The notes under the pieces: model-generated
Told to the model about the DNA's origin: nothing
Database searches by the model: none
Seen by the model: the letters and a program-made list of their open reading frames with translations, nothing else
Made by a program: the position numbers and the translations under genes
Shown: piece after piece, positions 1 through 49,815 of the stretch
Layout: the number at the start of each line of letters is the position of its first letter
Position numbering within the stretch: position 1 is the stretch's first letter
NCBI GenBank assembly: GCA_947624175.1
Contig: CANQJD010000004.1
Coordinates: forward strand, 1 to 49,815
Direction of reading: 5' to 3'
Length of the DNA: 49,815 nt
Source of the DNA: an uncultured Bacilli bacterium
GTDB lineage: Bacteria; Bacillota_I; Bacilli_A; RF39; UBA660

Positions 1-41
1 CACTGCATTCCCTTTTACTATAAAGGTTTGCAGTGTTTTTT
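1..41 (+). terminator. intrinsic terminator of an upstream gene
   Basis: CACTGCA (1-7) pairs with TGCAGTG (29-35), with an inner CCTTT/AAAGG helix, and is followed directly by TTTTTT. It ends a plus-strand transcript that began before the window. Confidence 0.7.
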
Positions 42-115
42 ATATCTAATTATCTACGGAAGTCGGGTTATATCATAATTTATTTAAAATTTTTTAAGCG
101 ATTGCCATAAGGTAT

Positions 116-144
116 TTGACAAAAATAAATAAAGTTCGTATAAT
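116..144 (+). promoter_or_regulatory. sigma-A-type promoter
   Basis: TTGACA at 116-121 and TATAAT at 139-144 with a 17-base spacer: a perfect consensus. It overlaps a possible TTG start at 116, which shows that the downstream ATG at 167 is the real start of the next gene. Confidence 0.85.
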
Positions 145-166
145 AGAGAGAAAAAACGGTGATACC

Positions 167-727
167 ATGAATAAATTTATCATAGATTTTAAAATTAAAG
201 ATAATAATATTACAATTACTTATAATGATGGTTTAAAAAAATCTTTTCCTTATACTAAAACTAATCGAGATACTTTAATAGATTATTTAACAAGTGAAAA
301 AAATATTTATACTAAACTTAAAAATTCTTTATCAAAACAAAAATTATTAACTTCAACTTTAATTATATCTGATATTTTATTAACAATACTAAGTTATATT
401 AAATTTAATTCTATTCTTTTAAAATTATTTATAACTCTATTAGATGTTTTTATACTTAGTCATTTATATTTAATTGGTTCTATTTTAAGTGATAATATAT
501 ATGATATTAATCTATTACTTTCTTATGTTAATAAAGATGCTTTTTTAAGAGAAGAATATTTATATACTAAACATCAAAAAATAATTGATTTTAAAAAGAT
601 TAAAGAATTAAAAAAGGAATTAGGTTATAATTATAAACCTAAAGATAATAAAATAAATTCTAATAAAAATACTAATTTACCTATTATAGTAGATAATCCA
701 AAAGTTTTAAGTTTTACCAAAAAATAG
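167..727 (+). CDS. small two-helix membrane protein, unknown function
   Basis: I do not recognise this 186-residue protein. It has a polar N-terminal part (1-58), two hydrophobic segments at about 61-79 and 82-106 that probably form a membrane hairpin, and a lysine- and asparagine-rich C-terminal tail. The reading frame is open back to a TTG at 116, but that TTG is the -35 box of a perfect promoter, so the ATG at 167 is chosen; transcription would start about 15 bases before it, with GGTGAT as a weak ribosome site. It is monocistronic, closed by a strong hairpin directly after the stop and facing a convergent small gene. The composition is typical of the host. Confidence 0.65.
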   Translation: MNKFIIDFKIKDNNITITYNDGLKKSFPYTKTNRDTLIDYLTSEKNIYTKLKNSLSKQKLLTSTLIISDILLTILSYIKFNSILLKLFITLLDVFILSHLYLIGSILSDNIYDINLLLSYVNKDAFLREEYLYTKHQKIIDFKKIKELKKELGYNYKPKDNKINSNKNTNLPIIVDNPKVLSFTKK

Positions 728-750
728 AAAGACTAAATCTTTCTATTTTT
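720..750. terminator. bidirectional terminator
   Basis: A 13-base stem (AAAAATAGAAAGA, 720-732, with its complement at 738-750) and a five-base loop. The A-rich and T-rich arms let it end both the plus-strand gene before it and the minus-strand small gene after it. Confidence 0.75.
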
Positions 751-751
751 G

Positions 752-910
752 TTAAATCATATTTTCAAAGTCTTCACACATGTCTTCTTCTAAAGACATC
801 ATATCTCTTTTTGTTCTTGGACTAAGGACAAAATTATAAATTAATAATCCTGCTCCAACCATGGCAGCAGATGCTAGTCCTACAACCATTCCTTTTTTCA
901 TACTTTTCAT
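752..910 (-). CDS. small membrane protein (52 aa), YtxH-like layout
   Basis: A 52-residue protein starting MKSMKKGM, with a short glycine- and alanine-rich membrane helix (about 8-28) and an acidic C-terminal tail ending EDFENMI. The start is supported by an AGGTGAT ribosome site six bases before the ATG. The layout resembles small YtxH-type or DUF-class membrane proteins of Bacillota, but it is too short for a family assignment. It lies downstream of recD2 on the same strand and stops beside the bidirectional terminator, so it may be the last gene of that transcript. Coding is supported by the start signal, host-like codon use and the fit between its neighbours. Confidence 0.6.
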   Translation of the reverse strand: MKSMKKGMVVGLASAAMVGAGLLIYNFVLSPRTKRDMMSLEEDMCEDFENMI

Positions 911-985
911 TTTATCACCTACTAAAAATATGATTTAGTACCACTAGGTACCATAAATAGTATGGTGATTTTTTAGAATTTTATA

Positions 986-3169
986 CTAGGAATAACGTTT
1001 TTTTATTTTTTCACATAAATCTGTCTTTCTTGAATCTTCTCTATTACTTAAAACTCCTTTTTGAAAAGCTTCCGCTTCTCCTATTAAAATTAATTCTTGT
1101 TTACTTCTCGTAACTCCTGTATATAATAATTTGCGATATAACATTCTGCCATATTCTTTTAAAACTGGTATAATAACCGTTTTAAATTCACTTCCTTGAG
1201 ACTTATGAATACTAATAGCATAACCTAAAGTAAAGTTCATAAAATTAGATTTATTAAAAGTTACTAAGTTACCATCAAAATCAATTAAAACTTCTTTTTT
1301 TAAGTTATCTATTTCCATAATTATCCCAATATCACCATTATAGATATTATCATCAGGCATATTCATTAATTGTAAAACTTTATCTCCTACTCTATATGTA
1401 ACATCATATATTACTATTTCATTTTTATTAGAACTTTTAGGATTAAATAAGTTTTGTAACATTTTATTTAAATTATCTATTCCATTTAAAGTTTTATACA
1501 TAGGTGCCATAACTTGATAATCATGATAATCTTTATTTTTAAAATTTTTCATAATTGTTGTTAATTTATCTTTTAAATCCATACTATCAGCCTTATAAAA
1601 GAATAAATCAGAGTCTTTATTAAATAAAGAATAATTAACTTCACCATTATTAACATCATAAGCAAGATTAACTATATTTGATTCTCCAGCTTGACGATAT
1701 AAATTTTTAAGTTCTATTACTTCAAATACTTCGGATTTAACTAAATCTTTTAAAACTTCACCAGGTGAAACACTTGGAAGTTGGTTAGCATCTCCAACTA
1801 AGATTATTCTTGTATCATACTTTAAACCATTTAAAAGAGAACTAAAAAGCAGTGTATCTAACATACTAACCTCATCTATAATAACTAATTTAGCATCACT
1901 TTTATTATGTTCATTAACTTGAAACTTATTAGTATCTTTATTCCATTTTAAAAATCTATGAATCGTACTGGCTTTATATAAAGTTGCTTCCATAATCCTT
2001 TTACTAGCCCGACCAGTTGGAGCAAGTAAGACAACTGAATCATCAATATCAGAATATTTTTTATTATAAATATCTTTATATAAACTAACAATCGATTTAA
2101 TAATCGTGGTTTTCCCTGTTCCTGGTCCACCAGTTATAATTAAAAAATTTTTTAAAAAAGCTTTTTTAATTGCATCTTTTTGAATATCATCATAAGTAAT
2201 TCCATTTTCTTCTTCAAATTCCCTTATCTTTTTATCTAAATCTTTTTTACAATAGATATCTTCTTTATTATTCAAATAAGTTAATCTTTTAACTATATTA
2301 TTATCAGCTTCATAATAATTAATTAATTGATATTTATTATCTAAATTAACTATTTGTAAATTATTAACTAATTCTTCTAAATAATTTTCAAATTCTTCAT
2401 AATCAGGTTCATAGTTAATAACTATTTTTAAAGTTTGAAATATTTCTTCTTTATAAAAATAAGTATCTCCTCGTTCAGCACCTAAAGTTTGCATAGCATA
2501 GACAATTCCAGCTTTAATTCTTCTCTCATCACTTTTTTTAAAATTATTTTTTAAAGCAATTTTATCTATCTTTTGAAAACTTATCTTTTCTATATCATAA
2601 AACAAACTATAAACATCTTGATTTACAACATCAACAGTTTTTTCTTTATAATTTTTATAAATCATCACGGAATCACTTGAAGAAAAACCTAAATCAGTTA
2701 AACTTATAAGAGTATCAGTACTTTGGTCTAATTCTAAAAGTTTATTAACTATAACTTCTTTATTCTTTTCAGTTAAAGATTTAATATCATCTAAAACACT
2801 TCTATCTTGTTTTATTTTATTAATGGCATCGTCTCCTAGTTTTTCATAAATTTTTAAAGCTTTAGCTTCTCCTATTCCTTTAAAAGTTCCACCTGATAAA
2901 AAGGCAACTATACTATTTTTATCTTCAGGGATTATTTTTTGATAACTAGAAACATTAAACTGTTCTCCATATCTTTGGTGTTTTTGAAATTCTCCTGTTA
3001 TACTAATTTCATCTAAATCATCTATATCATAGAAATAACCAGTTATAGTAATTGATTTATTATTATAGTCAGGATCTATATCATTTTCTTTAACTCTAAA
3101 AATTAAAACACAATAATCATTTTCAGATTTGAAAATGGTTCTTGTTATATGTCCTACTAATCTACTCAT
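986..3169 (-). CDS. recD2: RecD2-type ATP-dependent DNA helicase
   Basis: A 727-residue superfamily 1B 5'-3' helicase of the RecD2 (RecD-like, RecBC-independent) family, close to the usual 730-850 residues. Visible motifs are Walker A GGPGTGKT (347-354), Walker B IIDEVSM (430-436), GDANQLPS (459-466), YRQ (491-493), motif V HKSQGSE (655-661) and motif VI YTGVTRS (683-689). The N-terminal ~200 residues hold the OB-like and helix-hairpin-helix region (GTFKGIGEAKA) typical of RecD2. No RecB or RecC is nearby, as expected for this subfamily, which works in replication-fork and mismatch-related repair. The start overlaps the end of mutM by eight bases behind AAGGAG, so the two genes are translationally coupled. 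Confidence 0.95.
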   Translation of the reverse strand: MSRLVGHITRTIFKSENDYCVLIFRVKENDIDPDYNNKSITITGYFYDIDDLDEISITGEFQKHQRYGEQFNVSSYQKIIPEDKNSIVAFLSGGTFKGIGEAKALKIYEKLGDDAINKIKQDRSVLDDIKSLTEKNKEVIVNKLLELDQSTDTLISLTDLGFSSSDSVMIYKNYKEKTVDVVNQDVYSLFYDIEKISFQKIDKIALKNNFKKSDERRIKAGIVYAMQTLGAERGDTYFYKEEIFQTLKIVINYEPDYEEFENYLEELVNNLQIVNLDNKYQLINYYEADNNIVKRLTYLNNKEDIYCKKDLDKKIREFEEENGITYDDIQKDAIKKAFLKNFLIITGGPGTGKTTIIKSIVSLYKDIYNKKYSDIDDSVVLLAPTGRASKRIMEATLYKASTIHRFLKWNKDTNKFQVNEHNKSDAKLVIIDEVSMLDTLLFSSLLNGLKYDTRIILVGDANQLPSVSPGEVLKDLVKSEVFEVIELKNLYRQAGESNIVNLAYDVNNGEVNYSLFNKDSDLFFYKADSMDLKDKLTTIMKNFKNKDYHDYQVMAPMYKTLNGIDNLNKMLQNLFNPKSSNKNEIVIYDVTYRVGDKVLQLMNMPDDNIYNGDIGIIMEIDNLKKEVLIDFDGNLVTFNKSNFMNFTLGYAISIHKSQGSEFKTVIIPVLKEYGRMLYRKLLYTGVTRSKQELILIGEAEAFQKGVLSNREDSRKTDLCEKIKKRYS

Positions 3170-3983
3170 CTAAAACTCCTTGACATTTAGGACAGTAATA
3201 AGTACTCCTGCCAGCTATTTTTTTAACTAAAATTTTCCCTTTACAAACCATACATTCTTTTTTAGTATGAACTAATAACTTATCTTGATAACTTCCTTCA
3301 ACTCCTAAACTTGATGTATAACTTCTTATAGTTGTACCTCCCATTTTAATAGCTTCACTTAAGATTTCTTTCGAGTTTTTAATAATTGCTTCACATTCCT
3401 CTTTCGTTAGAGTATTTACTTTTTTAAAAGGAGATATACGACTTTTAAATAAAACTTCATCATCATAGATATTACCAAGTCCTGACATTATTTCTTGGTC
3501 TAATAAAACCGCTTTAATAGGTAATTTTTTATTTTTAAATTTTTCAAGTAAATAAGTACTCGTTAACTCTTTATTAAATGGTTCAAGTCCTAATTTAGCT
3601 AAAGGTGTATCTATAAATAGTCTATCTTTTTTAACTAAAAACATAACACCAAATTTTCTCACATCTTTATATCTTAAAACTTTACCATTTGAAAGTTCAA
3701 AGACAACATGTTCATGTTTTTGAGGTTCAACTTTCTCTGAATAATAATATTTTCCTTCCATTCTTAAATGACTAACTAAATCATAATTAGTCGTTTCAAA
3801 AACTAACCATTTACCATATCTTTTAATATCAATGATTTCTTCATCAACTAAATTTTTAATGAACTCATCATAATCCGTTTTAATCATATCTTTATAAGTT
3901 ACAATTACTTTTTTAATTTTTAAATTTAATAAATCTTTTTTTAAAACATTTTTTACAGTTTCTACTTCAGGTAGTTCTGGCAT
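3162..3983 (-). CDS. mutM: formamidopyrimidine-DNA glycosylase (Fpg/MutM)
   Basis: A 273-residue bifunctional glycosylase/AP lyase that removes 8-oxoguanine and ring-opened purines. The mature N-terminus after Met removal is Pro2-Glu3 (PELPEVETV), the catalytic pair. Lys58 matches the conserved Lys57 of E. coli Fpg, and the LLDQ..GLGNIY block lies at 160-173. The C-terminal zinc finger has Cys244, Cys247, Cys264 and Cys267, with the conserved arginine Arg259 just before the second pair. The start has AAGGATG upstream and a good promoter 22 bases away. It is co-transcribed with recD2, making a small DNA-repair operon. Confidence 0.97.
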   Translation of the reverse strand: MPELPEVETVKNVLKKDLLNLKIKKVIVTYKDMIKTDYDEFIKNLVDEEIIDIKRYGKWLVFETTNYDLVSHLRMEGKYYYSEKVEPQKHEHVVFELSNGKVLRYKDVRKFGVMFLVKKDRLFIDTPLAKLGLEPFNKELTSTYLLEKFKNKKLPIKAVLLDQEIMSGLGNIYDDEVLFKSRISPFKKVNTLTKEECEAIIKNSKEILSEAIKMGGTTIRSYTSSLGVEGSYQDKLLVHTKKECMVCKGKILVKKIAGRSTYYCPKCQGVLDE

Positions 3984-4004
3984 ACTATCACATCCTTAGG
4001 ATTT

Positions 4005-4033
4005 ATTTTACTATTTTTATCTTCATTTGTAAA
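4005..4033 (-). promoter_or_regulatory. promoter of mutM-recD2
   Basis: Read on the minus strand: TTTACA (4028-4033), 17-base spacer, TAAAAT (4005-4010), just upstream of the mutM start. Confidence 0.65.
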
Positions 4034-4054
4034 TTAAATTAGTATGATTTTTTT

Positions 4055-4086
4055 AAAAAATAAAAAGTTATCTATTCAATAACTTT
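4055..4086 (-). terminator. terminator of purA-cyclophilin operon
   Basis: On the minus strand AAAGTTAT and ATAACTTT form a stem whose loop holds the stop codon of the cyclophilin gene, followed by TTATTTTTT. Confidence 0.75.
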
Positions 4087-4671
4087 TATACTTTCAATTA
4101 CTGGTTGTTCTTGAAAATCAATTGAACCCATACTATCAATTGGAGTTACAGAATCCATTATCTTATCAACAACTTCCATTCCTTCAGTTACATGTCCAAA
4201 TCCCGCATAGTTACCATCTAAAGATTCGGTTGCATCTTTTTGAACTATAAAGAATTGACTAGTGGCACTGTTGGGGTCATTACTTCTTGCCATAGATATA
4301 ACCCCTCTTACATGACTTATATTGTTTTCAACACCATTACTTGCAAATTCTCCCTTAATGGTTTTTCCAGACCCTCCTGTTCCATCATGATTAGGGTCTC
4401 CTCCTTGAATAACAAAATCCTTTTGAGCTCTATGAATAGTTAAACCATTATAAAAACCTTCATTAACTAAATTAACAAAATTAGTAACCGTAATTGGAGC
4501 CGTATCAGCATCAAGTTCTAACTTAATAGTTCCATAATCTTTAATTATCATTTCGACATTAACTTTACCACTTAATAAATCAACTTTTTCATTTTCTCTT
4601 ATAAATAAATCTCCAAGACTACATCCAGTTAATAATAACACCATTCCTAAAACTACTAATAATTTTTTCAT
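4072..4671 (-). CDS. cyclophilin-type peptidyl-prolyl isomerase lipoprotein
   Basis: A lipid-anchored extracytoplasmic prolyl isomerase of about 199 residues. The signal peptide MKKLLVVLGMVLLLTGC ends in a lipobox with Cys17. The rest is a single cyclophilin domain with FVNLVNEGFYNGLTIHR, the QGGDP loop, SMARS and QFFIV blocks. It probably helps fold secreted proteins. A GTG six bases upstream overlaps the purA stop as GTGA and could be used. The ATG at 4671 is preferred because AGAAGGTGA serves as its ribosome site and because it gives a classic MKK signal start. It is translationally coupled to purA, a conserved-looking but functionally unrelated pairing, and its stop sits in the terminator loop. 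Confidence 0.93.
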   Translation of the reverse strand: MKKLLVVLGMVLLLTGCSLGDLFIRENEKVDLLSGKVNVEMIIKDYGTIKLELDADTAPITVTNFVNLVNEGFYNGLTIHRAQKDFVIQGGDPNHDGTGGSGKTIKGEFASNGVENNISHVRGVISMARSNDPNSATSQFFIVQKDATESLDGNYAGFGHVTEGMEVVDKIMDSVTPIDSMGSIDFQEQPVIESIKVIE

Positions 4672-4673
4672 AT

Positions 4674-5981
<1,308 letters not shown>

Positions 5982-5984
5982 TCA

Positions 5985-6013
5985 ATTATATATTATTTAT
6001 CTAAAATATACAA
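5985..6013 (-). promoter_or_regulatory. promoter of purA
   Basis: TTGTAT (6008-6013), 17-base spacer, TATAAT (5985-5990) on the minus strand. A better-looking TTGATT just upstream would need a 21-base spacer. Confidence 0.6.
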
Positions 6014-6028
6014 TCAAGTTGACAAAAA

Positions 6029-6056
6029 AAATAAGAAAATTATTATTTCTTATTTT
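6029..6056. terminator. terminator after the 6.2 kb surface-protein gene
   Basis: A stem of AAATAAGAAA with its complement (6029-6038 and 6046-6055) and a seven-base loop. The T-rich arm on either strand makes it potentially bidirectional. It lies about 150 bases after the surface-protein stop, beyond the GC-rich flank. Confidence 0.6.
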
Positions 6057-6073
6057 AAGACTATTTATTTATA

Positions 6074-6124
6074 TTAAGTAACTTTTTTAAAAATCGCCGC
6101 TCGCCTTAAGGCGAGTTTTGCCAT
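6074..6124 (-). other. possible 16-codon ORF in the GC-rich 3' flank
   Basis: AAGAGGACAGCA precedes an ATG that opens a 16-residue frame (MAKLALRRAAIFKKVT). The frame contains the perfect palindrome CTCGCCTTAAGGCGAG (6100-6115). It may be a leader, a remnant of retroelement-associated sequence, or noncoding. The ribosome site and the GC-rich codons are the only support. Confidence 0.25.
6100..6115. repeat. perfect 16-base palindrome
   Basis: CTCGCCTTAAGGCGAG, far more GC-rich than the surrounding DNA. It folds as a six-base-pair hairpin with TTAA loop. On the plus strand it is followed by TTTT. Confidence 0.6.
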
Positions 6125-6175
6125 TGCTGTCCTCTTAATTGTTGCTTTATTGTCGCTTTTTGAAAATCCGCACCC

Positions 6176-6206
6176 GTTTCCCGCGGTTCTTATTCCGCGA
6201 GGAAAC
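6176..6206. repeat. GC-rich hairpin abutting the surface-protein stop codon
   Basis: GTTTCC and CGCGG (6176-6186) pair with CCGCG and GGAAAC (6195-6206) with a single bulged base (6200) and an eight-base loop. The inverted repeat starts at the base next to the stop codon (6207-6209). It has no T-tract, so a terminator role is unlikely. Its position matches the cruciform that follows the variable region in known DGR target genes. Confidence 0.7.
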
Positions 6207-7778
6207 CTATTGCCCCGAATTTAGTTGATATGGACTATCTACTGTTCCTTCCCCATCTACTATTGTGGCCCCGGATATCAGATTAAGACTAGGCCGAACG
6301 CCGCTGATGCCGCTGATGGTATTGTCCGCCACAATCCCAGACTTGAACCAAAAAGTAACCTGTCCAGAGCTGTTAGAAGCAGGAGACAAAAGCCACTCAT
6401 TACTATTATGATTTGCTGTTTGATAAAGCCAACTTGTTGATGGTATATTATTAGTACTATAATTATATAAAGTTGTATTCCATTTGCAACTACTTGCTGT
6501 ATATCCTATGTCACTTGGATACATTAAGGCTATATTTCCATTCCACTCTGTTTGATTTCCTTCCCAGATATCTCCTCCATTACAACTTTCGTTACAACTT
6601 ATATTCCCTCTTTCGTGAGTATAACTACTTATTGCTGTATCATAAACAGAATTAAAATTTCCTAAATAATATTTTGTCTCTTCTATCATATTCTTGGCAT
6701 TTTTGCTTAAGTAACTCATATATCCATCACTTGCTAGTTTTGTTTCTTTATCACTTCCGGCATTTAACCAATATTGTAGTCCTCCTGTTGCCCAGTCATT
6801 ATTGTAAGTACCACTTGTTGAATAATTCCAACGAGCAGTATCAGCATTAACTTTTATATTATAAGTTGTACCTTCAACTTCAAATGTTTCAGGAAATATT
6901 CCACTTAATATCTCGTTTCTGACTATCTTTATATGTTCTGCTCCACTTTCATCTTTAAATATTCCAAGTATTCTCCAAATCTCGCAATTATCTCCATTTT
7001 GTTCTTTTCCATCTTGACAATTAAAGTAGATATAATTGTTTACTTCTGGTCCTATATATCTATATTCTCTTATTGTTTCTTTATTTCCTTCTTGATATAA
7101 TTTTCCTTCTGTATTTATGGCTACTAATCCTCCATTGAAATTAGGTTCTGTGCAAGTATCCGTTACATTACTTACAACTGTTTCTTTTATTGTATCACTG
7201 CCAGTTGTTTCTTTATAAATAATATCATATTGTTCTCCTTCTACTCTTATCTTTCCAGAGAAGGTTCCTCCTGCTTTTTCATAATAATAATCTATCCAGA
7301 ATACTAATTTTGCTTCTATCTTTGCTCCTGATGCAAATTGTTCTATAATATGAAAATTATTTTCACTATCTAAATTTCCTAAATTATCAACTTTAATCTC
7401 TTCATTATCAATATATAAAGCATATCTAATAGCACTTAAATCAATAGTACTATTAAGTATATCAATACCTATTTTTAATCTAAGAGGTATTTTACTTATA
7501 TTCTCAACTGTAAATATATAAGGTTCATTTTGTTTTCCTATTTCATCTGCCATTGGAACTGTTTTTTGTAAATCTATACTTGGACTTTGTTCCTTAAAAT
7601 CTATATCTACTAAACCTGATGTTATAGTATTTTCTCTAGTATCATTAAAACGATAGACAAAATAAATGGTTGCTAAAGAGATTCCTAAAAACATAAATAT
7701 TGTTAGGAACATAAAAAACATTTTCTTTTTATTATTCTCTTTTAGTTTTTTTATTGGTTCATATTCGTAATTTCCCAT
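6207..7778 (-). CDS. TasA/camelysin-like surface protein with C-type-lectin-like variable domain
   Basis: A 523-residue secreted or anchored protein. A cytoplasmic start and one hydrophobic segment (about 18-42) lead into ITSGLVDIDF, the N-terminal pattern of SipW-dependent TasA/camelysin proteins, and a beta-rich domain to about 180. The C-terminal half carries a lectin/sulfatase-modifying-like fold: WRILGIF near 270, WLLSPASNSSG and the end block GVRPSLNL about 20 residues before the terminus. The last ~70 codons use GGC, GCG, ATC, CGG and GTG, unlike the AT-rich codons before them. Start: GGAGAG before the ATG. I infer that the C-terminus is a DGR variable region and that the SipW-like peptidase at 24.8 kb processes the N-terminus. 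It is monocistronic, with its own promoter. Confidence 0.75.
   Translation of the reverse strand: MGNYEYEPIKKLKENNKKKMFFMFLTIFMFLGISLATIYFVYRFNDTRENTITSGLVDIDFKEQSPSIDLQKTVPMADEIGKQNEPYIFTVENISKIPLRLKIGIDILNSTIDLSAIRYALYIDNEEIKVDNLGNLDSENNFHIIEQFASGAKIEAKLVFWIDYYYEKAGGTFSGKIRVEGEQYDIIYKETTGSDTIKETVVSNVTDTCTEPNFNGGLVAINTEGKLYQEGNKETIREYRYIGPEVNNYIYFNCQDGKEQNGDNCEIWRILGIFKDESGAEHIKIVRNEILSGIFPETFEVEGTTYNIKVNADTARWNYSTSGTYNNDWATGGLQYWLNAGSDKETKLASDGYMSYLSKNAKNMIEETKYYLGNFNSVYDTAISSYTHERGNISCNESCNGGDIWEGNQTEWNGNIALMYPSDIGYTASSCKWNTTLYNYSTNNIPSTSWLYQTANHNSNEWLLSPASNSSGQVTFWFKSGIVADNTISGISGVRPSLNLISGATIVDGEGTVDSPYQLNSGQ
6225..6400 (-). other. candidate DGR variable region (3' coding end)
   Basis: Codon use changes abruptly from about the WLLSPA codons onward to GC-rich. 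Codons such as ATC, AGC and TTC sit where DGR targets have adenine-mutated AAC/AAT sites, in a frame reading SPASNSSGQVTFWF, then GISGISGVRPSLNL. The conserved GVRPxLNL end and the hairpin at 6176-6206 match the VR-IMH-hairpin order of known DGR targets. No template repeat was found in the window. Confidence 0.5.
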
Positions 7779-7782
7779 AATA

Positions 7783-7835
7783 AAACTCTCCTATTATCTA
7801 CAATTAATAATAACATAATTTGGAGAGTTTGACAA
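7783..7835 (-). promoter_or_regulatory. promoter with 9-base inverted repeat
   Basis: TTGTCA (7830-7835), 17-base spacer, TATTAT (7807-7812) on the minus strand. A perfect inverted repeat places AAACTCTCC in the -35/-10 spacer and GGAGAGTTT over the ribosome site (arms at 7822-7830 and 7783-7791 on the plus strand), which suggests an operator. Confidence 0.55.
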
Positions 7836-7842
7836 TTAATTT

Positions 7843-9531
7843 CTATAATTTTTTAAATATTTTTTTATAATCATCATTTTTTATTAATTCTTGATGAGTA
7901 CCATTTGCAATTATTTTATTAGAATCAAGCATGATTATTTGGTCTACATCAGGGTTTTCAATTATACTTTTATTTTTAGTTATAACAACAATGGTATTAT
8001 CTTCTTTCATATCAATTAAAGTTTCTAAAACTTTAATTGATATATCATGACTTAAATAATCAAAAGTTTCATCAAATAACATAATTTTAGTTCTTTTTAA
8101 TAAAACTCGAATAATAGCTAAAACATATTTAACATCACCATTTATATTCATAGCATCAGTTTGTAAAATCGTATCATATCCGGAATCTAAAGCCATAATA
8201 TAATCATGAATCATGAATTCTTTACATAAATAAACAACATTTTCAAAGTTAGAATCAAAGATACTTAAATTATCTCTAATACTTATATTAAAGAAAGTCG
8301 GATTTTTCCTGACACAGCTTACAATATTACCTATTTGTTTAGTATCATAATTTAAAATACTTACTTTATCAATTAAAACACTACCTTCGTGTTGTCTATT
8401 GTATCTTAATAATAAATCAAATATACCTGTTTTACCACTTCCTGATACTCCGGTTATAACTGTAAAGGTATTAGGTTTGATATGTAAACTAACATTATTT
8501 AAAATTGGGTCTTTTCTATTACCATATAAAACTTTATTAAATTCAATTTCTCCAAGGATTTGATTATTAGTTGCTTCTCCATAATTACTACTTGCATATT
8601 GGAATAACTTATGAATTCTGAGTCTTGCTACTTTAACATTAATATTACTTTCAAAAAGAGTAATAATTGATGTAAATAAAGCACTTAATTTAGCATAATA
8701 GTTGTAAATAATGGTTAAAACCCCAATTGTTACTTGACCATCAACTATTAATTTAATTCCAATCATTAAACAAATAAACTGAAAGATATCAACTAAACCA
8801 AGAGATACTTGTTTAACATTATATTTATCAATATTTAATTTATCATTCCATTTTAAATAATCACTTACGGTATTCATGGTTCTATCATGAGCAACATTAA
8901 AGATATTAAAACCTTTTATTTCTTTAACTGATAAAAGTAATTCTTGAAATAAACTAATTCTCTTATCATGTCTATTTTTTCTTTCTTTATTCGTTTTAGC
9001 AATTCTTGGATTATAAAAAATTAGAATAAATAATACTACTAAACAAACAAATAAAGTTAAATAACCAAGCATTACATTAACGGTAAAGAAATAAATAACA
9101 ATATAAATAGATTCCATGATTTCAACAGTTCTAATAACCATTGTTGCATAGTAATCACTTAAAGTTTCAAAATCTTCACTCATAATATTACTATATTCTG
9201 ATAAGCTAAACCGAGATAAGCTATATAAAGAATTATTACAAGTTTTAGATAAACCTAATTCCATATAACTTTTATATAAATTAGAATATAGTTTATAATA
9301 AGTAATTTGATTAACAATCTCTGAAATACGATAAAGAAAAGTAAAAACAAAGAACATGATAATCATATGATAAGCAGCATTAAAATTACCTCTCGTTATT
9401 TCATCAATTCCATAACTATAATAAATTGGAATAGCTAAAAGAAAGGCCCTTAGGGCCAAACTACATATAAATTTAATTATAAAATACTTTTTATTTTTTA
9501 ATAAGATACTTCTGTTTTCATCCTTTGTCAA
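7843..9531 (-). CDS. ABC exporter-like protein with degenerate ATPase motifs
   Basis: A 562-residue half-transporter: six membrane segments (about 20-290) followed by a nucleotide-binding domain. Walker A GVSGSGKT (361-368) and Walker B IMLFDET (483-489) are intact. The signature LSGGQ is replaced by INGDV (463-467), the Q-loop glutamine by Lys409, and the H-loop histidine by Lys519. It may bind ATP but probably cannot hydrolyse it normally; it could be the degenerate half of a heterodimer or have a non-transport role. Start is TTG behind AGGGGG, since the next in-frame ATG is about 55 codons in. It is last of the operon ftsY-ylxM-HerA-ABC, 14 bases after the HerA-like gene. Confidence 0.85.
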   Translation of the reverse strand: MTKDENRSILLKNKKYFIIKFICSLALRAFLLAIPIYYSYGIDEITRGNFNAAYHMIIMFFVFTFLYRISEIVNQITYYKLYSNLYKSYMELGLSKTCNNSLYSLSRFSLSEYSNIMSEDFETLSDYYATMVIRTVEIMESIYIVIYFFTVNVMLGYLTLFVCLVVLFILIFYNPRIAKTNKERKNRHDKRISLFQELLLSVKEIKGFNIFNVAHDRTMNTVSDYLKWNDKLNIDKYNVKQVSLGLVDIFQFICLMIGIKLIVDGQVTIGVLTIIYNYYAKLSALFTSIITLFESNINVKVARLRIHKLFQYASSNYGEATNNQILGEIEFNKVLYGNRKDPILNNVSLHIKPNTFTVITGVSGSGKTGIFDLLLRYNRQHEGSVLIDKVSILNYDTKQIGNIVSCVRKNPTFFNISIRDNLSIFDSNFENVVYLCKEFMIHDYIMALDSGYDTILQTDAMNINGDVKYVLAIIRVLLKRTKIMLFDETFDYLSHDISIKVLETLIDMKEDNTIVVITKNKSIIENPDVDQIIMLDSNKIIANGTHQELIKNDDYKKIFKKL

Positions 9532-9545
9532 ATTAACCCCCTATT

Positions 9546-11300
9546 CTATTGCTGGCTTACAGTCCAAGTCTTTAAAACATCACAGTTAGCACTGGCAGGA
9601 ACTGGATTTGGAGCATTAACTTTTAGAATTAAAGGAACTTTAAAGGCTGCTCCAAAACATAGACAATAACCTGGTTGTAAAGCTTTTTGTTTTTCAACTA
9701 TTTCTTCCGTGATATTTGGAACCATTTTAGCAATATATTCAATATCTCGTGGGTGAGTTGTTTTAAAGATTAAGAAGTTAGCACATTGAGACATAACAGT
9801 TTCTGAAAGTTCAACTGGTCTTTGAGAAATAAGCGTTAACAAAATTCCATATTTTCTTCCTTCTTTAGCAATTCGATCAAAGATATTATAACCAAGTAAA
9901 TCAATATCTTCTCCACTCTTAATATAACGATGCGCTTCTTCTACTACTAAATTAAATGGAACTGAGGCTCTATTTTGTAAACCTTTGGTATATTCAAATA
10001 TAATTCTTGAAAATATCTTAACAATAACTTTCGCGATACTATCATCAATATCTTCTAAATTAATATTTAATAATTGATACTTTTGACCATTTTGAATAAC
10101 TAAACTTGATAAATATTCTTCAACACCAATAAAGTTAGGATAATCAAAGAATTTTTTAACCTCACTTATTATTAAACTATGAAGTTTTACTTTAACAGCA
10201 ATTGCTTCTCCATAAGTTGCTTCATTATCTAACCAGTTTTCACTTATAAGCGTAAAGTTTAAAGCTTTCTCTAAATCTTCTAAAGTATATTTATTATAAC
10301 TTGTTGGTTCATAATTATCTAAAGTAGGATCAACAAAAGATGCAATATATTGAGATACTAAAATACTTTCTGTAAAATTACCTTGACTATCAACATTAAA
10401 ACATTCTCTAAATTTTCTAGTATAACCAGCCCCTTGTACCACTGCTTCCATATTAAATTCGTTAGTTGTACAAGTATTAAAGATAGCAAAGATATCATTT
10501 CTCTTGGTTCCTGGCATTTTATTAGAATAGAATATTTGTAACATAGCTTTAGCTATAATATGATTTTTATATTTATAACTCGTTTCATCATCTAAAGAAA
10601 AGATTTTTGTTAGTTTAAGCATTCTTTCAAGTAAAGTTAATTGACTAACTTTTTCAAGTTTTAAAAGAAGAGCTAAATCATCTATATTTAAAAGCCATAC
10701 TGGAATTGCTAATTTTTCATAATTATTATAATTACTCGTTGTAATAACTTTAAAATGATAATTAGGATTTATTTGATTCATGTTATTAAAAGCATTGATA
10801 TATTCACCATTATTATCAAATAATACAACCGTTGCTTTATAAGGATAAAAATTAGGTGTTTGAAAGACTGATTGTAAAAGTCTTGTAGTTCCATAACTTT
10901 TACCACTACCAGAGTTACCTAATATTGTTAAGTGATTACTAAATAAACTATTAATACTCATATAAACTGGTTTATTATCATAGAAAGGACTTACCCCAAT
11001 AGACATATTACCATATTCATTAGTTCCCGTTATCATTAGAATTTCATTCTCTTCTAGAAATCTAATCTTTGAAGTTAAACTAGGTTTACTAATAATACCA
11101 CCTTGGAATCTTCCATCAATTATTTCTCCTATAAATCTCGTTTCAACTATATCATCATGAACATATTCAACTTCTGAAACAACTTGTCTATTTGCTTCAT
11201 CAACAAAAACTAAATGTTGATTAATCAAATTAGTCTTAATCTCCCCATTAACTTTTACATGAGCCCCATGGTCACTTATGTAAACAATCTTATCAAACAT
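9546..11300 (-). CDS. HerA/DUF87-type ATPase
   Basis: A 584-residue FtsK/HerA-superfamily ATPase. Residues 1-110 look like a beta-rich HAS-barrel domain. Walker A GNSGSGKS is at 128-135, a Walker B-like VVEEAHRY block lies near 450, and a late LTLISQRP block matches the arginine-finger/sensor region of HerA. Such ATPases form hexamers that translocate DNA. In archaea the partner is NurA nuclease, but no NurA, Sir2 or DUF4297 partner gene is adjacent here. AAGGAGGAA precedes the ATG. It sits between ylxM and the degenerate ABC gene in a tight operon, so its substrate is unclear; membrane- or secretion-linked work is as plausible as DNA repair. Confidence 0.85.
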   Translation of the reverse strand: MFDKIVYISDHGAHVKVNGEIKTNLINQHLVFVDEANRQVVSEVEYVHDDIVETRFIGEIIDGRFQGGIISKPSLTSKIRFLEENEILMITGTNEYGNMSIGVSPFYDNKPVYMSINSLFSNHLTILGNSGSGKSYGTTRLLQSVFQTPNFYPYKATVVLFDNNGEYINAFNNMNQINPNYHFKVITTSNYNNYEKLAIPVWLLNIDDLALLLKLEKVSQLTLLERMLKLTKIFSLDDETSYKYKNHIIAKAMLQIFYSNKMPGTKRNDIFAIFNTCTTNEFNMEAVVQGAGYTRKFRECFNVDSQGNFTESILVSQYIASFVDPTLDNYEPTSYNKYTLEDLEKALNFTLISENWLDNEATYGEAIAVKVKLHSLIISEVKKFFDYPNFIGVEEYLSSLVIQNGQKYQLLNINLEDIDDSIAKVIVKIFSRIIFEYTKGLQNRASVPFNLVVEEAHRYIKSGEDIDLLGYNIFDRIAKEGRKYGILLTLISQRPVELSETVMSQCANFLIFKTTHPRDIEYIAKMVPNITEEIVEKQKALQPGYCLCFGAAFKVPLILKVNAPNPVPASANCDVLKTWTVSQQ

Positions 11301-11324
11301 AAAAAAATTCCTCCTTATTCTTTT

Positions 11325-11624
11325 TTATAATAGATTTTCAAGTTCTGATTTTATATTCTTATCTTCTATCTTTTTTATTATACCATTAATTTTTTCTTTT
11401 TTGTAGTATAATTTTAATTTTTCTTCATAATCTAATAATTTTTCTTCAATTATTTTTAATTGTTTAAAAGCAGCATTTCTACTTATTTGATATTTTTCAG
11501 ATATTTCTCCAAAGGATAAATTATTAAAATAGTATTCTTTAAAATATTGTTGTTGTTTATCAGTTAATAAACTTCCATATAAATCATATAAATTATTTAA
11601 ATAAAGTAATTTCTCAATATCCAT
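11325..11624 (-). CDS. ylxM: YlxM-family helix-turn-helix protein (SRP-associated)
   Basis: A 99-residue protein with a sigma-region-4-like helix-turn-helix (LSFGEISEKYQISRNAAFKQ, about 36-55), the hallmark of YlxM/UPF0122. In Bacillota ylxM usually precedes ffh, and YlxM acts with the signal recognition particle (it modulates SRP GTPase activity in Streptococcus). Here it follows ftsY with one base between the genes, so the SRP receptor rather than ffh is its partner in the operon. The ribosome site AAGGAT lies within the last ftsY codons, which implies coupling. Length is normal for the family. Confidence 0.88.
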   Translation of the reverse strand: MDIEKLLYLNNLYDLYGSLLTDKQQQYFKEYYFNNLSFGEISEKYQISRNAAFKQLKIIEEKLLDYEEKLKLYYKKEKINGIIKKIEDKNIKSELENLL

Positions 11625-11625
11625 A

Positions 11626-12600
11626 TTACATCATATCCTTAAATAAACCATAGATATATTTTTCAATATCAAAACTTCTTAAATCATCAATCTTTTCACC
11701 TAAACCAATATATTTAACAGGTATTCCAAGTTCTTCTTTTATTGCAAGAACTATTCCTCCTTTAGCTGTTCCATCAAGTTTCGTTAATACAATTCCTGTG
11801 ATATCTGTAATTTCTTTAAAGTTTTTAGCTTGACTAATTCCATTTTGACCAGTTGTTGCATCAATTACTAATAAAGTCTCTTGAGGAGCACCATCTATTA
11901 AACTATTGATTACTTTATTCATCTTTTCTAACTCTTTCATAAGATTAACTTTATTTTGAAGTCGACCTGCTGTATCTACTAATATAACATCAATGTTCTC
12001 TTCTTTAGCTTTCTTGACCCCATCATAGATAACACTTGAAGGATCACTTCCTTCTTTCCCTTTTACAAAACTACATCCGACTCTCTTACTCCATTCTTCT
12101 AGTTGTTCGATAGCTCCAGCCCTAAAAGTATCCCCTGCAACCATCATTACACTTTTACCTTCTTGTTTTAATTTACTAGCAAGTTTACCAATCGTGGTGG
12201 TTTTCCCTACTCCATTTACACCCACAAATAAAATAACCGTTGGACCATCAGGATTATAATTAATCTTATTAGTTAAAATAGCATTATCAACATAAATAAT
12301 AAATAACTCATCAACAATTACTTCTTGTAAATAATTTAAATCCGTAATGTTCTCAGTTTTAACCCGTTTCTTTAATCTTTCAATAAATGATAAAACGGTA
12401 TTAACCCCAATATCAGCCATGATTAAAATATCTTCTAATTCATCAAAATATTCATCCGTTATTTTCTTGGTTTTACTATTTAAAACTTTTAACTTATTAA
12501 CAAAATTCTCTCTAGTTTTACTTAACCCCTCATCATATAATTTAACTTCTTCACTTTCTTCTTTTTTAAATACATTTTTAATTTTACTAAATATTCCCAT
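11626..12600 (-). CDS. ftsY: signal recognition particle receptor FtsY
   Basis: A 324-residue SRP GTPase that docks SRP-ribosome complexes at the membrane. An N-terminal helical bundle (NFVNKLKVLNSKTKKITDEY) precedes the G domain with GVNGVGKTT, DTFRAGAIEQL, DTAGRLQNK, TKLDGTAKGG and the final GLGEKIDDL blocks. The acidic A-domain found in E. coli is absent, as is usual in Bacillota. An ATG 15 bases upstream (12615) lies at the likely transcription start; the ATG at 12600 has GGAGGA before it and gives the usual MGIFSKIKN start. First gene of the ftsY-ylxM-HerA-ABC operon. Confidence 0.96.
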   Translation of the reverse strand: MGIFSKIKNVFKKEESEEVKLYDEGLSKTRENFVNKLKVLNSKTKKITDEYFDELEDILIMADIGVNTVLSFIERLKKRVKTENITDLNYLQEVIVDELFIIYVDNAILTNKINYNPDGPTVILFVGVNGVGKTTTIGKLASKLKQEGKSVMMVAGDTFRAGAIEQLEEWSKRVGCSFVKGKEGSDPSSVIYDGVKKAKEENIDVILVDTAGRLQNKVNLMKELEKMNKVINSLIDGAPQETLLVIDATTGQNGISQAKNFKEITDITGIVLTKLDGTAKGGIVLAIKEELGIPVKYIGLGEKIDDLRSFDIEKYIYGLFKDMM

Positions 12601-12619
12601 ACATCCTCCATGCATAAAA

Positions 12620-12648
12620 ATTATACCATTTTAAAAATAATAAGTAAA
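12620..12648 (-). promoter_or_regulatory. promoter of the ftsY operon
   Basis: TTTACT (12643-12648), 17-base spacer, TATAAT (12620-12625) on the minus strand. It puts the transcript start near 12613, which argues against the ATG at 12615. Confidence 0.75.
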
Positions 12649-12725
12649 TCTCTAAATTACTTTTATTTTAAATTCATAAATTTAACTTTATTTTTACATT
12701 TTTAAGATAATTTATCTCCCAACTA

Positions 12726-12753
12726 TTGCATTTTTCTAAATATATGTTAAAAT
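12726..12753 (+). promoter_or_regulatory. promoter of rloA-rloB
   Basis: TTGCAT (12726-12731), 16-base spacer, TAAAAT (12748-12753), 26 bases before the rloA start. Divergent from the ftsY promoter about 80 bases away. Confidence 0.6.
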
Positions 12754-12778
12754 ATTAACCAAAGAAAGGTTGATGACT

Positions 12779-13987
12779 ATGTTATTACAATTTAAATTTC
12801 AAAATCATAAATGTTTTTATGATAAAACTATTTTAGATTTAACTGCAACCCTTGAAAAACGACATATTGAAGAAATAATTGATATTAATGGTAATAAAAT
12901 CTTACCAGTTATTGCTATTCATGGTGCTAATGCATCAGGCAAAAGTAGTGTCCTTGATGCTTTATACTTTATGTGTAAAACAATTAAAACTTCAAATTAT
13001 ATAGATATAAATAATCAATTAGTAACTTCTCCTTTTGCATTTAGTAATAAGAAATTTTTAGAAAATAGTGAGTATGAAATTTCTTTTGTTTTAAATAATT
13101 ATGAATATCGTTATGGATTTTCAATTAATAAAGAAGAAATTGAAGAAGAATGGCTTTATAAAAAGAAATTTACGAATAATAAACGTTCTATTCAAAAAGT
13201 TATTTTTGAAAGAAATCATAATCAAGTTAATTTTTCTAAAAGTTATAATAACTATAAAAGAACTTGGAACTTATTTAAAAATGATATTAATTTTAAGAAA
13301 CTATTAATATTAAGTAACTTATCTATAAAAGAAGAACATGGTATTTTAAGAGATATTTATGATTTTATTAATAAATTTAATTTTCGAATTGAAAGTATTT
13401 TAGATAGAAACACTAGTATTGATATTTTAACTAAAAATAATACTTTATTTAATAAATTTCAAGAAATAATTAAAGAATTTGATCCTTGTTTATTAGGAAT
13501 TCAAATTGATGAAATATCAATAGATAATGAAAAGAGTTATAAAATAAGTGGTATTCATAAATCATTAGATAATAATAAAACTATATTATTACCATTACAT
13601 AAAGAATCAGATGGAACAATTAAAATATTTAATATCATGCCAACTATTTTAAAGAATTTAGAATTAGGTGGAGTTCTTTGTATTGATGAATTAGATGTTA
13701 AACTACATCCTTTATTATTTAAAAGAATTGTAAATATGTATAATGATAAAACTATTAATATTAATAATGCTCAATTAATCTTTACATCACATTCAACTTT
13801 TATGTTTAATAGTAAATCATTAAGAAGAGATGAAATTTATCTAGTTGAAAAAGATAAATTAGGTAAATCTCGATTGTATTCTTTATCAGAATTTAAAAAT
13901 TTAAGAATTGATGCTGATTATGAAAAGAAATATTTAACTGGACAATTTGGGGCTATTCCCTATAATGACGATGAGGAGGAAATGTAA
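12779..13987 (+). CDS. RloA/AbiLi-like AAA15 ATPase
   Basis: A 402-residue ABC/SMC-like ATPase of the AAA15/RloA class. It begins MLLQFKFQNHKCF, the usual N-terminal FxNFxS-type strand, with Walker A GANASGKSS (49-57) and a Walker B-like GVLCIDELDVKLHP followed by the IFTSHS switch block. Such proteins act with a TOPRIM/RloB partner; the pair is the composition of the AbiL abortive-infection system and of the rlo genes found in restriction loci. TTG and ATG codons at 12770 and 12773 are too near GAAAGG, so the ATG at 12779, nine bases after it, is chosen. Two bases separate its stop from rloB. Confidence 0.85.
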   Translation: MLLQFKFQNHKCFYDKTILDLTATLEKRHIEEIIDINGNKILPVIAIHGANASGKSSVLDALYFMCKTIKTSNYIDINNQLVTSPFAFSNKKFLENSEYEISFVLNNYEYRYGFSINKEEIEEEWLYKKKFTNNKRSIQKVIFERNHNQVNFSKSYNNYKRTWNLFKNDINFKKLLILSNLSIKEEHGILRDIYDFINKFNFRIESILDRNTSIDILTKNNTLFNKFQEIIKEFDPCLLGIQIDEISIDNEKSYKISGIHKSLDNNKTILLPLHKESDGTIKIFNIMPTILKNLELGGVLCIDELDVKLHPLLFKRIVNMYNDKTININNAQLIFTSHSTFMFNSKSLRRDEIYLVEKDKLGKSRLYSLSEFKNLRIDADYEKKYLTGQFGAIPYNDDEEEM

Positions 13988-13989
13988 CA

Positions 13990-14682
13990 ATGGGTAGTGA
14001 CAATTTATTTAAAAGAAGACAAGATGAAAGAAAAAATCGCAAAGAAAATATTAGGAAATTAAAATCAAGTAACTGGTTAGTAGTTTGTGAAGGTACTAAA
14101 ACTGAACCTAATTACTTTAAGGGAGCAATTCAACATATAAACAAAAATATTGCCGATAAATATAAATTAAAAGTTAAAATTATCGGAATGGGTATGAATA
14201 CAACCTCTTTAGTTAAAGAAGTTGAAAGATTACAAAACACTATTGATAAGTATCAAAATTCTATTATTCCTTATGGAAAAATCTTTGTTGTTTTTGATAA
14301 AGATAGTTTTAGTGATAAAGAATTTGATGAAGCTATTAATATGTGTTTAAGAAATAATTATATTCCTTTATGGTCAAATCAAGCAATTGAATATTGGTTT
14401 TTATTACATTTTAATTATGTAGATGTTGGAATGAATAGAAAAATGTATGCTGAAAAAATAAATGAATATTTTAATAAAGCAGGCCTAGATTATAAATATC
14501 AAAAAAATGATGAAAATATTTATTTCAAACTTATTAAATATGGTTCTTTAGATAATGCTCGAAAATATGCTAAAAAAATTCATGATAATTATCTAAATAT
14601 TGCACCTTCTAAATCTGAAAGTTGCACTATTGTTTATTACTTTTTTGATGAAATAGATAAAAGGTTGTGTGAATTAGTCTAA
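13990..14682 (+). CDS. RloB/AbiLii-like TOPRIM-type protein
   Basis: A 230-residue RloB-family protein. VVCEGTKTEPNYF (about 32-44) carries the conserved glutamate and the EPNYF signature, and FVVFDKDSF supplies the paired aspartates expected of a TOPRIM-like metal site. A basic N-terminus (KRRQDERKNRKENIRK) may touch nucleic acid. GAGGAGG lies at the end of rloA and the ATG follows two bases after the rloA stop, so the pair is one operon. By analogy with AbiL and OLD-type systems I infer a nuclease effector controlled by the ATPase. No restriction-modification genes are near. The stop overlaps a convergent membrane-protein gene by four bases. Confidence 0.85.
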   Translation: MGSDNLFKRRQDERKNRKENIRKLKSSNWLVVCEGTKTEPNYFKGAIQHINKNIADKYKLKVKIIGMGMNTTSLVKEVERLQNTIDKYQNSIIPYGKIFVVFDKDSFSDKEFDEAINMCLRNNYIPLWSNQAIEYWFLLHFNYVDVGMNRKMYAEKINEYFNKAGLDYKYQKNDENIYFKLIKYGSLDNARKYAKKIHDNYLNIAPSKSESCTIVYYFFDEIDKRLCELV

Positions 14683-14999
14683 TCTTCTACTATTTTATCG
14701 TATAAAGTATATAAATATTGGACAGTATTTTCTAAAAAGAAATAATGTTTAACATAAAAGAATAAAAATATTAAACAAATAAAACAAGGTATTAAAAAAT
14801 AAGGTAAAATTACACTTAAAAAGATAAAAAGAATAGCAAATATTGCATAAAATAAAGTAACTAAAAGATGAATTAATCTTTCATGTTGAAAATTTCTAAT
14901 TTTAAAATTAATTAGTTCTATTTCTTTAGATGTAAACTTATGATTATCATTAATTTTAGATTCTAATTCTTTTTTAAATTCATTAAGATATTTTTTCAT
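14679..14999 (-). CDS. small membrane protein, unknown function
   Basis: A 106-residue protein I cannot place in a family. A polar, lysine- and glutamate-rich N-terminus (1-38) is followed by two long hydrophobic helices (about 43-64 and 66-87) and a short tail. AAGGTG precedes the ATG, and a well-formed promoter (15017-15045) drives it alone. It is convergent with rloB: the two stop codons overlap, so transcription of one may interfere with the other. Membrane proteins beside defence operons are sometimes effectors, but nothing here beyond position supports that. Confidence 0.6.
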   Translation of the reverse strand: MKKYLNEFKKELESKINDNHKFTSKEIELINFKIRNFQHERLIHLLVTLFYAIFAILFIFLSVILPYFLIPCFICLIFLFFYVKHYFFLENTVQYLYTLYDKIVED

Positions 15000-15016
15000 A
15001 TCATCACCTTAAAGAC

Positions 15017-15045
15017 AAGATAACATTTTTAAAATATTAAGTCAA
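15017..15045 (-). promoter_or_regulatory. promoter of the 106-aa membrane protein
   Basis: TTGACT (15040-15045), 17-base spacer, TATCTT (15017-15022) on the minus strand. Its -35 is eight bases from the -35 of the divergent promoter. Confidence 0.65.
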
Positions 15046-15053
15046 GATTATTG

Positions 15054-15082
15054 TTTACATTTTAAGTAATAAGTGCTATAAT
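15054..15082 (+). promoter_or_regulatory. promoter of the surface-protein operon
   Basis: TTTACA (15054-15059), 17-base spacer, TATAAT (15077-15082), then GAGGTGG before the ATG at 15115. Arranged back to back with the minus-strand promoter. Confidence 0.75.
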
Positions 15083-15114
15083 TTTTTCGAAATTTACTGA
15101 TTGAGGTGGTTTAA

Positions 15115-16989
15115 ATGAGTAAACAAGGGAAAAAGAAAACTCCTAATAAGAGTTCAAAAAATAATCAAAAGAAAAAGACAAATACTAAGACTAATAATTC
15201 TAAAAAGAAAACTAGTAATGTAAAAGGAAATACAAATAAGAAAACTAGTAATGTAAAAGGAAATACAAATAAGAAAACTAATAATGTTTCTAAAACTTCA
15301 AATAAAGTTTCTAAAAATGCTACGAGAAAAGTCGAGAAAAAGGAAGAGACTGTTATTAAAGAAGAAGTTAAAAAAGAAGAAGTTAAAAAAGAAGATAAAG
15401 TTGATGTAAAGGAAGAAAAACCTAAAAAATCAAAGAAAAATATTATTCTTATTGTTTTAGGAATTATACTTTTCTTAATTTTATTATGTACTATTCTTTT
15501 CTTTATTCTTTTTGGTCTTAAAGAAAGTGTTACTTTAGAAGCTGGTATTAAAGAAATAAAGATAAGTGATTTTTATAAACATGATAAAGTTATCTATGAA
15601 ACAAAATTTATCACGGATGTAAAGAAAATTGATTTAAAGAAAGTTAGTAGTTATAATATAAAATTAAAAGTTGGAAAGAAAACGAAAACTATTAAATTAA
15701 AGATTGTTGATACGACAAAACCAAAAGTTAAATTTAAAGATTATTATGCTAATATTGATTATCAAATAAATCCTGAAGACTTTATAGAAAGTGTAAGTGA
15801 TGTTTCAGAAACTAAAGTAGAAGTTTTAAATAATATTGTAATAAATGGTTATAATGATTATAAAGTTAAAGTTCAAGTAAGTGATAAATATAATAATAAA
15901 GTAACTGAAACTAGAACTTTAAGAATTGCTATGTCAAGACAAGAAGTTATTAAAGAATTAGGAAGTCCTTTAACAAAAGAAGATATTTTATATAATGTAA
16001 AAGAGACTGGAGATTTTATAAATCAAGAAGAGATTGATAATATTAATAAAAATGGGGTTGGAGAATATGAAATTATAATAAATGCTAATAACTTAGAATT
16101 TAAAACGAAAATTATAGTTCAAGATACTACTCCTCCTAATATGGAACTTCAAAATGTTAAAATCTATGATGATCAAAAAGTAGAATCAAAAGATAAATTT
16201 ATTAAAAGTATAACTGATGCTTCTAATGAATTTGAAACAACTATGAAAACCGAGATTGATTATACAAAACTTGGTGACCAAGAAATTATAATTGAAGCTG
16301 TTGATAAATATGGAAATAAGATAGAAAAGAAAGCAACTTTATCAATTATTCAAGATAAAGTAGCTCCAACTTTTAAAGGTCTTTATAATATAACGGTTAA
16401 TAAATACACGAAAATTAATTATAATTCAGGAGTATCAGCTTATGATGAAAAGGATGGAAATGTAACATTTACCGTTGATACAAGTCGAGTTAATGTAAAT
16501 GCTTATGGAACTTATTATGCTACTTATACAGCTAAAGATAAAGCTGGAAATGTTAAAACAGCTAAAAGAAAAATCACCGTTAATCATGATGCAGCTGATA
16601 GAAATGCTAAGATTGATGCAGCTTTAAATAAATCTGGAAGAGGCTATGAACAAATAAGACAATATATTATGAACAATGTTCGTTATAGTAGTAATGGTGG
16701 TGGAAGTGATAAAGTTTGGTATGGCCTAACAAGTTTTCAAGGTAACTGTGTTGTTCATGCTTATCTATATCAAGCAATGTTACAAAGGGCTGGTTATAAT
16801 GCTAAAATTATTTATACAACTGATCAAACTCATTATTGGGTTTTAGTTAACATAAATGGTGTTTGGAGACATTCTGATGCAACTCCTACTGATAGACATC
16901 GAATGATAAGTGCAGCAACCGATGCTGAAAGACTTGAACATTTACAAGGTAGAGATTGGAACCATAACAACTGGCCAGCAGCTCTGTAG
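15115..16989 (+). CDS. membrane-anchored Ig-like protein with transglutaminase-like domain
   Basis: A 624-residue surface protein. Residues 1-105 are a basic lysine/asparagine/threonine-rich cytoplasmic stretch with an 11-residue repeat (KKTSNVKGNTN) encoded by a near-exact 33-base DNA repeat. A membrane helix follows (109-133), then several beta-sandwich segments resembling bacterial Ig/DUF5011 domains (VQDTTPPNMEL, IQDKVAPTF). The C-terminal ~110 residues form a transglutaminase-like fold with Cys (GNCVVHA), His (THYWV) and Asp (HSDATP) in the papain-like order. It probably cleaves or cross-links cell-wall or surface polymers. First gene of an apparent three-gene operon. Confidence 0.85.
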   Translation: MSKQGKKKTPNKSSKNNQKKKTNTKTNNSKKKTSNVKGNTNKKTSNVKGNTNKKTNNVSKTSNKVSKNATRKVEKKEETVIKEEVKKEEVKKEDKVDVKEEKPKKSKKNIILIVLGIILFLILLCTILFFILFGLKESVTLEAGIKEIKISDFYKHDKVIYETKFITDVKKIDLKKVSSYNIKLKVGKKTKTIKLKIVDTTKPKVKFKDYYANIDYQINPEDFIESVSDVSETKVEVLNNIVINGYNDYKVKVQVSDKYNNKVTETRTLRIAMSRQEVIKELGSPLTKEDILYNVKETGDFINQEEIDNINKNGVGEYEIIINANNLEFKTKIIVQDTTPPNMELQNVKIYDDQKVESKDKFIKSITDASNEFETTMKTEIDYTKLGDQEIIIEAVDKYGNKIEKKATLSIIQDKVAPTFKGLYNITVNKYTKINYNSGVSAYDEKDGNVTFTVDTSRVNVNAYGTYYATYTAKDKAGNVKTAKRKITVNHDAADRNAKIDAALNKSGRGYEQIRQYIMNNVRYSSNGGGSDKVWYGLTSFQGNCVVHAYLYQAMLQRAGYNAKIIYTTDQTHYWVLVNINGVWRHSDATPTDRHRMISAATDAERLEHLQGRDWNHNNWPAAL

Positions 16990-16996
16990 GTGAAAT

Positions 16997-18001
16997 ATGA
17001 AAAAGTTAAAGGTATTTATCCTGATTATCGTTTTTCTATTTCTTTTCATCTTTATAAATGAATTGTTTGCTCAAAAGTATGTTACAAACTTTCCTGAAGG
17101 TTCAATGATTGATGATTATTATGAAGACCCCGAAAATCATGAAGTAATTATTTTAGGTGACTGTGAAGTTTATGCTAACTTTACTCCCATGGTTATGTAT
17201 AAAAACGAAGGAATAACCGCTTATGTAAGAGGTAATAGTCATCAATTAATTTGGCAATCTTATGGACTTTTAAAAGAAACATTAAAATATGAAATTCCAA
17301 AAGTTGTAGTTTTAAATGTTGCCTCTTTAAAAGTAAGTGAACCTGAAAAGGAACCTTATAATAGGTTGCTGCTTGATAAGATGAAATGGAGTAAAGAAAA
17401 AATTGAAATTATCAAAAGTTCAATGACCGAAGATGAAAGTTTTATTTCATATATTTTTCCAATTATTAGATATCATTCTCGTTATAATGAATTAACACTT
17501 GATGATTTAAAATATATGTTTAACCATAAAGTTGTTACTTATAATGGTTACTTAATTAATAAAGAAATTAAAGGTGTTTCTACTCTTCCTACTAAAAAAA
17601 GATTAGGTAGTTATACTTTTAAGGATAATGTAATCGATTATTTAGATAAGATTCGAGAGTTATGTCAAGAAAATAATATTAAACTTGTTTTAATTAAAGC
17701 CCCTAGTCTTTATCCTTATTGGTATACGGAATATGATAATCAAGTTAAAGATTATGCTAATAAATATAATTTAGACTATTATAACTTTTTAGATAATATA
17801 GAAGAAATTGGAATAGATTATAGTCATGATACTTATGATGGAGGATTACATTTGAATTTATATGGTGCAACTAAATTATCAACTTACTTTGGAAGAATTT
17901 TAAAAGATAAATATGATTTAACAGATTATCGTTTAGATAATGAAATAAGTGATATTTACAATCAGAAATTATATGAGTATAATAATGCTATAAAGGAGTG
18001 A
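16997..18001 (+). CDS. SGNH/DltD-like secreted protein with Cys in block I
   Basis: A 334-residue protein with an N-terminal membrane anchor (about 5-22) and an SGNH-hydrolase-like body. Block I reads ILGDCEVY, with cysteine at the nucleophile position where GDS is usual. Later blocks include VRGNSHQLIWQS and DGGLHLNLYG, the latter containing the D-x-x-x-H-type catalytic end. It resembles DltD/AlgX-like partners of membrane O-acyltransferases, but no MBOAT gene is present here. AGGTGA precedes the ATG, seven bases after the transglutaminase gene, so the two probably act together at the envelope. Enzymatic activity is uncertain. Confidence 0.75.
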   Translation: MKKLKVFILIIVFLFLFIFINELFAQKYVTNFPEGSMIDDYYEDPENHEVIILGDCEVYANFTPMVMYKNEGITAYVRGNSHQLIWQSYGLLKETLKYEIPKVVVLNVASLKVSEPEKEPYNRLLLDKMKWSKEKIEIIKSSMTEDESFISYIFPIIRYHSRYNELTLDDLKYMFNHKVVTYNGYLINKEIKGVSTLPTKKRLGSYTFKDNVIDYLDKIRELCQENNIKLVLIKAPSLYPYWYTEYDNQVKDYANKYNLDYYNFLDNIEEIGIDYSHDTYDGGLHLNLYGATKLSTYFGRILKDKYDLTDYRLDNEISDIYNQKLYEYNNAIKE

Positions 18002-18007
18002 TTTTTT

Positions 18008-18502
18008 ATGAAGAAGATAGGTATTGTTTTACTAATCGTAGTATGTTTTTTAACCATGGGATGTGGTAAGGAAGTTAAAGAAAATGATAACAAAGAAAGT
18101 AATCCTGATGCGTATACATTTTCTTATAATGGATTAGATTATGTGTTAGGAAGTGAGTTTACAACTTCTAAGTATGGTAAGGAAGATAGTTATTCTGAAG
18201 CTGCAAGTTGTGCTTTTGATGGAGCTGATAAAACTTTTACATACGAGCACTTCGAGGTTGCAACTTATCCAGATGGTGATATTGATCGAATTGCCTCTAT
18301 TTACTTTTTAGACCATGAAATAAAAACTCCCGAAGGTATTAGTTTAGGAGATAGCATCAATGATATGAATAATGCCTATGGAAGTGATTATCAACAAAGT
18401 GAAAATTTATATACTTATACGTTAGGTCGAACACATTTAAACTTTATTGTTGAAAATGATACCATTACAAGTATTGAATACTACTACGATGCTGAAAATT
18501 AA
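18008..18502 (+). CDS. small lipoprotein, unknown function
   Basis: A 164-residue lipoprotein: signal peptide MKKIGIVLLIVVCFLTMGC with lipobox Cys19, then a compact mostly polar domain containing FSYNGLDYVLGSEF and an LGDSINDMNNAYG segment like those seen in small secreted proteins of unknown role. AAAGGAGTG precedes the ATG. It is last in the operon with the transglutaminase-like and SGNH-like genes, ending directly at the terminator 18501-18525, so an envelope function is inferred from context only. Confidence 0.8.
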   Translation: MKKIGIVLLIVVCFLTMGCGKEVKENDNKESNPDAYTFSYNGLDYVLGSEFTTSKYGKEDSYSEAASCAFDGADKTFTYEHFEVATYPDGDIDRIASIYFLDHEIKTPEGISLGDSINDMNNAYGSDYQQSENLYTYTLGRTHLNFIVENDTITSIEYYYDAEN

Positions 18503-18525
18503 AACTCGATTGCTCGAGTTTTTTT
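18501..18525. terminator. terminator between lipoprotein gene and uraA
   Basis: AAAACTCG (18501-18508) pairs with CGAGTTTT around a six-base loop, followed by more T residues. Strong on the plus strand and possibly used by uraA, which converges on it. Confidence 0.75.
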
Positions 18526-18530
18526 ATACT

Positions 18531-19847
18531 TTATTTTCTTTTAGATTTTTTAGTTTTTGTTACTTCTTCTTTTTCATTTGGTATACAAATATTTAGAATA
18601 ATACCAACGATAGCTGCTAAACTCATACCTGATATCGTAATTGATAAATCACCACTTACAATAGCAACCGCTGCTCCACCTAAACCTAAAACTAACATAG
18701 ATGATGCAACAATAACATTTTTAGCCTTTTCAAAATCAACTTGATTTTTAATTAAAACTTTAAGTCCATTAACAGCAATAAATCCATATAGAAGTAAAGA
18801 TACTCCACCTAAAACAGCATCAGGTATCGTTGATACTAAAGCTGTGAATTTACCTAAAAATCCTATGATGATTGCAATAATAGCTGCAAGACCAATTACC
18901 CAAACAGAAGCAACCTTGGTAAGTCCAACAACAGATGTATTTTCACCATAAGTTGTATTAGCAGGACCACCTAAGGCTCCAGCTACAAATGTTGCAACTC
19001 CATCTCCAAGTAAAGTTCTATCTAAACCTGGTTCTTTTAATAAATCTCTGCCTATTATATTACTTAAAGAAGTATGATCTCCAATATGTTCACACATCGT
19101 GACTAAAGCAATTGGAGCTATTGTTAATAAGGCATCAAAAGTTGGTTTGTATGAAACGAATGGAATTAAGAAATGTGGCATACTGAAGAAACTAGCTTCT
19201 GCAACTGGTGTAAAGTCAATCATTCCAAAAAGAACAGCTACAATATACCCTGAAATAATTCCTACTAAGAAAGGTATAACTTTCAAGAACCCTTTACACA
19301 TTGTCATGACAATAGCTGTTACTAAGAATGAAACTAAAGCAACAACTATTACTTGCCAATCAAGTGGAGTTCCACTTGCAAGTCCAATTTGGCCAATGGC
19401 AGATGGTGCAAGTCCCAAACCAATTATCATGATCATTGGTCCAATTACAACTGGTGGTAATAATTTACTTAACCAATTAGTTCCTACAAACTTGATGATA
19501 ATAGCAACTATAACGTAGATTAAACCAACAGCCATAATTCCAGTCATAGCTCCACCTACTCCACCTTTTAAGTAAGCAGCTGCAATTGGGGTTATAAAAG
19601 CAAATGAACTTCCTAAATAAACTGGTGATTTACCTTTTGTACATAAGATGTAAATAAGTGTTCCAATACCTGATGTTACAAGAGCAACAGGGATTGTTAA
19701 TACTTCTTTTCCGGCAGCAGCATTAACCAAGATTGGAACTAAAATTGTTGCTCCAAACATAGCAAAAACATGTTGAAATGCTAATACTATCCATTTAGCA
19801 ACTGGTGGTTTTTCATTGATGTCAATTGTCATTTTTTGATTTTCCAT
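18531..19847 (-). CDS. uraA: uracil permease (NCS2 family)
   Basis: A 438-residue nucleobase:cation symporter that imports uracil, with about 14 hydrophobic segments. Family blocks are visible: FQHVFAMFGATILVP near the start, SPVYLGSSFAF, MCEHIGDHTSLSN and the substrate-site block TTYGENTSVVGLTKVAS. TAGGAGGAA sits at good distance from the ATG at 19847; a TTG three bases earlier is too close. It lies downstream of a leader with a small ORF and an intrinsic terminator (19892-19924), so expression is likely set by attenuation. It is monocistronic apart from the leader ORF. Confidence 0.95.
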   Translation of the reverse strand: MENQKMTIDINEKPPVAKWIVLAFQHVFAMFGATILVPILVNAAAGKEVLTIPVALVTSGIGTLIYILCTKGKSPVYLGSSFAFITPIAAAYLKGGVGGAMTGIMAVGLIYVIVAIIIKFVGTNWLSKLLPPVVIGPMIMIIGLGLAPSAIGQIGLASGTPLDWQVIVVALVSFLVTAIVMTMCKGFLKVIPFLVGIISGYIVAVLFGMIDFTPVAEASFFSMPHFLIPFVSYKPTFDALLTIAPIALVTMCEHIGDHTSLSNIIGRDLLKEPGLDRTLLGDGVATFVAGALGGPANTTYGENTSVVGLTKVASVWVIGLAAIIAIIIGFLGKFTALVSTIPDAVLGGVSLLLYGFIAVNGLKVLIKNQVDFEKAKNVIVASSMLVLGLGGAAVAIVSGDLSITISGMSLAAIVGIILNICIPNEKEEVTKTKKSKRK

Positions 19848-19891
19848 CAAATTCCTCCTATCTTGAATCTAGAAAATGCATTTAAAATAAG

Positions 19892-19924
19892 AAAAAAGAT
19901 TCCCTAACAATTAGAAAATCTTTT
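19892..19924 (-). terminator. attenuator terminator upstream of uraA
   Basis: On the minus strand AAAAGATT and AATCTTTT form the base stem and CTAA/TTAG the upper stem with a three-base loop, followed by a T6 run. The stop codon of the 44-codon leader ORF (19904-19906) lies in the 3' side of the upper stem, so a ribosome reaching the end would block hairpin formation. Confidence 0.7.
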
Positions 19925-20038
19925 AATATATCTTAAATTAAATTGAAATAAGAAGTGAAAAAGAAACATCATCATTTTAGAAATGATATTTACATGATTA
20001 TGAACTATCTTTTTAAGTAATTTCAAATCTTTCTTCAT
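19904..20038 (-). CDS. 44-residue leader peptide of uraA
   Basis: An ORF of 44 codons starting MKKDLKLLKK, with GAGGA eight bases before the ATG and a consensus-like promoter only about 20 bases upstream. Its second half is encoded by very U-rich mRNA (FLFHFLFQFNL), and its stop lies within the attenuator hairpin before the uracil permease gene. This is the arrangement of E. coli pyrL-pyrBI, where low UTP stalls RNA polymerase in U-rich leader RNA, lets the ribosome catch up and prevents termination; PyrL is also 44 residues. The peptide itself is probably not functional. A longer in-frame start further upstream would overlap the promoter and is rejected. A PyrR binding site was not recognised. 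Confidence 0.55.
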   Translation of the reverse strand: MKKDLKLLKKIVHNHVNIISKMMMFLFHFLFQFNLRYIKRFSNC

Positions 20039-20057
20039 TTTCTCAATCCTCATATTA

Positions 20058-20086
20058 AGGATAATATATTTTTTAAAAAAATGCAA
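20058..20086 (-). promoter_or_regulatory. promoter of the uraA leader
   Basis: TTGCAT (20081-20086), 17-base spacer, TATCCT (20058-20063) on the minus strand. Transcription would start near 20051, just before the GAGGA site of the leader ORF. Confidence 0.7.
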
Positions 20087-20112
20087 GTAATTTTTATATT
20101 TTTTTGATAATT

Positions 20113-21930
20113 TTAAGGTAATGAAACTTCAAAAGCTGTTTCAGGAGATATTCCATCTCCTCCTGTAATTATTACATCACTTGATAAAGTTATAACTGGT
20201 CTTATTACTTTTAATGTTGAAACATCAAAAGGATCAAGTGTTCCTATTTCAGATACATCATATACTTTTCTACTGCTTTCTGGAGATATCAACCAGAATC
20301 TGGTGCTTTTCGTATTTATTGCAAATAATTCTCCAACCCTTAATACTCCTACATATCCAGTCCAAGTTTTAGATACTTTTTCACAATTCTTAATTGGACT
20401 ATTTAAATCTTCACTTGAACAAATTGTCATTTTATATGAATTTCTATTAAATGGTCCTAGATAATATGTTCCTTTAACCATCATATTTTTATATGACAAA
20501 GCAATTGAATTATACCAATCATTATTCAAATAATAATCCCAATAATCACCTGCAATATTAGCACTATCACCATAATATTCGCTTTCTTTAGTAAGAGCTT
20601 TGATTATTTCTAAGTCATCAGCTTTAACTAATTTTGTTATAGGTTTACTAGTTTCATTCTGAATATTAACAATTCGGTATATTGAATTATCAAATTTTAC
20701 ATACTCACCACTTAATCTTGTATTTAATTTTATATTTTTTAAATCAAAGTTTTTATCACCTTTAATTAAATAAGGATTAGATAAACTACCATCTCCATTT
20801 AACAATTCAACATTAGTTTTTAAAACAATTGATGGTCTAATTCCACCAGAAGGATATGATAAAACTTTTTGAAGAGTACCATTTTCATCAACCCTAAAAA
20901 TTCCTCCTTCGGTATTATAAAGTGTAAGCAAAAACCATCTATATAAATTTGTATTTAAATACCCTTCTTTATCTGTAGTTTTTTTATAACTTTGATAATA
21001 TTCATATGCATTTAGTAGTCCAACTACTCCAGATATAGTTTTAGTTTCTGGTATTTTATTTGTAAAATCTTCTTGAACTGTAACATTCCATTTAGCATTT
21101 TCTTCAATTATATTCTTATTATTATATAAAGTATCTTTAAAATCTTCATTTAAAAATTGATATGTATAGCTGTTTTCAAAATCATTTGTTTTAGAAAGTT
21201 GAATTGCTGTAATAACATCATTAGTTACCATTTTAATTGTTCCATCTGAATTAATACTAGTTATTCTCCATAGTTTTCCAGAATACCACACATAGTTATA
21301 ATTAACCATTTCATTTGTTCCTGATAAATAAGTTACACCATCTTCAACTATAGTTGTTCCTGAATGTTCTTTAATAGCATTATTTATTTTAGTATATAAT
21401 GTATTACTAGCATCTATTTGATTTCCTTCAATTACTACTTTAGCTGTAAAGGTTTTATCCATGTATTCATTTTCAGCATCTTGATCTAACCATACCTTCA
21501 CTTTATAACTTGCACTTTTAGTTGCATCTAACCTTGCTTCTAAATCAATATATTTATCATATCCCATTGTCTTAGGTTCATTATAACCTTCTGAATCTTT
21601 ATTACTTATAAATCTTATATAATTCTTAAATTCTGGATCTGTACTTATCTCTTCTAAATAAACATTGTATCTTGCTTCAATATTACCAGTATTTTTAACT
21701 ACAAATACAAGTTCTTCACTCTGACTACTTCCTTCTGTATCAGACATAGGATACATATTTTCTAAACTTAATTTATCAGTACTACCTTCAAAAGATACTT
21801 GTAAAGTTCCAACATTTATTACATATGGATTCTTTCCTTCGGCTGTACTTCTTAACATGGCATAACTTGAACCTAATAATAATACTAAACTTAATGATAT
21901 CATTAAAATCATTATATTTTTTCTGTTCAT
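20113..21930 (-). CDS. TasA/camelysin-like surface protein with two lectin-like C-terminal domains
   Basis: A 605-residue secreted protein. The signal segment MIMLMISLS-type region (about 5-25) is followed by a TasA/camelysin-like beta domain (VINVGTLQVSF, then PMSDTEG) to about residue 185. Two repeats of a DUF6273-like or lectin-like domain follow: YVWYSGKLWRITSI to IRPSIVLKTNV (about 215-385), and YVKFDNSIYRIVNI to VIRPVITLSSDV (about 410-590). Both end in GGDG/GDGS-type turns. It resembles the 6.2 kb protein, but its 3' end keeps AT-rich codons and has no hairpin, so it looks like a non-variable relative. Probably a SipW substrate. Confidence 0.75.
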   Translation of the reverse strand: MNRKNIMILMISLSLVLLLGSSYAMLRSTAEGKNPYVINVGTLQVSFEGSTDKLSLENMYPMSDTEGSSQSEELVFVVKNTGNIEARYNVYLEEISTDPEFKNYIRFISNKDSEGYNEPKTMGYDKYIDLEARLDATKSASYKVKVWLDQDAENEYMDKTFTAKVVIEGNQIDASNTLYTKINNAIKEHSGTTIVEDGVTYLSGTNEMVNYNYVWYSGKLWRITSINSDGTIKMVTNDVITAIQLSKTNDFENSYTYQFLNEDFKDTLYNNKNIIEENAKWNVTVQEDFTNKIPETKTISGVVGLLNAYEYYQSYKKTTDKEGYLNTNLYRWFLLTLYNTEGGIFRVDENGTLQKVLSYPSGGIRPSIVLKTNVELLNGDGSLSNPYLIKGDKNFDLKNIKLNTRLSGEYVKFDNSIYRIVNIQNETSKPITKLVKADDLEIIKALTKESEYYGDSANIAGDYWDYYLNNDWYNSIALSYKNMMVKGTYYLGPFNRNSYKMTICSSEDLNSPIKNCEKVSKTWTGYVGVLRVGELFAINTKSTRFWLISPESSRKVYDVSEIGTLDPFDVSTLKVIRPVITLSSDVIITGGDGISPETAFEVSLP

Positions 21931-21951
21931 ATATACCTACTTTCTATTATA

Positions 21952-21980
21952 ATTATAAGCTATTTTTACCATTATTTCAA
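21952..21980 (-). promoter_or_regulatory. promoter of the 605-aa surface protein
   Basis: TTGAAA (21975-21980), 17-base spacer, TATAAT (21952-21957) on the minus strand. Confidence 0.7.
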
Positions 21981-22141
21981 ATCAAAATATAAAAATGCAT
22001 AAATTCTAGTTTTATTTTACTAGTTTCATGTGTATAAATTTGTCAACTTTTATAGAAAATTGTTTAGATGCTATATCTCAAAGCCAGGCTAATAAATTGT
22101 TAACTTTTGTATCAGTTCTATTTTTTTAAATAAAATCCCTA

Positions 22142-22322
22142 ATTGCACAGTGTTGGTAAAAATGTAGATATAAAAATAATTTATTAAAGATATTTATATT
22201 AAAACTATACTTTTCTACTATTAATTATAGTTGTGTAAATATTTGTATAGTATGTTTTTATTTCATAAGTAAGTAATAAAAATCCCTAATATTATTAGAT
22301 AAAATTACCAACACCATGCAAT
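22142..22322. repeat. 181-base element with 18-base inverted ends
   Basis: ATTGCACAGTGTTGGTAA (22142-22159) and TTACCAACACCATGCAAT (22305-22322) are inverted repeats matching at 16 of 18 positions. AAATCCCTAA occurs in direct orientation just outside the left end and again inside near 22280. The 145 bases between hold no ORF. It could be a miniature inverted-repeat element or a structured RNA gene. It fills most of the intergenic region 21,981-22,376. Confidence 0.45.
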
Positions 22323-22376
22323 ATATGATTTTTTTAAATTAATTACACACTAGATTTTCTAATTTGTTAAGTATTT

Positions 22377-23774
22377 TTAATTATTTACACCATGTTTAAC
22401 CATTGGAGTTGACATTGTAATACTTGCAAATGTAAAACCATTTGCTTTACCATATTTAATTATATCTCTTAAAGCATCTCTTGTTTGAGATTTTATATCA
22501 TGCATTAAAACCACATTAAGGTTAGAACTAGATAAACTTCTTATAACATTATTGTAAACTGCACTTGCTGAATTAGCACCTCCGGCATCATTACTATCAA
22601 CATTCCAATCAAAATAATGATAGCCTCTGTTAATAACTTCCTTAGTTAATGTTGTCATGATTCCTCTTGAATAATTCCGACTAATTGTATTACTACTTCC
22701 ACCTGGAAATCTAATTATTTTAGCATCCTGACCAGTTATTCTTAAAACCCTGTCATGCACTATTTTTAAATCATTAAAATAATTATCAACTGATGAATAC
22801 ACTTTGGCATAGTTATGAGTTGCTGTATGAAGTGCTACGGTATGGCCTTCATCAGCTTCTCTTTTTATTAAATAATCTGGTCCACTTGAAGTTACAAAGA
22901 AAGTTGCTTTAACTCCTTCTTCTTTTAAAATATCTAATATCTTATTAGTCGTTCCTTCTTGAGGTCCATCATCAAATGTTAAATAAATGGTTCCTCCTTT
23001 AGGAAGAGATACAACCTTAACACTTCTTTTAACAGTTTCAGTGTTACCACTTGCATCCGTTACTTCATAAATTACTTCATAAGTACCAGCCTTATTCATA
23101 TTAACATTATTAGTAACTTTAACTTTATTTTTCAAATCCCCATCACAGTTATCAGTTGCTTTATAACCAGCATCTGTATATTTACCACCTAAATAAACTG
23201 TTTGAGTTCCGCCAGTTAACTCAATTTTAGGTTTTTCAATATCTTTAAAAATTAAAGTCCTCTCATTTGTTCCAACATTGCCCTCTTTATCTTCAACAGT
23301 ATAAACTACTTTTTCATCTTCTGTAGTACTACTAACATTACTTGTTATATCTCCATCAACATTATCAAAAGCCGTATAACCTTCTTCTTCATAAGTTTTA
23401 CCTGGACAAACATAAGCTTCCTGATTGCCTTTTAACTCAATAACCGGGGCTTCAATATCTTTAACAATAACTATTCTCGTTATTTCTTTTTTATAAATAC
23501 CTTTTTTTAAAACATAATTAAGTTTATAAGTCCCAGAATGATGAACATCAACTTTTCCTTCAACTTTAACTTCTTTTGATATATTTTCTCCATGATAAGT
23601 TGCAAGCACTCCTGCTTCTTGATACATCCCATCTATATTAACAACTAAACTTTCTTCTCCTTTAAGTTCTAATTTAGGAGCTGTAAAAATAATTAATAAA
23701 ATACTATTTAAAATTAATAAAAATACTAGTACACTAATTAAAATTATTTTCTTCTTACGACTAAACTTCTTCAT
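22377..23774 (-). CDS. membrane-anchored CE4 polysaccharide deacetylase with Ig-like domains
   Basis: A 465-residue protein that probably deacetylates peptidoglycan or another surface glycan. N-terminal anchor at 10-31, then three DUF5011/Ig-like segments (about 34-255; EAPVIELKG, EKPKIELTGG). The catalytic NodB domain has TFDDGP (266-271), His316 and His320 (HTATH), RFPGG (355-359), DWNVDS (389-394) and LMHD (423-426), so all five CE4 motifs and the metal ligands are intact. AGGAG precedes the ATG, and a strong promoter is at 23806-23834. Similar proteins (PgdA-like) confer lysozyme resistance, but the true substrate is not visible. Monocistronic. Confidence 0.92.
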   Translation of the reverse strand: MKKFSRKKKIILISVLVFLLILNSILLIIFTAPKLELKGEESLVVNIDGMYQEAGVLATYHGENISKEVKVEGKVDVHHSGTYKLNYVLKKGIYKKEITRIVIVKDIEAPVIELKGNQEAYVCPGKTYEEEGYTAFDNVDGDITSNVSSTTEDEKVVYTVEDKEGNVGTNERTLIFKDIEKPKIELTGGTQTVYLGGKYTDAGYKATDNCDGDLKNKVKVTNNVNMNKAGTYEVIYEVTDASGNTETVKRSVKVVSLPKGGTIYLTFDDGPQEGTTNKILDILKEEGVKATFFVTSSGPDYLIKREADEGHTVALHTATHNYAKVYSSVDNYFNDLKIVHDRVLRITGQDAKIIRFPGGSSNTISRNYSRGIMTTLTKEVINRGYHYFDWNVDSNDAGGANSASAVYNNVIRSLSSSNLNVVLMHDIKSQTRDALRDIIKYGKANGFTFASITMSTPMVKHGVNN

Positions 23775-23805
23775 ACTACTTTTACTCCTATTTTTTACTA
23801 AAACA

Positions 23806-23834
23806 ATTATACTTTTTTTAGAATATTTTGTCTA
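23806..23834 (-). promoter_or_regulatory. promoter of the CE4 deacetylase
   Basis: TAGACA (23829-23834), 17-base spacer, TATAAT (23806-23811) on the minus strand. Confidence 0.65.
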
Positions 23835-23864
23835 TTACTTTTCTAAAATAATTTTAACTTTTTA

Positions 23865-23893
23865 AAAGAAGAAACCTTTTAAATTTCTTCTTT
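23865..23893 (-). terminator. terminator of the TasA-SipW operon
   Basis: AAAGAAGAAA (23865-23874) pairs with TTTCTTCTTT (23884-23893). The stop codon of the last operon gene (23879-23881) lies in the loop. Confidence 0.65.
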
Positions 23894-24793
23894 AAATATA
23901 TAAATATAGTCTCCTAATATTATATAAAATTCTAGACTTTTTTCATAATAAATTATATGAGTATTATTTTGTTCTGCTATATCAATTAAATCATTAAAAC
24001 TTTCTAGATTTAACACTTTTAAATTTTTAATACTTGGTTTATTTTTAACAATTATTATCAATTCTTGATATTCTTTTAAATAATTATTAATAGTATTAGA
24101 CTTATTATTTTTATTAATAAATATAATTATTCCTAAACTTATTAAAATGATACTAACTAAATATTCTATAGTAAAATTATTTTTATCTTGTTTAATATCT
24201 TTATTATTTTCTTCTACAGAACTTATTTTATCATCTAAAGTTATATCAAGTTCTGAGTAATCATTTATTCGTTCTTTATTTTCAAGTTTTATATAAATAT
24301 CAAGTCTAACTTTTAATTTAAAATCTAAATCAACTTTATAAGTATCTTTAAAAGACTTAGCTAATTCATCATAATAAGGATAATCTATTACAATATCTTC
24401 ATTTATTTTAAAATCTTTACTTTCTTTTTTATCACTTACTTTTAAAGTAAATGTTTTAGTCCATACTTCTTCAAAAGTGTCTTTAACCATCCCTACTAAA
24501 TCAGCTTTAATTTCATAATAATAATTAAGTTTATAATCTTTATTTTCATGAAAACTATAATTAAAATTAATTTTATAATTTAAAATTGAAGATGAAATAT
24601 AAGAATTTTTATTTTCTAAAATATCTTTTTCATAAAAGGAATTAGGTTTTAAAGATACTTGATTATTTATTTCTTTGAAAGAATTATAAGTATAAATATT
24701 TATATCTTCAATTAATAATATAACTATAAATATTAAACCAAGAAATATTAATAATAAACCTAATATTTTCTTTTTCAAGTTATCACTCTCCAT
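23879..24793 (-). CDS. DUF5305-like membrane protein beside the signal peptidase
   Basis: A 304-residue protein with an N-terminal membrane helix (about 9-28), a large extracytoplasmic beta-rich region (about 40-200) and a second helix (about 210-228) before a cytoplasmic tail. The pattern (YYEIKADLVGMV, ...WTKTFTL, then FKINEDIVIDYPYYDEL) resembles DUF5305 proteins, which often sit next to signal peptidase I genes. The ATG overlaps the end of the SipW-like gene by 11 bases, so translation is coupled. A TTG at 24778, better spaced from GGAGAG and giving an MKKKILG start, is an alternative. I infer a helper or substrate of the peptidase at the cell surface. Confidence 0.7.
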   Translation of the reverse strand: MESDNLKKKILGLLLIFLGLIFIVILLIEDINIYTYNSFKEINNQVSLKPNSFYEKDILENKNSYISSSILNYKINFNYSFHENKDYKLNYYYEIKADLVGMVKDTFEEVWTKTFTLKVSDKKESKDFKINEDIVIDYPYYDELAKSFKDTYKVDLDFKLKVRLDIYIKLENKERINDYSELDITLDDKISSVEENNKDIKQDKNNFTIEYLVSIILISLGIIIFINKNNKSNTINNYLKEYQELIIIVKNKPSIKNLKVLNLESFNDLIDIAEQNNTHIIYYEKSLEFYIILGDYIYIFKEEI

Positions 24794-25898
24794 TTCTTAA
24801 ATAACTATTTAAATAAACAGCTGGATAACCTAAATATTTAATATAAAATTTCACAACTCCTTCAATATCTTCTATCTTAACTAAATAACTATCACTTTTT
24901 AAATTATTATCACCCTTAGTTATATAAAGAATGGAATCGGAATTACTAATCACTTTAACAATTCTATGAACAATATGTCTATTTTCCGCTTTATAAACAA
25001 TTACTTCCCCAACTTGTAACTTGGATAATTCTTGATTATTTAACTTTTCAAATACTAGAACATCTCCTCTTGCAAACAAAGGAGCCATACTATTAGAAAG
25101 AATAGCAATAGGTTCGTATTTTAAAATTCCAGCCATAAAACAAATTAAAAAAGTAGCAAAAAATAGTGTAAATGCATAACTTATTATTGCAAAAGAAGTT
25201 TTTTCTTTTCTTCTTTTGCCCTTTTCTCTTTGAAACTTATACTTAAATAATACATAAATTAAAGTTCTTCCAACTATTTCAATTGTTCCAATCAAAAACC
25301 AGTCTAAAGATGGAATAATTGGTAATAGTATAAGAAATAACTTATTTAAAATTCGAAAAGTAAGTGATAATTTATAAGAATAATTTAGAGTTAAATAATT
25401 ACATAAAAGATTACTAGCAATTAAAGGAATAATTATAGAACATAGATACTTGAATAAAATGGCTTTCGAGATTAATAGTTTAATAATTGTATAATAATTA
25501 ACTTCTAATAAAATGAAGATGATAGTTAAGAGAACTAGATTAGAATTTTTTCTTAGATAATGAAATCTAAGTAATTCTATAGTTATAATAGGTGGTATGA
25601 TAGTTAAAATGTTTTTTAATACGCCAAGTAAAGTAGTATTATAAGGATTTTTCCAAAAGCCAAAGATAAAACCTAGATAAAAGTAGCCAACTAGATAAAT
25701 TAAAGTTATTATTACTAAATAGATAAAGTATTTAGAGTTATGAGATTCTCGAATATATTTTTTTCTTTGATAAATAATTAATAGAATTAAAAGAATAATT
25801 GATATAATAGGATTTAAAATATTAGTATAAAATCTATAACAAGTAATTTTTAAAATAATAGTTAGAACTAGATAAATTAATAAATATTTCGTTTTCAT
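24783..25898 (-). CDS. SipW/Sec11-like signal peptidase I with long multi-helix N-terminal extension
   Basis: A 371-residue protein. The C-terminal ~135 residues are an ER-type (SipW/Sec11) signal peptidase: ILSNSMAP with nucleophile Ser270, GDVLVFEK with Asp279, and RHIVHRIVKV in which His311 replaces the lysine of ordinary bacterial enzymes. TKGDNN (328-333) follows. This family processes TasA/camelysin precursors. The first ~230 residues form about six or seven membrane helices without a recognisable domain, an unusual addition, since SipW is normally about 190 residues with two helices. It lies 34 bases after the TasA-like gene and overlaps the DUF5305-like gene. Confidence 0.88.
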   Translation of the reverse strand: MKTKYLLIYLVLTIILKITCYRFYTNILNPIISIILLILLIIYQRKKYIRESHNSKYFIYLVIITLIYLVGYFYLGFIFGFWKNPYNTTLLGVLKNILTIIPPIITIELLRFHYLRKNSNLVLLTIIFILLEVNYYTIIKLLISKAILFKYLCSIIIPLIASNLLCNYLTLNYSYKLSLTFRILNKLFLILLPIIPSLDWFLIGTIEIVGRTLIYVLFKYKFQREKGKRRKEKTSFAIISYAFTLFFATFLICFMAGILKYEPIAILSNSMAPLFARGDVLVFEKLNNQELSKLQVGEVIVYKAENRHIVHRIVKVISNSDSILYITKGDNNLKSDSYLVKIEDIEGVVKFYIKYLGYPAVYLNSYLRNGE

Positions 25899-25932
25899 TT
25901 TTAAAACCTATAATTATCACTTACGAATATTT

Positions 25933-26427
25933 TTATTTTTGAACATATTCAATAACACCGGTGATGGTTTTAGTTTTAATATCAGGATTCTCGGTTACTA
26001 CCTCATCATATTGAGCAGTTATTTGCATCTTAGTTTCTTCACCTGCTAATAGTTCATTACTAGGATTAATTATAATATAAGAAATAGCCGTTGAGCCATT
26101 GATAATATCCGGAACTATTTGAAGGTTTTCTAATTTTGCATCAATACTTCCCGAGTTAGTAATCGTTATTTCATAAACGACTTTATCACCAGGCTTTTCT
26201 AGTTTAGCATCAAAGGTTATTGTATTATTTGTAAATTCCGGTGTTCCTGCATCACTTCCACTACTTACTTCTTTAACTTCAACATTTGTAATCTTGACAT
26301 CCCATTCTCCAGTTATTTCAGCACTACCACTAAAAGTCATTTCACTAGCAAAAGCCGAGTAACCAACCGCCATCATTAAAACCGCAAGCAATAAGGCACC
26401 AATAATAATATTTTTACTCTTTTTCAT
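25933..26427 (-). CDS. TasA/camelysin-family (SipW-dependent) surface protein
   Basis: A 164-residue secreted protein. The signal peptide (MKKSKNIIIGALLLAVLMM, then VGYSAFA) ends in a typical SipW-type cleavage region, followed by a single beta domain beginning MTFSGSAEITGEWDV and ending GVIEYVQ, matching TasA/CalY fibre proteins in size and layout. The start at 26427 is set by GAAAGGAG; upstream in-frame codons are in the 5' leader. It is the first gene of the operon with the SipW-like peptidase and the DUF5305-like protein, so it is the most direct substrate. A role in surface fibres or matrix is inferred from TasA. Confidence 0.85.
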   Translation of the reverse strand: MKKSKNIIIGALLLAVLMMAVGYSAFASEMTFSGSAEITGEWDVKITNVEVKEVSSGSDAGTPEFTNNTITFDAKLEKPGDKVVYEITITNSGSIDAKLENLQIVPDIINGSTAISYIIINPSNELLAGEETKMQITAQYDEVVTENPDIKTKTITGVIEYVQK

Positions 26428-26548
26428 TTTTACTCTCCTTTCAGTATAAGGATTTACACTATTAAAGGATAATGACAAAAAAAATAAGCACTAATTAATA
26501 AAATACTAATTATTGCTATCCCATATTATTATATGCTAATGATTTTTC

Positions 26549-26578
26549 TTGGTTACATTTAGAAATCTATGCTAAAAT
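26549..26578 (+). promoter_or_regulatory. promoter of the dUTPase gene
   Basis: TTGGTT (26549-26554), 18-base spacer, TAAAAT (26573-26578), then GAGGT before the ATG at 26594. Confidence 0.55.
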
Positions 26579-26593
26579 ATTCTTGAGGTAATT

Positions 26594-27079
26594 ATGAAAG
26601 AAATTGAAGAAATTTATAAAGAAACGAAATATATCGATAGTTTATTTGCAAAAAAATATAATATTAAATCACCTGATATCATTGAAAAATATTATTTAGA
26701 ATTATTAGTTGAGTTTTCAGAACTAGCTAATGAAACAAGATGTTTTAAGTTTTGGTCAAAGAAAGAAAGTTCTCGTGATAAAGTTCTAGAAGAATATATT
26801 GATTGTTTATTCATGATTCTTTATTTTGCTAATATAACTGATGTTTCTTTATATGAAGAATTTAATATCACTAAAGAAAAAAGTTTAATCGAGTGTTTTT
26901 TATATCTATATGAGTTAGGTGTTAAACTAAGTCATAATCTTGATAAAGAAATTGTTAAAGAATTAATGGTAGAAATTTTATATCTTGCTAAACTATTAGG
27001 ATTTACAATGAATGATTTAACTAAAGAAACCTTAAAGAAAAAGAAAATAATTGAAGAAAGATTAGAAGGCGATTATTAA
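26594..27079 (+). CDS. dimeric (MazG-like, type 2) dUTPase
   Basis: A 161-residue all-alpha nucleotide pyrophosphatase. ELLVEFSELANETRCFKFW and EEYIDCLFMILYFA carry the E-x-x-E and E-x-x-D metal-binding pairs of dimeric dUTPases, which hydrolyse dUTP to dUMP and keep uracil out of DNA. Length is normal. The ATG follows GAGGTAATT. The next gene starts in the base after its stop, so the two are co-translated. Confidence 0.85.
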   Translation: MKEIEEIYKETKYIDSLFAKKYNIKSPDIIEKYYLELLVEFSELANETRCFKFWSKKESSRDKVLEEYIDCLFMILYFANITDVSLYEEFNITKEKSLIECFLYLYELGVKLSHNLDKEIVKELMVEILYLAKLLGFTMNDLTKETLKKKKIIEERLEGDY

Positions 27080-27445
27080 ATGAAAAGAAATAAATCTTAT
27101 CCTTTACCTTTATATTTTATAGGTAAAGTTTTAAAAGATAGTAATAATAAATTTGGAAGTTTAAAACATGACTATTATTTATTTTTAATGGATAAAGAAA
27201 ATAGTAATGAATGTTATGCTGTTTCTTATTTTGCAAATGGAGACTGGATTAAAGGAAAAATTGGAACTTTAGAAGATTTAGAAGATAATGATATCATAAT
27301 TTCAAAAGTTGCTCCTTTATTTGAACATATGAATTTAAAGTTTATTGAAGAGGTATACTTCTACACTTTATCTCCAAGTGATGCTTATAATATATTTGAA
27401 AATATTAAAGATAATATCAATAATGAAAAGAAAAAAATAAAATAG
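27080..27445 (+). CDS. conserved-looking hypothetical protein
   Basis: A 121-residue soluble protein I do not recognise. It begins MKRNKSYPLPLYFIG and has an alternating beta pattern (YYLFLMDKEN, CYAVSYFANGDW) ending in a lysine-rich helix. There is no signal peptide or membrane helix. It starts immediately after the dUTPase stop (TAA then ATG), so it depends on coupling, and it may work with the dUTPase. It ends in a terminator that overlaps its stop. Confidence 0.6.
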   Translation: MKRNKSYPLPLYFIGKVLKDSNNKFGSLKHDYYLFLMDKENSNECYAVSYFANGDWIKGKIGTLEDLEDNDIIISKVAPLFEHMNLKFIEEVYFYTLSPSDAYNIFENIKDNINNEKKKIK

Positions 27446-27477
27446 AATATGATTATCTAAATTCTATTCTATTTTTA
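27441..27477. terminator. terminator between dUTPase operon and convergent gene remnant
   Basis: AATAGAAT (27441-27448) pairs with ATTCTATT (27461-27468), followed by CTATTTTTATT. Usable in both directions. Confidence 0.6.
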
Positions 27478-27738
27478 TTAGGCAATATTTTTCTTATAAT
27501 CATTAATAATATTGTTAACTTGTTTTAAAGAAAGTTTACATATTTTTGCAATAGTTTCAAATGGTATTTTTTCTTTATAAGAATTAATAACTACATCTTT
27601 TTGTTGCTCGGCACGACCTTCAGATTTACCTTCATCAAGTCCATCAAGTCTATAAGCCTCTAATAAAGACCTATCTAACCTATCTTGTTCATCTTTTCGG
27701 TTATACCATATACTCTCTAAATTCTTATTTTCTAACAT
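27478..27738 (-). pseudogene. duplicated C-terminal fragment of a PDDEXK_2 transposase-family gene
   Basis: An 86-codon frame almost identical to the last ~80 codons of the intact gene directly upstream (SIWYNRKDEQDRLDRSLLEA and IPFETIAKICKLSLKQVNNI are shared exactly). It lacks the nuclease domain and has only a poor ribosome site. A short insertion (a GKSEGRAEQQ region against GRSEQQ) distinguishes the copies. It is most simply the 3' end left from a second paralogue after recombination, but it could be expressed as a separate helical module. The homologous DNA spans about 250 bases in tandem. Confidence 0.7.
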
Positions 27739-27758
27739 ATTTACAATCTCACTTTCAA

Positions 27759-28739
27759 TTAAGCAATATTTTTCTTATAGTCATTTATAATATTGTTAAC
27801 TTGTTTTAAAGAAAGTTTACATATTTTTGCAATAGTTTCAAATGGTATTTTTTCTTTATAAGAATTAATAACCATATCTTTTTGTTGCTCACTTCGGCCT
27901 TCATCAATACCATCAAGTTTGTAGGCTTCTAATAAAGACCTATCTAACCTATCTTGTTCATCTTTTCGGTTATACCATATACTTTCAAAGTTCTTATCTT
28001 TAAACATCTTTCGAACGACCTCCTTTATTTTTTCTTTTAATTCTTCTTTAGTTCTTAATTTTTCTATTAATTTTATTACTTCTTGATATTTCCAAGTAGC
28101 AAGCATTGCACTTAATATACATAAATTATATTCATGTTTGTTGCTTATTTCACACTTACCATTATACACCAGCTTGTATGATTCTGCAATATCTATATTC
28201 GTTATTTGTAACTTTTTTGAATAACAATCCCTTACATTTTCTATATCTACAAACTGGTAATTACTCTTTCTTTTCTTATATTTAGAAAATGTATTAATAT
28301 TTATTAAATGGGCAGGTAATATTTTAGTATAATCTTCTCCTGCATTTAAACTATCTACTAATAATTCTAATAAGTATTGTAAGTTTCTATCTAATTTTAA
28401 TTTATGAATCAAGTCTAATTTTCTTCTATCAGCATCTTCTAAAGTATTTTTAAACATATTTTCTAAATCCTTACGAAAATAATTAAATTCTAAAACCATT
28501 AATTGATTCTTACCATCTACTTCAACCAATAACACAATATCTTTTTCAGTTTTCTTACTTTTCTTTCTATCTTTAGGATTAGAAAGGGGTAAAAATTTTA
28601 TTTTACCTTCTAATTTATCGTAATCAACTTTTAAAATAGACGATATATGTAAAGTAGTTATATCTAAATTTTGTTTCTTCCCAAATAATATCTTAGCACA
28701 TCTATCCATAGCTAAAGGTACCATTTCTTCTTTTATCAT
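27759..28739 (-). CDS. PD-(D/E)XK nuclease family transposase (Rpn-like)
   Basis: A 326-residue protein of the PDDEXK_2/Rpn class, which are recombination-promoting nucleases or transposase-like proteins often carried in several copies. The N-terminal domain has DIVLLVEVDGKNQLMVLEFNY-like strands (split around residues 65-86), where the aspartate and the E-F-N stand for the usual D...E-x-Q catalytic pattern. The middle is helical, and the end holds the coiled SLLEAYKLDG region and a small helix-turn-helix-like IAKICKLSLKQVNNI tail. Start: GGAGAG before the ATG at 28739; an upstream ATG lies beyond the promoter. Its 3' quarter is duplicated downstream. Confidence 0.75.
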   Translation of the reverse strand: MIKEEMVPLAMDRCAKILFGKKQNLDITTLHISSILKVDYDKLEGKIKFLPLSNPKDRKKSKKTEKDIVLLVEVDGKNQLMVLEFNYFRKDLENMFKNTLEDADRRKLDLIHKLKLDRNLQYLLELLVDSLNAGEDYTKILPAHLININTFSKYKKRKSNYQFVDIENVRDCYSKKLQITNIDIAESYKLVYNGKCEISNKHEYNLCILSAMLATWKYQEVIKLIEKLRTKEELKEKIKEVVRKMFKDKNFESIWYNRKDEQDRLDRSLLEAYKLDGIDEGRSEQQKDMVINSYKEKIPFETIAKICKLSLKQVNNIINDYKKNIA

Positions 28740-28763
28740 AACACATCTCTCCTTGTCAAATTC

Positions 28764-28792
28764 AATATAACATAGAATATATAAAATGTCAA
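28764..28792 (-). promoter_or_regulatory. promoter of the PDDEXK_2 gene
   Basis: TTGACA (28787-28792), 17-base spacer, TATATT (28764-28769) on the minus strand. It lies inside the 5' extension of the open frame and so fixes the start at 28739. Confidence 0.75.
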
Positions 28793-28992
28793 ATATTGTA
28801 AATTTACAAATTGATATGTAAAACAGTCTCAAATTAAAAAATTAAAGTCATAAATAATCACAATTTTATAAATTCTCGCGATTTTGATGTATTACGAACA
28901 CACTTTTTAGAACTTAAGTCTTGAAAAAAATTTTTTAAGTCTAATTTAGAAAATTTGAAGAAAAATTAAAGCAATTTTCTAATTTTATAATA

Positions 28993-29283
28993 TTAACTAA
29001 CCTTATTTATATCTTTCTTTATATCATTAACTTCCTTCTCTAAAGCCTTAAGCATTTTTTCAAGCATCTTTAAAGTATCTTGGTTAGATATATTAGAATT
29101 ATTATTTCTTTCACTTACAACAGCAGCATAGTAAGCATTAGTTGAAACTAATTGACCTACTAACATTAACCAGTTACCAAGAGCATTCTGTTCATTAGCC
29201 GTCATATCATCAATTAGTAAATAACCAACGATAACAGCACTTAAAGAAAATAATTTAGGAGTAGTATTTGGTATTAAACTCAT
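28993..29283 (-). CDS. small membrane-associated hypothetical protein
   Basis: A 96-residue protein with a hydrophobic segment (about 10-26, LFSLSAVIVGYLLIDD), a second (about 38-56, WLMLVGQLVSTNAYYAAVV) and a coiled-coil-prone C-terminus (LEKMLKALEKEVNDIKKDI). I do not know its function. No ribosome site precedes the ATG; instead TATAAT ends five bases upstream, so the mRNA may be leaderless. It faces away from the CotF-like pair. Confidence 0.55.
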   Translation of the reverse strand: MSLIPNTTPKLFSLSAVIVGYLLIDDMTANEQNALGNWLMLVGQLVSTNAYYAAVVSERNNNSNISNQDTLKMLEKMLKALEKEVNDIKKDINKVS

Positions 29284-29348
29284 ATTAAATTATATGAAAA
29301 GTGTTTAAAATAAATTATATTTACCATAATAAATATGAAAGGAGATTT

Positions 29349-29576
29349 ATGGAAAATTATAATCAAGTTCCAAATATTATAACTGGAAAAGATTTAGATT
29401 ATTTAAGTGATATGTTTGAATGGAATAAAGAAGCTTTAAAGAAAACTAATGCTAGTATTCCAAAAGTTGAAAATGAAGAGATTAAAGAAATCTTAAAAAA
29501 AGCTTGTAAAATGTTTGATAGTAATTTAACAACGATTCTAGAATTACTTGAAGGGGGTTGTTCTTGTGAAAATTGA
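29349..29576 (+). CDS. small CotF-partner-like protein
   Basis: A 75-residue helical protein (start ATG with AAAGGAG, 29341-29345 region) containing NIITGKDLDYLSDMFEWN and ending GGCSCEN. It resembles small proteins encoded beside CotF-type spore-coat genes. The next gene starts 11 bases before its stop, so the two are coupled. Earlier in-frame codons lie upstream of the ribosome site and are not used. Nothing else in the window indicates sporulation, so the coat assignment may not describe its function. Confidence 0.6.
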   Translation: MENYNQVPNIITGKDLDYLSDMFEWNKEALKKTNASIPKVENEEIKEILKKACKMFDSNLTTILELLEGGCSCEN

Positions 29577-29874
29577 AAATCCTGAAACAAAAGTTCCAAA
29601 AGGTATGGAATTAAATGAACGTGATTATTTAACAAGTTTACTAACTTGTCTTAAAGATATAGAAAAAAATTATACTATAGCACTTACCGAAGCAAGTTGT
29701 GAGAATCTATATAGTAAACATCTTGATGCATTTTTAAATATTGCCTCTCTTCAAAGAGAAGTCTATGAATTAATGTTTAGAAATGGTTGGTATAAATTAG
29801 AAACAGCCGATGAGACTAAAATAAAGAAAAAACATCAAACTTTAAGTCAAGAATTAACTAGTTTAAAAAAATAA
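29566..29874 (+). CDS. CotF-family (spore-coat-like) protein
   Basis: A 102-residue four-helix, ferritin-like protein of the CotF family: LNERDYLTSLLTCLKDIEKNYTIALTEA-type first helices (here split at residue 25) and the closing LMFRNGWYKLE, matching the MxxRGWY end of CotF proteins. The start is GTG at 29566, eight bases after AAGGGGG, inside the previous gene. It ends at a terminator that overlaps the stop. Homologues also occur in non-sporulating Bacillota, so a coat role is not assured. Confidence 0.7.
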   Translation: MKIENPETKVPKGMELNERDYLTSLLTCLKDIEKNYTIALTEASCENLYSKHLDAFLNIASLQREVYELMFRNGWYKLETADETKIKKKHQTLSQELTSLKK

Positions 29875-29900
29875 ACTTCTATTTGTTAAGAAGTTTTTTT
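29873..29900. terminator. terminator shared by CotF-like gene and rsmI
   Basis: AAACTTCT (29873-29880) pairs with AGAAGTTT (29889-29896), followed by T residues. It lies in the convergent junction, and the rsmI stop (29879-29881) is inside it. Confidence 0.7.
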
Positions 29901-30739
29901 ATATTTAAAGAAGCATTATAAATTTCATTTTTACTATATTTATCTTTATATTCTAAGGCTAATAATTGAATAGCTTCTTTCATTGTACATTGTTCTTTAA
30001 CTATTTTATCAATCAATAAAGCTTCAATTGATAACTCTTGATTATCTCTAACCTCTTCTATCATTTTCTTTTTAATAACAATTACATATTCACCTAACTC
30101 ATGATTAGGATTAGATAATAATTCATCTTTTACTTTAGAAGTTTCTCCGTAGTACTTTTTTTCAAACTTTTTAGTTAAATCATTAAGGACAATCAGATAA
30201 GGATTATCAAGAATTTCTTCAATATTTTTTAAAGTATCAAGAATTCTTTTAGGTGATTCATATAAAACAATAGTTTCAATATCATTACTCTTTATTTTTA
30301 ATAATTCTTTTCTTTGTAAACTATTTTTCCGATCTAGAAAGCCATAAAAAGCAAAGTTTTTTAAAGATATTCCGGATAGTGTTAAAGAAGTAATAACTGC
30401 AGATGCTCCTGGAATTGAATATACTTCAATTTTATTTTCAATACATTTATTAACTAAAATACTGCCAGGATCAGATATACAAGGAGTTCCAGCATCAGTT
30501 ATTAAAGCAATATTCATGCCACCCTTAAGTTTTTCTATAACTTCATTCGTCTTTTCTATTTCATTAAACTTATGATATGATTCTAACCTTGTTTTTATTT
30601 CATAACTTATAAGTAAAGGTTTAGAAGTTCTAGTATCTTCACATAAAATTAAATCAACACTTTTTAAAATCTCTAAAGCTCTTTTAGTAATATCTCCTAA
30701 ATTACCAATTGGAGTTGCAATAATATATAAATTTCCCAT
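29879..30739 (-). CDS. rsmI: 16S rRNA (cytidine-1402-2'-O)-methyltransferase
   Basis: A 286-residue tetrapyrrole-methylase-fold enzyme that methylates the ribose of C1402 in the decoding centre of 16S rRNA. Motifs: LYIIATPIGNLGDIT at the start, ILCEDTRTS, ALITDAGTPCISDPG and the YESPKR block. Length is normal. A GTG nine bases upstream (30748) is too close to AAGGA, so the ATG at 30739 is chosen. Downstream of a lipoprotein gene on the same strand and probably co-transcribed with it. Confidence 0.95.
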   Translation of the reverse strand: MGNLYIIATPIGNLGDITKRALEILKSVDLILCEDTRTSKPLLISYEIKTRLESYHKFNEIEKTNEVIEKLKGGMNIALITDAGTPCISDPGSILVNKCIENKIEVYSIPGASAVITSLTLSGISLKNFAFYGFLDRKNSLQRKELLKIKSNDIETIVLYESPKRILDTLKNIEEILDNPYLIVLNDLTKKFEKKYYGETSKVKDELLSNPNHELGEYVIVIKKKMIEEVRDNQELSIEALLIDKIVKEQCTMKEAIQLLALEYKDKYSKNEIYNASLNIKKLLNK

Positions 30740-30761
30740 TTTAGTCACATCCTTAAATTTA

Positions 30762-31211
30762 TTATTTTTTTATTAGTTTAGAAGAATAAGTAGTTTCTAT
30801 ATCATATACTAAGATTTTATCAACATGGTCATTATATTTAATAACTAAATAATAATTAGGTGTATTAACTCTTCCTTCAAAACTTATCTCTAAATAATTA
30901 CTAGCAATAATATTAGTATAATCATTGGCATCAACTAAGTATTTAACATTATCTAAAACTATTTCTTGAACAACAGTTGGATAATCAGGCTTACCTATCG
31001 CAAGTCCTTCATTATAAAGATAAATAGGATCACTGATACTATCATAATACCAAACAGCATTCATAGCAGTATCTAATTGAATAAGTTTCTTTTTCATATT
31101 AGCAAGTTTTGTTTGAACCTCTTCTTTTTCTTCCCTACTTAAATTACTACAACTTGTTAAAGTAAATAACATAGCAATTGCTAACATTAATGATTTAATT
31201 CTATTTTTCAT
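30762..31211 (-). CDS. small lipoprotein, unknown function
   Basis: A 149-residue lipoprotein: signal peptide with lipobox LTSC (Cys21), then a coiled helical stretch (LSREEKEEVQTKLANMKKKL) and a beta region with VWYYDSISDPIYLYNEG. Family unknown. A consensus-like promoter (31234-31262) precedes it. The rsmI gene follows 22 bases later. Confidence 0.75.
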   Translation of the reverse strand: MKNRIKSLMLAIAMLFTLTSCSNLSREEKEEVQTKLANMKKKLIQLDTAMNAVWYYDSISDPIYLYNEGLAIGKPDYPTVVQEIVLDNVKYLVDANDYTNIIASNYLEISFEGRVNTPNYYLVIKYNDHVDKILVYDIETTYSSKLIKK

Positions 31212-31233
31212 ACCTATCGCCTCAATCGTTGTT

Positions 31234-31262
31234 ATTATATTATAAAATTAATTTTTTTTCAA
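31234..31262 (-). promoter_or_regulatory. promoter of the lipoprotein-rsmI operon
   Basis: TTGAAA (31257-31262), 17-base spacer, TATAAT (31234-31239) on the minus strand. Confidence 0.75.
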
Positions 31263-31265
31263 TAA

Positions 31266-31295
31266 TCAAAAAGAAAGAATTATGAAACTCTTTCT
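31266..31295 (-). terminator. terminator of ileS
   Basis: AGAAAGA (31272-31278) pairs with TCTTTCT (31289-31295) on either side of the ileS stop codon; the minus strand continues into TTTTTG. Confidence 0.65.
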
Positions 31296-34200
31296 ACATC
31301 TAAATAAACATCTATTCCATTTAAGTTGGTTACTTCATCGACTTTCTTTTCTTCAATTAACATATCACATAATGTTTCTTTTTTAATGAAGTCTAAGAAG
31401 TTTTCTAACTTATCAAGGATATCTTCAGAACTATAGTAATAGATATAAATTCTATCTGTTATGTTAAAGTCTTTATTCTTTCTTAATTGTTGAACCTTGC
31501 TAACTAATTCCCGAGCTATTCCTTCATTAATTAGTTCAGGTGTTAAAGTTGTATTTAAGATAATAAATAAATTATTATTGATTCCTGTATTGTATCCTTC
31601 TTTTGAATTAACTCTGATATCTAACATTTCTTCCGTCAATTCATAATCTTTGTTATCTAAATTAATAGTTAAAGTCTCTCCATTTTCAAGTTTCTCGATA
31701 AGTTTTCTATCGATATCTTTTAAATATTCACTTAAATTTTTAATGCTTGAGCCAAAGATTTTTCCACAGACTTTAAAGTTTGGTTTTACTTCATAGTTAA
31801 TATAATTATCGAGATTCTTTTCAAAGTTAATCTCTTTAACATTCAACTCTTCTTTAATTAAATCCGTTAAATCTCCAATTATTTTCTTTAATTTAGAATC
31901 AAGAATTACTTCACTTAAAGGTTCCCGAACTTTAATCTTAACATCTTCCCTGACTTTTCTTCCTAAAGAAATTAAGTCTCTTACAGTATCCATCTTTTCT
32001 TCTATTTTAAGATTGATATAGGCTTCATTATACTTAGGAAATTCTGCTAAATGAACAGATTCTTCATCAGTTAACTTTGTATATAAATTTTCAGATGCAA
32101 ATGGAACAATTGGAGCAATCATTTTAGATAATCCAACTAAAACATCATAAGTTGTTTTGTAAACGGCTTTTTTACTATTGTCAGCATCACTTGCCCAGAA
32201 ACGATTTCGATTTCTTCTGATATACCAGTTTGATAAATCATCAGATACAAATGTAACTAAAGCTCTTACTACTTTATTTAAATCATATTCATCATAACTT
32301 TCCGTTACATATTTTAATAACTTATTATATTTAGAAAGTAACCATTTATCAATTTCTTCTAAATCTTCATATTTAATTTCATAGTCTCTTGGGTCAAGAT
32401 TATCAATGTTAGCATAAGTTTGGAAGAAAGTATAAGTATTTAGAAGTGGATTAAAGAATTTGGAATATACTTCTTTTAAACCTTCTTCATCAAATTTTAA
32501 AGGTGTCCAAACTGGTGATACATAAGGAAGATAAAATCTAACCGTATCAGCACCATATTTTTCAATGGTTGTAAATGGTTCAACGATATTACCTTTGGAT
32601 TTACTCATCTTTTTACCATCTTTATCAAGTAATAAGTCATTTACTAAAACATTCTTGTATGGTGATACACCTTTTAAGAATACGGAGATGACAATTAAGG
32701 AATAGAACCAACCTCTGGTTTGATCAATTCCTTCACAGATAAAGTCTGCAGGAAACTGGGATTCCCAAAGTTCTTGATTTTCAAATGGGTAATGATATTG
32801 AGCAAATGGCATTGAACCAGAATCAAACCAGCAATCAATTACATCTTTTACCCTACTCATCTCTTTACCACATTCTGGACACTTAATATGAATATCATCA
32901 ACATATGGTCTATGAAGTTCAATCGTCTCATCTATTTTTTCGATTGATTTTTCGACTAACTCTTCCCTTGAACCAATCATTTCATCATGTCCACATTCAC
33001 ATCTCCAAAGTGGAAGTGGTGTTCCCCAATATCTACTTCTGGAAATTGCCCAATCATTTAAATTTTCAAGCCAATTTCCAAATCTCTTTTCTCCAACATA
33101 ATCTGGATACCAATTAACTTTTTTATTGGCTTCAATTATCTTATCTTTTAATTTCGTAACTTCAAGATAAAAACTTGGTTTAGAGTAATATAGAAGTGGA
33201 GTTCCACATCTCCAACAATGTGGATAATTATGAAGCATTTTTTGCTTTTTGAATAATTTATCATTTTCTTTTAAATATTTAATAACTTCAAGGTCAGCTT
33301 CAAAGACATTCATGCCTTTCCATAAACCTTCCGTGTAACATCCATCTTCCCCAACTGGGTTAAGATATGGTAAATCATATTTTCGTCCAACTTTTGAGTC
33401 ATCTTCACCAAAAGCCGGTGCAATATGAACAATACCAGTTCCATCTTCTATCGTTACATAATCAGCTAAAGTTACATAGAAAGCTTTTTTATTTACTTTT
33501 AAACTTGGAATTAATTGTTCATATTCCATGTATTCTAGGTCTTTCCCTTTATATTTTTCAAGAACTTTAACATCATCACCTAATACTTTTGAAACTAAGG
33601 CTTCTGCTAAAATAAATTTATAACCTTGACTTTCAACTTTAACATAATCATATTCCGGATTAACACATAAAGCAACATTGGAAATTAAAGTCCATGGTGT
33701 TGTTGTCCAAACTAGGAAGTATACATCTTCATCCTTCTTCTTCATTGGAACTATTACCGTTTGAGCCTCAATTTCTTTATAACCTTGAGCAACTTCATGA
33801 GAAGCAAGTCCTGTTCCACATCTTGTACAATATGGTACAACTTTAACTCCTTCATAGAATAATCCTTCATCAAAGAATTTCTTTAAAATATACCATTCGG
33901 TTTCAATATAGTTATTATCATAAGTTACATAAGGATTTTTTAAATCAATGAATTGTCCCATTTTGGTTGTTAAATCAGAGAAGGCCTTTTCATTTTTCCA
34001 AACAATTTCCCGACATTTTTCATTAAACTCTTTAATTCCATACTTTTCAATATCATTTTTATTATTGAATCCTAAAGTCTTCTCAACTTCAACTTCAACT
34101 GGTAAACCATGAGTATCCCAACCTACTTTTCTTAATACTCGATAGCCTTGCATTGTTTTATATTTACAAAAACTATCTTTTAAAAACTTAGCCACCATAT

Positions 34201-34363
34201 GATGTAAGCCTGGAAAACCATTAGCTGTTGCTGGCCCATCATAAAAAACAAAATCATGGTCACGATTTTCTAAACATCTATCAAGTATTTTCATGTTTTC
34301 CCATTTTTTACTGATTTCACTTTCTACTTCACTTGTTTTCTTTTTTTCTAATTCTTTAAACAT
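31280..34363 (-). CDS. ileS: isoleucyl-tRNA synthetase
   Basis: A 1027-residue class I synthetase charging tRNA-Ile. The HIGH motif appears as GLHH (52-55) within DGPATANGFPGLHH, and KMSKSKGN provides the second signature. The editing domain (TTTPWTLISN) and the WFDSGSMPF block are present. The sequence and length, and the lack of a C-terminal zinc ribbon, suggest the type 2 (IleS2-like) form, often less sensitive to mupirocin; that is inference. GGAGGG precedes the ATG. Expression is controlled by an upstream T-box with an AUC specifier. Confidence 0.96.
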   Translation of the reverse strand: MFKELEKKKTSEVESEISKKWENMKILDRCLENRDHDFVFYDGPATANGFPGLHHMVAKFLKDSFCKYKTMQGYRVLRKVGWDTHGLPVEVEVEKTLGFNNKNDIEKYGIKEFNEKCREIVWKNEKAFSDLTTKMGQFIDLKNPYVTYDNNYIETEWYILKKFFDEGLFYEGVKVVPYCTRCGTGLASHEVAQGYKEIEAQTVIVPMKKKDEDVYFLVWTTTPWTLISNVALCVNPEYDYVKVESQGYKFILAEALVSKVLGDDVKVLEKYKGKDLEYMEYEQLIPSLKVNKKAFYVTLADYVTIEDGTGIVHIAPAFGEDDSKVGRKYDLPYLNPVGEDGCYTEGLWKGMNVFEADLEVIKYLKENDKLFKKQKMLHNYPHCWRCGTPLLYYSKPSFYLEVTKLKDKIIEANKKVNWYPDYVGEKRFGNWLENLNDWAISRSRYWGTPLPLWRCECGHDEMIGSREELVEKSIEKIDETIELHRPYVDDIHIKCPECGKEMSRVKDVIDCWFDSGSMPFAQYHYPFENQELWESQFPADFICEGIDQTRGWFYSLIVISVFLKGVSPYKNVLVNDLLLDKDGKKMSKSKGNIVEPFTTIEKYGADTVRFYLPYVSPVWTPLKFDEEGLKEVYSKFFNPLLNTYTFFQTYANIDNLDPRDYEIKYEDLEEIDKWLLSKYNKLLKYVTESYDEYDLNKVVRALVTFVSDDLSNWYIRRNRNRFWASDADNSKKAVYKTTYDVLVGLSKMIAPIVPFASENLYTKLTDEESVHLAEFPKYNEAYINLKIEEKMDTVRDLISLGRKVREDVKIKVREPLSEVILDSKLKKIIGDLTDLIKEELNVKEINFEKNLDNYINYEVKPNFKVCGKIFGSSIKNLSEYLKDIDRKLIEKLENGETLTINLDNKDYELTEEMLDIRVNSKEGYNTGINNNLFIILNTTLTPELINEGIARELVSKVQQLRKNKDFNITDRIYIYYYSSEDILDKLENFLDFIKKETLCDMLIEEKKVDEVTNLNGIDVYLDVERVS

Positions 34364-34375
34364 AATTCCCTCCTA

Positions 34376-34593
34376 AAAAATAAAAAGAACTCTTAGTCTA
34401 AGGACGAAGAGTTCGTGTTACCACCTTAATTCAATTTATCATATGATAAATTCTCAAAAACTATAACGCATTACCGTATTTATCTTATCCATAAATAGCA
34501 CTTGAAAGTGATTTGAATAAAGAAGTTTTATCTATTTGCACCAACCATAGACTCTCTTTAAAACTTTATTTTATTCCGTCTTTCGCACTTGCT
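34376..34593 (-). promoter_or_regulatory. T-box riboswitch (isoleucine)
   Basis: On the minus strand the leader has the AGAGAG and GGTTGGTGCAAA elements of Stem I, a specifier loop with AUC (34510-34512) between the stems GAAAG/CTTTC and GAATAAA/TTTATTC, the conserved AAGGTGGTAACACG T-box (34414-34427), and a terminator GAACTCTT/AAGAGTTC with T-tract (34376-34414). Uncharged tRNA-Ile should favour the antiterminator and allow ileS transcription. Confidence 0.92.
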
Positions 34594-34599
34594 TAATAA

Positions 34600-34628
34600 A
34601 TAATATCAAAGATTTCTTTAAAAATCAA
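34600..34628 (-). promoter_or_regulatory. promoter of the ileS T-box leader
   Basis: TTGATT (34623-34628), 17-base spacer, TATTAT (34600-34605) on the minus strand; transcript start near 34593. Confidence 0.7.
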
Positions 34629-34749
34629 GTATTTTTTCACTTTTTTATCATAATTATTATTTAACTTTTTTAAGATAGTTAATTTTATTATAAAATAGTG
34701 TCAATTATACTTTGATGTAATATTTTTTATATATTTTTATATTTTTAGA

Positions 34750-34778
34750 TTGATATATAAATTACATTGATATATAAT
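34750..34778 (+). promoter_or_regulatory. promoter of a short structured mRNA (toxin-like)
   Basis: TTGATA (34750-34755), 17-base spacer, TATAAT (34773-34778). The RNA would start near 34785 and open with a hairpin, GTAACCTAA (34791-34799) against TTAGG and TTAC (34804-34814). Confidence 0.7.
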
Positions 34779-34867
34779 TACTTTAGAGATGTAACCTAAA
34801 AGTTTAGGTGTTACCTTCAAAACTTTTACTTTATTTATATTTGGTATATAGTTTGGGAGGTGATAAT

Positions 34868-35001
34868 ATGGGCAAACTATATATTTCTAAAAAAATAAGC
34901 CCCATATCATTAAAGTGGAGTACTTAACTCTTGCTTTTTTGATATTAGTTGTAATACTATTTACTATAATAGCTATTGCAATTATATTATTAAAAAAATA
35001 G
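34868..35001 (+). CDS. candidate type I toxin: short hydrophobic peptide in two overlapping frames
   Basis: GGGAGGTGATAAT precedes an ATG (34868) opening a 19-codon frame (MGKLYISKKISPISLKWST, stop at 34927). Overlapping it in the -1 frame, a GTG at 34915 opens a 28-residue frame that is one hydrophobic helix ending in Lys-Lys (EYLTLAFLILVVILFTIIAI, then AIILLKK, stop at 35001). An A7 run (34889-34895) lies where the frames can be joined; slippage there would give one 44-residue protein with a polar head and a membrane helix. Together with the overlapping antisense promoter this resembles TxpA/BsrG-type toxins. It is far too short for homology; the assignment is architectural. Confidence 0.45.
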
Positions 35002-35035
35002 CACCTAACTTCTCATTATTTTGAAGTTTGGGTGC
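34991..35035 (-). terminator. terminator of the antisense RNA
   Basis: Minus-strand hairpin of GCACC (with ACTTC) against GGTGC (with GAAGT), followed by a T7 run at 34992-34998. Confidence 0.65.
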
Positions 35036-35051
35036 AAATCCTATTTATTTG

Positions 35052-35096
35052 GAGATAGCACCTAACATCAGACAAATAGGTTATATCTCTTTTTTA
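35052..35096 (+). terminator. terminator of the toxin-like mRNA
   Basis: GAGATA (35052-35057) and ACCTA pair with TAGGT and TATCTC (35077-35089) with a symmetric internal loop, followed by T6. Confidence 0.7.
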
Positions 35097-35153
35097 TTTT
35101 ATGGAATATCTATTAAAATATACCTTAAAACCTTCTTTAAAAGAATTACAAAT

Positions 35154-35182
35154 ATTATACATTTCTTTACATAATTCGTCAA
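35154..35182 (-). promoter_or_regulatory. promoter of the antisense RNA
   Basis: TTGACG (35177-35182), 17-base spacer, TATAAT (35154-35159) on the minus strand. A second possible promoter, TTGATT (35235-35240)/TACAAT (35213-35218), lies about 60 bases upstream, just after obgE. Confidence 0.7.
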
Positions 35183-35252
35183 GAATAGATATTTATTAAT
35201 TCTTTCAATATAATTGTATCACATTTTATATAAAAATCAAGTATTTTTTTTA

Positions 35253-36524
35253 TTATTTGTGATATTCAAATTCAAAATCAAGTATTTTAACAATTGCTCC
35301 ATCTGGAACATCCATACTTTCTAATTTTTCATCAATTCCAAGTTTTCTTAATTTTCGAATAAATCTTTCGATTCCTTCATCACTTTGGAAATTAGTCATC
35401 TTAAACATCTTTTCAACTTTATCTCCATATATAATATATGAATCTCCTTCTTTTTTAACATCAAAAGGTTTTTCTTCTTCAAATTTATATAAAACATGAG
35501 ATAAGTATTCATTTTCTTCATATAAAGGAGTATTAGGTGTTTCATCAACTAAATCTGCTAATTTAATTAATACATCATCAAGCCCTTCATTAGAAATTGC
35601 TTTAATCGGATATATTTCGCATTTAACTTTCTTTTTAAATTCTTCTAAATTTTTAGAAGCACTTGGAACATCCATTTTATTAGCTATCACAATCATCGGT
35701 TTCTTAATTAATTTTGGGCTAAATTTTTCTAATTCTTTATTAATAGTTAGATAATCAGCATAAGGATCTCTTCCTTCAAGACCTGACATATCTATAACAT
35801 GAGCTATAACTTTCGTTCTTTCGATATGTCTTAAGAATTTATCCCCTAAGCCTACTCCTTCACTTGCTCCTTCTATAAGTCCTGGTAAATCAGCCATAAC
35901 GAAACTACGATTATCTTTCGTTTTCACAACCCCTAAATTAGGAGTTAAAGTTGTAAAATGATAATCCGCAATCTTTGGTTTAGCTTTTGTTACTTTTGAT
36001 AAAATTGTACTCTTTCCAACACTTGGAAGACCAACTAACCCAACATCCGCAAGAAGTTTAAGTTCAACTTTTAAGATTTTTTCTTCACCTGGCTCTCCAT
36101 TTTCTGAAAAATTAGGGGCTGGATTACTCTGAGTTTTAAAAGCGGTATTACCTCTTCCACCTCTTCCACCTTTAGCAACAATTACTTCACTATCTTTATC
36201 TTTCAAATCAGCAATTATAAAGTTCGTATCACTATCCGCGACAACCGTTCCTTGAGGTACTTTGATAATAATATCTTGGGCATTTTTTCCATCCATATTT
36301 TTACCACTACCATTTTCCCCTTTTTTACCTTTAACAACTTTCATATATCGTAAATCAATTAAAGTATGAAGACCGGTATCTACTTTAAAAATAATATCAG
36401 AGCCATTTCCTCCGTTTCCACCATATGGTCCACCCATCGGCACAAACTTTTCCCGTCTAAATGCGGTACACCCGTCTCCTCCATTACCAGCAATAACTTT
36501 AATTGTAACTTCATCTATAAACAT
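35253..36524 (-). CDS. obgE: GTPase Obg/CgtA (50S ribosome assembly)
   Basis: A 423-residue ribosome-associated GTPase. The N-terminal glycine-rich Obg fold (GGDGCTAFRREKFVPMGGP and similar runs to about 160) precedes the G domain (GLPSVGKST, TTLTPNLG, DLPGLIEGAS, NKMD). The C-terminal OCT domain (about 340-423) ends in DGAIVKILDFEFEY. It acts in 50S maturation and the stringent response. An ATG 21 bases upstream exists, but MFIDEVTIKV at 36524 is the conserved start, with GGGTGA before it. Confidence 0.96.
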   Translation of the reverse strand: MFIDEVTIKVIAGNGGDGCTAFRREKFVPMGGPYGGNGGNGSDIIFKVDTGLHTLIDLRYMKVVKGKKGENGSGKNMDGKNAQDIIIKVPQGTVVADSDTNFIIADLKDKDSEVIVAKGGRGGRGNTAFKTQSNPAPNFSENGEPGEEKILKVELKLLADVGLVGLPSVGKSTILSKVTKAKPKIADYHFTTLTPNLGVVKTKDNRSFVMADLPGLIEGASEGVGLGDKFLRHIERTKVIAHVIDMSGLEGRDPYADYLTINKELEKFSPKLIKKPMIVIANKMDVPSASKNLEEFKKKVKCEIYPIKAISNEGLDDVLIKLADLVDETPNTPLYEENEYLSHVLYKFEEEKPFDVKKEGDSYIIYGDKVEKMFKMTNFQSDEGIERFIRKLRKLGIDEKLESMDVPDGAIVKILDFEFEYHK

Positions 36525-36561
36525 AGTATCACCCATTTCTATCACGAATTATACCATAAAT

Positions 36562-36592
36562 AATAAAAAAAAACAATCTAAAAAGACTGTTA
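36562..36592 (-). terminator. terminator of the HTH-phosphoesterase gene
   Basis: Minus strand: AACAGTC pairs with GATTGTT (one G-U pair) around a short T-rich loop, followed by nine T residues. It overlaps the stop codon. Confidence 0.65.
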
Positions 36593-37594
36593 CTTTTTCA
36601 AAACTTTCGAAGGTTCTACTTCATTTTCGATTTCCGTTGTTTTGGTATTTCTTCCTCTCCATAAAGAAATATTAAATTCATTCATTTTAACTATTTCAGG
36701 ATCAACTAAGAATTGTTCAAAAATAACATTAGAAATACAACCATTATTCTTGGTAAACTCGATGGTCATCTTAACCATACCAGGTTGCACATGAGGATTA
36801 ATACTCGTATATAAATTAGATAAAGATGGTAAATGAACCTTTTTAAAACCAGATCCTTCTTGTAAAGACATAAAATGGGTATGTCCTTCCAAAACTAAAC
36901 ATTCTTTCTTAATCCGATTAAGATTAATTGGTTCAAATCCAACATTTTCTTCTAAATTATGACTTACAAATATTTCATCATTTTTAATTCTTAAGATTCC
37001 TTGTCTATAACCTAAACTTACTATATCATGTCTATATGATTCAATTATTTTTTCAATATCAAGTCCTGCATTTTTTAAAGAATCAAAGTCATGATCTCCT
37101 AAAAGAGCATAGGTTAAAATATTTTTATCAAGTGGATAATTATCTAAAAAGTAATCGATTTGGTCTTTATGAGTAGTATGTTTTTTAGGATGTCCTATAT
37201 TAATTCCATCAACTAAATCACCAGCTACTATAACCGCATGAATATCTTCATGACTTGCATATTCATAAGCTTTTTCAATTAAATCTAATCTTTCAAAAAT
37301 TGAACCTATATGTAAATCTGATAGCAATAATATTTTTAATTCTAACTCTTCAGGTTTTGTAATAATTACTTGTTCTTTTGGTAATTGCTTTTTTACTGCT
37401 AAACCTTTTTTTAATCTATATGAAATATCTCCATTCGAATAATAAAATCTTTTAAATTCCATTCCTTCATTTTTTAAAAATGTAAAATATTGATATAAAT
37501 TTTTTAAAGGTACTCCCATCTCGGTGCTTATTTCATTGACAGTTTTATTTTCTGCCACTAAATCTACTAATTTTTTTAAATCTATATCAGTCAT
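36590..37594 (-). CDS. metallophosphoesterase with N-terminal helix-turn-helix
   Basis: A 334-residue fusion. Residues 1-65 look like a winged or simple helix-turn-helix (VNEISTEMGVPLKNLYQYFT, then a SNGDISYRL wing). Residues ~85-290 form a calcineurin-like phosphoesterase with DLHIG, GDLVDG, LGDHDF, SHNLEEN and GHTHF, so all metal-binding residues are present. The substrate is unknown; the combination suggests a nuclease or phosphatase directed to nucleic acid. It has its own promoter and terminator between obgE and the glycosidase gene. Confidence 0.8.
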   Translation of the reverse strand: MTDIDLKKLVDLVAENKTVNEISTEMGVPLKNLYQYFTFLKNEGMEFKRFYYSNGDISYRLKKGLAVKKQLPKEQVIITKPEELELKILLLSDLHIGSIFERLDLIEKAYEYASHEDIHAVIVAGDLVDGINIGHPKKHTTHKDQIDYFLDNYPLDKNILTYALLGDHDFDSLKNAGLDIEKIIESYRHDIVSLGYRQGILRIKNDEIFVSHNLEENVGFEPINLNRIKKECLVLEGHTHFMSLQEGSGFKKVHLPSLSNLYTSINPHVQPGMVKMTIEFTKNNGCISNVIFEQFLVDPEIVKMNEFNISLWRGRNTKTTEIENEVEPSKVLKK

Positions 37595-37612
37595 ACTACC
37601 TACCTCATATTG

Positions 37613-37641
37613 ATAATAATACTTCTAATATTTAAAGTCAA
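37613..37641 (-). promoter_or_regulatory. promoter of the HTH-phosphoesterase
   Basis: TTGACT (37636-37641), 17-base spacer, TATTAT (37613-37618) on the minus strand. Confidence 0.7.
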
Positions 37642-37642
37642 T

Positions 37643-37665
37643 TTAAAAGTGTCTAATTGACACTT
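37643..37665 (-). terminator. terminator of the family 3 glycosidase gene
   Basis: AAGTGTC (37647-37653) pairs with GACACTT (37659-37665) around a five-base loop; the stop codon lies in the hairpin. The T-tract is short (TTTAAATT). Confidence 0.5.
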
Positions 37666-38897
37666 ATTTTTTCGATTATTTTTTTATGTTCACTTGATGC
37701 TAAATAACTTTTATCAAGATAGTTATCTTCGGTAAGTTTGGAATATTTTAAAGTTAAAATCTTTCGAACCGAATTATTTATTTGATCTTCAGTTATTTTA
37801 CCACTTGCAATACTTGCTTTAATACTAGACATAGCACTAGTTGATGATTTAGGCATTAAAAGTAAATCAACTCCGGCATTAATAGCCATTTCATAAATTT
37901 CACTTTCTTTATAATTGTTAGTTAAAGCCCCCATATTTAAAGCATCGGTTACTACTAAACCTTGATAATTTAATTCCGTCTTTAATAAATCTGTAATTAA
38001 AACTTTAGATAAAGAGGCTGGGGTTTTATCATTCGTTATTTTAGGAATAGCTAAATGTCCTATCATAATAATATCAGCACCTTCTCCTATAGCCTTCTTA
38101 AAAGGAATTAACTCTTTTTCCATTAATTCATCTTTGGTTTTATTAATAACTGGTAAATCATAATGAGAATCAGTTGTCGTACTACCATGACCTGGAAAAT
38201 GTTTATAAACAGGTATTACTCCTTTATCTTCTAAACCTTTACCAAGTTTTATTCCCATCTGGCTTACTAAATCAGCAGTAGTTCCAAAACTTCTACTTCC
38301 AATAAAACTTTGATTACGACTTTCAACAATATCTAAAACAGGAGCAAAGTCAACATTAATCCCAAATACTTTTAATTCTTCTCCAATAACTCCCCCTACT
38401 TGATAGGCAATATCGGAGTCGCCCGTTTTCCCAACATCAAACATAGCTGGTATTTTGGTTGCTTGCACATCACTTAAAGATTTAAGTCTTTGAACCGTTC
38501 CTCCTTCTTGATCAACTGACATGAACATTGGAATATCAGCTGTTTCTTTAATAGACTTAATTAAGTTTAATGTCTTTTCATAAGTAGTAAAATTTTCAGC
38601 AAATAAAATAAATCCCCCTGGTTTATTATTTACTAAAGCACTTTTTAAAGTATCATCCATTTCTCCACTTCGATAAGAAATTATTAACATTTGCCCAATC
38701 TTTTCTTCTAAAGACATACTTTCTAACTTCTCATTAACCTTTTTTTCTAAAGGACTTAAAGTTTCTTTATCTGAACTATTATTAGTATTACTATCTAACT
38801 TTTTATCATCCTTATCAGTTAAAAATACATAAGCCAAAACTCCACCTAAAATAATAATTAAAATAATTAAAACAATAATAATCTTTTTACTTTTCAT
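37653..38897 (-). CDS. membrane-anchored beta-N-acetylhexosaminidase (GH3, NagZ-like)
   Basis: A 414-residue glycoside hydrolase family 3 enzyme. N-terminal anchor (about 4-25), then SLEEKIGQMLI, the MSVDQEGGTVQRL strand, KHFPGHGSTTTDSHYD (the NagZ KHFPGHG..DSH catalytic loop with general acid/base Asp-His) and VVTDALNMGAL with the nucleophile aspartate. It should release N-acetylglucosamine from muropeptides outside the membrane for cell-wall recycling. Start at 38897 by GAGGAG; the ATG 24 bases upstream overlaps the previous gene. Co-transcribed with the DUF1016 nuclease gene 10 bases before it, an unexpected pairing. Confidence 0.93.
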   Translation of the reverse strand: MKSKKIIIVLIILIIILGGVLAYVFLTDKDDKKLDSNTNNSSDKETLSPLEKKVNEKLESMSLEEKIGQMLIISYRSGEMDDTLKSALVNNKPGGFILFAENFTTYEKTLNLIKSIKETADIPMFMSVDQEGGTVQRLKSLSDVQATKIPAMFDVGKTGDSDIAYQVGGVIGEELKVFGINVDFAPVLDIVESRNQSFIGSRSFGTTADLVSQMGIKLGKGLEDKGVIPVYKHFPGHGSTTTDSHYDLPVINKTKDELMEKELIPFKKAIGEGADIIMIGHLAIPKITNDKTPASLSKVLITDLLKTELNYQGLVVTDALNMGALTNNYKESEIYEMAINAGVDLLLMPKSSTSAMSSIKASIASGKITEDQINNSVRKILTLKYSKLTEDNYLDKSYLASSEHKKIIEKISVN

Positions 38898-38907
38898 ATA
38901 AATCTCC

Positions 38908-39918
38908 TCATTTATTTTCATTTAATACTTTCTCTACTTCACTTATTAATTCTTCTTTTTTAGGAATATAATAAGTATAAGTAGATGCAAAAACATTATT
39001 TGAAAGCCCACCTAAAGCATAATCAATTGCAATATCTTTTTTACTTTTACAAAGAATAATTCCTATTGGTTTATTATCATCTTTATCATTTATCTCTTCA
39101 TTATAATAATTTAAGTACATATTCATTTGACCAGCATATTCGGCTTTCATTTGTCCAATCTTTAAATCTATTAAAACATAACACTTTAGTATTTTGTTAT
39201 AGAAAACCATATCAACATAATAATGAGTGTTTCCTAAAGTGATTCTCTGCTCTGTCCCAACAAACATAAAACCTTTACCAAGTTCAAGTAAAAATTCTTC
39301 AATATGTTTTACTAACTTTTGCTCTAAATCTTTTTCTAAAATTGGTTTATTTTCTTTAACTCCTAAAAATTCAAACACATAAGGTTCTTTTAATATATCT
39401 TCAGGTGTATTAAAAGTTTGTCCAACTTTAGATAATTCATAAACTTTTTCTTTATTCTTTTTTCCTTCAGAAAGTAATAATCTTTCAAATAAAGATGTTT
39501 CCAATTGTCTTTTTAATTCTCGGACACTCCAATTAGAATTAATACATTCTTTTTCATAAAAGTTTCTCTCTTCAATATTATTTATACTTAATAATTCACA
39601 ATAATGAGACCAACTCAATTTAACAGACAGTGTCTGTTGTTTTGGATATTCTAAATAAAATCTTCTCATGTATTGTAAATTTGAAACAGAAAAACCTGAA
39701 CCTAAAATCTTTCTTAATTCTTTAGATAATTCTTTCAATATTTGCTTTCCATATTCCGCTTTAATATTACCATTTTGTTCATTTTCTACAATAATTCTTC
39801 CAACATTCCAATAGGCATAAAGCATAGTATTGTTTACTTCATATGCTACTTTTTTCCTACTACTTATAATAACATCTTTAATTTCTTGAATCATTTCAGC
39901 ATTATTTTTATCTAACAT
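38908..39918 (-). CDS. DUF1016/YhcG-family PD-(D/E)XK nuclease
   Basis: A 336-residue two-domain protein. Residues 1-150 match the YhcG/DUF1016 N-terminal helical domain (YAYWNVGRIIVENEQ, FSVSNLQYMRRFY). Residues 170-330 hold the PD-(D/E)XK core with YYVDMVFYN and LIDLKIG (D...D-x-K). Such proteins are common beside restriction-modification genes and mobile islands, but no methylase is near. AAGGAGTGA precedes the ATG. Function is unproven; a Holliday-junction or defence role has been suggested for the fold. Confidence 0.88.
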   Translation of the reverse strand: MLDKNNAEMIQEIKDVIISSRKKVAYEVNNTMLYAYWNVGRIIVENEQNGNIKAEYGKQILKELSKELRKILGSGFSVSNLQYMRRFYLEYPKQQTLSVKLSWSHYCELLSINNIEERNFYEKECINSNWSVRELKRQLETSLFERLLLSEGKKNKEKVYELSKVGQTFNTPEDILKEPYVFEFLGVKENKPILEKDLEQKLVKHIEEFLLELGKGFMFVGTEQRITLGNTHYYVDMVFYNKILKCYVLIDLKIGQMKAEYAGQMNMYLNYYNEEINDKDDNKPIGIILCKSKKDIAIDYALGGLSNNVFASTYTYYIPKKEELISEVEKVLNENK

Positions 39919-40019
39919 TTTTTATCACTCCTTCCGCAATTATGCTTAATTAATTAAAATATAATTCTTCTATTAACTATTTTATCACAAAATAAACTTT
40001 ATTTGATTACTTATTTGTA

Positions 40020-40135
40020 ATAAAATTAATTTTTCTTAATTCTCAAAGTAAAAGCAATTTTGAAGACATTGGTTGCATTTACTTTGAGAATATCTTTTGC
40101 ATTTACTTTGAGAAGTCACCATAAAATTAATTTTT
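40020..40135. repeat. small repeat cluster flanked by 15-base direct repeats
   Basis: TTCTCAAAGTAAAAGCAA (40040-40057) is the inverse complement (17 of 18) of TTGCATTTACTTTGAGAA, which occurs twice in direct orientation at 40073-40090 and 40097-40114. The cluster is flanked by perfect ATAAAATTAATTTTT copies at 40020-40034 and 40121-40135. It resembles the end of an insertion sequence with multiple terminal repeats, or a miniature element with target duplication. Confidence 0.45.
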
Positions 40136-40152
40136 TATTAAACTTACTAAAG

Positions 40153-40184
40153 AAAAAAATCCATAATATCTAGTATTACAGATT
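40153..40184 (-). terminator. terminator of tRNA-His
   Basis: AATC and TAATA pair with TATTA and GATT across a mismatch, followed on the minus strand by T7. Confidence 0.6.
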
Positions 40185-40221
40185 TATATATCTTTCGCAT
40201 AAAATATGCGTAAATTCCAAA

Positions 40222-40298
40222 TGGGATGGAATGAGGGAATCGAACCCTCGTATACTAGAGCCACAATCTAGCGTGTTAACCACTTCACCAATTCCACC
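40222..40298 (-). tRNA. tRNA-His (GTG anticodon)
   Basis: A 77-base gene with a full cloverleaf: acceptor GTGGAAT/ATTCCAT with an extra G(-1) paired to C73 (the histidine identity element), anticodon stem CTAGA/TCTAG with loop TTGTGGC (anticodon GTG), T-arm GAGGG-TTCGATT-CCCTC, and an encoded CCA end. A small CGCATA/TATGCG hairpin follows. It is the only tRNA gene in the window. Confidence 0.95.
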
Positions 40299-40312
40299 AA
40301 ATAACAATAGAT

Positions 40313-40341
40313 ATATTACCATAATTTTAGAAGGATAGCAA
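40313..40341 (-). promoter_or_regulatory. promoter of tRNA-His
   Basis: TTGCTA (40336-40341), 17-base spacer, TAATAT (40313-40318) on the minus strand, about 15 bases before the tRNA 5' end. Confidence 0.6.
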
Positions 40342-40425
40342 CAAAAATTCATCTTTTTTTCAAAAAAACTTAATATTTTACTAAAAATATGTTATATTTT
40401 ATTATATAAATGAAAAGAGGAAAAT

Positions 40426-41388
40426 ATGAATGTAGGTATAATTGGAACAGGGGCTTATGCAATTGCTATTGCATCTCTTTTAGAAAATAAACATGTTAAC
40501 ATCATGATGTGGACTGCTATTGAAACGGAATATAAAGAATTAAGTAATACTTATAAAAATAGTAATGCCCTAGATTTTAAACTTAATAGTAAAACCAAAT
40601 TTACAATGGATATTGTAAAACTATTAGCAGAAAATGAAACAATTATTTTAGCAATTCCTGCTAAATTCATAAATTCAACCGTTGCTTTAATGAAAGGATA
40701 TATTACTAATCATCAAATCTTAATTGCAACTAAAGGAATTGAAGGTCAAGAAAAGATGCTTATTCATGAATATTTAAAACGTGAACTAAAAACTGAAAAG
40801 ATAACGTGTTTATCTGGTCCTTCTTTTGCTAAAGAAGTTATAAAGAAAGAACCTATGGGTTTAACTTTAGCATCTGAAAATAAAGCATCTCTTGATTATT
40901 TTATAAATTTATTTAGTAATATTCCTTATTTAACACTTGATAAAACTTCGGATATTACAGGATGTGAGTTATGTGGCATCTTAAAAAATATTGTTGCCAT
41001 CTTCTCCGGTATTTTAGATGGTTTAGGAGTTAATTCTAGTACGAATGCCAAGTTTTTAGTTGATGCTTCTAAAGATATTCAAAAAGTTATCCACTATTTT
41101 GGTGGAGATGAAGAAACTTTTACAACTTATGCTGGGATGGGAGACTTAATTTTAACTTGTACAAGTATTAAAAGTCGTAATTACACATTCGGTAAATTAA
41201 TTGGTGAAGGAAAAGATTTTAATAGTTATAAAGAAATAACTACCATTGAAGGTTTAGAAAACTTAAATGCTATTCATACTTTATTTGAAAAAAATAATAT
41301 TAAATCGGGAATAGTCGACATTTTATATGAAATTGTCTATTTAGGTCAACCTAAAGAAATTATTTACAATTATTTAACTAACTTATAA
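40426..41388 (+). CDS. gpsA: glycerol-3-phosphate dehydrogenase (NAD(P)+)
   Basis: A 320-residue enzyme that reduces dihydroxyacetone phosphate to sn-glycerol-3-phosphate for phospholipid synthesis. The N-terminal Rossmann motif GIIGTGAYA, the LSGPSFAKEV block, the catalytic lysine in CGILKNIVAI and the GMGDLILTCTS/SRNYTFG substrate block are all present. GAGGAAA precedes the ATG. Length is slightly under the usual 330-340. It is monocistronic, ending in a strong terminator. Confidence 0.95.
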   Translation: MNVGIIGTGAYAIAIASLLENKHVNIMMWTAIETEYKELSNTYKNSNALDFKLNSKTKFTMDIVKLLAENETIILAIPAKFINSTVALMKGYITNHQILIATKGIEGQEKMLIHEYLKRELKTEKITCLSGPSFAKEVIKKEPMGLTLASENKASLDYFINLFSNIPYLTLDKTSDITGCELCGILKNIVAIFSGILDGLGVNSSTNAKFLVDASKDIQKVIHYFGGDEETFTTYAGMGDLILTCTSIKSRNYTFGKLIGEGKDFNSYKEITTIEGLENLNAIHTLFEKNNIKSGIVDILYEIVYLGQPKEIIYNYLTNL

Positions 41389-41418
41389 TAGTATATTTAA
41401 ACCATACTATTTTTTTTC
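41387..41418 (+). terminator. terminator of gpsA
   Basis: AATAGTAT (41387-41394) pairs with ATACTATT (41404-41411), followed by T residues. It overlaps the gpsA stop. Confidence 0.75.
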
Positions 41419-41465
41419 GACATTTCATATAACATTTATTAGAATATAAAAAATATTTAACCATG

Positions 41466-41494
41466 CAAAAAAGAAAGCCAAAAACTTTCCTTTT
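41466..41494 (-). terminator. terminator of the rubrerythrin gene
   Basis: Minus strand: AAGGAAAG and CTTTCTT form a short stem followed by a T6 run, just after the rubrerythrin stop. Confidence 0.55.
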
Positions 41495-41502
41495 CAAACA
41501 TT

Positions 41503-42042
41503 TTAATAATTTTCTTTTTTAACTTCAAAGTAACTTTGAGGATGAGCACATACTGGACAAACACTTGGAGCACTCTTACCAATTACAATGTGTCCGCAGT
41601 TACGACATTGCCAAATTGTATCTCCATCTTTTGAGAAGACAAGTCCTTCTTCCATGTTTTTAATTAACTTTCTATATCTTTCTTCATGTTCTTTTTCAAT
41701 CTTAGCAACTCCTTCAAATAAAGTAGCAATTCTTGTGAACCCTTCTTCTCTTGCAGTCTTAGCAAACTCATCATACATATCAGTCCACTCATAGTTTTCA
41801 CCATCAGCAGCAGCTTTTAAGTTATCTAAAGTTTCAGGTACTTCTCCTCCATTTAATTCTTTAAACCATAATTTAGCATGCTCTTTTTCATTATCAGCTG
41901 TTTCTAGAAAAATAGCTGCAATTTGTTCATATCCTTCTTTTTTAGCCTTACTAGCAAAATAAGTATATTTATTTCTTGCTTGACTTTCACCAGCAAATGC
42001 TGTCATTAAATTTTGTTCAGTCTTACTTCCTTTTAGTTCCAT
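41503..42042 (-). CDS. rubrerythrin
   Basis: A 179-residue diiron peroxidase that reduces hydrogen peroxide. The ferritin-like four-helix domain supplies EXXH-type ligands ([30 protein letters not shown]). The C-terminal rubredoxin domain has CRNCGHIV and CPVCAHPQ. The start at 42042 is eight bases after GGAGG; a TTG six bases earlier is too close. It lies downstream of the rubredoxin/flavin-reductase fusion gene on the same strand, a plausible electron donor. Confidence 0.95.
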
Positions 42043-42072
42043 AATCAATTCCTCCTTCTTGAAACTATTACT

Positions 42073-42102
42073 TAGTCATCTTGACTAGACAATTAAATTA
42101 TA
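42073..42102 (-). promoter_or_regulatory. rubrerythrin promoter with palindromic operator
   Basis: TATAAT at 42097-42102 on the minus strand; the -35 is weak. A perfect palindrome TAGTCA-n3-TGACTA (42073-42087) covers the likely transcription start, where a repressor could bind. It does not match the PerR box consensus. Confidence 0.45.
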
Positions 42103-42132
42103 TCATATTTTTTAAATTAGCAATACCTTTTT

Positions 42133-42729
42133 TTATTTCTTTTCAAAGGCACTTTTCCCTACTCCACATTTTGGACAAACAAAATCATCAGGTAAGGTAT
42201 CTCCATAATAAACATAACCACATACTGTACAAATCCAAGCTGTTTTACCACTTTCTGTTTCAACTTTTAATAATTCATCTTTATGTAATTGATAGTCTTG
42301 ATATAACATAGCTTCTTCATTATTAAATCTTACTTCATCAACTACTCTTCCAATAAATATATTATGAGTTTCGACATCAATTATATCTACTATTTCTAAA
42401 ATCATATAACCAATCGTATCTTTTAATACTTTAATACCATCAATTTCTAAATAATCAAAGTCTTTAAACTTATCAATATCTTTTGATGAATTAAACCCAA
42501 AGGTTTTAATAACTTCACCCTTAACATTCTTACTTAATATACTAATAGTAAATTTCGAATTTTTCTTTAACATTTGATTAGTATAATTATTTTTATTAAC
42601 TGAAACACTTATTAAAGGTGGTTTACTAGAACTTACTTGTAAAACTGTGTCAACTATACAAGCTGAACCTTTCGTTGATACAATAAACATACCAGATAAA
42701 ATATCTCTTGTTAAACTTTTCTCTTTCAT
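42133..42729 (-). CDS. hrb: high-molecular-weight rubredoxin (flavin reductase-rubredoxin fusion)
   Basis: A 198-residue fusion. Residues ~10-150 are an FMN-binding flavin reductase/split-barrel domain ([28 protein letters not shown]). Residues ~155-198 are a rubredoxin with [16 protein letters not shown] and FVCPKCG. In Moorella, Hrb passes electrons from NAD(P)H to flavodiiron proteins or rubrerythrin for oxygen and peroxide removal. The ATG at 42729 follows AAAGGATT; an ATG 15 bases upstream overlaps the stop of the broken ATPase gene as ATGA and is a possible coupled start. Confidence 0.9.
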
Positions 42730-42740
42730 ATCTAATCCTT

Positions 42741-44094
42741 TCATAATAACTCGGTCATATATATTGGTAAATATAATATATTATTTTCTTCTTTTAAATC
42801 TTTTGTATGAATAATTATAGACTCATCTAAATAATCTTTATACTTTTTATTTAATTTATTTAATGAAGAATATGTATATCTATCACCAGATTTTACTTCA
42901 ATTGGAATAATATTATGTTTAGAAGTTACTGAAGATGATAATATCAAGAAATCTACTTCCATCGTATCTTTTGAATCTTCCCTGTCATTCCTTGAAAAAA
43001 AGTATAACTTATGACTTTTAGAAACTAACATTTGAGCAACAATATTTTCCATTAATATTCCTTCATTAAATGTTAACTTATCAAATAATATTTTTTTATA
43101 AATTTCATTACTTACAATACCTTTTTCATTAAATGTCATTGATAATAATAAACCAGTATCAAACATATAACATTTTAAACTATTATTATCAATTCTTTGT
43201 CCTAAACCAATATTAGGTTCGGTTGTATTATAAACAATATTAACTAATCCAGCATCTTCTAACCAATAAAATGCACCTTCATAATTTCTATATCTTAAGT
43301 TTTCATCTAACTCTGACATATTAAACTTTTTTTTCATGTTTTGATAATTCAGATGGAATCATATCAAAAATTTGTTCTACTTTTAAATTCAAATCTTCAG
43401 CATATTTTCTTATATCTTCACGATATAATTTTAAAATCATTCTTTTAATTTTATCAACTCCAAAAAAATCTCTTGTTTCACGATATTCTAAAACAGCCTG
43501 TGGCATTCCTCCTACTATCATATATTCTTTAAAGTAATCCATGGATTTTCAATGCATGGCATTGCCTAAAGGTTTCTTATTATTATAACAGTTTTTAATA
43601 AAATCCATCAATGTATCATTTCCCATAGCCCATAGAAACTCTTCAAAATCCATAGGAAGCATTTTTATTTTTTCTTCTTCTGAAGGAATTAAAATATCTT
43701 TTACATTCTTCTTTATTGAAATTAAAGAACCTGTTTCTATATAGTCATAACGATGGTCATTAACTAAATGTTTAATAGCACCTCTTGCTCGAGGACAAAA
43801 TTGTATTTCATCAAAAATAATTAAAGATTCTCGTTCATATAACTTTATTCCATAATATCCTGATAAATAAGTAAATAAATAATCTAAATCATCTAAATAA
43901 TCATCAAATAATTTTTGTACTTCAAGAGTTGCTTTAGAAAAATCAATTATTATATAGGATTTATAATTTTCTTTAGCAAACTCTTCGACAATATAACTTT
44001 TACCTACTCCTTTTGCTCCTTCAATTAATAAAGCCGTCTTTCCTACACTTTCATTTTTCCATTTTAAAATTTCATTATAAATCTTTCTTTCCAT
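42741..44094 (-). pseudogene. broken AAA_14/DUF4143 ATPase gene
   Basis: Three consecutive frames together encode one ATP-binding protein of the AAA_14/DUF4143 family: Walker A GAKGVGKSY and LIIFDEIQFCPRARG in the first, EYMIVGGMPQAV in the second, and the DUF4143 end with NEGILMENIVAQML and a C-terminal nuclease-like EVDFLI/PIEVKSG in the third. The first break is an in-frame TGA (43549-43551) after GNAMH, where relatives usually have arginine. The second is a one-base shift at an A8 run near 43330. Both lesions are small, so the loss looks recent. Confidence 0.8.
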
Positions 44095-44118
44095 GGTAAA
44101 CTCTTCTCTTTAAATATA

Positions 44119-44176
44119 ATATTATCACAAAATCAAAAATAATACAATCAATATTTAGCACAAAATCAAAAATAAT
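44119..44176 (-). promoter_or_regulatory. promoter and repeated operator of the AAA/DUF4143 gene
   Basis: TTGTAT (44142-44147), 17-base spacer, TAATAT (44119-44124) on the minus strand. CACAAAATCAAAAATAAT occurs twice in direct orientation (44126-44143 and 44159-44176, period 33), one copy in the promoter, which suggests autoregulation. Confidence 0.55.
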
Positions 44177-44264
44177 GTGTAATATATTTGATACTATAAA
44201 TTATAATTATTTGTATAATAACCTAATTAAAACTATTTCATATAATACTTTGATTGGAGGAAAA

Positions 44265-44882
44265 ATGAAAAAGAAAGTTATAACAATCGTGGCTTTTTTA
44301 GTTATTTTACTTATTGCATCGGCTGTTTTATTTAATAATAAAGAGACTAAAAAAGATTTAAAAGAAATTAAAGTTGCTGAAGTTGCCCATAGTATCTTCT
44401 ATGCTCCTCAATATGTAGCACTTCATAAGGGTTACTTTGAAGAATATGGCCTAGATGTTGAATTAATTTTAGCAAATGGTGCTGATAAGGTAACGGCTGC
44501 TGTATTATCAGGTGATGTTGATATTGGTTTTTCAGGTTCAGAAGCAACTATTTATGTTTATAATCAAGGAGAAAAAGATTATTTAAAAACTTTTGCTCAA
44601 TTAACTCAAAAAGATGGTAGTTTTATTGTTTCCAGAAAGAAAATTGATAACTTTACTTTAAATGATTTAAAGGGAAAATATATAATTGGAGGTCGTATTG
44701 GCGGAACACCTGAAATGACCCTTGAATATATTTTAACTCAAAATGGAATTGACCCTAAACGTGATGTAACAATTGATACTAGTGTTGCTTTTGCATCAAT
44801 GCAAGGGGCTTTTATTGGAGGAACCGGAGACTTTGTAAGTTTATTTGAACCTAATGCTATGATAAACATTCTCCTCCCCTAA
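44265..44882 (+). pseudogene. truncated ABC substrate-binding protein (NMT1/SsuA-like)
   Basis: The first ~200 residues of a periplasmic-binding-type protein: signal anchor (MKKKVITIVAFLVILLIA), KVAEVAHSIFYAPQYVALHKGYFEEYGLDVEL-like opening (residues ~35-65), ALSGDVDIGF-type site and GDFVSLFEPNA. Homologues continue for another ~100-130 residues, but here the frame ends in MINILLP after FEPNA. The frame break coincides with the start of DNA carrying serine recombinases, so an integrative element probably entered this gene. GGAGGAAAA precedes the ATG at 44265; earlier in-frame codons lack a ribosome site. No permease or ATPase partner is in the window. Confidence 0.75.
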
Positions 44883-45082
44883 AAAAATAAAATTACAAAA
44901 TTAATTTTTTTCCTTATAAAATAACGATTTTAAATATAAACTTAAAACTAATATTCAAATTTAAATTCAAAATTTTTGATAAATTTTCTTAAACTCTTTT
45001 TTTACATTAAAAACTACTATTTTTTTCTTAAATTCCTTTATTTTCAACAAAAAATACAGTTTCAAAAATAGTGCAACATAAT

Positions 45083-46825
45083 TTATATGCAAATATAGCA
45101 ATTAACTTGATATTTGATTGTATATCTTTTAGTGCTAGTTGAGTTATATCCTCTTTTAAACTCATATTCTTTTCTCATAAAATTAGTCAATCCATCAACA
45201 TTGGGAATTAAAGTAGTTCCACTCTCTTTTTCAATATAATCATTTGAAAATTTAAAGAAAATACTAAGTTCAACATAATTCTTGTCATTGTTTATTTTAG
45301 AAACAACTATTTTATTTAATAACAAATCTATTAATTTTTCTTTAGTTGCAATCGATTTAATTTTTTGTTTTAGTATTTCTTCAAGTTTTTTATTTTTTTC
45401 TTGAATTTCAATAAAATTCTTCTTTTTTCTTTCCAAAGCTGATATTTGATTTTCAATTGTACTTAATTCTTTATTAAATTCATTATTTCTCACATTAAAT
45501 TCTTCATTTGAAATATTTCCTTCTATATTAAGTTCCAATAGTTTATCTTTTTTTAAATATATTTTATCTCGATTTTTATTAAGTTCATTCATTGCAACAT
45601 CTACATCAGTATTATTTTTATTATTTTTATATAAATCTAATAAAATATCTGAAACATTATCTAATCTAATTTTTAAGCATTCTATAATATCATCAAATAT
45701 ACTATATATTTCAGATTGCCTTAAATTAGGTGAATCACAAGCTGTTTTACCATCTTTAAAATATTTTGCACATAACCAAGATACATCATTAATTGCTTTA
45801 CATTGAATCCTTCTATGGAATACTTCATTATGTTCAGAGCAATAAATCTTAGCACTTAGTGCATATCTATTTTGGTACATTGCTTTATCTTGAGAACTTT
45901 TATTAAATTTAAAACCTCGACTTTCTAATCTAGCATTTGCTCTATCCCATAATTCATCTTCAACAATTGGTGGTATTCTTTCTTTATCATCATATATAAC
46001 CCAATTATTCTCAGGAAGTCTTTTAACCTTTTTTGTCATGTAATCAACTATTTCAGTTTTTCTACCACAATAGTAACCTTTATATTTATGATTTCTTATC
46101 ATTCTTGCTAAACTTGATGCCGACCATTTTTTATTTTGAGAAGTTTTTATATTTTCAGCATTTAATTCTTTAGCAATTTTTGTAAGTGATTTTTCATCAA
46201 CAGCATACTCACTATAAATTCTTTTGACAACTTCAGCTTGACTTTCAACAATCACTAAATTTCCTGTAAGTTTATCTTTTTTATAGCCATACATTAAATC
46301 ATTACCTAAAATATTACCATTTTTAATAGCACGATTCATTCCGAATTTAACTCTTTCAGATAATCTTCTAATTTCATCTTGAGCCATTGAAGCCATTATA
46401 GTTAATCTTAATTCACTATCTGGTAAAGCTGTATTTATATTATCATTTACAAATAAAACAGCTACTCCATAAGATAATAACTCTCTTGTATATTTTATAC
46501 TATCAAGAGTATTTCTTGAAAATCTTGATATCTCCTTAGTTATAATTAAATCAAATAATCCATTTTTTGCATCTTCTATCATTTGCATAAATTGTTCTCG
46601 TTTTACATCAGTTGTTCCACTTATCCCATCATCAACATAACCTGGCACATAAATCCAATTTTTATTACCTTCTATCATTTCCTTAAAATGTTCAATTTGA
46701 TTCTGCAAGGATTTTTTTTGTTCTAGGTGATCCGTTGATACTCTCGAATAATCAGTTACTCTAAGTTTTAATTGCATAAGTGGTACTCCCATATTAAGTT
46801 GTTGTCTAACAGTATATAAATCCAT
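45083..46825 (-). CDS. large serine recombinase (integrase)
   Basis: A 580-residue large serine recombinase. The catalytic domain begins LRVTDYSRVSTD with the nucleophile Ser30, followed by KEISRFSRNTLD with the conserved arginines and the DEIRRLSERVKFG helix. The recombinase domain (about 185-290), a zinc-ribbon-like Cys region (YCSEHNE, then LCAKYF and ACDSP) and a long coiled coil (about 400-490) follow, as in TndX-like integrases. The N-terminal YTVRQQL extension is typical of Tn4451-type recombinases. AGAGGAGAAG precedes the ATG. It probably inserts and excises the element at this locus. Confidence 0.95.
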   Translation of the reverse strand: MDLYTVRQQLNMGVPLMQLKLRVTDYSRVSTDHLEQKKSLQNQIEHFKEMIEGNKNWIYVPGYVDDGISGTTDVKREQFMQMIEDAKNGLFDLIITKEISRFSRNTLDSIKYTRELLSYGVAVLFVNDNINTALPDSELRLTIMASMAQDEIRRLSERVKFGMNRAIKNGNILGNDLMYGYKKDKLTGNLVIVESQAEVVKRIYSEYAVDEKSLTKIAKELNAENIKTSQNKKWSASSLARMIRNHKYKGYYCGRKTEIVDYMTKKVKRLPENNWVIYDDKERIPPIVEDELWDRANARLESRGFKFNKSSQDKAMYQNRYALSAKIYCSEHNEVFHRRIQCKAINDVSWLCAKYFKDGKTACDSPNLRQSEIYSIFDDIIECLKIRLDNVSDILLDLYKNNKNNTDVDVAMNELNKNRDKIYLKKDKLLELNIEGNISNEEFNVRNNEFNKELSTIENQISALERKKKNFIEIQEKNKKLEEILKQKIKSIATKEKLIDLLLNKIVVSKINNDKNYVELSIFFKFSNDYIEKESGTTLIPNVDGLTNFMRKEYEFKRGYNSTSTKRYTIKYQVNCYICI

Positions 46826-46890
46826 TTCTTCTCCTCTCTTTATGGCAATTCTACCATTAATATTTATAACTGTTAAATGTATAAACTAAC

Positions 46891-47055
46891 TTAATTTTCG
46901 TGATTTATACATTTGATTTTTTTTATTATAATATTCTCAACCACTTTAAATAGGTTATAAGGAATATAATCACTATCAAATACTTCTTTATTTATCATTA
47001 AAGCAATTTCCAAATATAATTGGTAATTACTTTCTATTAATTTTACCGAATTAAT
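46891..47055 (-). CDS. possible small accessory protein, ATT start or frameshifted
   Basis: A frame with coherent codons (INSVKLIESNYQLYLEIALM, then INKEVFDSDYIPYNLF and on to CINHEN) runs to a stop at 46891. It has no ATG near its start: AAAGGATG lies about 10 bases before an ATT codon (47055), while an ATG in another frame (MCNLLIR) ends after seven codons. Either ATT is used or a one-base change broke it. The helical sequence resembles small SHOCT-like proteins encoded between recombinase genes in Firmicute elements. Confidence 0.35.
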   Translation of the reverse strand: MNSVKLIESNYQLYLEIALMINKEVFDSDYIPYNLFKVVENIIIKKIKCINHEN

Positions 47056-47074
47056 AAATTACACATCCTTTCAT

Positions 47075-47108
47075 TAAAAAAAATATGCAAATAAATTTTA
47101 TATTTGCA
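47075..47108 (-). terminator. terminator after the resolvase-like gene
   Basis: TGCAAATA (47086-47093) pairs with TATTTGCA (47101-47108); the minus strand continues into TATTTTTTTT. Confidence 0.7.
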
Positions 47109-47116
47109 CACATTAA

Positions 47117-47584
47117 CTATCTACTTTTATCTTTACTTCTAACTTTTCGTTTTAAAGATTGCTTACTAATATATTTTTTAATACTATCATTTAAAATATT
47201 GATATCATTTTTTAAGTCATTTTCTAAATCACAATTTGAAGCAAATAGTTTTACATGATGTTTTAAAATGATATCTTCAATTATTTTAAAAGTATTAATT
47301 CCTCTACCGATTCTTGAAAAATCTTTAACTATCAACAAATCTACTTTATCGTTTTCAATATCATGTATTAATTTTTTAAATGCTGGTCTATTAAAATTTG
47401 TTCCAGAATATCCAATATCTGAATAAATATTTACATAATCTATTTTATCTTTATAAGGTTCAATAGAATCCATATTATCAGCTAATTGTTTATCAATTTC
47501 TGTTTTGTCCATAGATTTATTGCATCTATTATAAATAGCAACTTTCAAAGTTCCATTATTGTAATTTTTTCTTTCTACTGACAT
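47117..47584 (-). CDS. resolvase-like protein lacking the catalytic serine
   Basis: A 155-residue protein equal to a serine-recombinase catalytic domain without a DNA-binding domain. DLLIVKDFSRIGRGI keeps the conserved arginines and SDIGYSGTNFNRP is family-typical. However, the active-site strand reads VAIYNRCNKS, where Y-x-R-x-S would be expected, so Asn22 replaces the nucleophile. It is probably inactive and may act as a regulator or partner of the large recombinase. It starts one base after the preceding gene's stop, with AAAGGA upstream. Confidence 0.7.
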   Translation of the reverse strand: MSVERKNYNNGTLKVAIYNRCNKSMDKTEIDKQLADNMDSIEPYKDKIDYVNIYSDIGYSGTNFNRPAFKKLIHDIENDKVDLLIVKDFSRIGRGINTFKIIEDIILKHHVKLFASNCDLENDLKNDINILNDSIKKYISKQSLKRKVRSKDKSR

Positions 47585-47585
47585 T

Positions 47586-47795
47586 TTAACACAATCCTTT
47601 TTTTTCGTTTCTAGTCATCTTCCTACATTTTATTTTAATATCCTCAGTTGAACTATAATTAAAAATACTACATTTGGTTAAAACATCTAAAACACTTTTA
47701 ATTGCTTCTTTTTTAGAATCAGCTTTTACATAAAATTTATCTTTTTTATCATTTGCAAAGACAATTACAACAAAATCTCTATTTTTAAATAACAT
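47586..47795 (-). CDS. small PcfM/DpnD-like protein
   Basis: A 69-residue protein (MLFKNRDFVVIVFANDKKDK start) with a beta-alpha-beta layout and the A-D-S-K-K-E-A-I-K helix start shared with its neighbour. It resembles DpnD/PcfM-type small proteins of conjugative elements. AAGGAG precedes the ATG. Its last codons provide the ribosome site of the resolvase-like gene. Function unknown. Confidence 0.55.
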   Translation of the reverse strand: MLFKNRDFVVIVFANDKKDKFYVKADSKKEAIKSVLDVLTKCSIFNYSSTEDIKIKCRKMTRNEKKGLC

Positions 47796-47815
47796 ATTTT
47801 TTTCTCCTTATATAA

Positions 47816-47998
47816 TCACTTTTTTACTTTATTAATCATAAAATTGTATTTAATATTATGAGTAACATATCTTAAATCTAAAATACAACTATTATAAATT
47901 ATGTCTTTTACCATTTTTTCAGCTTCTTTTTTACTATTAGCACTTAATTCAAATACAGTAGTTTTTATTTCATTTACATTAACCTTATATCTTTTCAT
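47816..47998 (-). CDS. DpnD/PcfM-family small protein
   Basis: A 60-residue protein: KRYKVNVNEIKTTVFELSA then NSKKEAEKMVKDIIYN, the strand-strand-helix pattern of DpnD/PcfM proteins encoded in plasmids and conjugative elements. GGAAAGGA precedes the ATG. It is the first gene after the structured RNA region and is followed by a paralogue of similar layout. Confidence 0.65.
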   Translation of the reverse strand: MKRYKVNVNEIKTTVFELSANSKKEAEKMVKDIIYNSCILDLRYVTHNIKYNFMINKVKK

Positions 47999-48126
47999 TT
48001 TTTTATTCCTTTCCTATTTATCTTCTAATGTCGATTGTTTAACAAAGTTCGCTAAAATATAAATATATTCCATTTCAATAACCCCAATCGGTATCAAATA
48101 TATTTTTTTTAATTAGTATTAAACAG

Positions 48127-48230
48127 CTAATTGCTAGTTAGCTTCATAGGAATTTCACCTTTCTGAGGTTCTCTCAGAACTGCTCCGATTGCTTGAATCT
48201 GTCGCTAAGCAGAAGTATCATTATACCTAT
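48127..48230 (-). ncRNA. candidate structured leader RNA with 6-codon ORF
   Basis: On the minus strand ATAGG (48226-48230) pairs with CCTAT (48146-48150), enclosing CTGCT/AGCAG (48208-48212 with 48180-48184, with inner GATT/AATC) and TTCTGAG/CTCAGAA (48161-48167 with 48173-48179): a compact three-way junction. AAGGTG follows, then ATG (48145-48147) of a six-codon frame MKLTSN whose start is covered by the closing helix. A TATAAT at 48220-48225 might instead be a -10 box. I do not recognise the RNA class. Confidence 0.4.
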
Positions 48231-48359
48231 TACCATCTTCGCATTACTAGTAGCAACCTAGTATTTATGGTCAAGTTTAATCGACAAGCGTACTTACCAA
48301 TGTGCTTACAATAATAGGAATGTGTTTAATAACTAAATATAATCAATTTTCAAAGAACT

Positions 48360-48415
48360 CTTGTTCAAAAAATAGAACAAGTGAGAAAGAAGATATTTTA
48401 TCCTTCTCACTTGTT
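48360..48415 (-). terminator. terminator with overlapping alternative hairpin
   Basis: AACAAGTGAGAA and its complement (48404-48415 and 48376-48387) form a 12-base stem followed by TATTTTTT on the minus strand. The 3' arm's CTTGTTC (48375-48381) can instead pair with GAACAAG just downstream (48360-48366), which would break the terminator. Confidence 0.7.
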
Positions 48416-48442
48416 TAGCACTTTAAAGTCAAAAAGTATAGT

Positions 48443-48922
48443 CTAATTTTTCAAAATTTTTGAAATTTTTTCCAAAGCTATATCTATAGAGAATTTAACT
48501 GCCATTTTAGTACATTTTTCTTCCCTAGCAATTTGTTCAAATGTTTTATCCTCAAAGAAATATTTTTTGATTCTATTTTTTTGGATATCAGGTAAGGAAT
48601 TAATAGCATTTTTTAATTGCTCATTTAAAATTAATTTTTCAACTTCTTCTTCAACACTTATGTTTTTATGTAAAGCTCTTTTATTTAAAGTTTCCTCGCA
48701 TAATTCAGAATGTTCAATATGTTTACTAAATTTATGTAATTCAGAAACATCCTCAAGTTCAAATTTATCAAATGCTTCATAAACTTTATCTGATATTTCA
48801 ACTTTATGTATAACTTTCTTAGAATCAGCAAATTCTACTGTATATGTATTTTTCATTTCATCATAACCTAAAACATAAGGATTATCCTTACTTTTATTCC
48901 TTATGGGTAATTTCTTTTCCAT
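48443..48922 (-). CDS. sigma-70 region 4-like regulator of the element
   Basis: A 159-residue protein. The N-terminal half (YVLGYDEMKNTYTVEFADSK) is beta-rich. The C-terminal half is a sigma region 4-type helix-turn-helix (LPDIQKNRIKKYFFEDKTFE, then QIAREEKCTKMAVKFSI). Such proteins are widespread in Tn916/Tn1549-type elements upstream of the recombination module. AGGAGGAAAG precedes the ATG, and an inverted repeat (TATCAATTTT, 48933-48961 region) sits directly before that site. It ends 27 bases before the strong terminator. Confidence 0.8.
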   Translation of the reverse strand: MEKKLPIRNKSKDNPYVLGYDEMKNTYTVEFADSKKVIHKVEISDKVYEAFDKFELEDVSELHKFSKHIEHSELCEETLNKRALHKNISVEEEVEKLILNEQLKNAINSLPDIQKNRIKKYFFEDKTFEQIAREEKCTKMAVKFSIDIALEKISKILKN

Positions 48923-49130
48923 TCTTTCCTCCTATCAATTTTTTAAATTTCAAAATTGATAAGATTGGAGGAGAACGGATTCTCACTACAACAAAAAAAG
49001 AGCCATCTACACTTTGTTTAAAAAAAGTGTAAACGGCTCTAAAAGGGACAACTATCTCTTTATCTACATCATCAATGTCTAAATACTTTCTTAATTTGAA
49101 ATTGTTACTACCATTATCAAAAGACTGCAT
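48894..49130 (-). CDS. leader ORF running through an attenuator before the sigma-like gene
   Basis: GTGAGGTT precedes an ATG (49130) that opens a 78-codon frame (MQSFDNGSNNFKLRKYLDID start). It passes through an intrinsic terminator (48993-49040) and overlaps the start of the sigma-like gene by 29 bases. The first ~40 residues read like a real small protein (DIDDVDKEIVVPFRAVYTFF), while the last ~30 are imposed by the hairpin and the ribosome site. I read it as a leader whose translation melts the terminator, as in Tn916-type attenuation, but it may also be noncoding. Confidence 0.4.
   Translation of the reverse strand: MQSFDNGSNNFKLRKYLDIDDVDKEIVVPFRAVYTFFKQSVDGSFFVVVRIRSPPILSILKFKKLIGGKNGKEITHKE
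48993..49040 (-). terminator. attenuator upstream of the sigma-like gene
   Basis: AGAGCC and ACACTTT pair with AAAGTGT and GGCTCT (arms 48999-49016 and 49027-49040), followed on the minus strand by T7. It lies inside the leader ORF. Confidence 0.75.
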
Positions 49131-49370
49131 AATAACCTCACATCCAAATATTTTTAACCAGTTGAATGTGAACCTATTACTTTTCAACTCTCCTTTTCAA
49201 TTAATTTTGTACATCATATAAAGCGATTTCATCTCATTTTAAATTCAATTCAACTGCCTTATTATTAAATAAAATATAATATAAATTTCTATATAAATAA
49301 AGAGCTTTATTATCCCGTTGCTATTTTTAACAATAATTACCTTATGGTATTTGGAAGTCCAAATTCCTAA

Positions 49371-49529
49371 TTAAATAAAATCTTTAACTAATTCTTTATT
49401 AACATCAAATACAATTACTGAATTAATTACAACTGTTACTTTTCCCTTTTTCTTAATTAAAACAACAGATTTTGCCTTTATTTGAAATGTTTCTATGAAT
49501 TTATCTAATTGTTCTTGACTTAACTTCAT
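49371..49529 (-). CDS. small hypothetical protein of the element
   Basis: A 52-residue protein starting MKLSQEQLDKFIETFQ, with a helix followed by beta strands (KSVVLIKKKGKVTVVINSVI). GGAAGGGAAG precedes the ATG; the open frame extends upstream but without a ribosome site. Unknown function. 49,188-49,370, downstream of it, shows no gene. Confidence 0.45.
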   Translation of the reverse strand: MKLSQEQLDKFIETFQIKAKSVVLIKKKGKVTVVINSVIVFDVNKELVKDFI

Positions 49530-49592
49530 AAATACTTCCCTTCCTACTTTACAACAAGATTTTATCAAATAATTTTGTCGAATAATGTAAAA

Positions 49593-49660
49593 AAGAAAAA
49601 AGAACTAATTTCAGTTCTTTATAAAAAAGACAATAACTAACATTTTTATTGGTTATTGTC
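49593..49660 (-). terminator. tandem terminators after the partial gene
   Basis: GACAATAAC pairs with GTTATTGTC (49629-49637 and 49652-49660) and is followed on the minus strand by T6; a second hairpin AAAGAACT/AGTTCTTT (49599-49620) with its own T-run follows. Confidence 0.7.
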
Positions 49661-49715
49661 TATATTTTTTTAATTTCTTCTTTTAAAATTTTAGATTGTT
49701 GGTTCTTACATACTT

Positions 49716-49815
49716 TTACCCATAAAGTCTTTTTAAAATTATTCTTTTATTATTACTTTCAATAACAATTATATCTTTATCATCTTCTATTTCTTTTCCG
49801 TATATACTATTTAAA
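49716..49815 (-). CDS. partial protein, C-terminal end only
   Basis: A minus-strand frame open from the window edge to a TAA at 49716-49718: the last 32 residues read LNSIYGKEIEDDKDI and end KRIILKRLYG. It is followed by tandem terminators, which supports it as a real gene end. Family not recognisable. Confidence 0.4.
   Translation of the reverse strand, partial: LNSIYGKEIEDDKDIIVIESNNKRIILKRLYG

Follow-up and report, generated by a model that had tools for sequence, protein, structure and literature searches.

A surface-protein gene of an uncultured RF39 bacterium is probably a past, and possibly a present, remote target of a diversity-generating retroelement encoded elsewhere in the genome

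The window analyzed here, a stretch of 49,815 nucleotides from an uncultured RF39 bacterium, is contig C4 of a 1.48-Mb genome (77 contigs, 95% complete). The gene under study, to which the first-pass annotation assigned a length of 6.2 kb, is in fact much shorter (Table 1), and by inspection its protein carries an N-terminal hydrophobic membrane or signal segment. The C-terminal domain gave a weak match to Pfam DUF6273 (E 0.017, below the cut-off), and AlphaFold modeled the last 300 residues with confidence (mean pLDDT 87). A Foldseek comparison of this model to the PDB returned an IgA peptidase as the best hit and the sole one below E 0.001; C-type-lectin-like domains gave weak partial matches (8q4e, with a probability of 0.54, and CD94), and several models of DUF6273 viral proteins match the fold. 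A lectin-like fold is plausible for the variable domain. The GVRPSLNL ending, which had been taken as a mark of targets of diversity-generating retroelements (DGRs), is not diagnostic, since related ORFs without a GC-rich region have a similar motif (for example, GVRPVINL in a related ORF on contig C2). Another ORF in the window (20113-21930, minus strand) matches the target-domain profile weakly and in part.

Table 1. Features of the window gene and of the DGR locus on contig C1 of the same genome.
Feature	Position	Strand	Remarks
Target gene	window 6207..7778	minus	1,572 bp / 523 aa
Variable region	window 6289..6394	minus	GGCTTTTGTC...CGGCCTAG; homologous to sister-locus template repeats / variable regions
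GC-rich core, C-ending codons	window 6297..6377	minus	poorly conserved relative to the closest sister targets
Constant spacer, variable region to stop	window 6210..6288	minus	encodes SLNLISGATIVDGEGTVDSPYQLNSGQ; identity to the C48 and C38 targets ~85-90%
DNA hairpin abutting the stop codon	window 6176..6206	minus	GTTTCC-(bulge T)-CGCGG-loop AATAAGAA-CCGCG-GGAAAC
Variable region of C1 target gene	~C1:48718		
Hairpin after C1 target	C1:48906		
128-aa ORF	C1		between the hairpin and the Avd-like gene
Avd-like protein	C1, from 49457		113 aa
Reverse transcriptase (RT)	C1:49782-50879		
Template repeat TR1	C1:50905 onward		

An abrupt GC-rich stretch had been described over the last 70 codons of the gene; the stretch is real, but it covers about 35 codons (6289-6394) and is separated from the TAG stop codon and the hairpin by about 26 ordinary, AT-richer codons. 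The codons at 6377-6297 have a GC content of 0.51, versus 0.30 in the remaining gene; 11 of these 27 codons end in C, compared to 32 of 496 elsewhere in the gene (Fisher P=1.6e-6), and 17 of 27 have G or C at the third position, compared to 73 of 496 (P=5e-8). This block coincides with the region of homology to the templates and variable regions of sister loci. Comparison of the window gene to the targets on contigs C48 and C38 revealed a nucleotide identity of 0.54-0.57 at the variable region versus 0.85-0.90 in the 3′ flank, i.e., a localized hypervariability relative to these close paralogues; further stretches of low identity to the same two genes lie upstream, which makes the dip suggestive but not unique.

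The GC-rich hairpin reported to abut the stop codon was confirmed: it is a bulged inverted repeat of 11 bp with both arms fully paired, and its fold energy (z=-3.3) was equalled in only 1 of 200 shuffles. The pattern of its outer arms is limited to three sites in the genome (the same pattern read backwards, as a control, gave zero matches), namely after the C1 target, after a paralogue on contig C3, and after the window gene, all of them members of the target family. Elsewhere in the genus, the examined matches to the pattern follow both DGR-adjacent targets of genome G001 and the DGR-adjacent target of G015. Hairpins that vary in sequence but keep this shape lie behind template-matched targets in G012, G013, G014, and G016, as well as behind the RT-adjacent target on contig C58 of G015; the architecture is common to targets in six congeners. 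In an alignment of ten such hairpins, chosen and trimmed by eye, 98% of the cells pair, a percentage that this selection inflates; the compensatory changes, seen in 6 of the 11 pairs, are the stronger evidence, and the covariation score was reached by none of 500 shuffles. The hairpin alone is no proof of activity, because it is gone or degraded in two template-matched targets (absent from the C38 target, damaged in the C48 target). Its covariation makes it a handle for locating remote targets. The C3 paralogue has an intact G015-type hairpin (C3:20334-20363) and a GC-rich variable region, with no fitting template in its own assembly. Downstream of the window gene there is also a perfect inverted repeat, CTCGCCTTAAGGCGAG (window 6100-6115), which may be the real terminator; a similar inverted repeat lies downstream of the C38 target, the one without a DGR hairpin.

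As the first-pass annotation stated, the window itself holds neither an RT nor a template: our RT search of the genome matched only contigs C1 and C19, and a search with the template flank gave strong matches only on C1 and C48. The same genome does encode a complete DGR on contig C1, comprising a target, an accessory ORF, an Avd-like protein, an RT, and the template repeat TR1 (Table 1). The best PDB match of the C1 RT is 8ub7 (E 5e-20), annotated only as “Reverse transcriptase”, which we take to be the DGR RT of Bordetella phage BPP-1, and the protein also matches a PHROG reverse-transcriptase family (E 4e-72); judged by these best matches and by its Avd and TR context, it probably belongs to the DGR clade. 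Three libraries agree on the 113-aa protein: Pfam (bAvd, E 2e-6) and NCBIfam (DivGenRetAVD, 1.5e-7), both below the curated cut-offs, and PHROG (“Avd protein of DGR”, 4.5e-11). TR1 differs from the variable region of the neighboring target at 22 of 34 adenines and at none of the 72 other positions (P 2e-14). By its sequence features, the C1 system is a canonical DGR. Protein-family searches found no convincing family for the 128-aa ORF between the target and the Avd-like gene, and an Rfam search of the C1 locus returned zero matches. The second RT ORF (C19:1-1214, locus L001) is group II intron-like by inspection and lies directly upstream of another paralogue of the target family.

A second template, TR2 (locus L024, ~10257-10547, minus strand), shares contig C48 with a target; the RT search gave no match on this contig. 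The 3′ flank of TR2 is 95% identical to that of TR1, and the sequence before TR2 resembles, by inspection, the terminal 3′ part of an RT gene, of which it may be a remnant. TR2 differs from the C48 target at 5 of 77 non-adenine positions, and from the C38 target at 7 of 76 non-adenine positions and 21 of 33 adenines; at least one paralogue therefore has its matching template on another contig. We observed similar pairings in other genomes of the genus: in G014, a template on contig C8 matches a target on C55 (1 non-adenine mismatch in 70), and in G013, templates on C95 match targets on C33 and C37 (3 of 68 and 3 of 71, respectively). Among the 17 genus genomes, 9 have a DGR RT at least 60% identical, and 14 have some RT match at E<=1e-5. 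We gathered seventeen templates in the genus, five of them from G013, a genome with one RT match at the same threshold. In the RT-less template cassettes, about 130 nt of 3′ flank are conserved. Two template cassettes stand in tandem, about 330 bp apart, on contig C28 of G013 (locus L222, ~480-1050); the single RT match of that genome is on C95. We do not assign a defined RNA structure to the template 3′ flank: there are some compensatory pairs, but the consensus fold reaches only -5.9 kcal/mol. The best template-target pairs within genomes, including pairs on different contigs, show 0-9% non-adenine mismatch, while pairs across genomes have a minimum of 15% (n=873; this null covers part of all targets across genomes, and is conservative because it is made of related paralogues).

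The window gene belongs to the same target family, which has 28 full-domain paralogues in its own genome. Over the full alignment its closest relative is the second C19 paralogue (78% identity), and the C48 target is 61% identical; in the C-terminal domain, identities to the C48 and C38 targets are 67% and 68%, respectively. Across the 28 paralogues (loci L129, L146, and L159-L184), the GC excess of the variable region is graded from 0.32 to -0.02. The window gene ranks fifth, at 0.19, and ranks 1, 2, and 4 are template-matched targets; most of the 28 match no template found. This declining series suggests retired regions drifting back towards AT.

We found no template that fits the window gene. 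TR1 and TR2 show 28% and 24% non-adenine mismatch to its variable region (18-20 differences over 72-74 positions, versus 0-7 in template-matched pairs), which is within the cross-genome null. The template-flank search found no third cassette in the genome's own assembly, none of the full-length templates of the genus fits (16 congeners searched), and the DNA of the window region matched nothing outside its own genome among 145 family genomes. When an inferred third template was joined to the conserved flank and used as a query, its matches in the genome were TR1, TR2, and the window region only; viral-contig matches to the start of the inferred template were discarded as three copies of one unrelated sequence. 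A template on contig C118 of G015, cut by the contig end, has 3 non-adenine mismatches in 24 over the 41 nt that can be compared to the window region. The genome is incomplete, so a missing template is no proof of absence; with 77 contigs, 95% completeness, and cassettes that share a 95%-identical 3′ flank, the cognate template may simply have escaped assembly. The cognate template of the window gene is thus either unassembled, in the missing ~5% of the genome, or lost.

We conclude that the 3′ end of the window gene is very probably a remote (trans) target of the host-encoded DGR, in the past and possibly still at present. The RT, Avd-like gene, and template repeats found on other contigs brought the remote-target proposal of the first-pass annotation through its main test; the machinery is in the genome and another paralogue is template-matched in trans, but the searches lend no support to a live template-target pair of the window gene. 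By analogy to BPP-1, and given the adenine-only differences between TR1 and its target, the C1 Avd-like protein and RT would copy the template RNA, misreading adenines, and the cDNA would replace the homologous variable region upstream of the hairpin. The window gene would have arisen as a dispersed copy of a C1-type DGR target, its variable region being filled likewise from a separate template of its own; since such a template would be AAC-rich, the region would become GC-rich and rich in NNC codons within an AT-rich genome. If that template does not lie in the unassembled part, it would have been lost and the region frozen.

Other explanations have to be weighed against this one. The GC-rich block and hairpin could be an ordinary GC-rich domain end followed by a transcription terminator, or a horizontally acquired patch, without any involvement of a DGR; a GC-rich hairpin behind a stop codon is often a terminator, and the GVRPSLNL-type ending also occurs in related ORFs that lack the block. 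However, no T run follows the hairpin, a terminator consensus scan did not pick it up, its three sites in the genome all follow members of the target family, and the block falls where sister loci have their template and variable homology, so we regard this explanation as highly improbable. We find it barely credible that TR1 or TR2 diversifies the window gene at present: both templates lie in the same genome and serve the same protein family, and the region's ends are shared (CTTTTGTC and CGGCC..AG), but homing would overwrite the many non-adenine differences that separate them from the window region.

A third explanation is a sub-case of the trans-target reading rather than its competitor: the DGR template that once filled the region would since have disappeared, and the region would now be drifting towards AT like most of its paralogues. 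It fits with the absence of a suitable template from every genome searched and with the graded GC excess of the family, as expected if retired regions ameliorate. Precedents exist as well: Treponema denticola SP32 has a remote target that was left over (PMC4891356), and in Nanoarchaeota, DGR fragments lacking an RT were read as fossils or remote targets (PMC4372165). On the other hand, the window hairpin is fully intact, the GC content of the region is still near that of template-matched targets, and the template may be among the unassembled sequence. Such a fossil origin accounts for about half of the probability in our judgment; whether the window gene is a live or a fossil target is a matter of roughly even odds.

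More broadly, and with less than even confidence, we propose that one DGR enzyme in the genus may serve many separate templates: cassettes of a template and its 3′ flank would have become detached from the enzyme gene and been copied, even in tandem, and would supply a family of surface-protein paralogues numbering in the tens, in which the retired members would form a graded archive of frozen variants, with the window gene as one branch. Should such a use of many templates be borne out, these bacteria, with their small genomes, would lend themselves naturally to work on template mobility, on action in trans, and on how retired targets age. In addition, a probable remote DGR target was recognized here solely by the anatomy of its 3′ end, and the enzyme that later turned up on another contig backed it; according to a large metagenome survey, remote targets of this type would escape the approach used there (PMC8144416).

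Our limited literature search found no work on DGRs that names RF39, and such work may exist. Similar to the BPP-1 DGR, the system described here has an RT whose best PDB match is the one given above, an Avd-like helper, a template repeat with AAC/AAT codons, adenine-only changes, a variable region close to the target's 3′ end, and a hairpin downstream of it; we list as differences that the template here follows the RT gene and that the window target is on another contig. In known phage-type DGRs, the hairpin has a stem of 7-10 bp and a GRNA loop of 4 nt, and 4-34 bp separate it from the variable region (PMC3240598), whereas the hairpins found here have a 6+5 bp stem with a conserved one-base bulge and a loop of about 7-9 nt, at a distance of about 80 bp. 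The dispersed paralogous targets are shared with the multi-target DGRs of bacteria such as T. denticola, cyanobacteria, and Thiohalocapsa PB-PSB1, for which remote action in trans was likewise inferred from template matches (PMC4891356, PMC7517822, PMC10907252). Unlike in those systems, there are several templates per genome, some on contigs without an RT match, most of the 28 paralogues have no template match, and the target domain is DUF6273-like, in Bacilli with small genomes. Genomes that hold more than one template repeat and more than one target gene have been reported before (PMC6642488); a difference here is the presence of RT-less template cassettes, which have a conserved 3′ flank and, on C48, an apparent leftover of the RT gene. 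The literature thus already covers remote targets, action in trans, multiple templates, and leftover targets (PMC4891356, PMC7517822, PMC10907252, PMC6642488, PMC4372165); what the RF39 system adds are minor variant features, namely the bulged hairpin at some distance from the variable region and the template cassettes that lack an RT.
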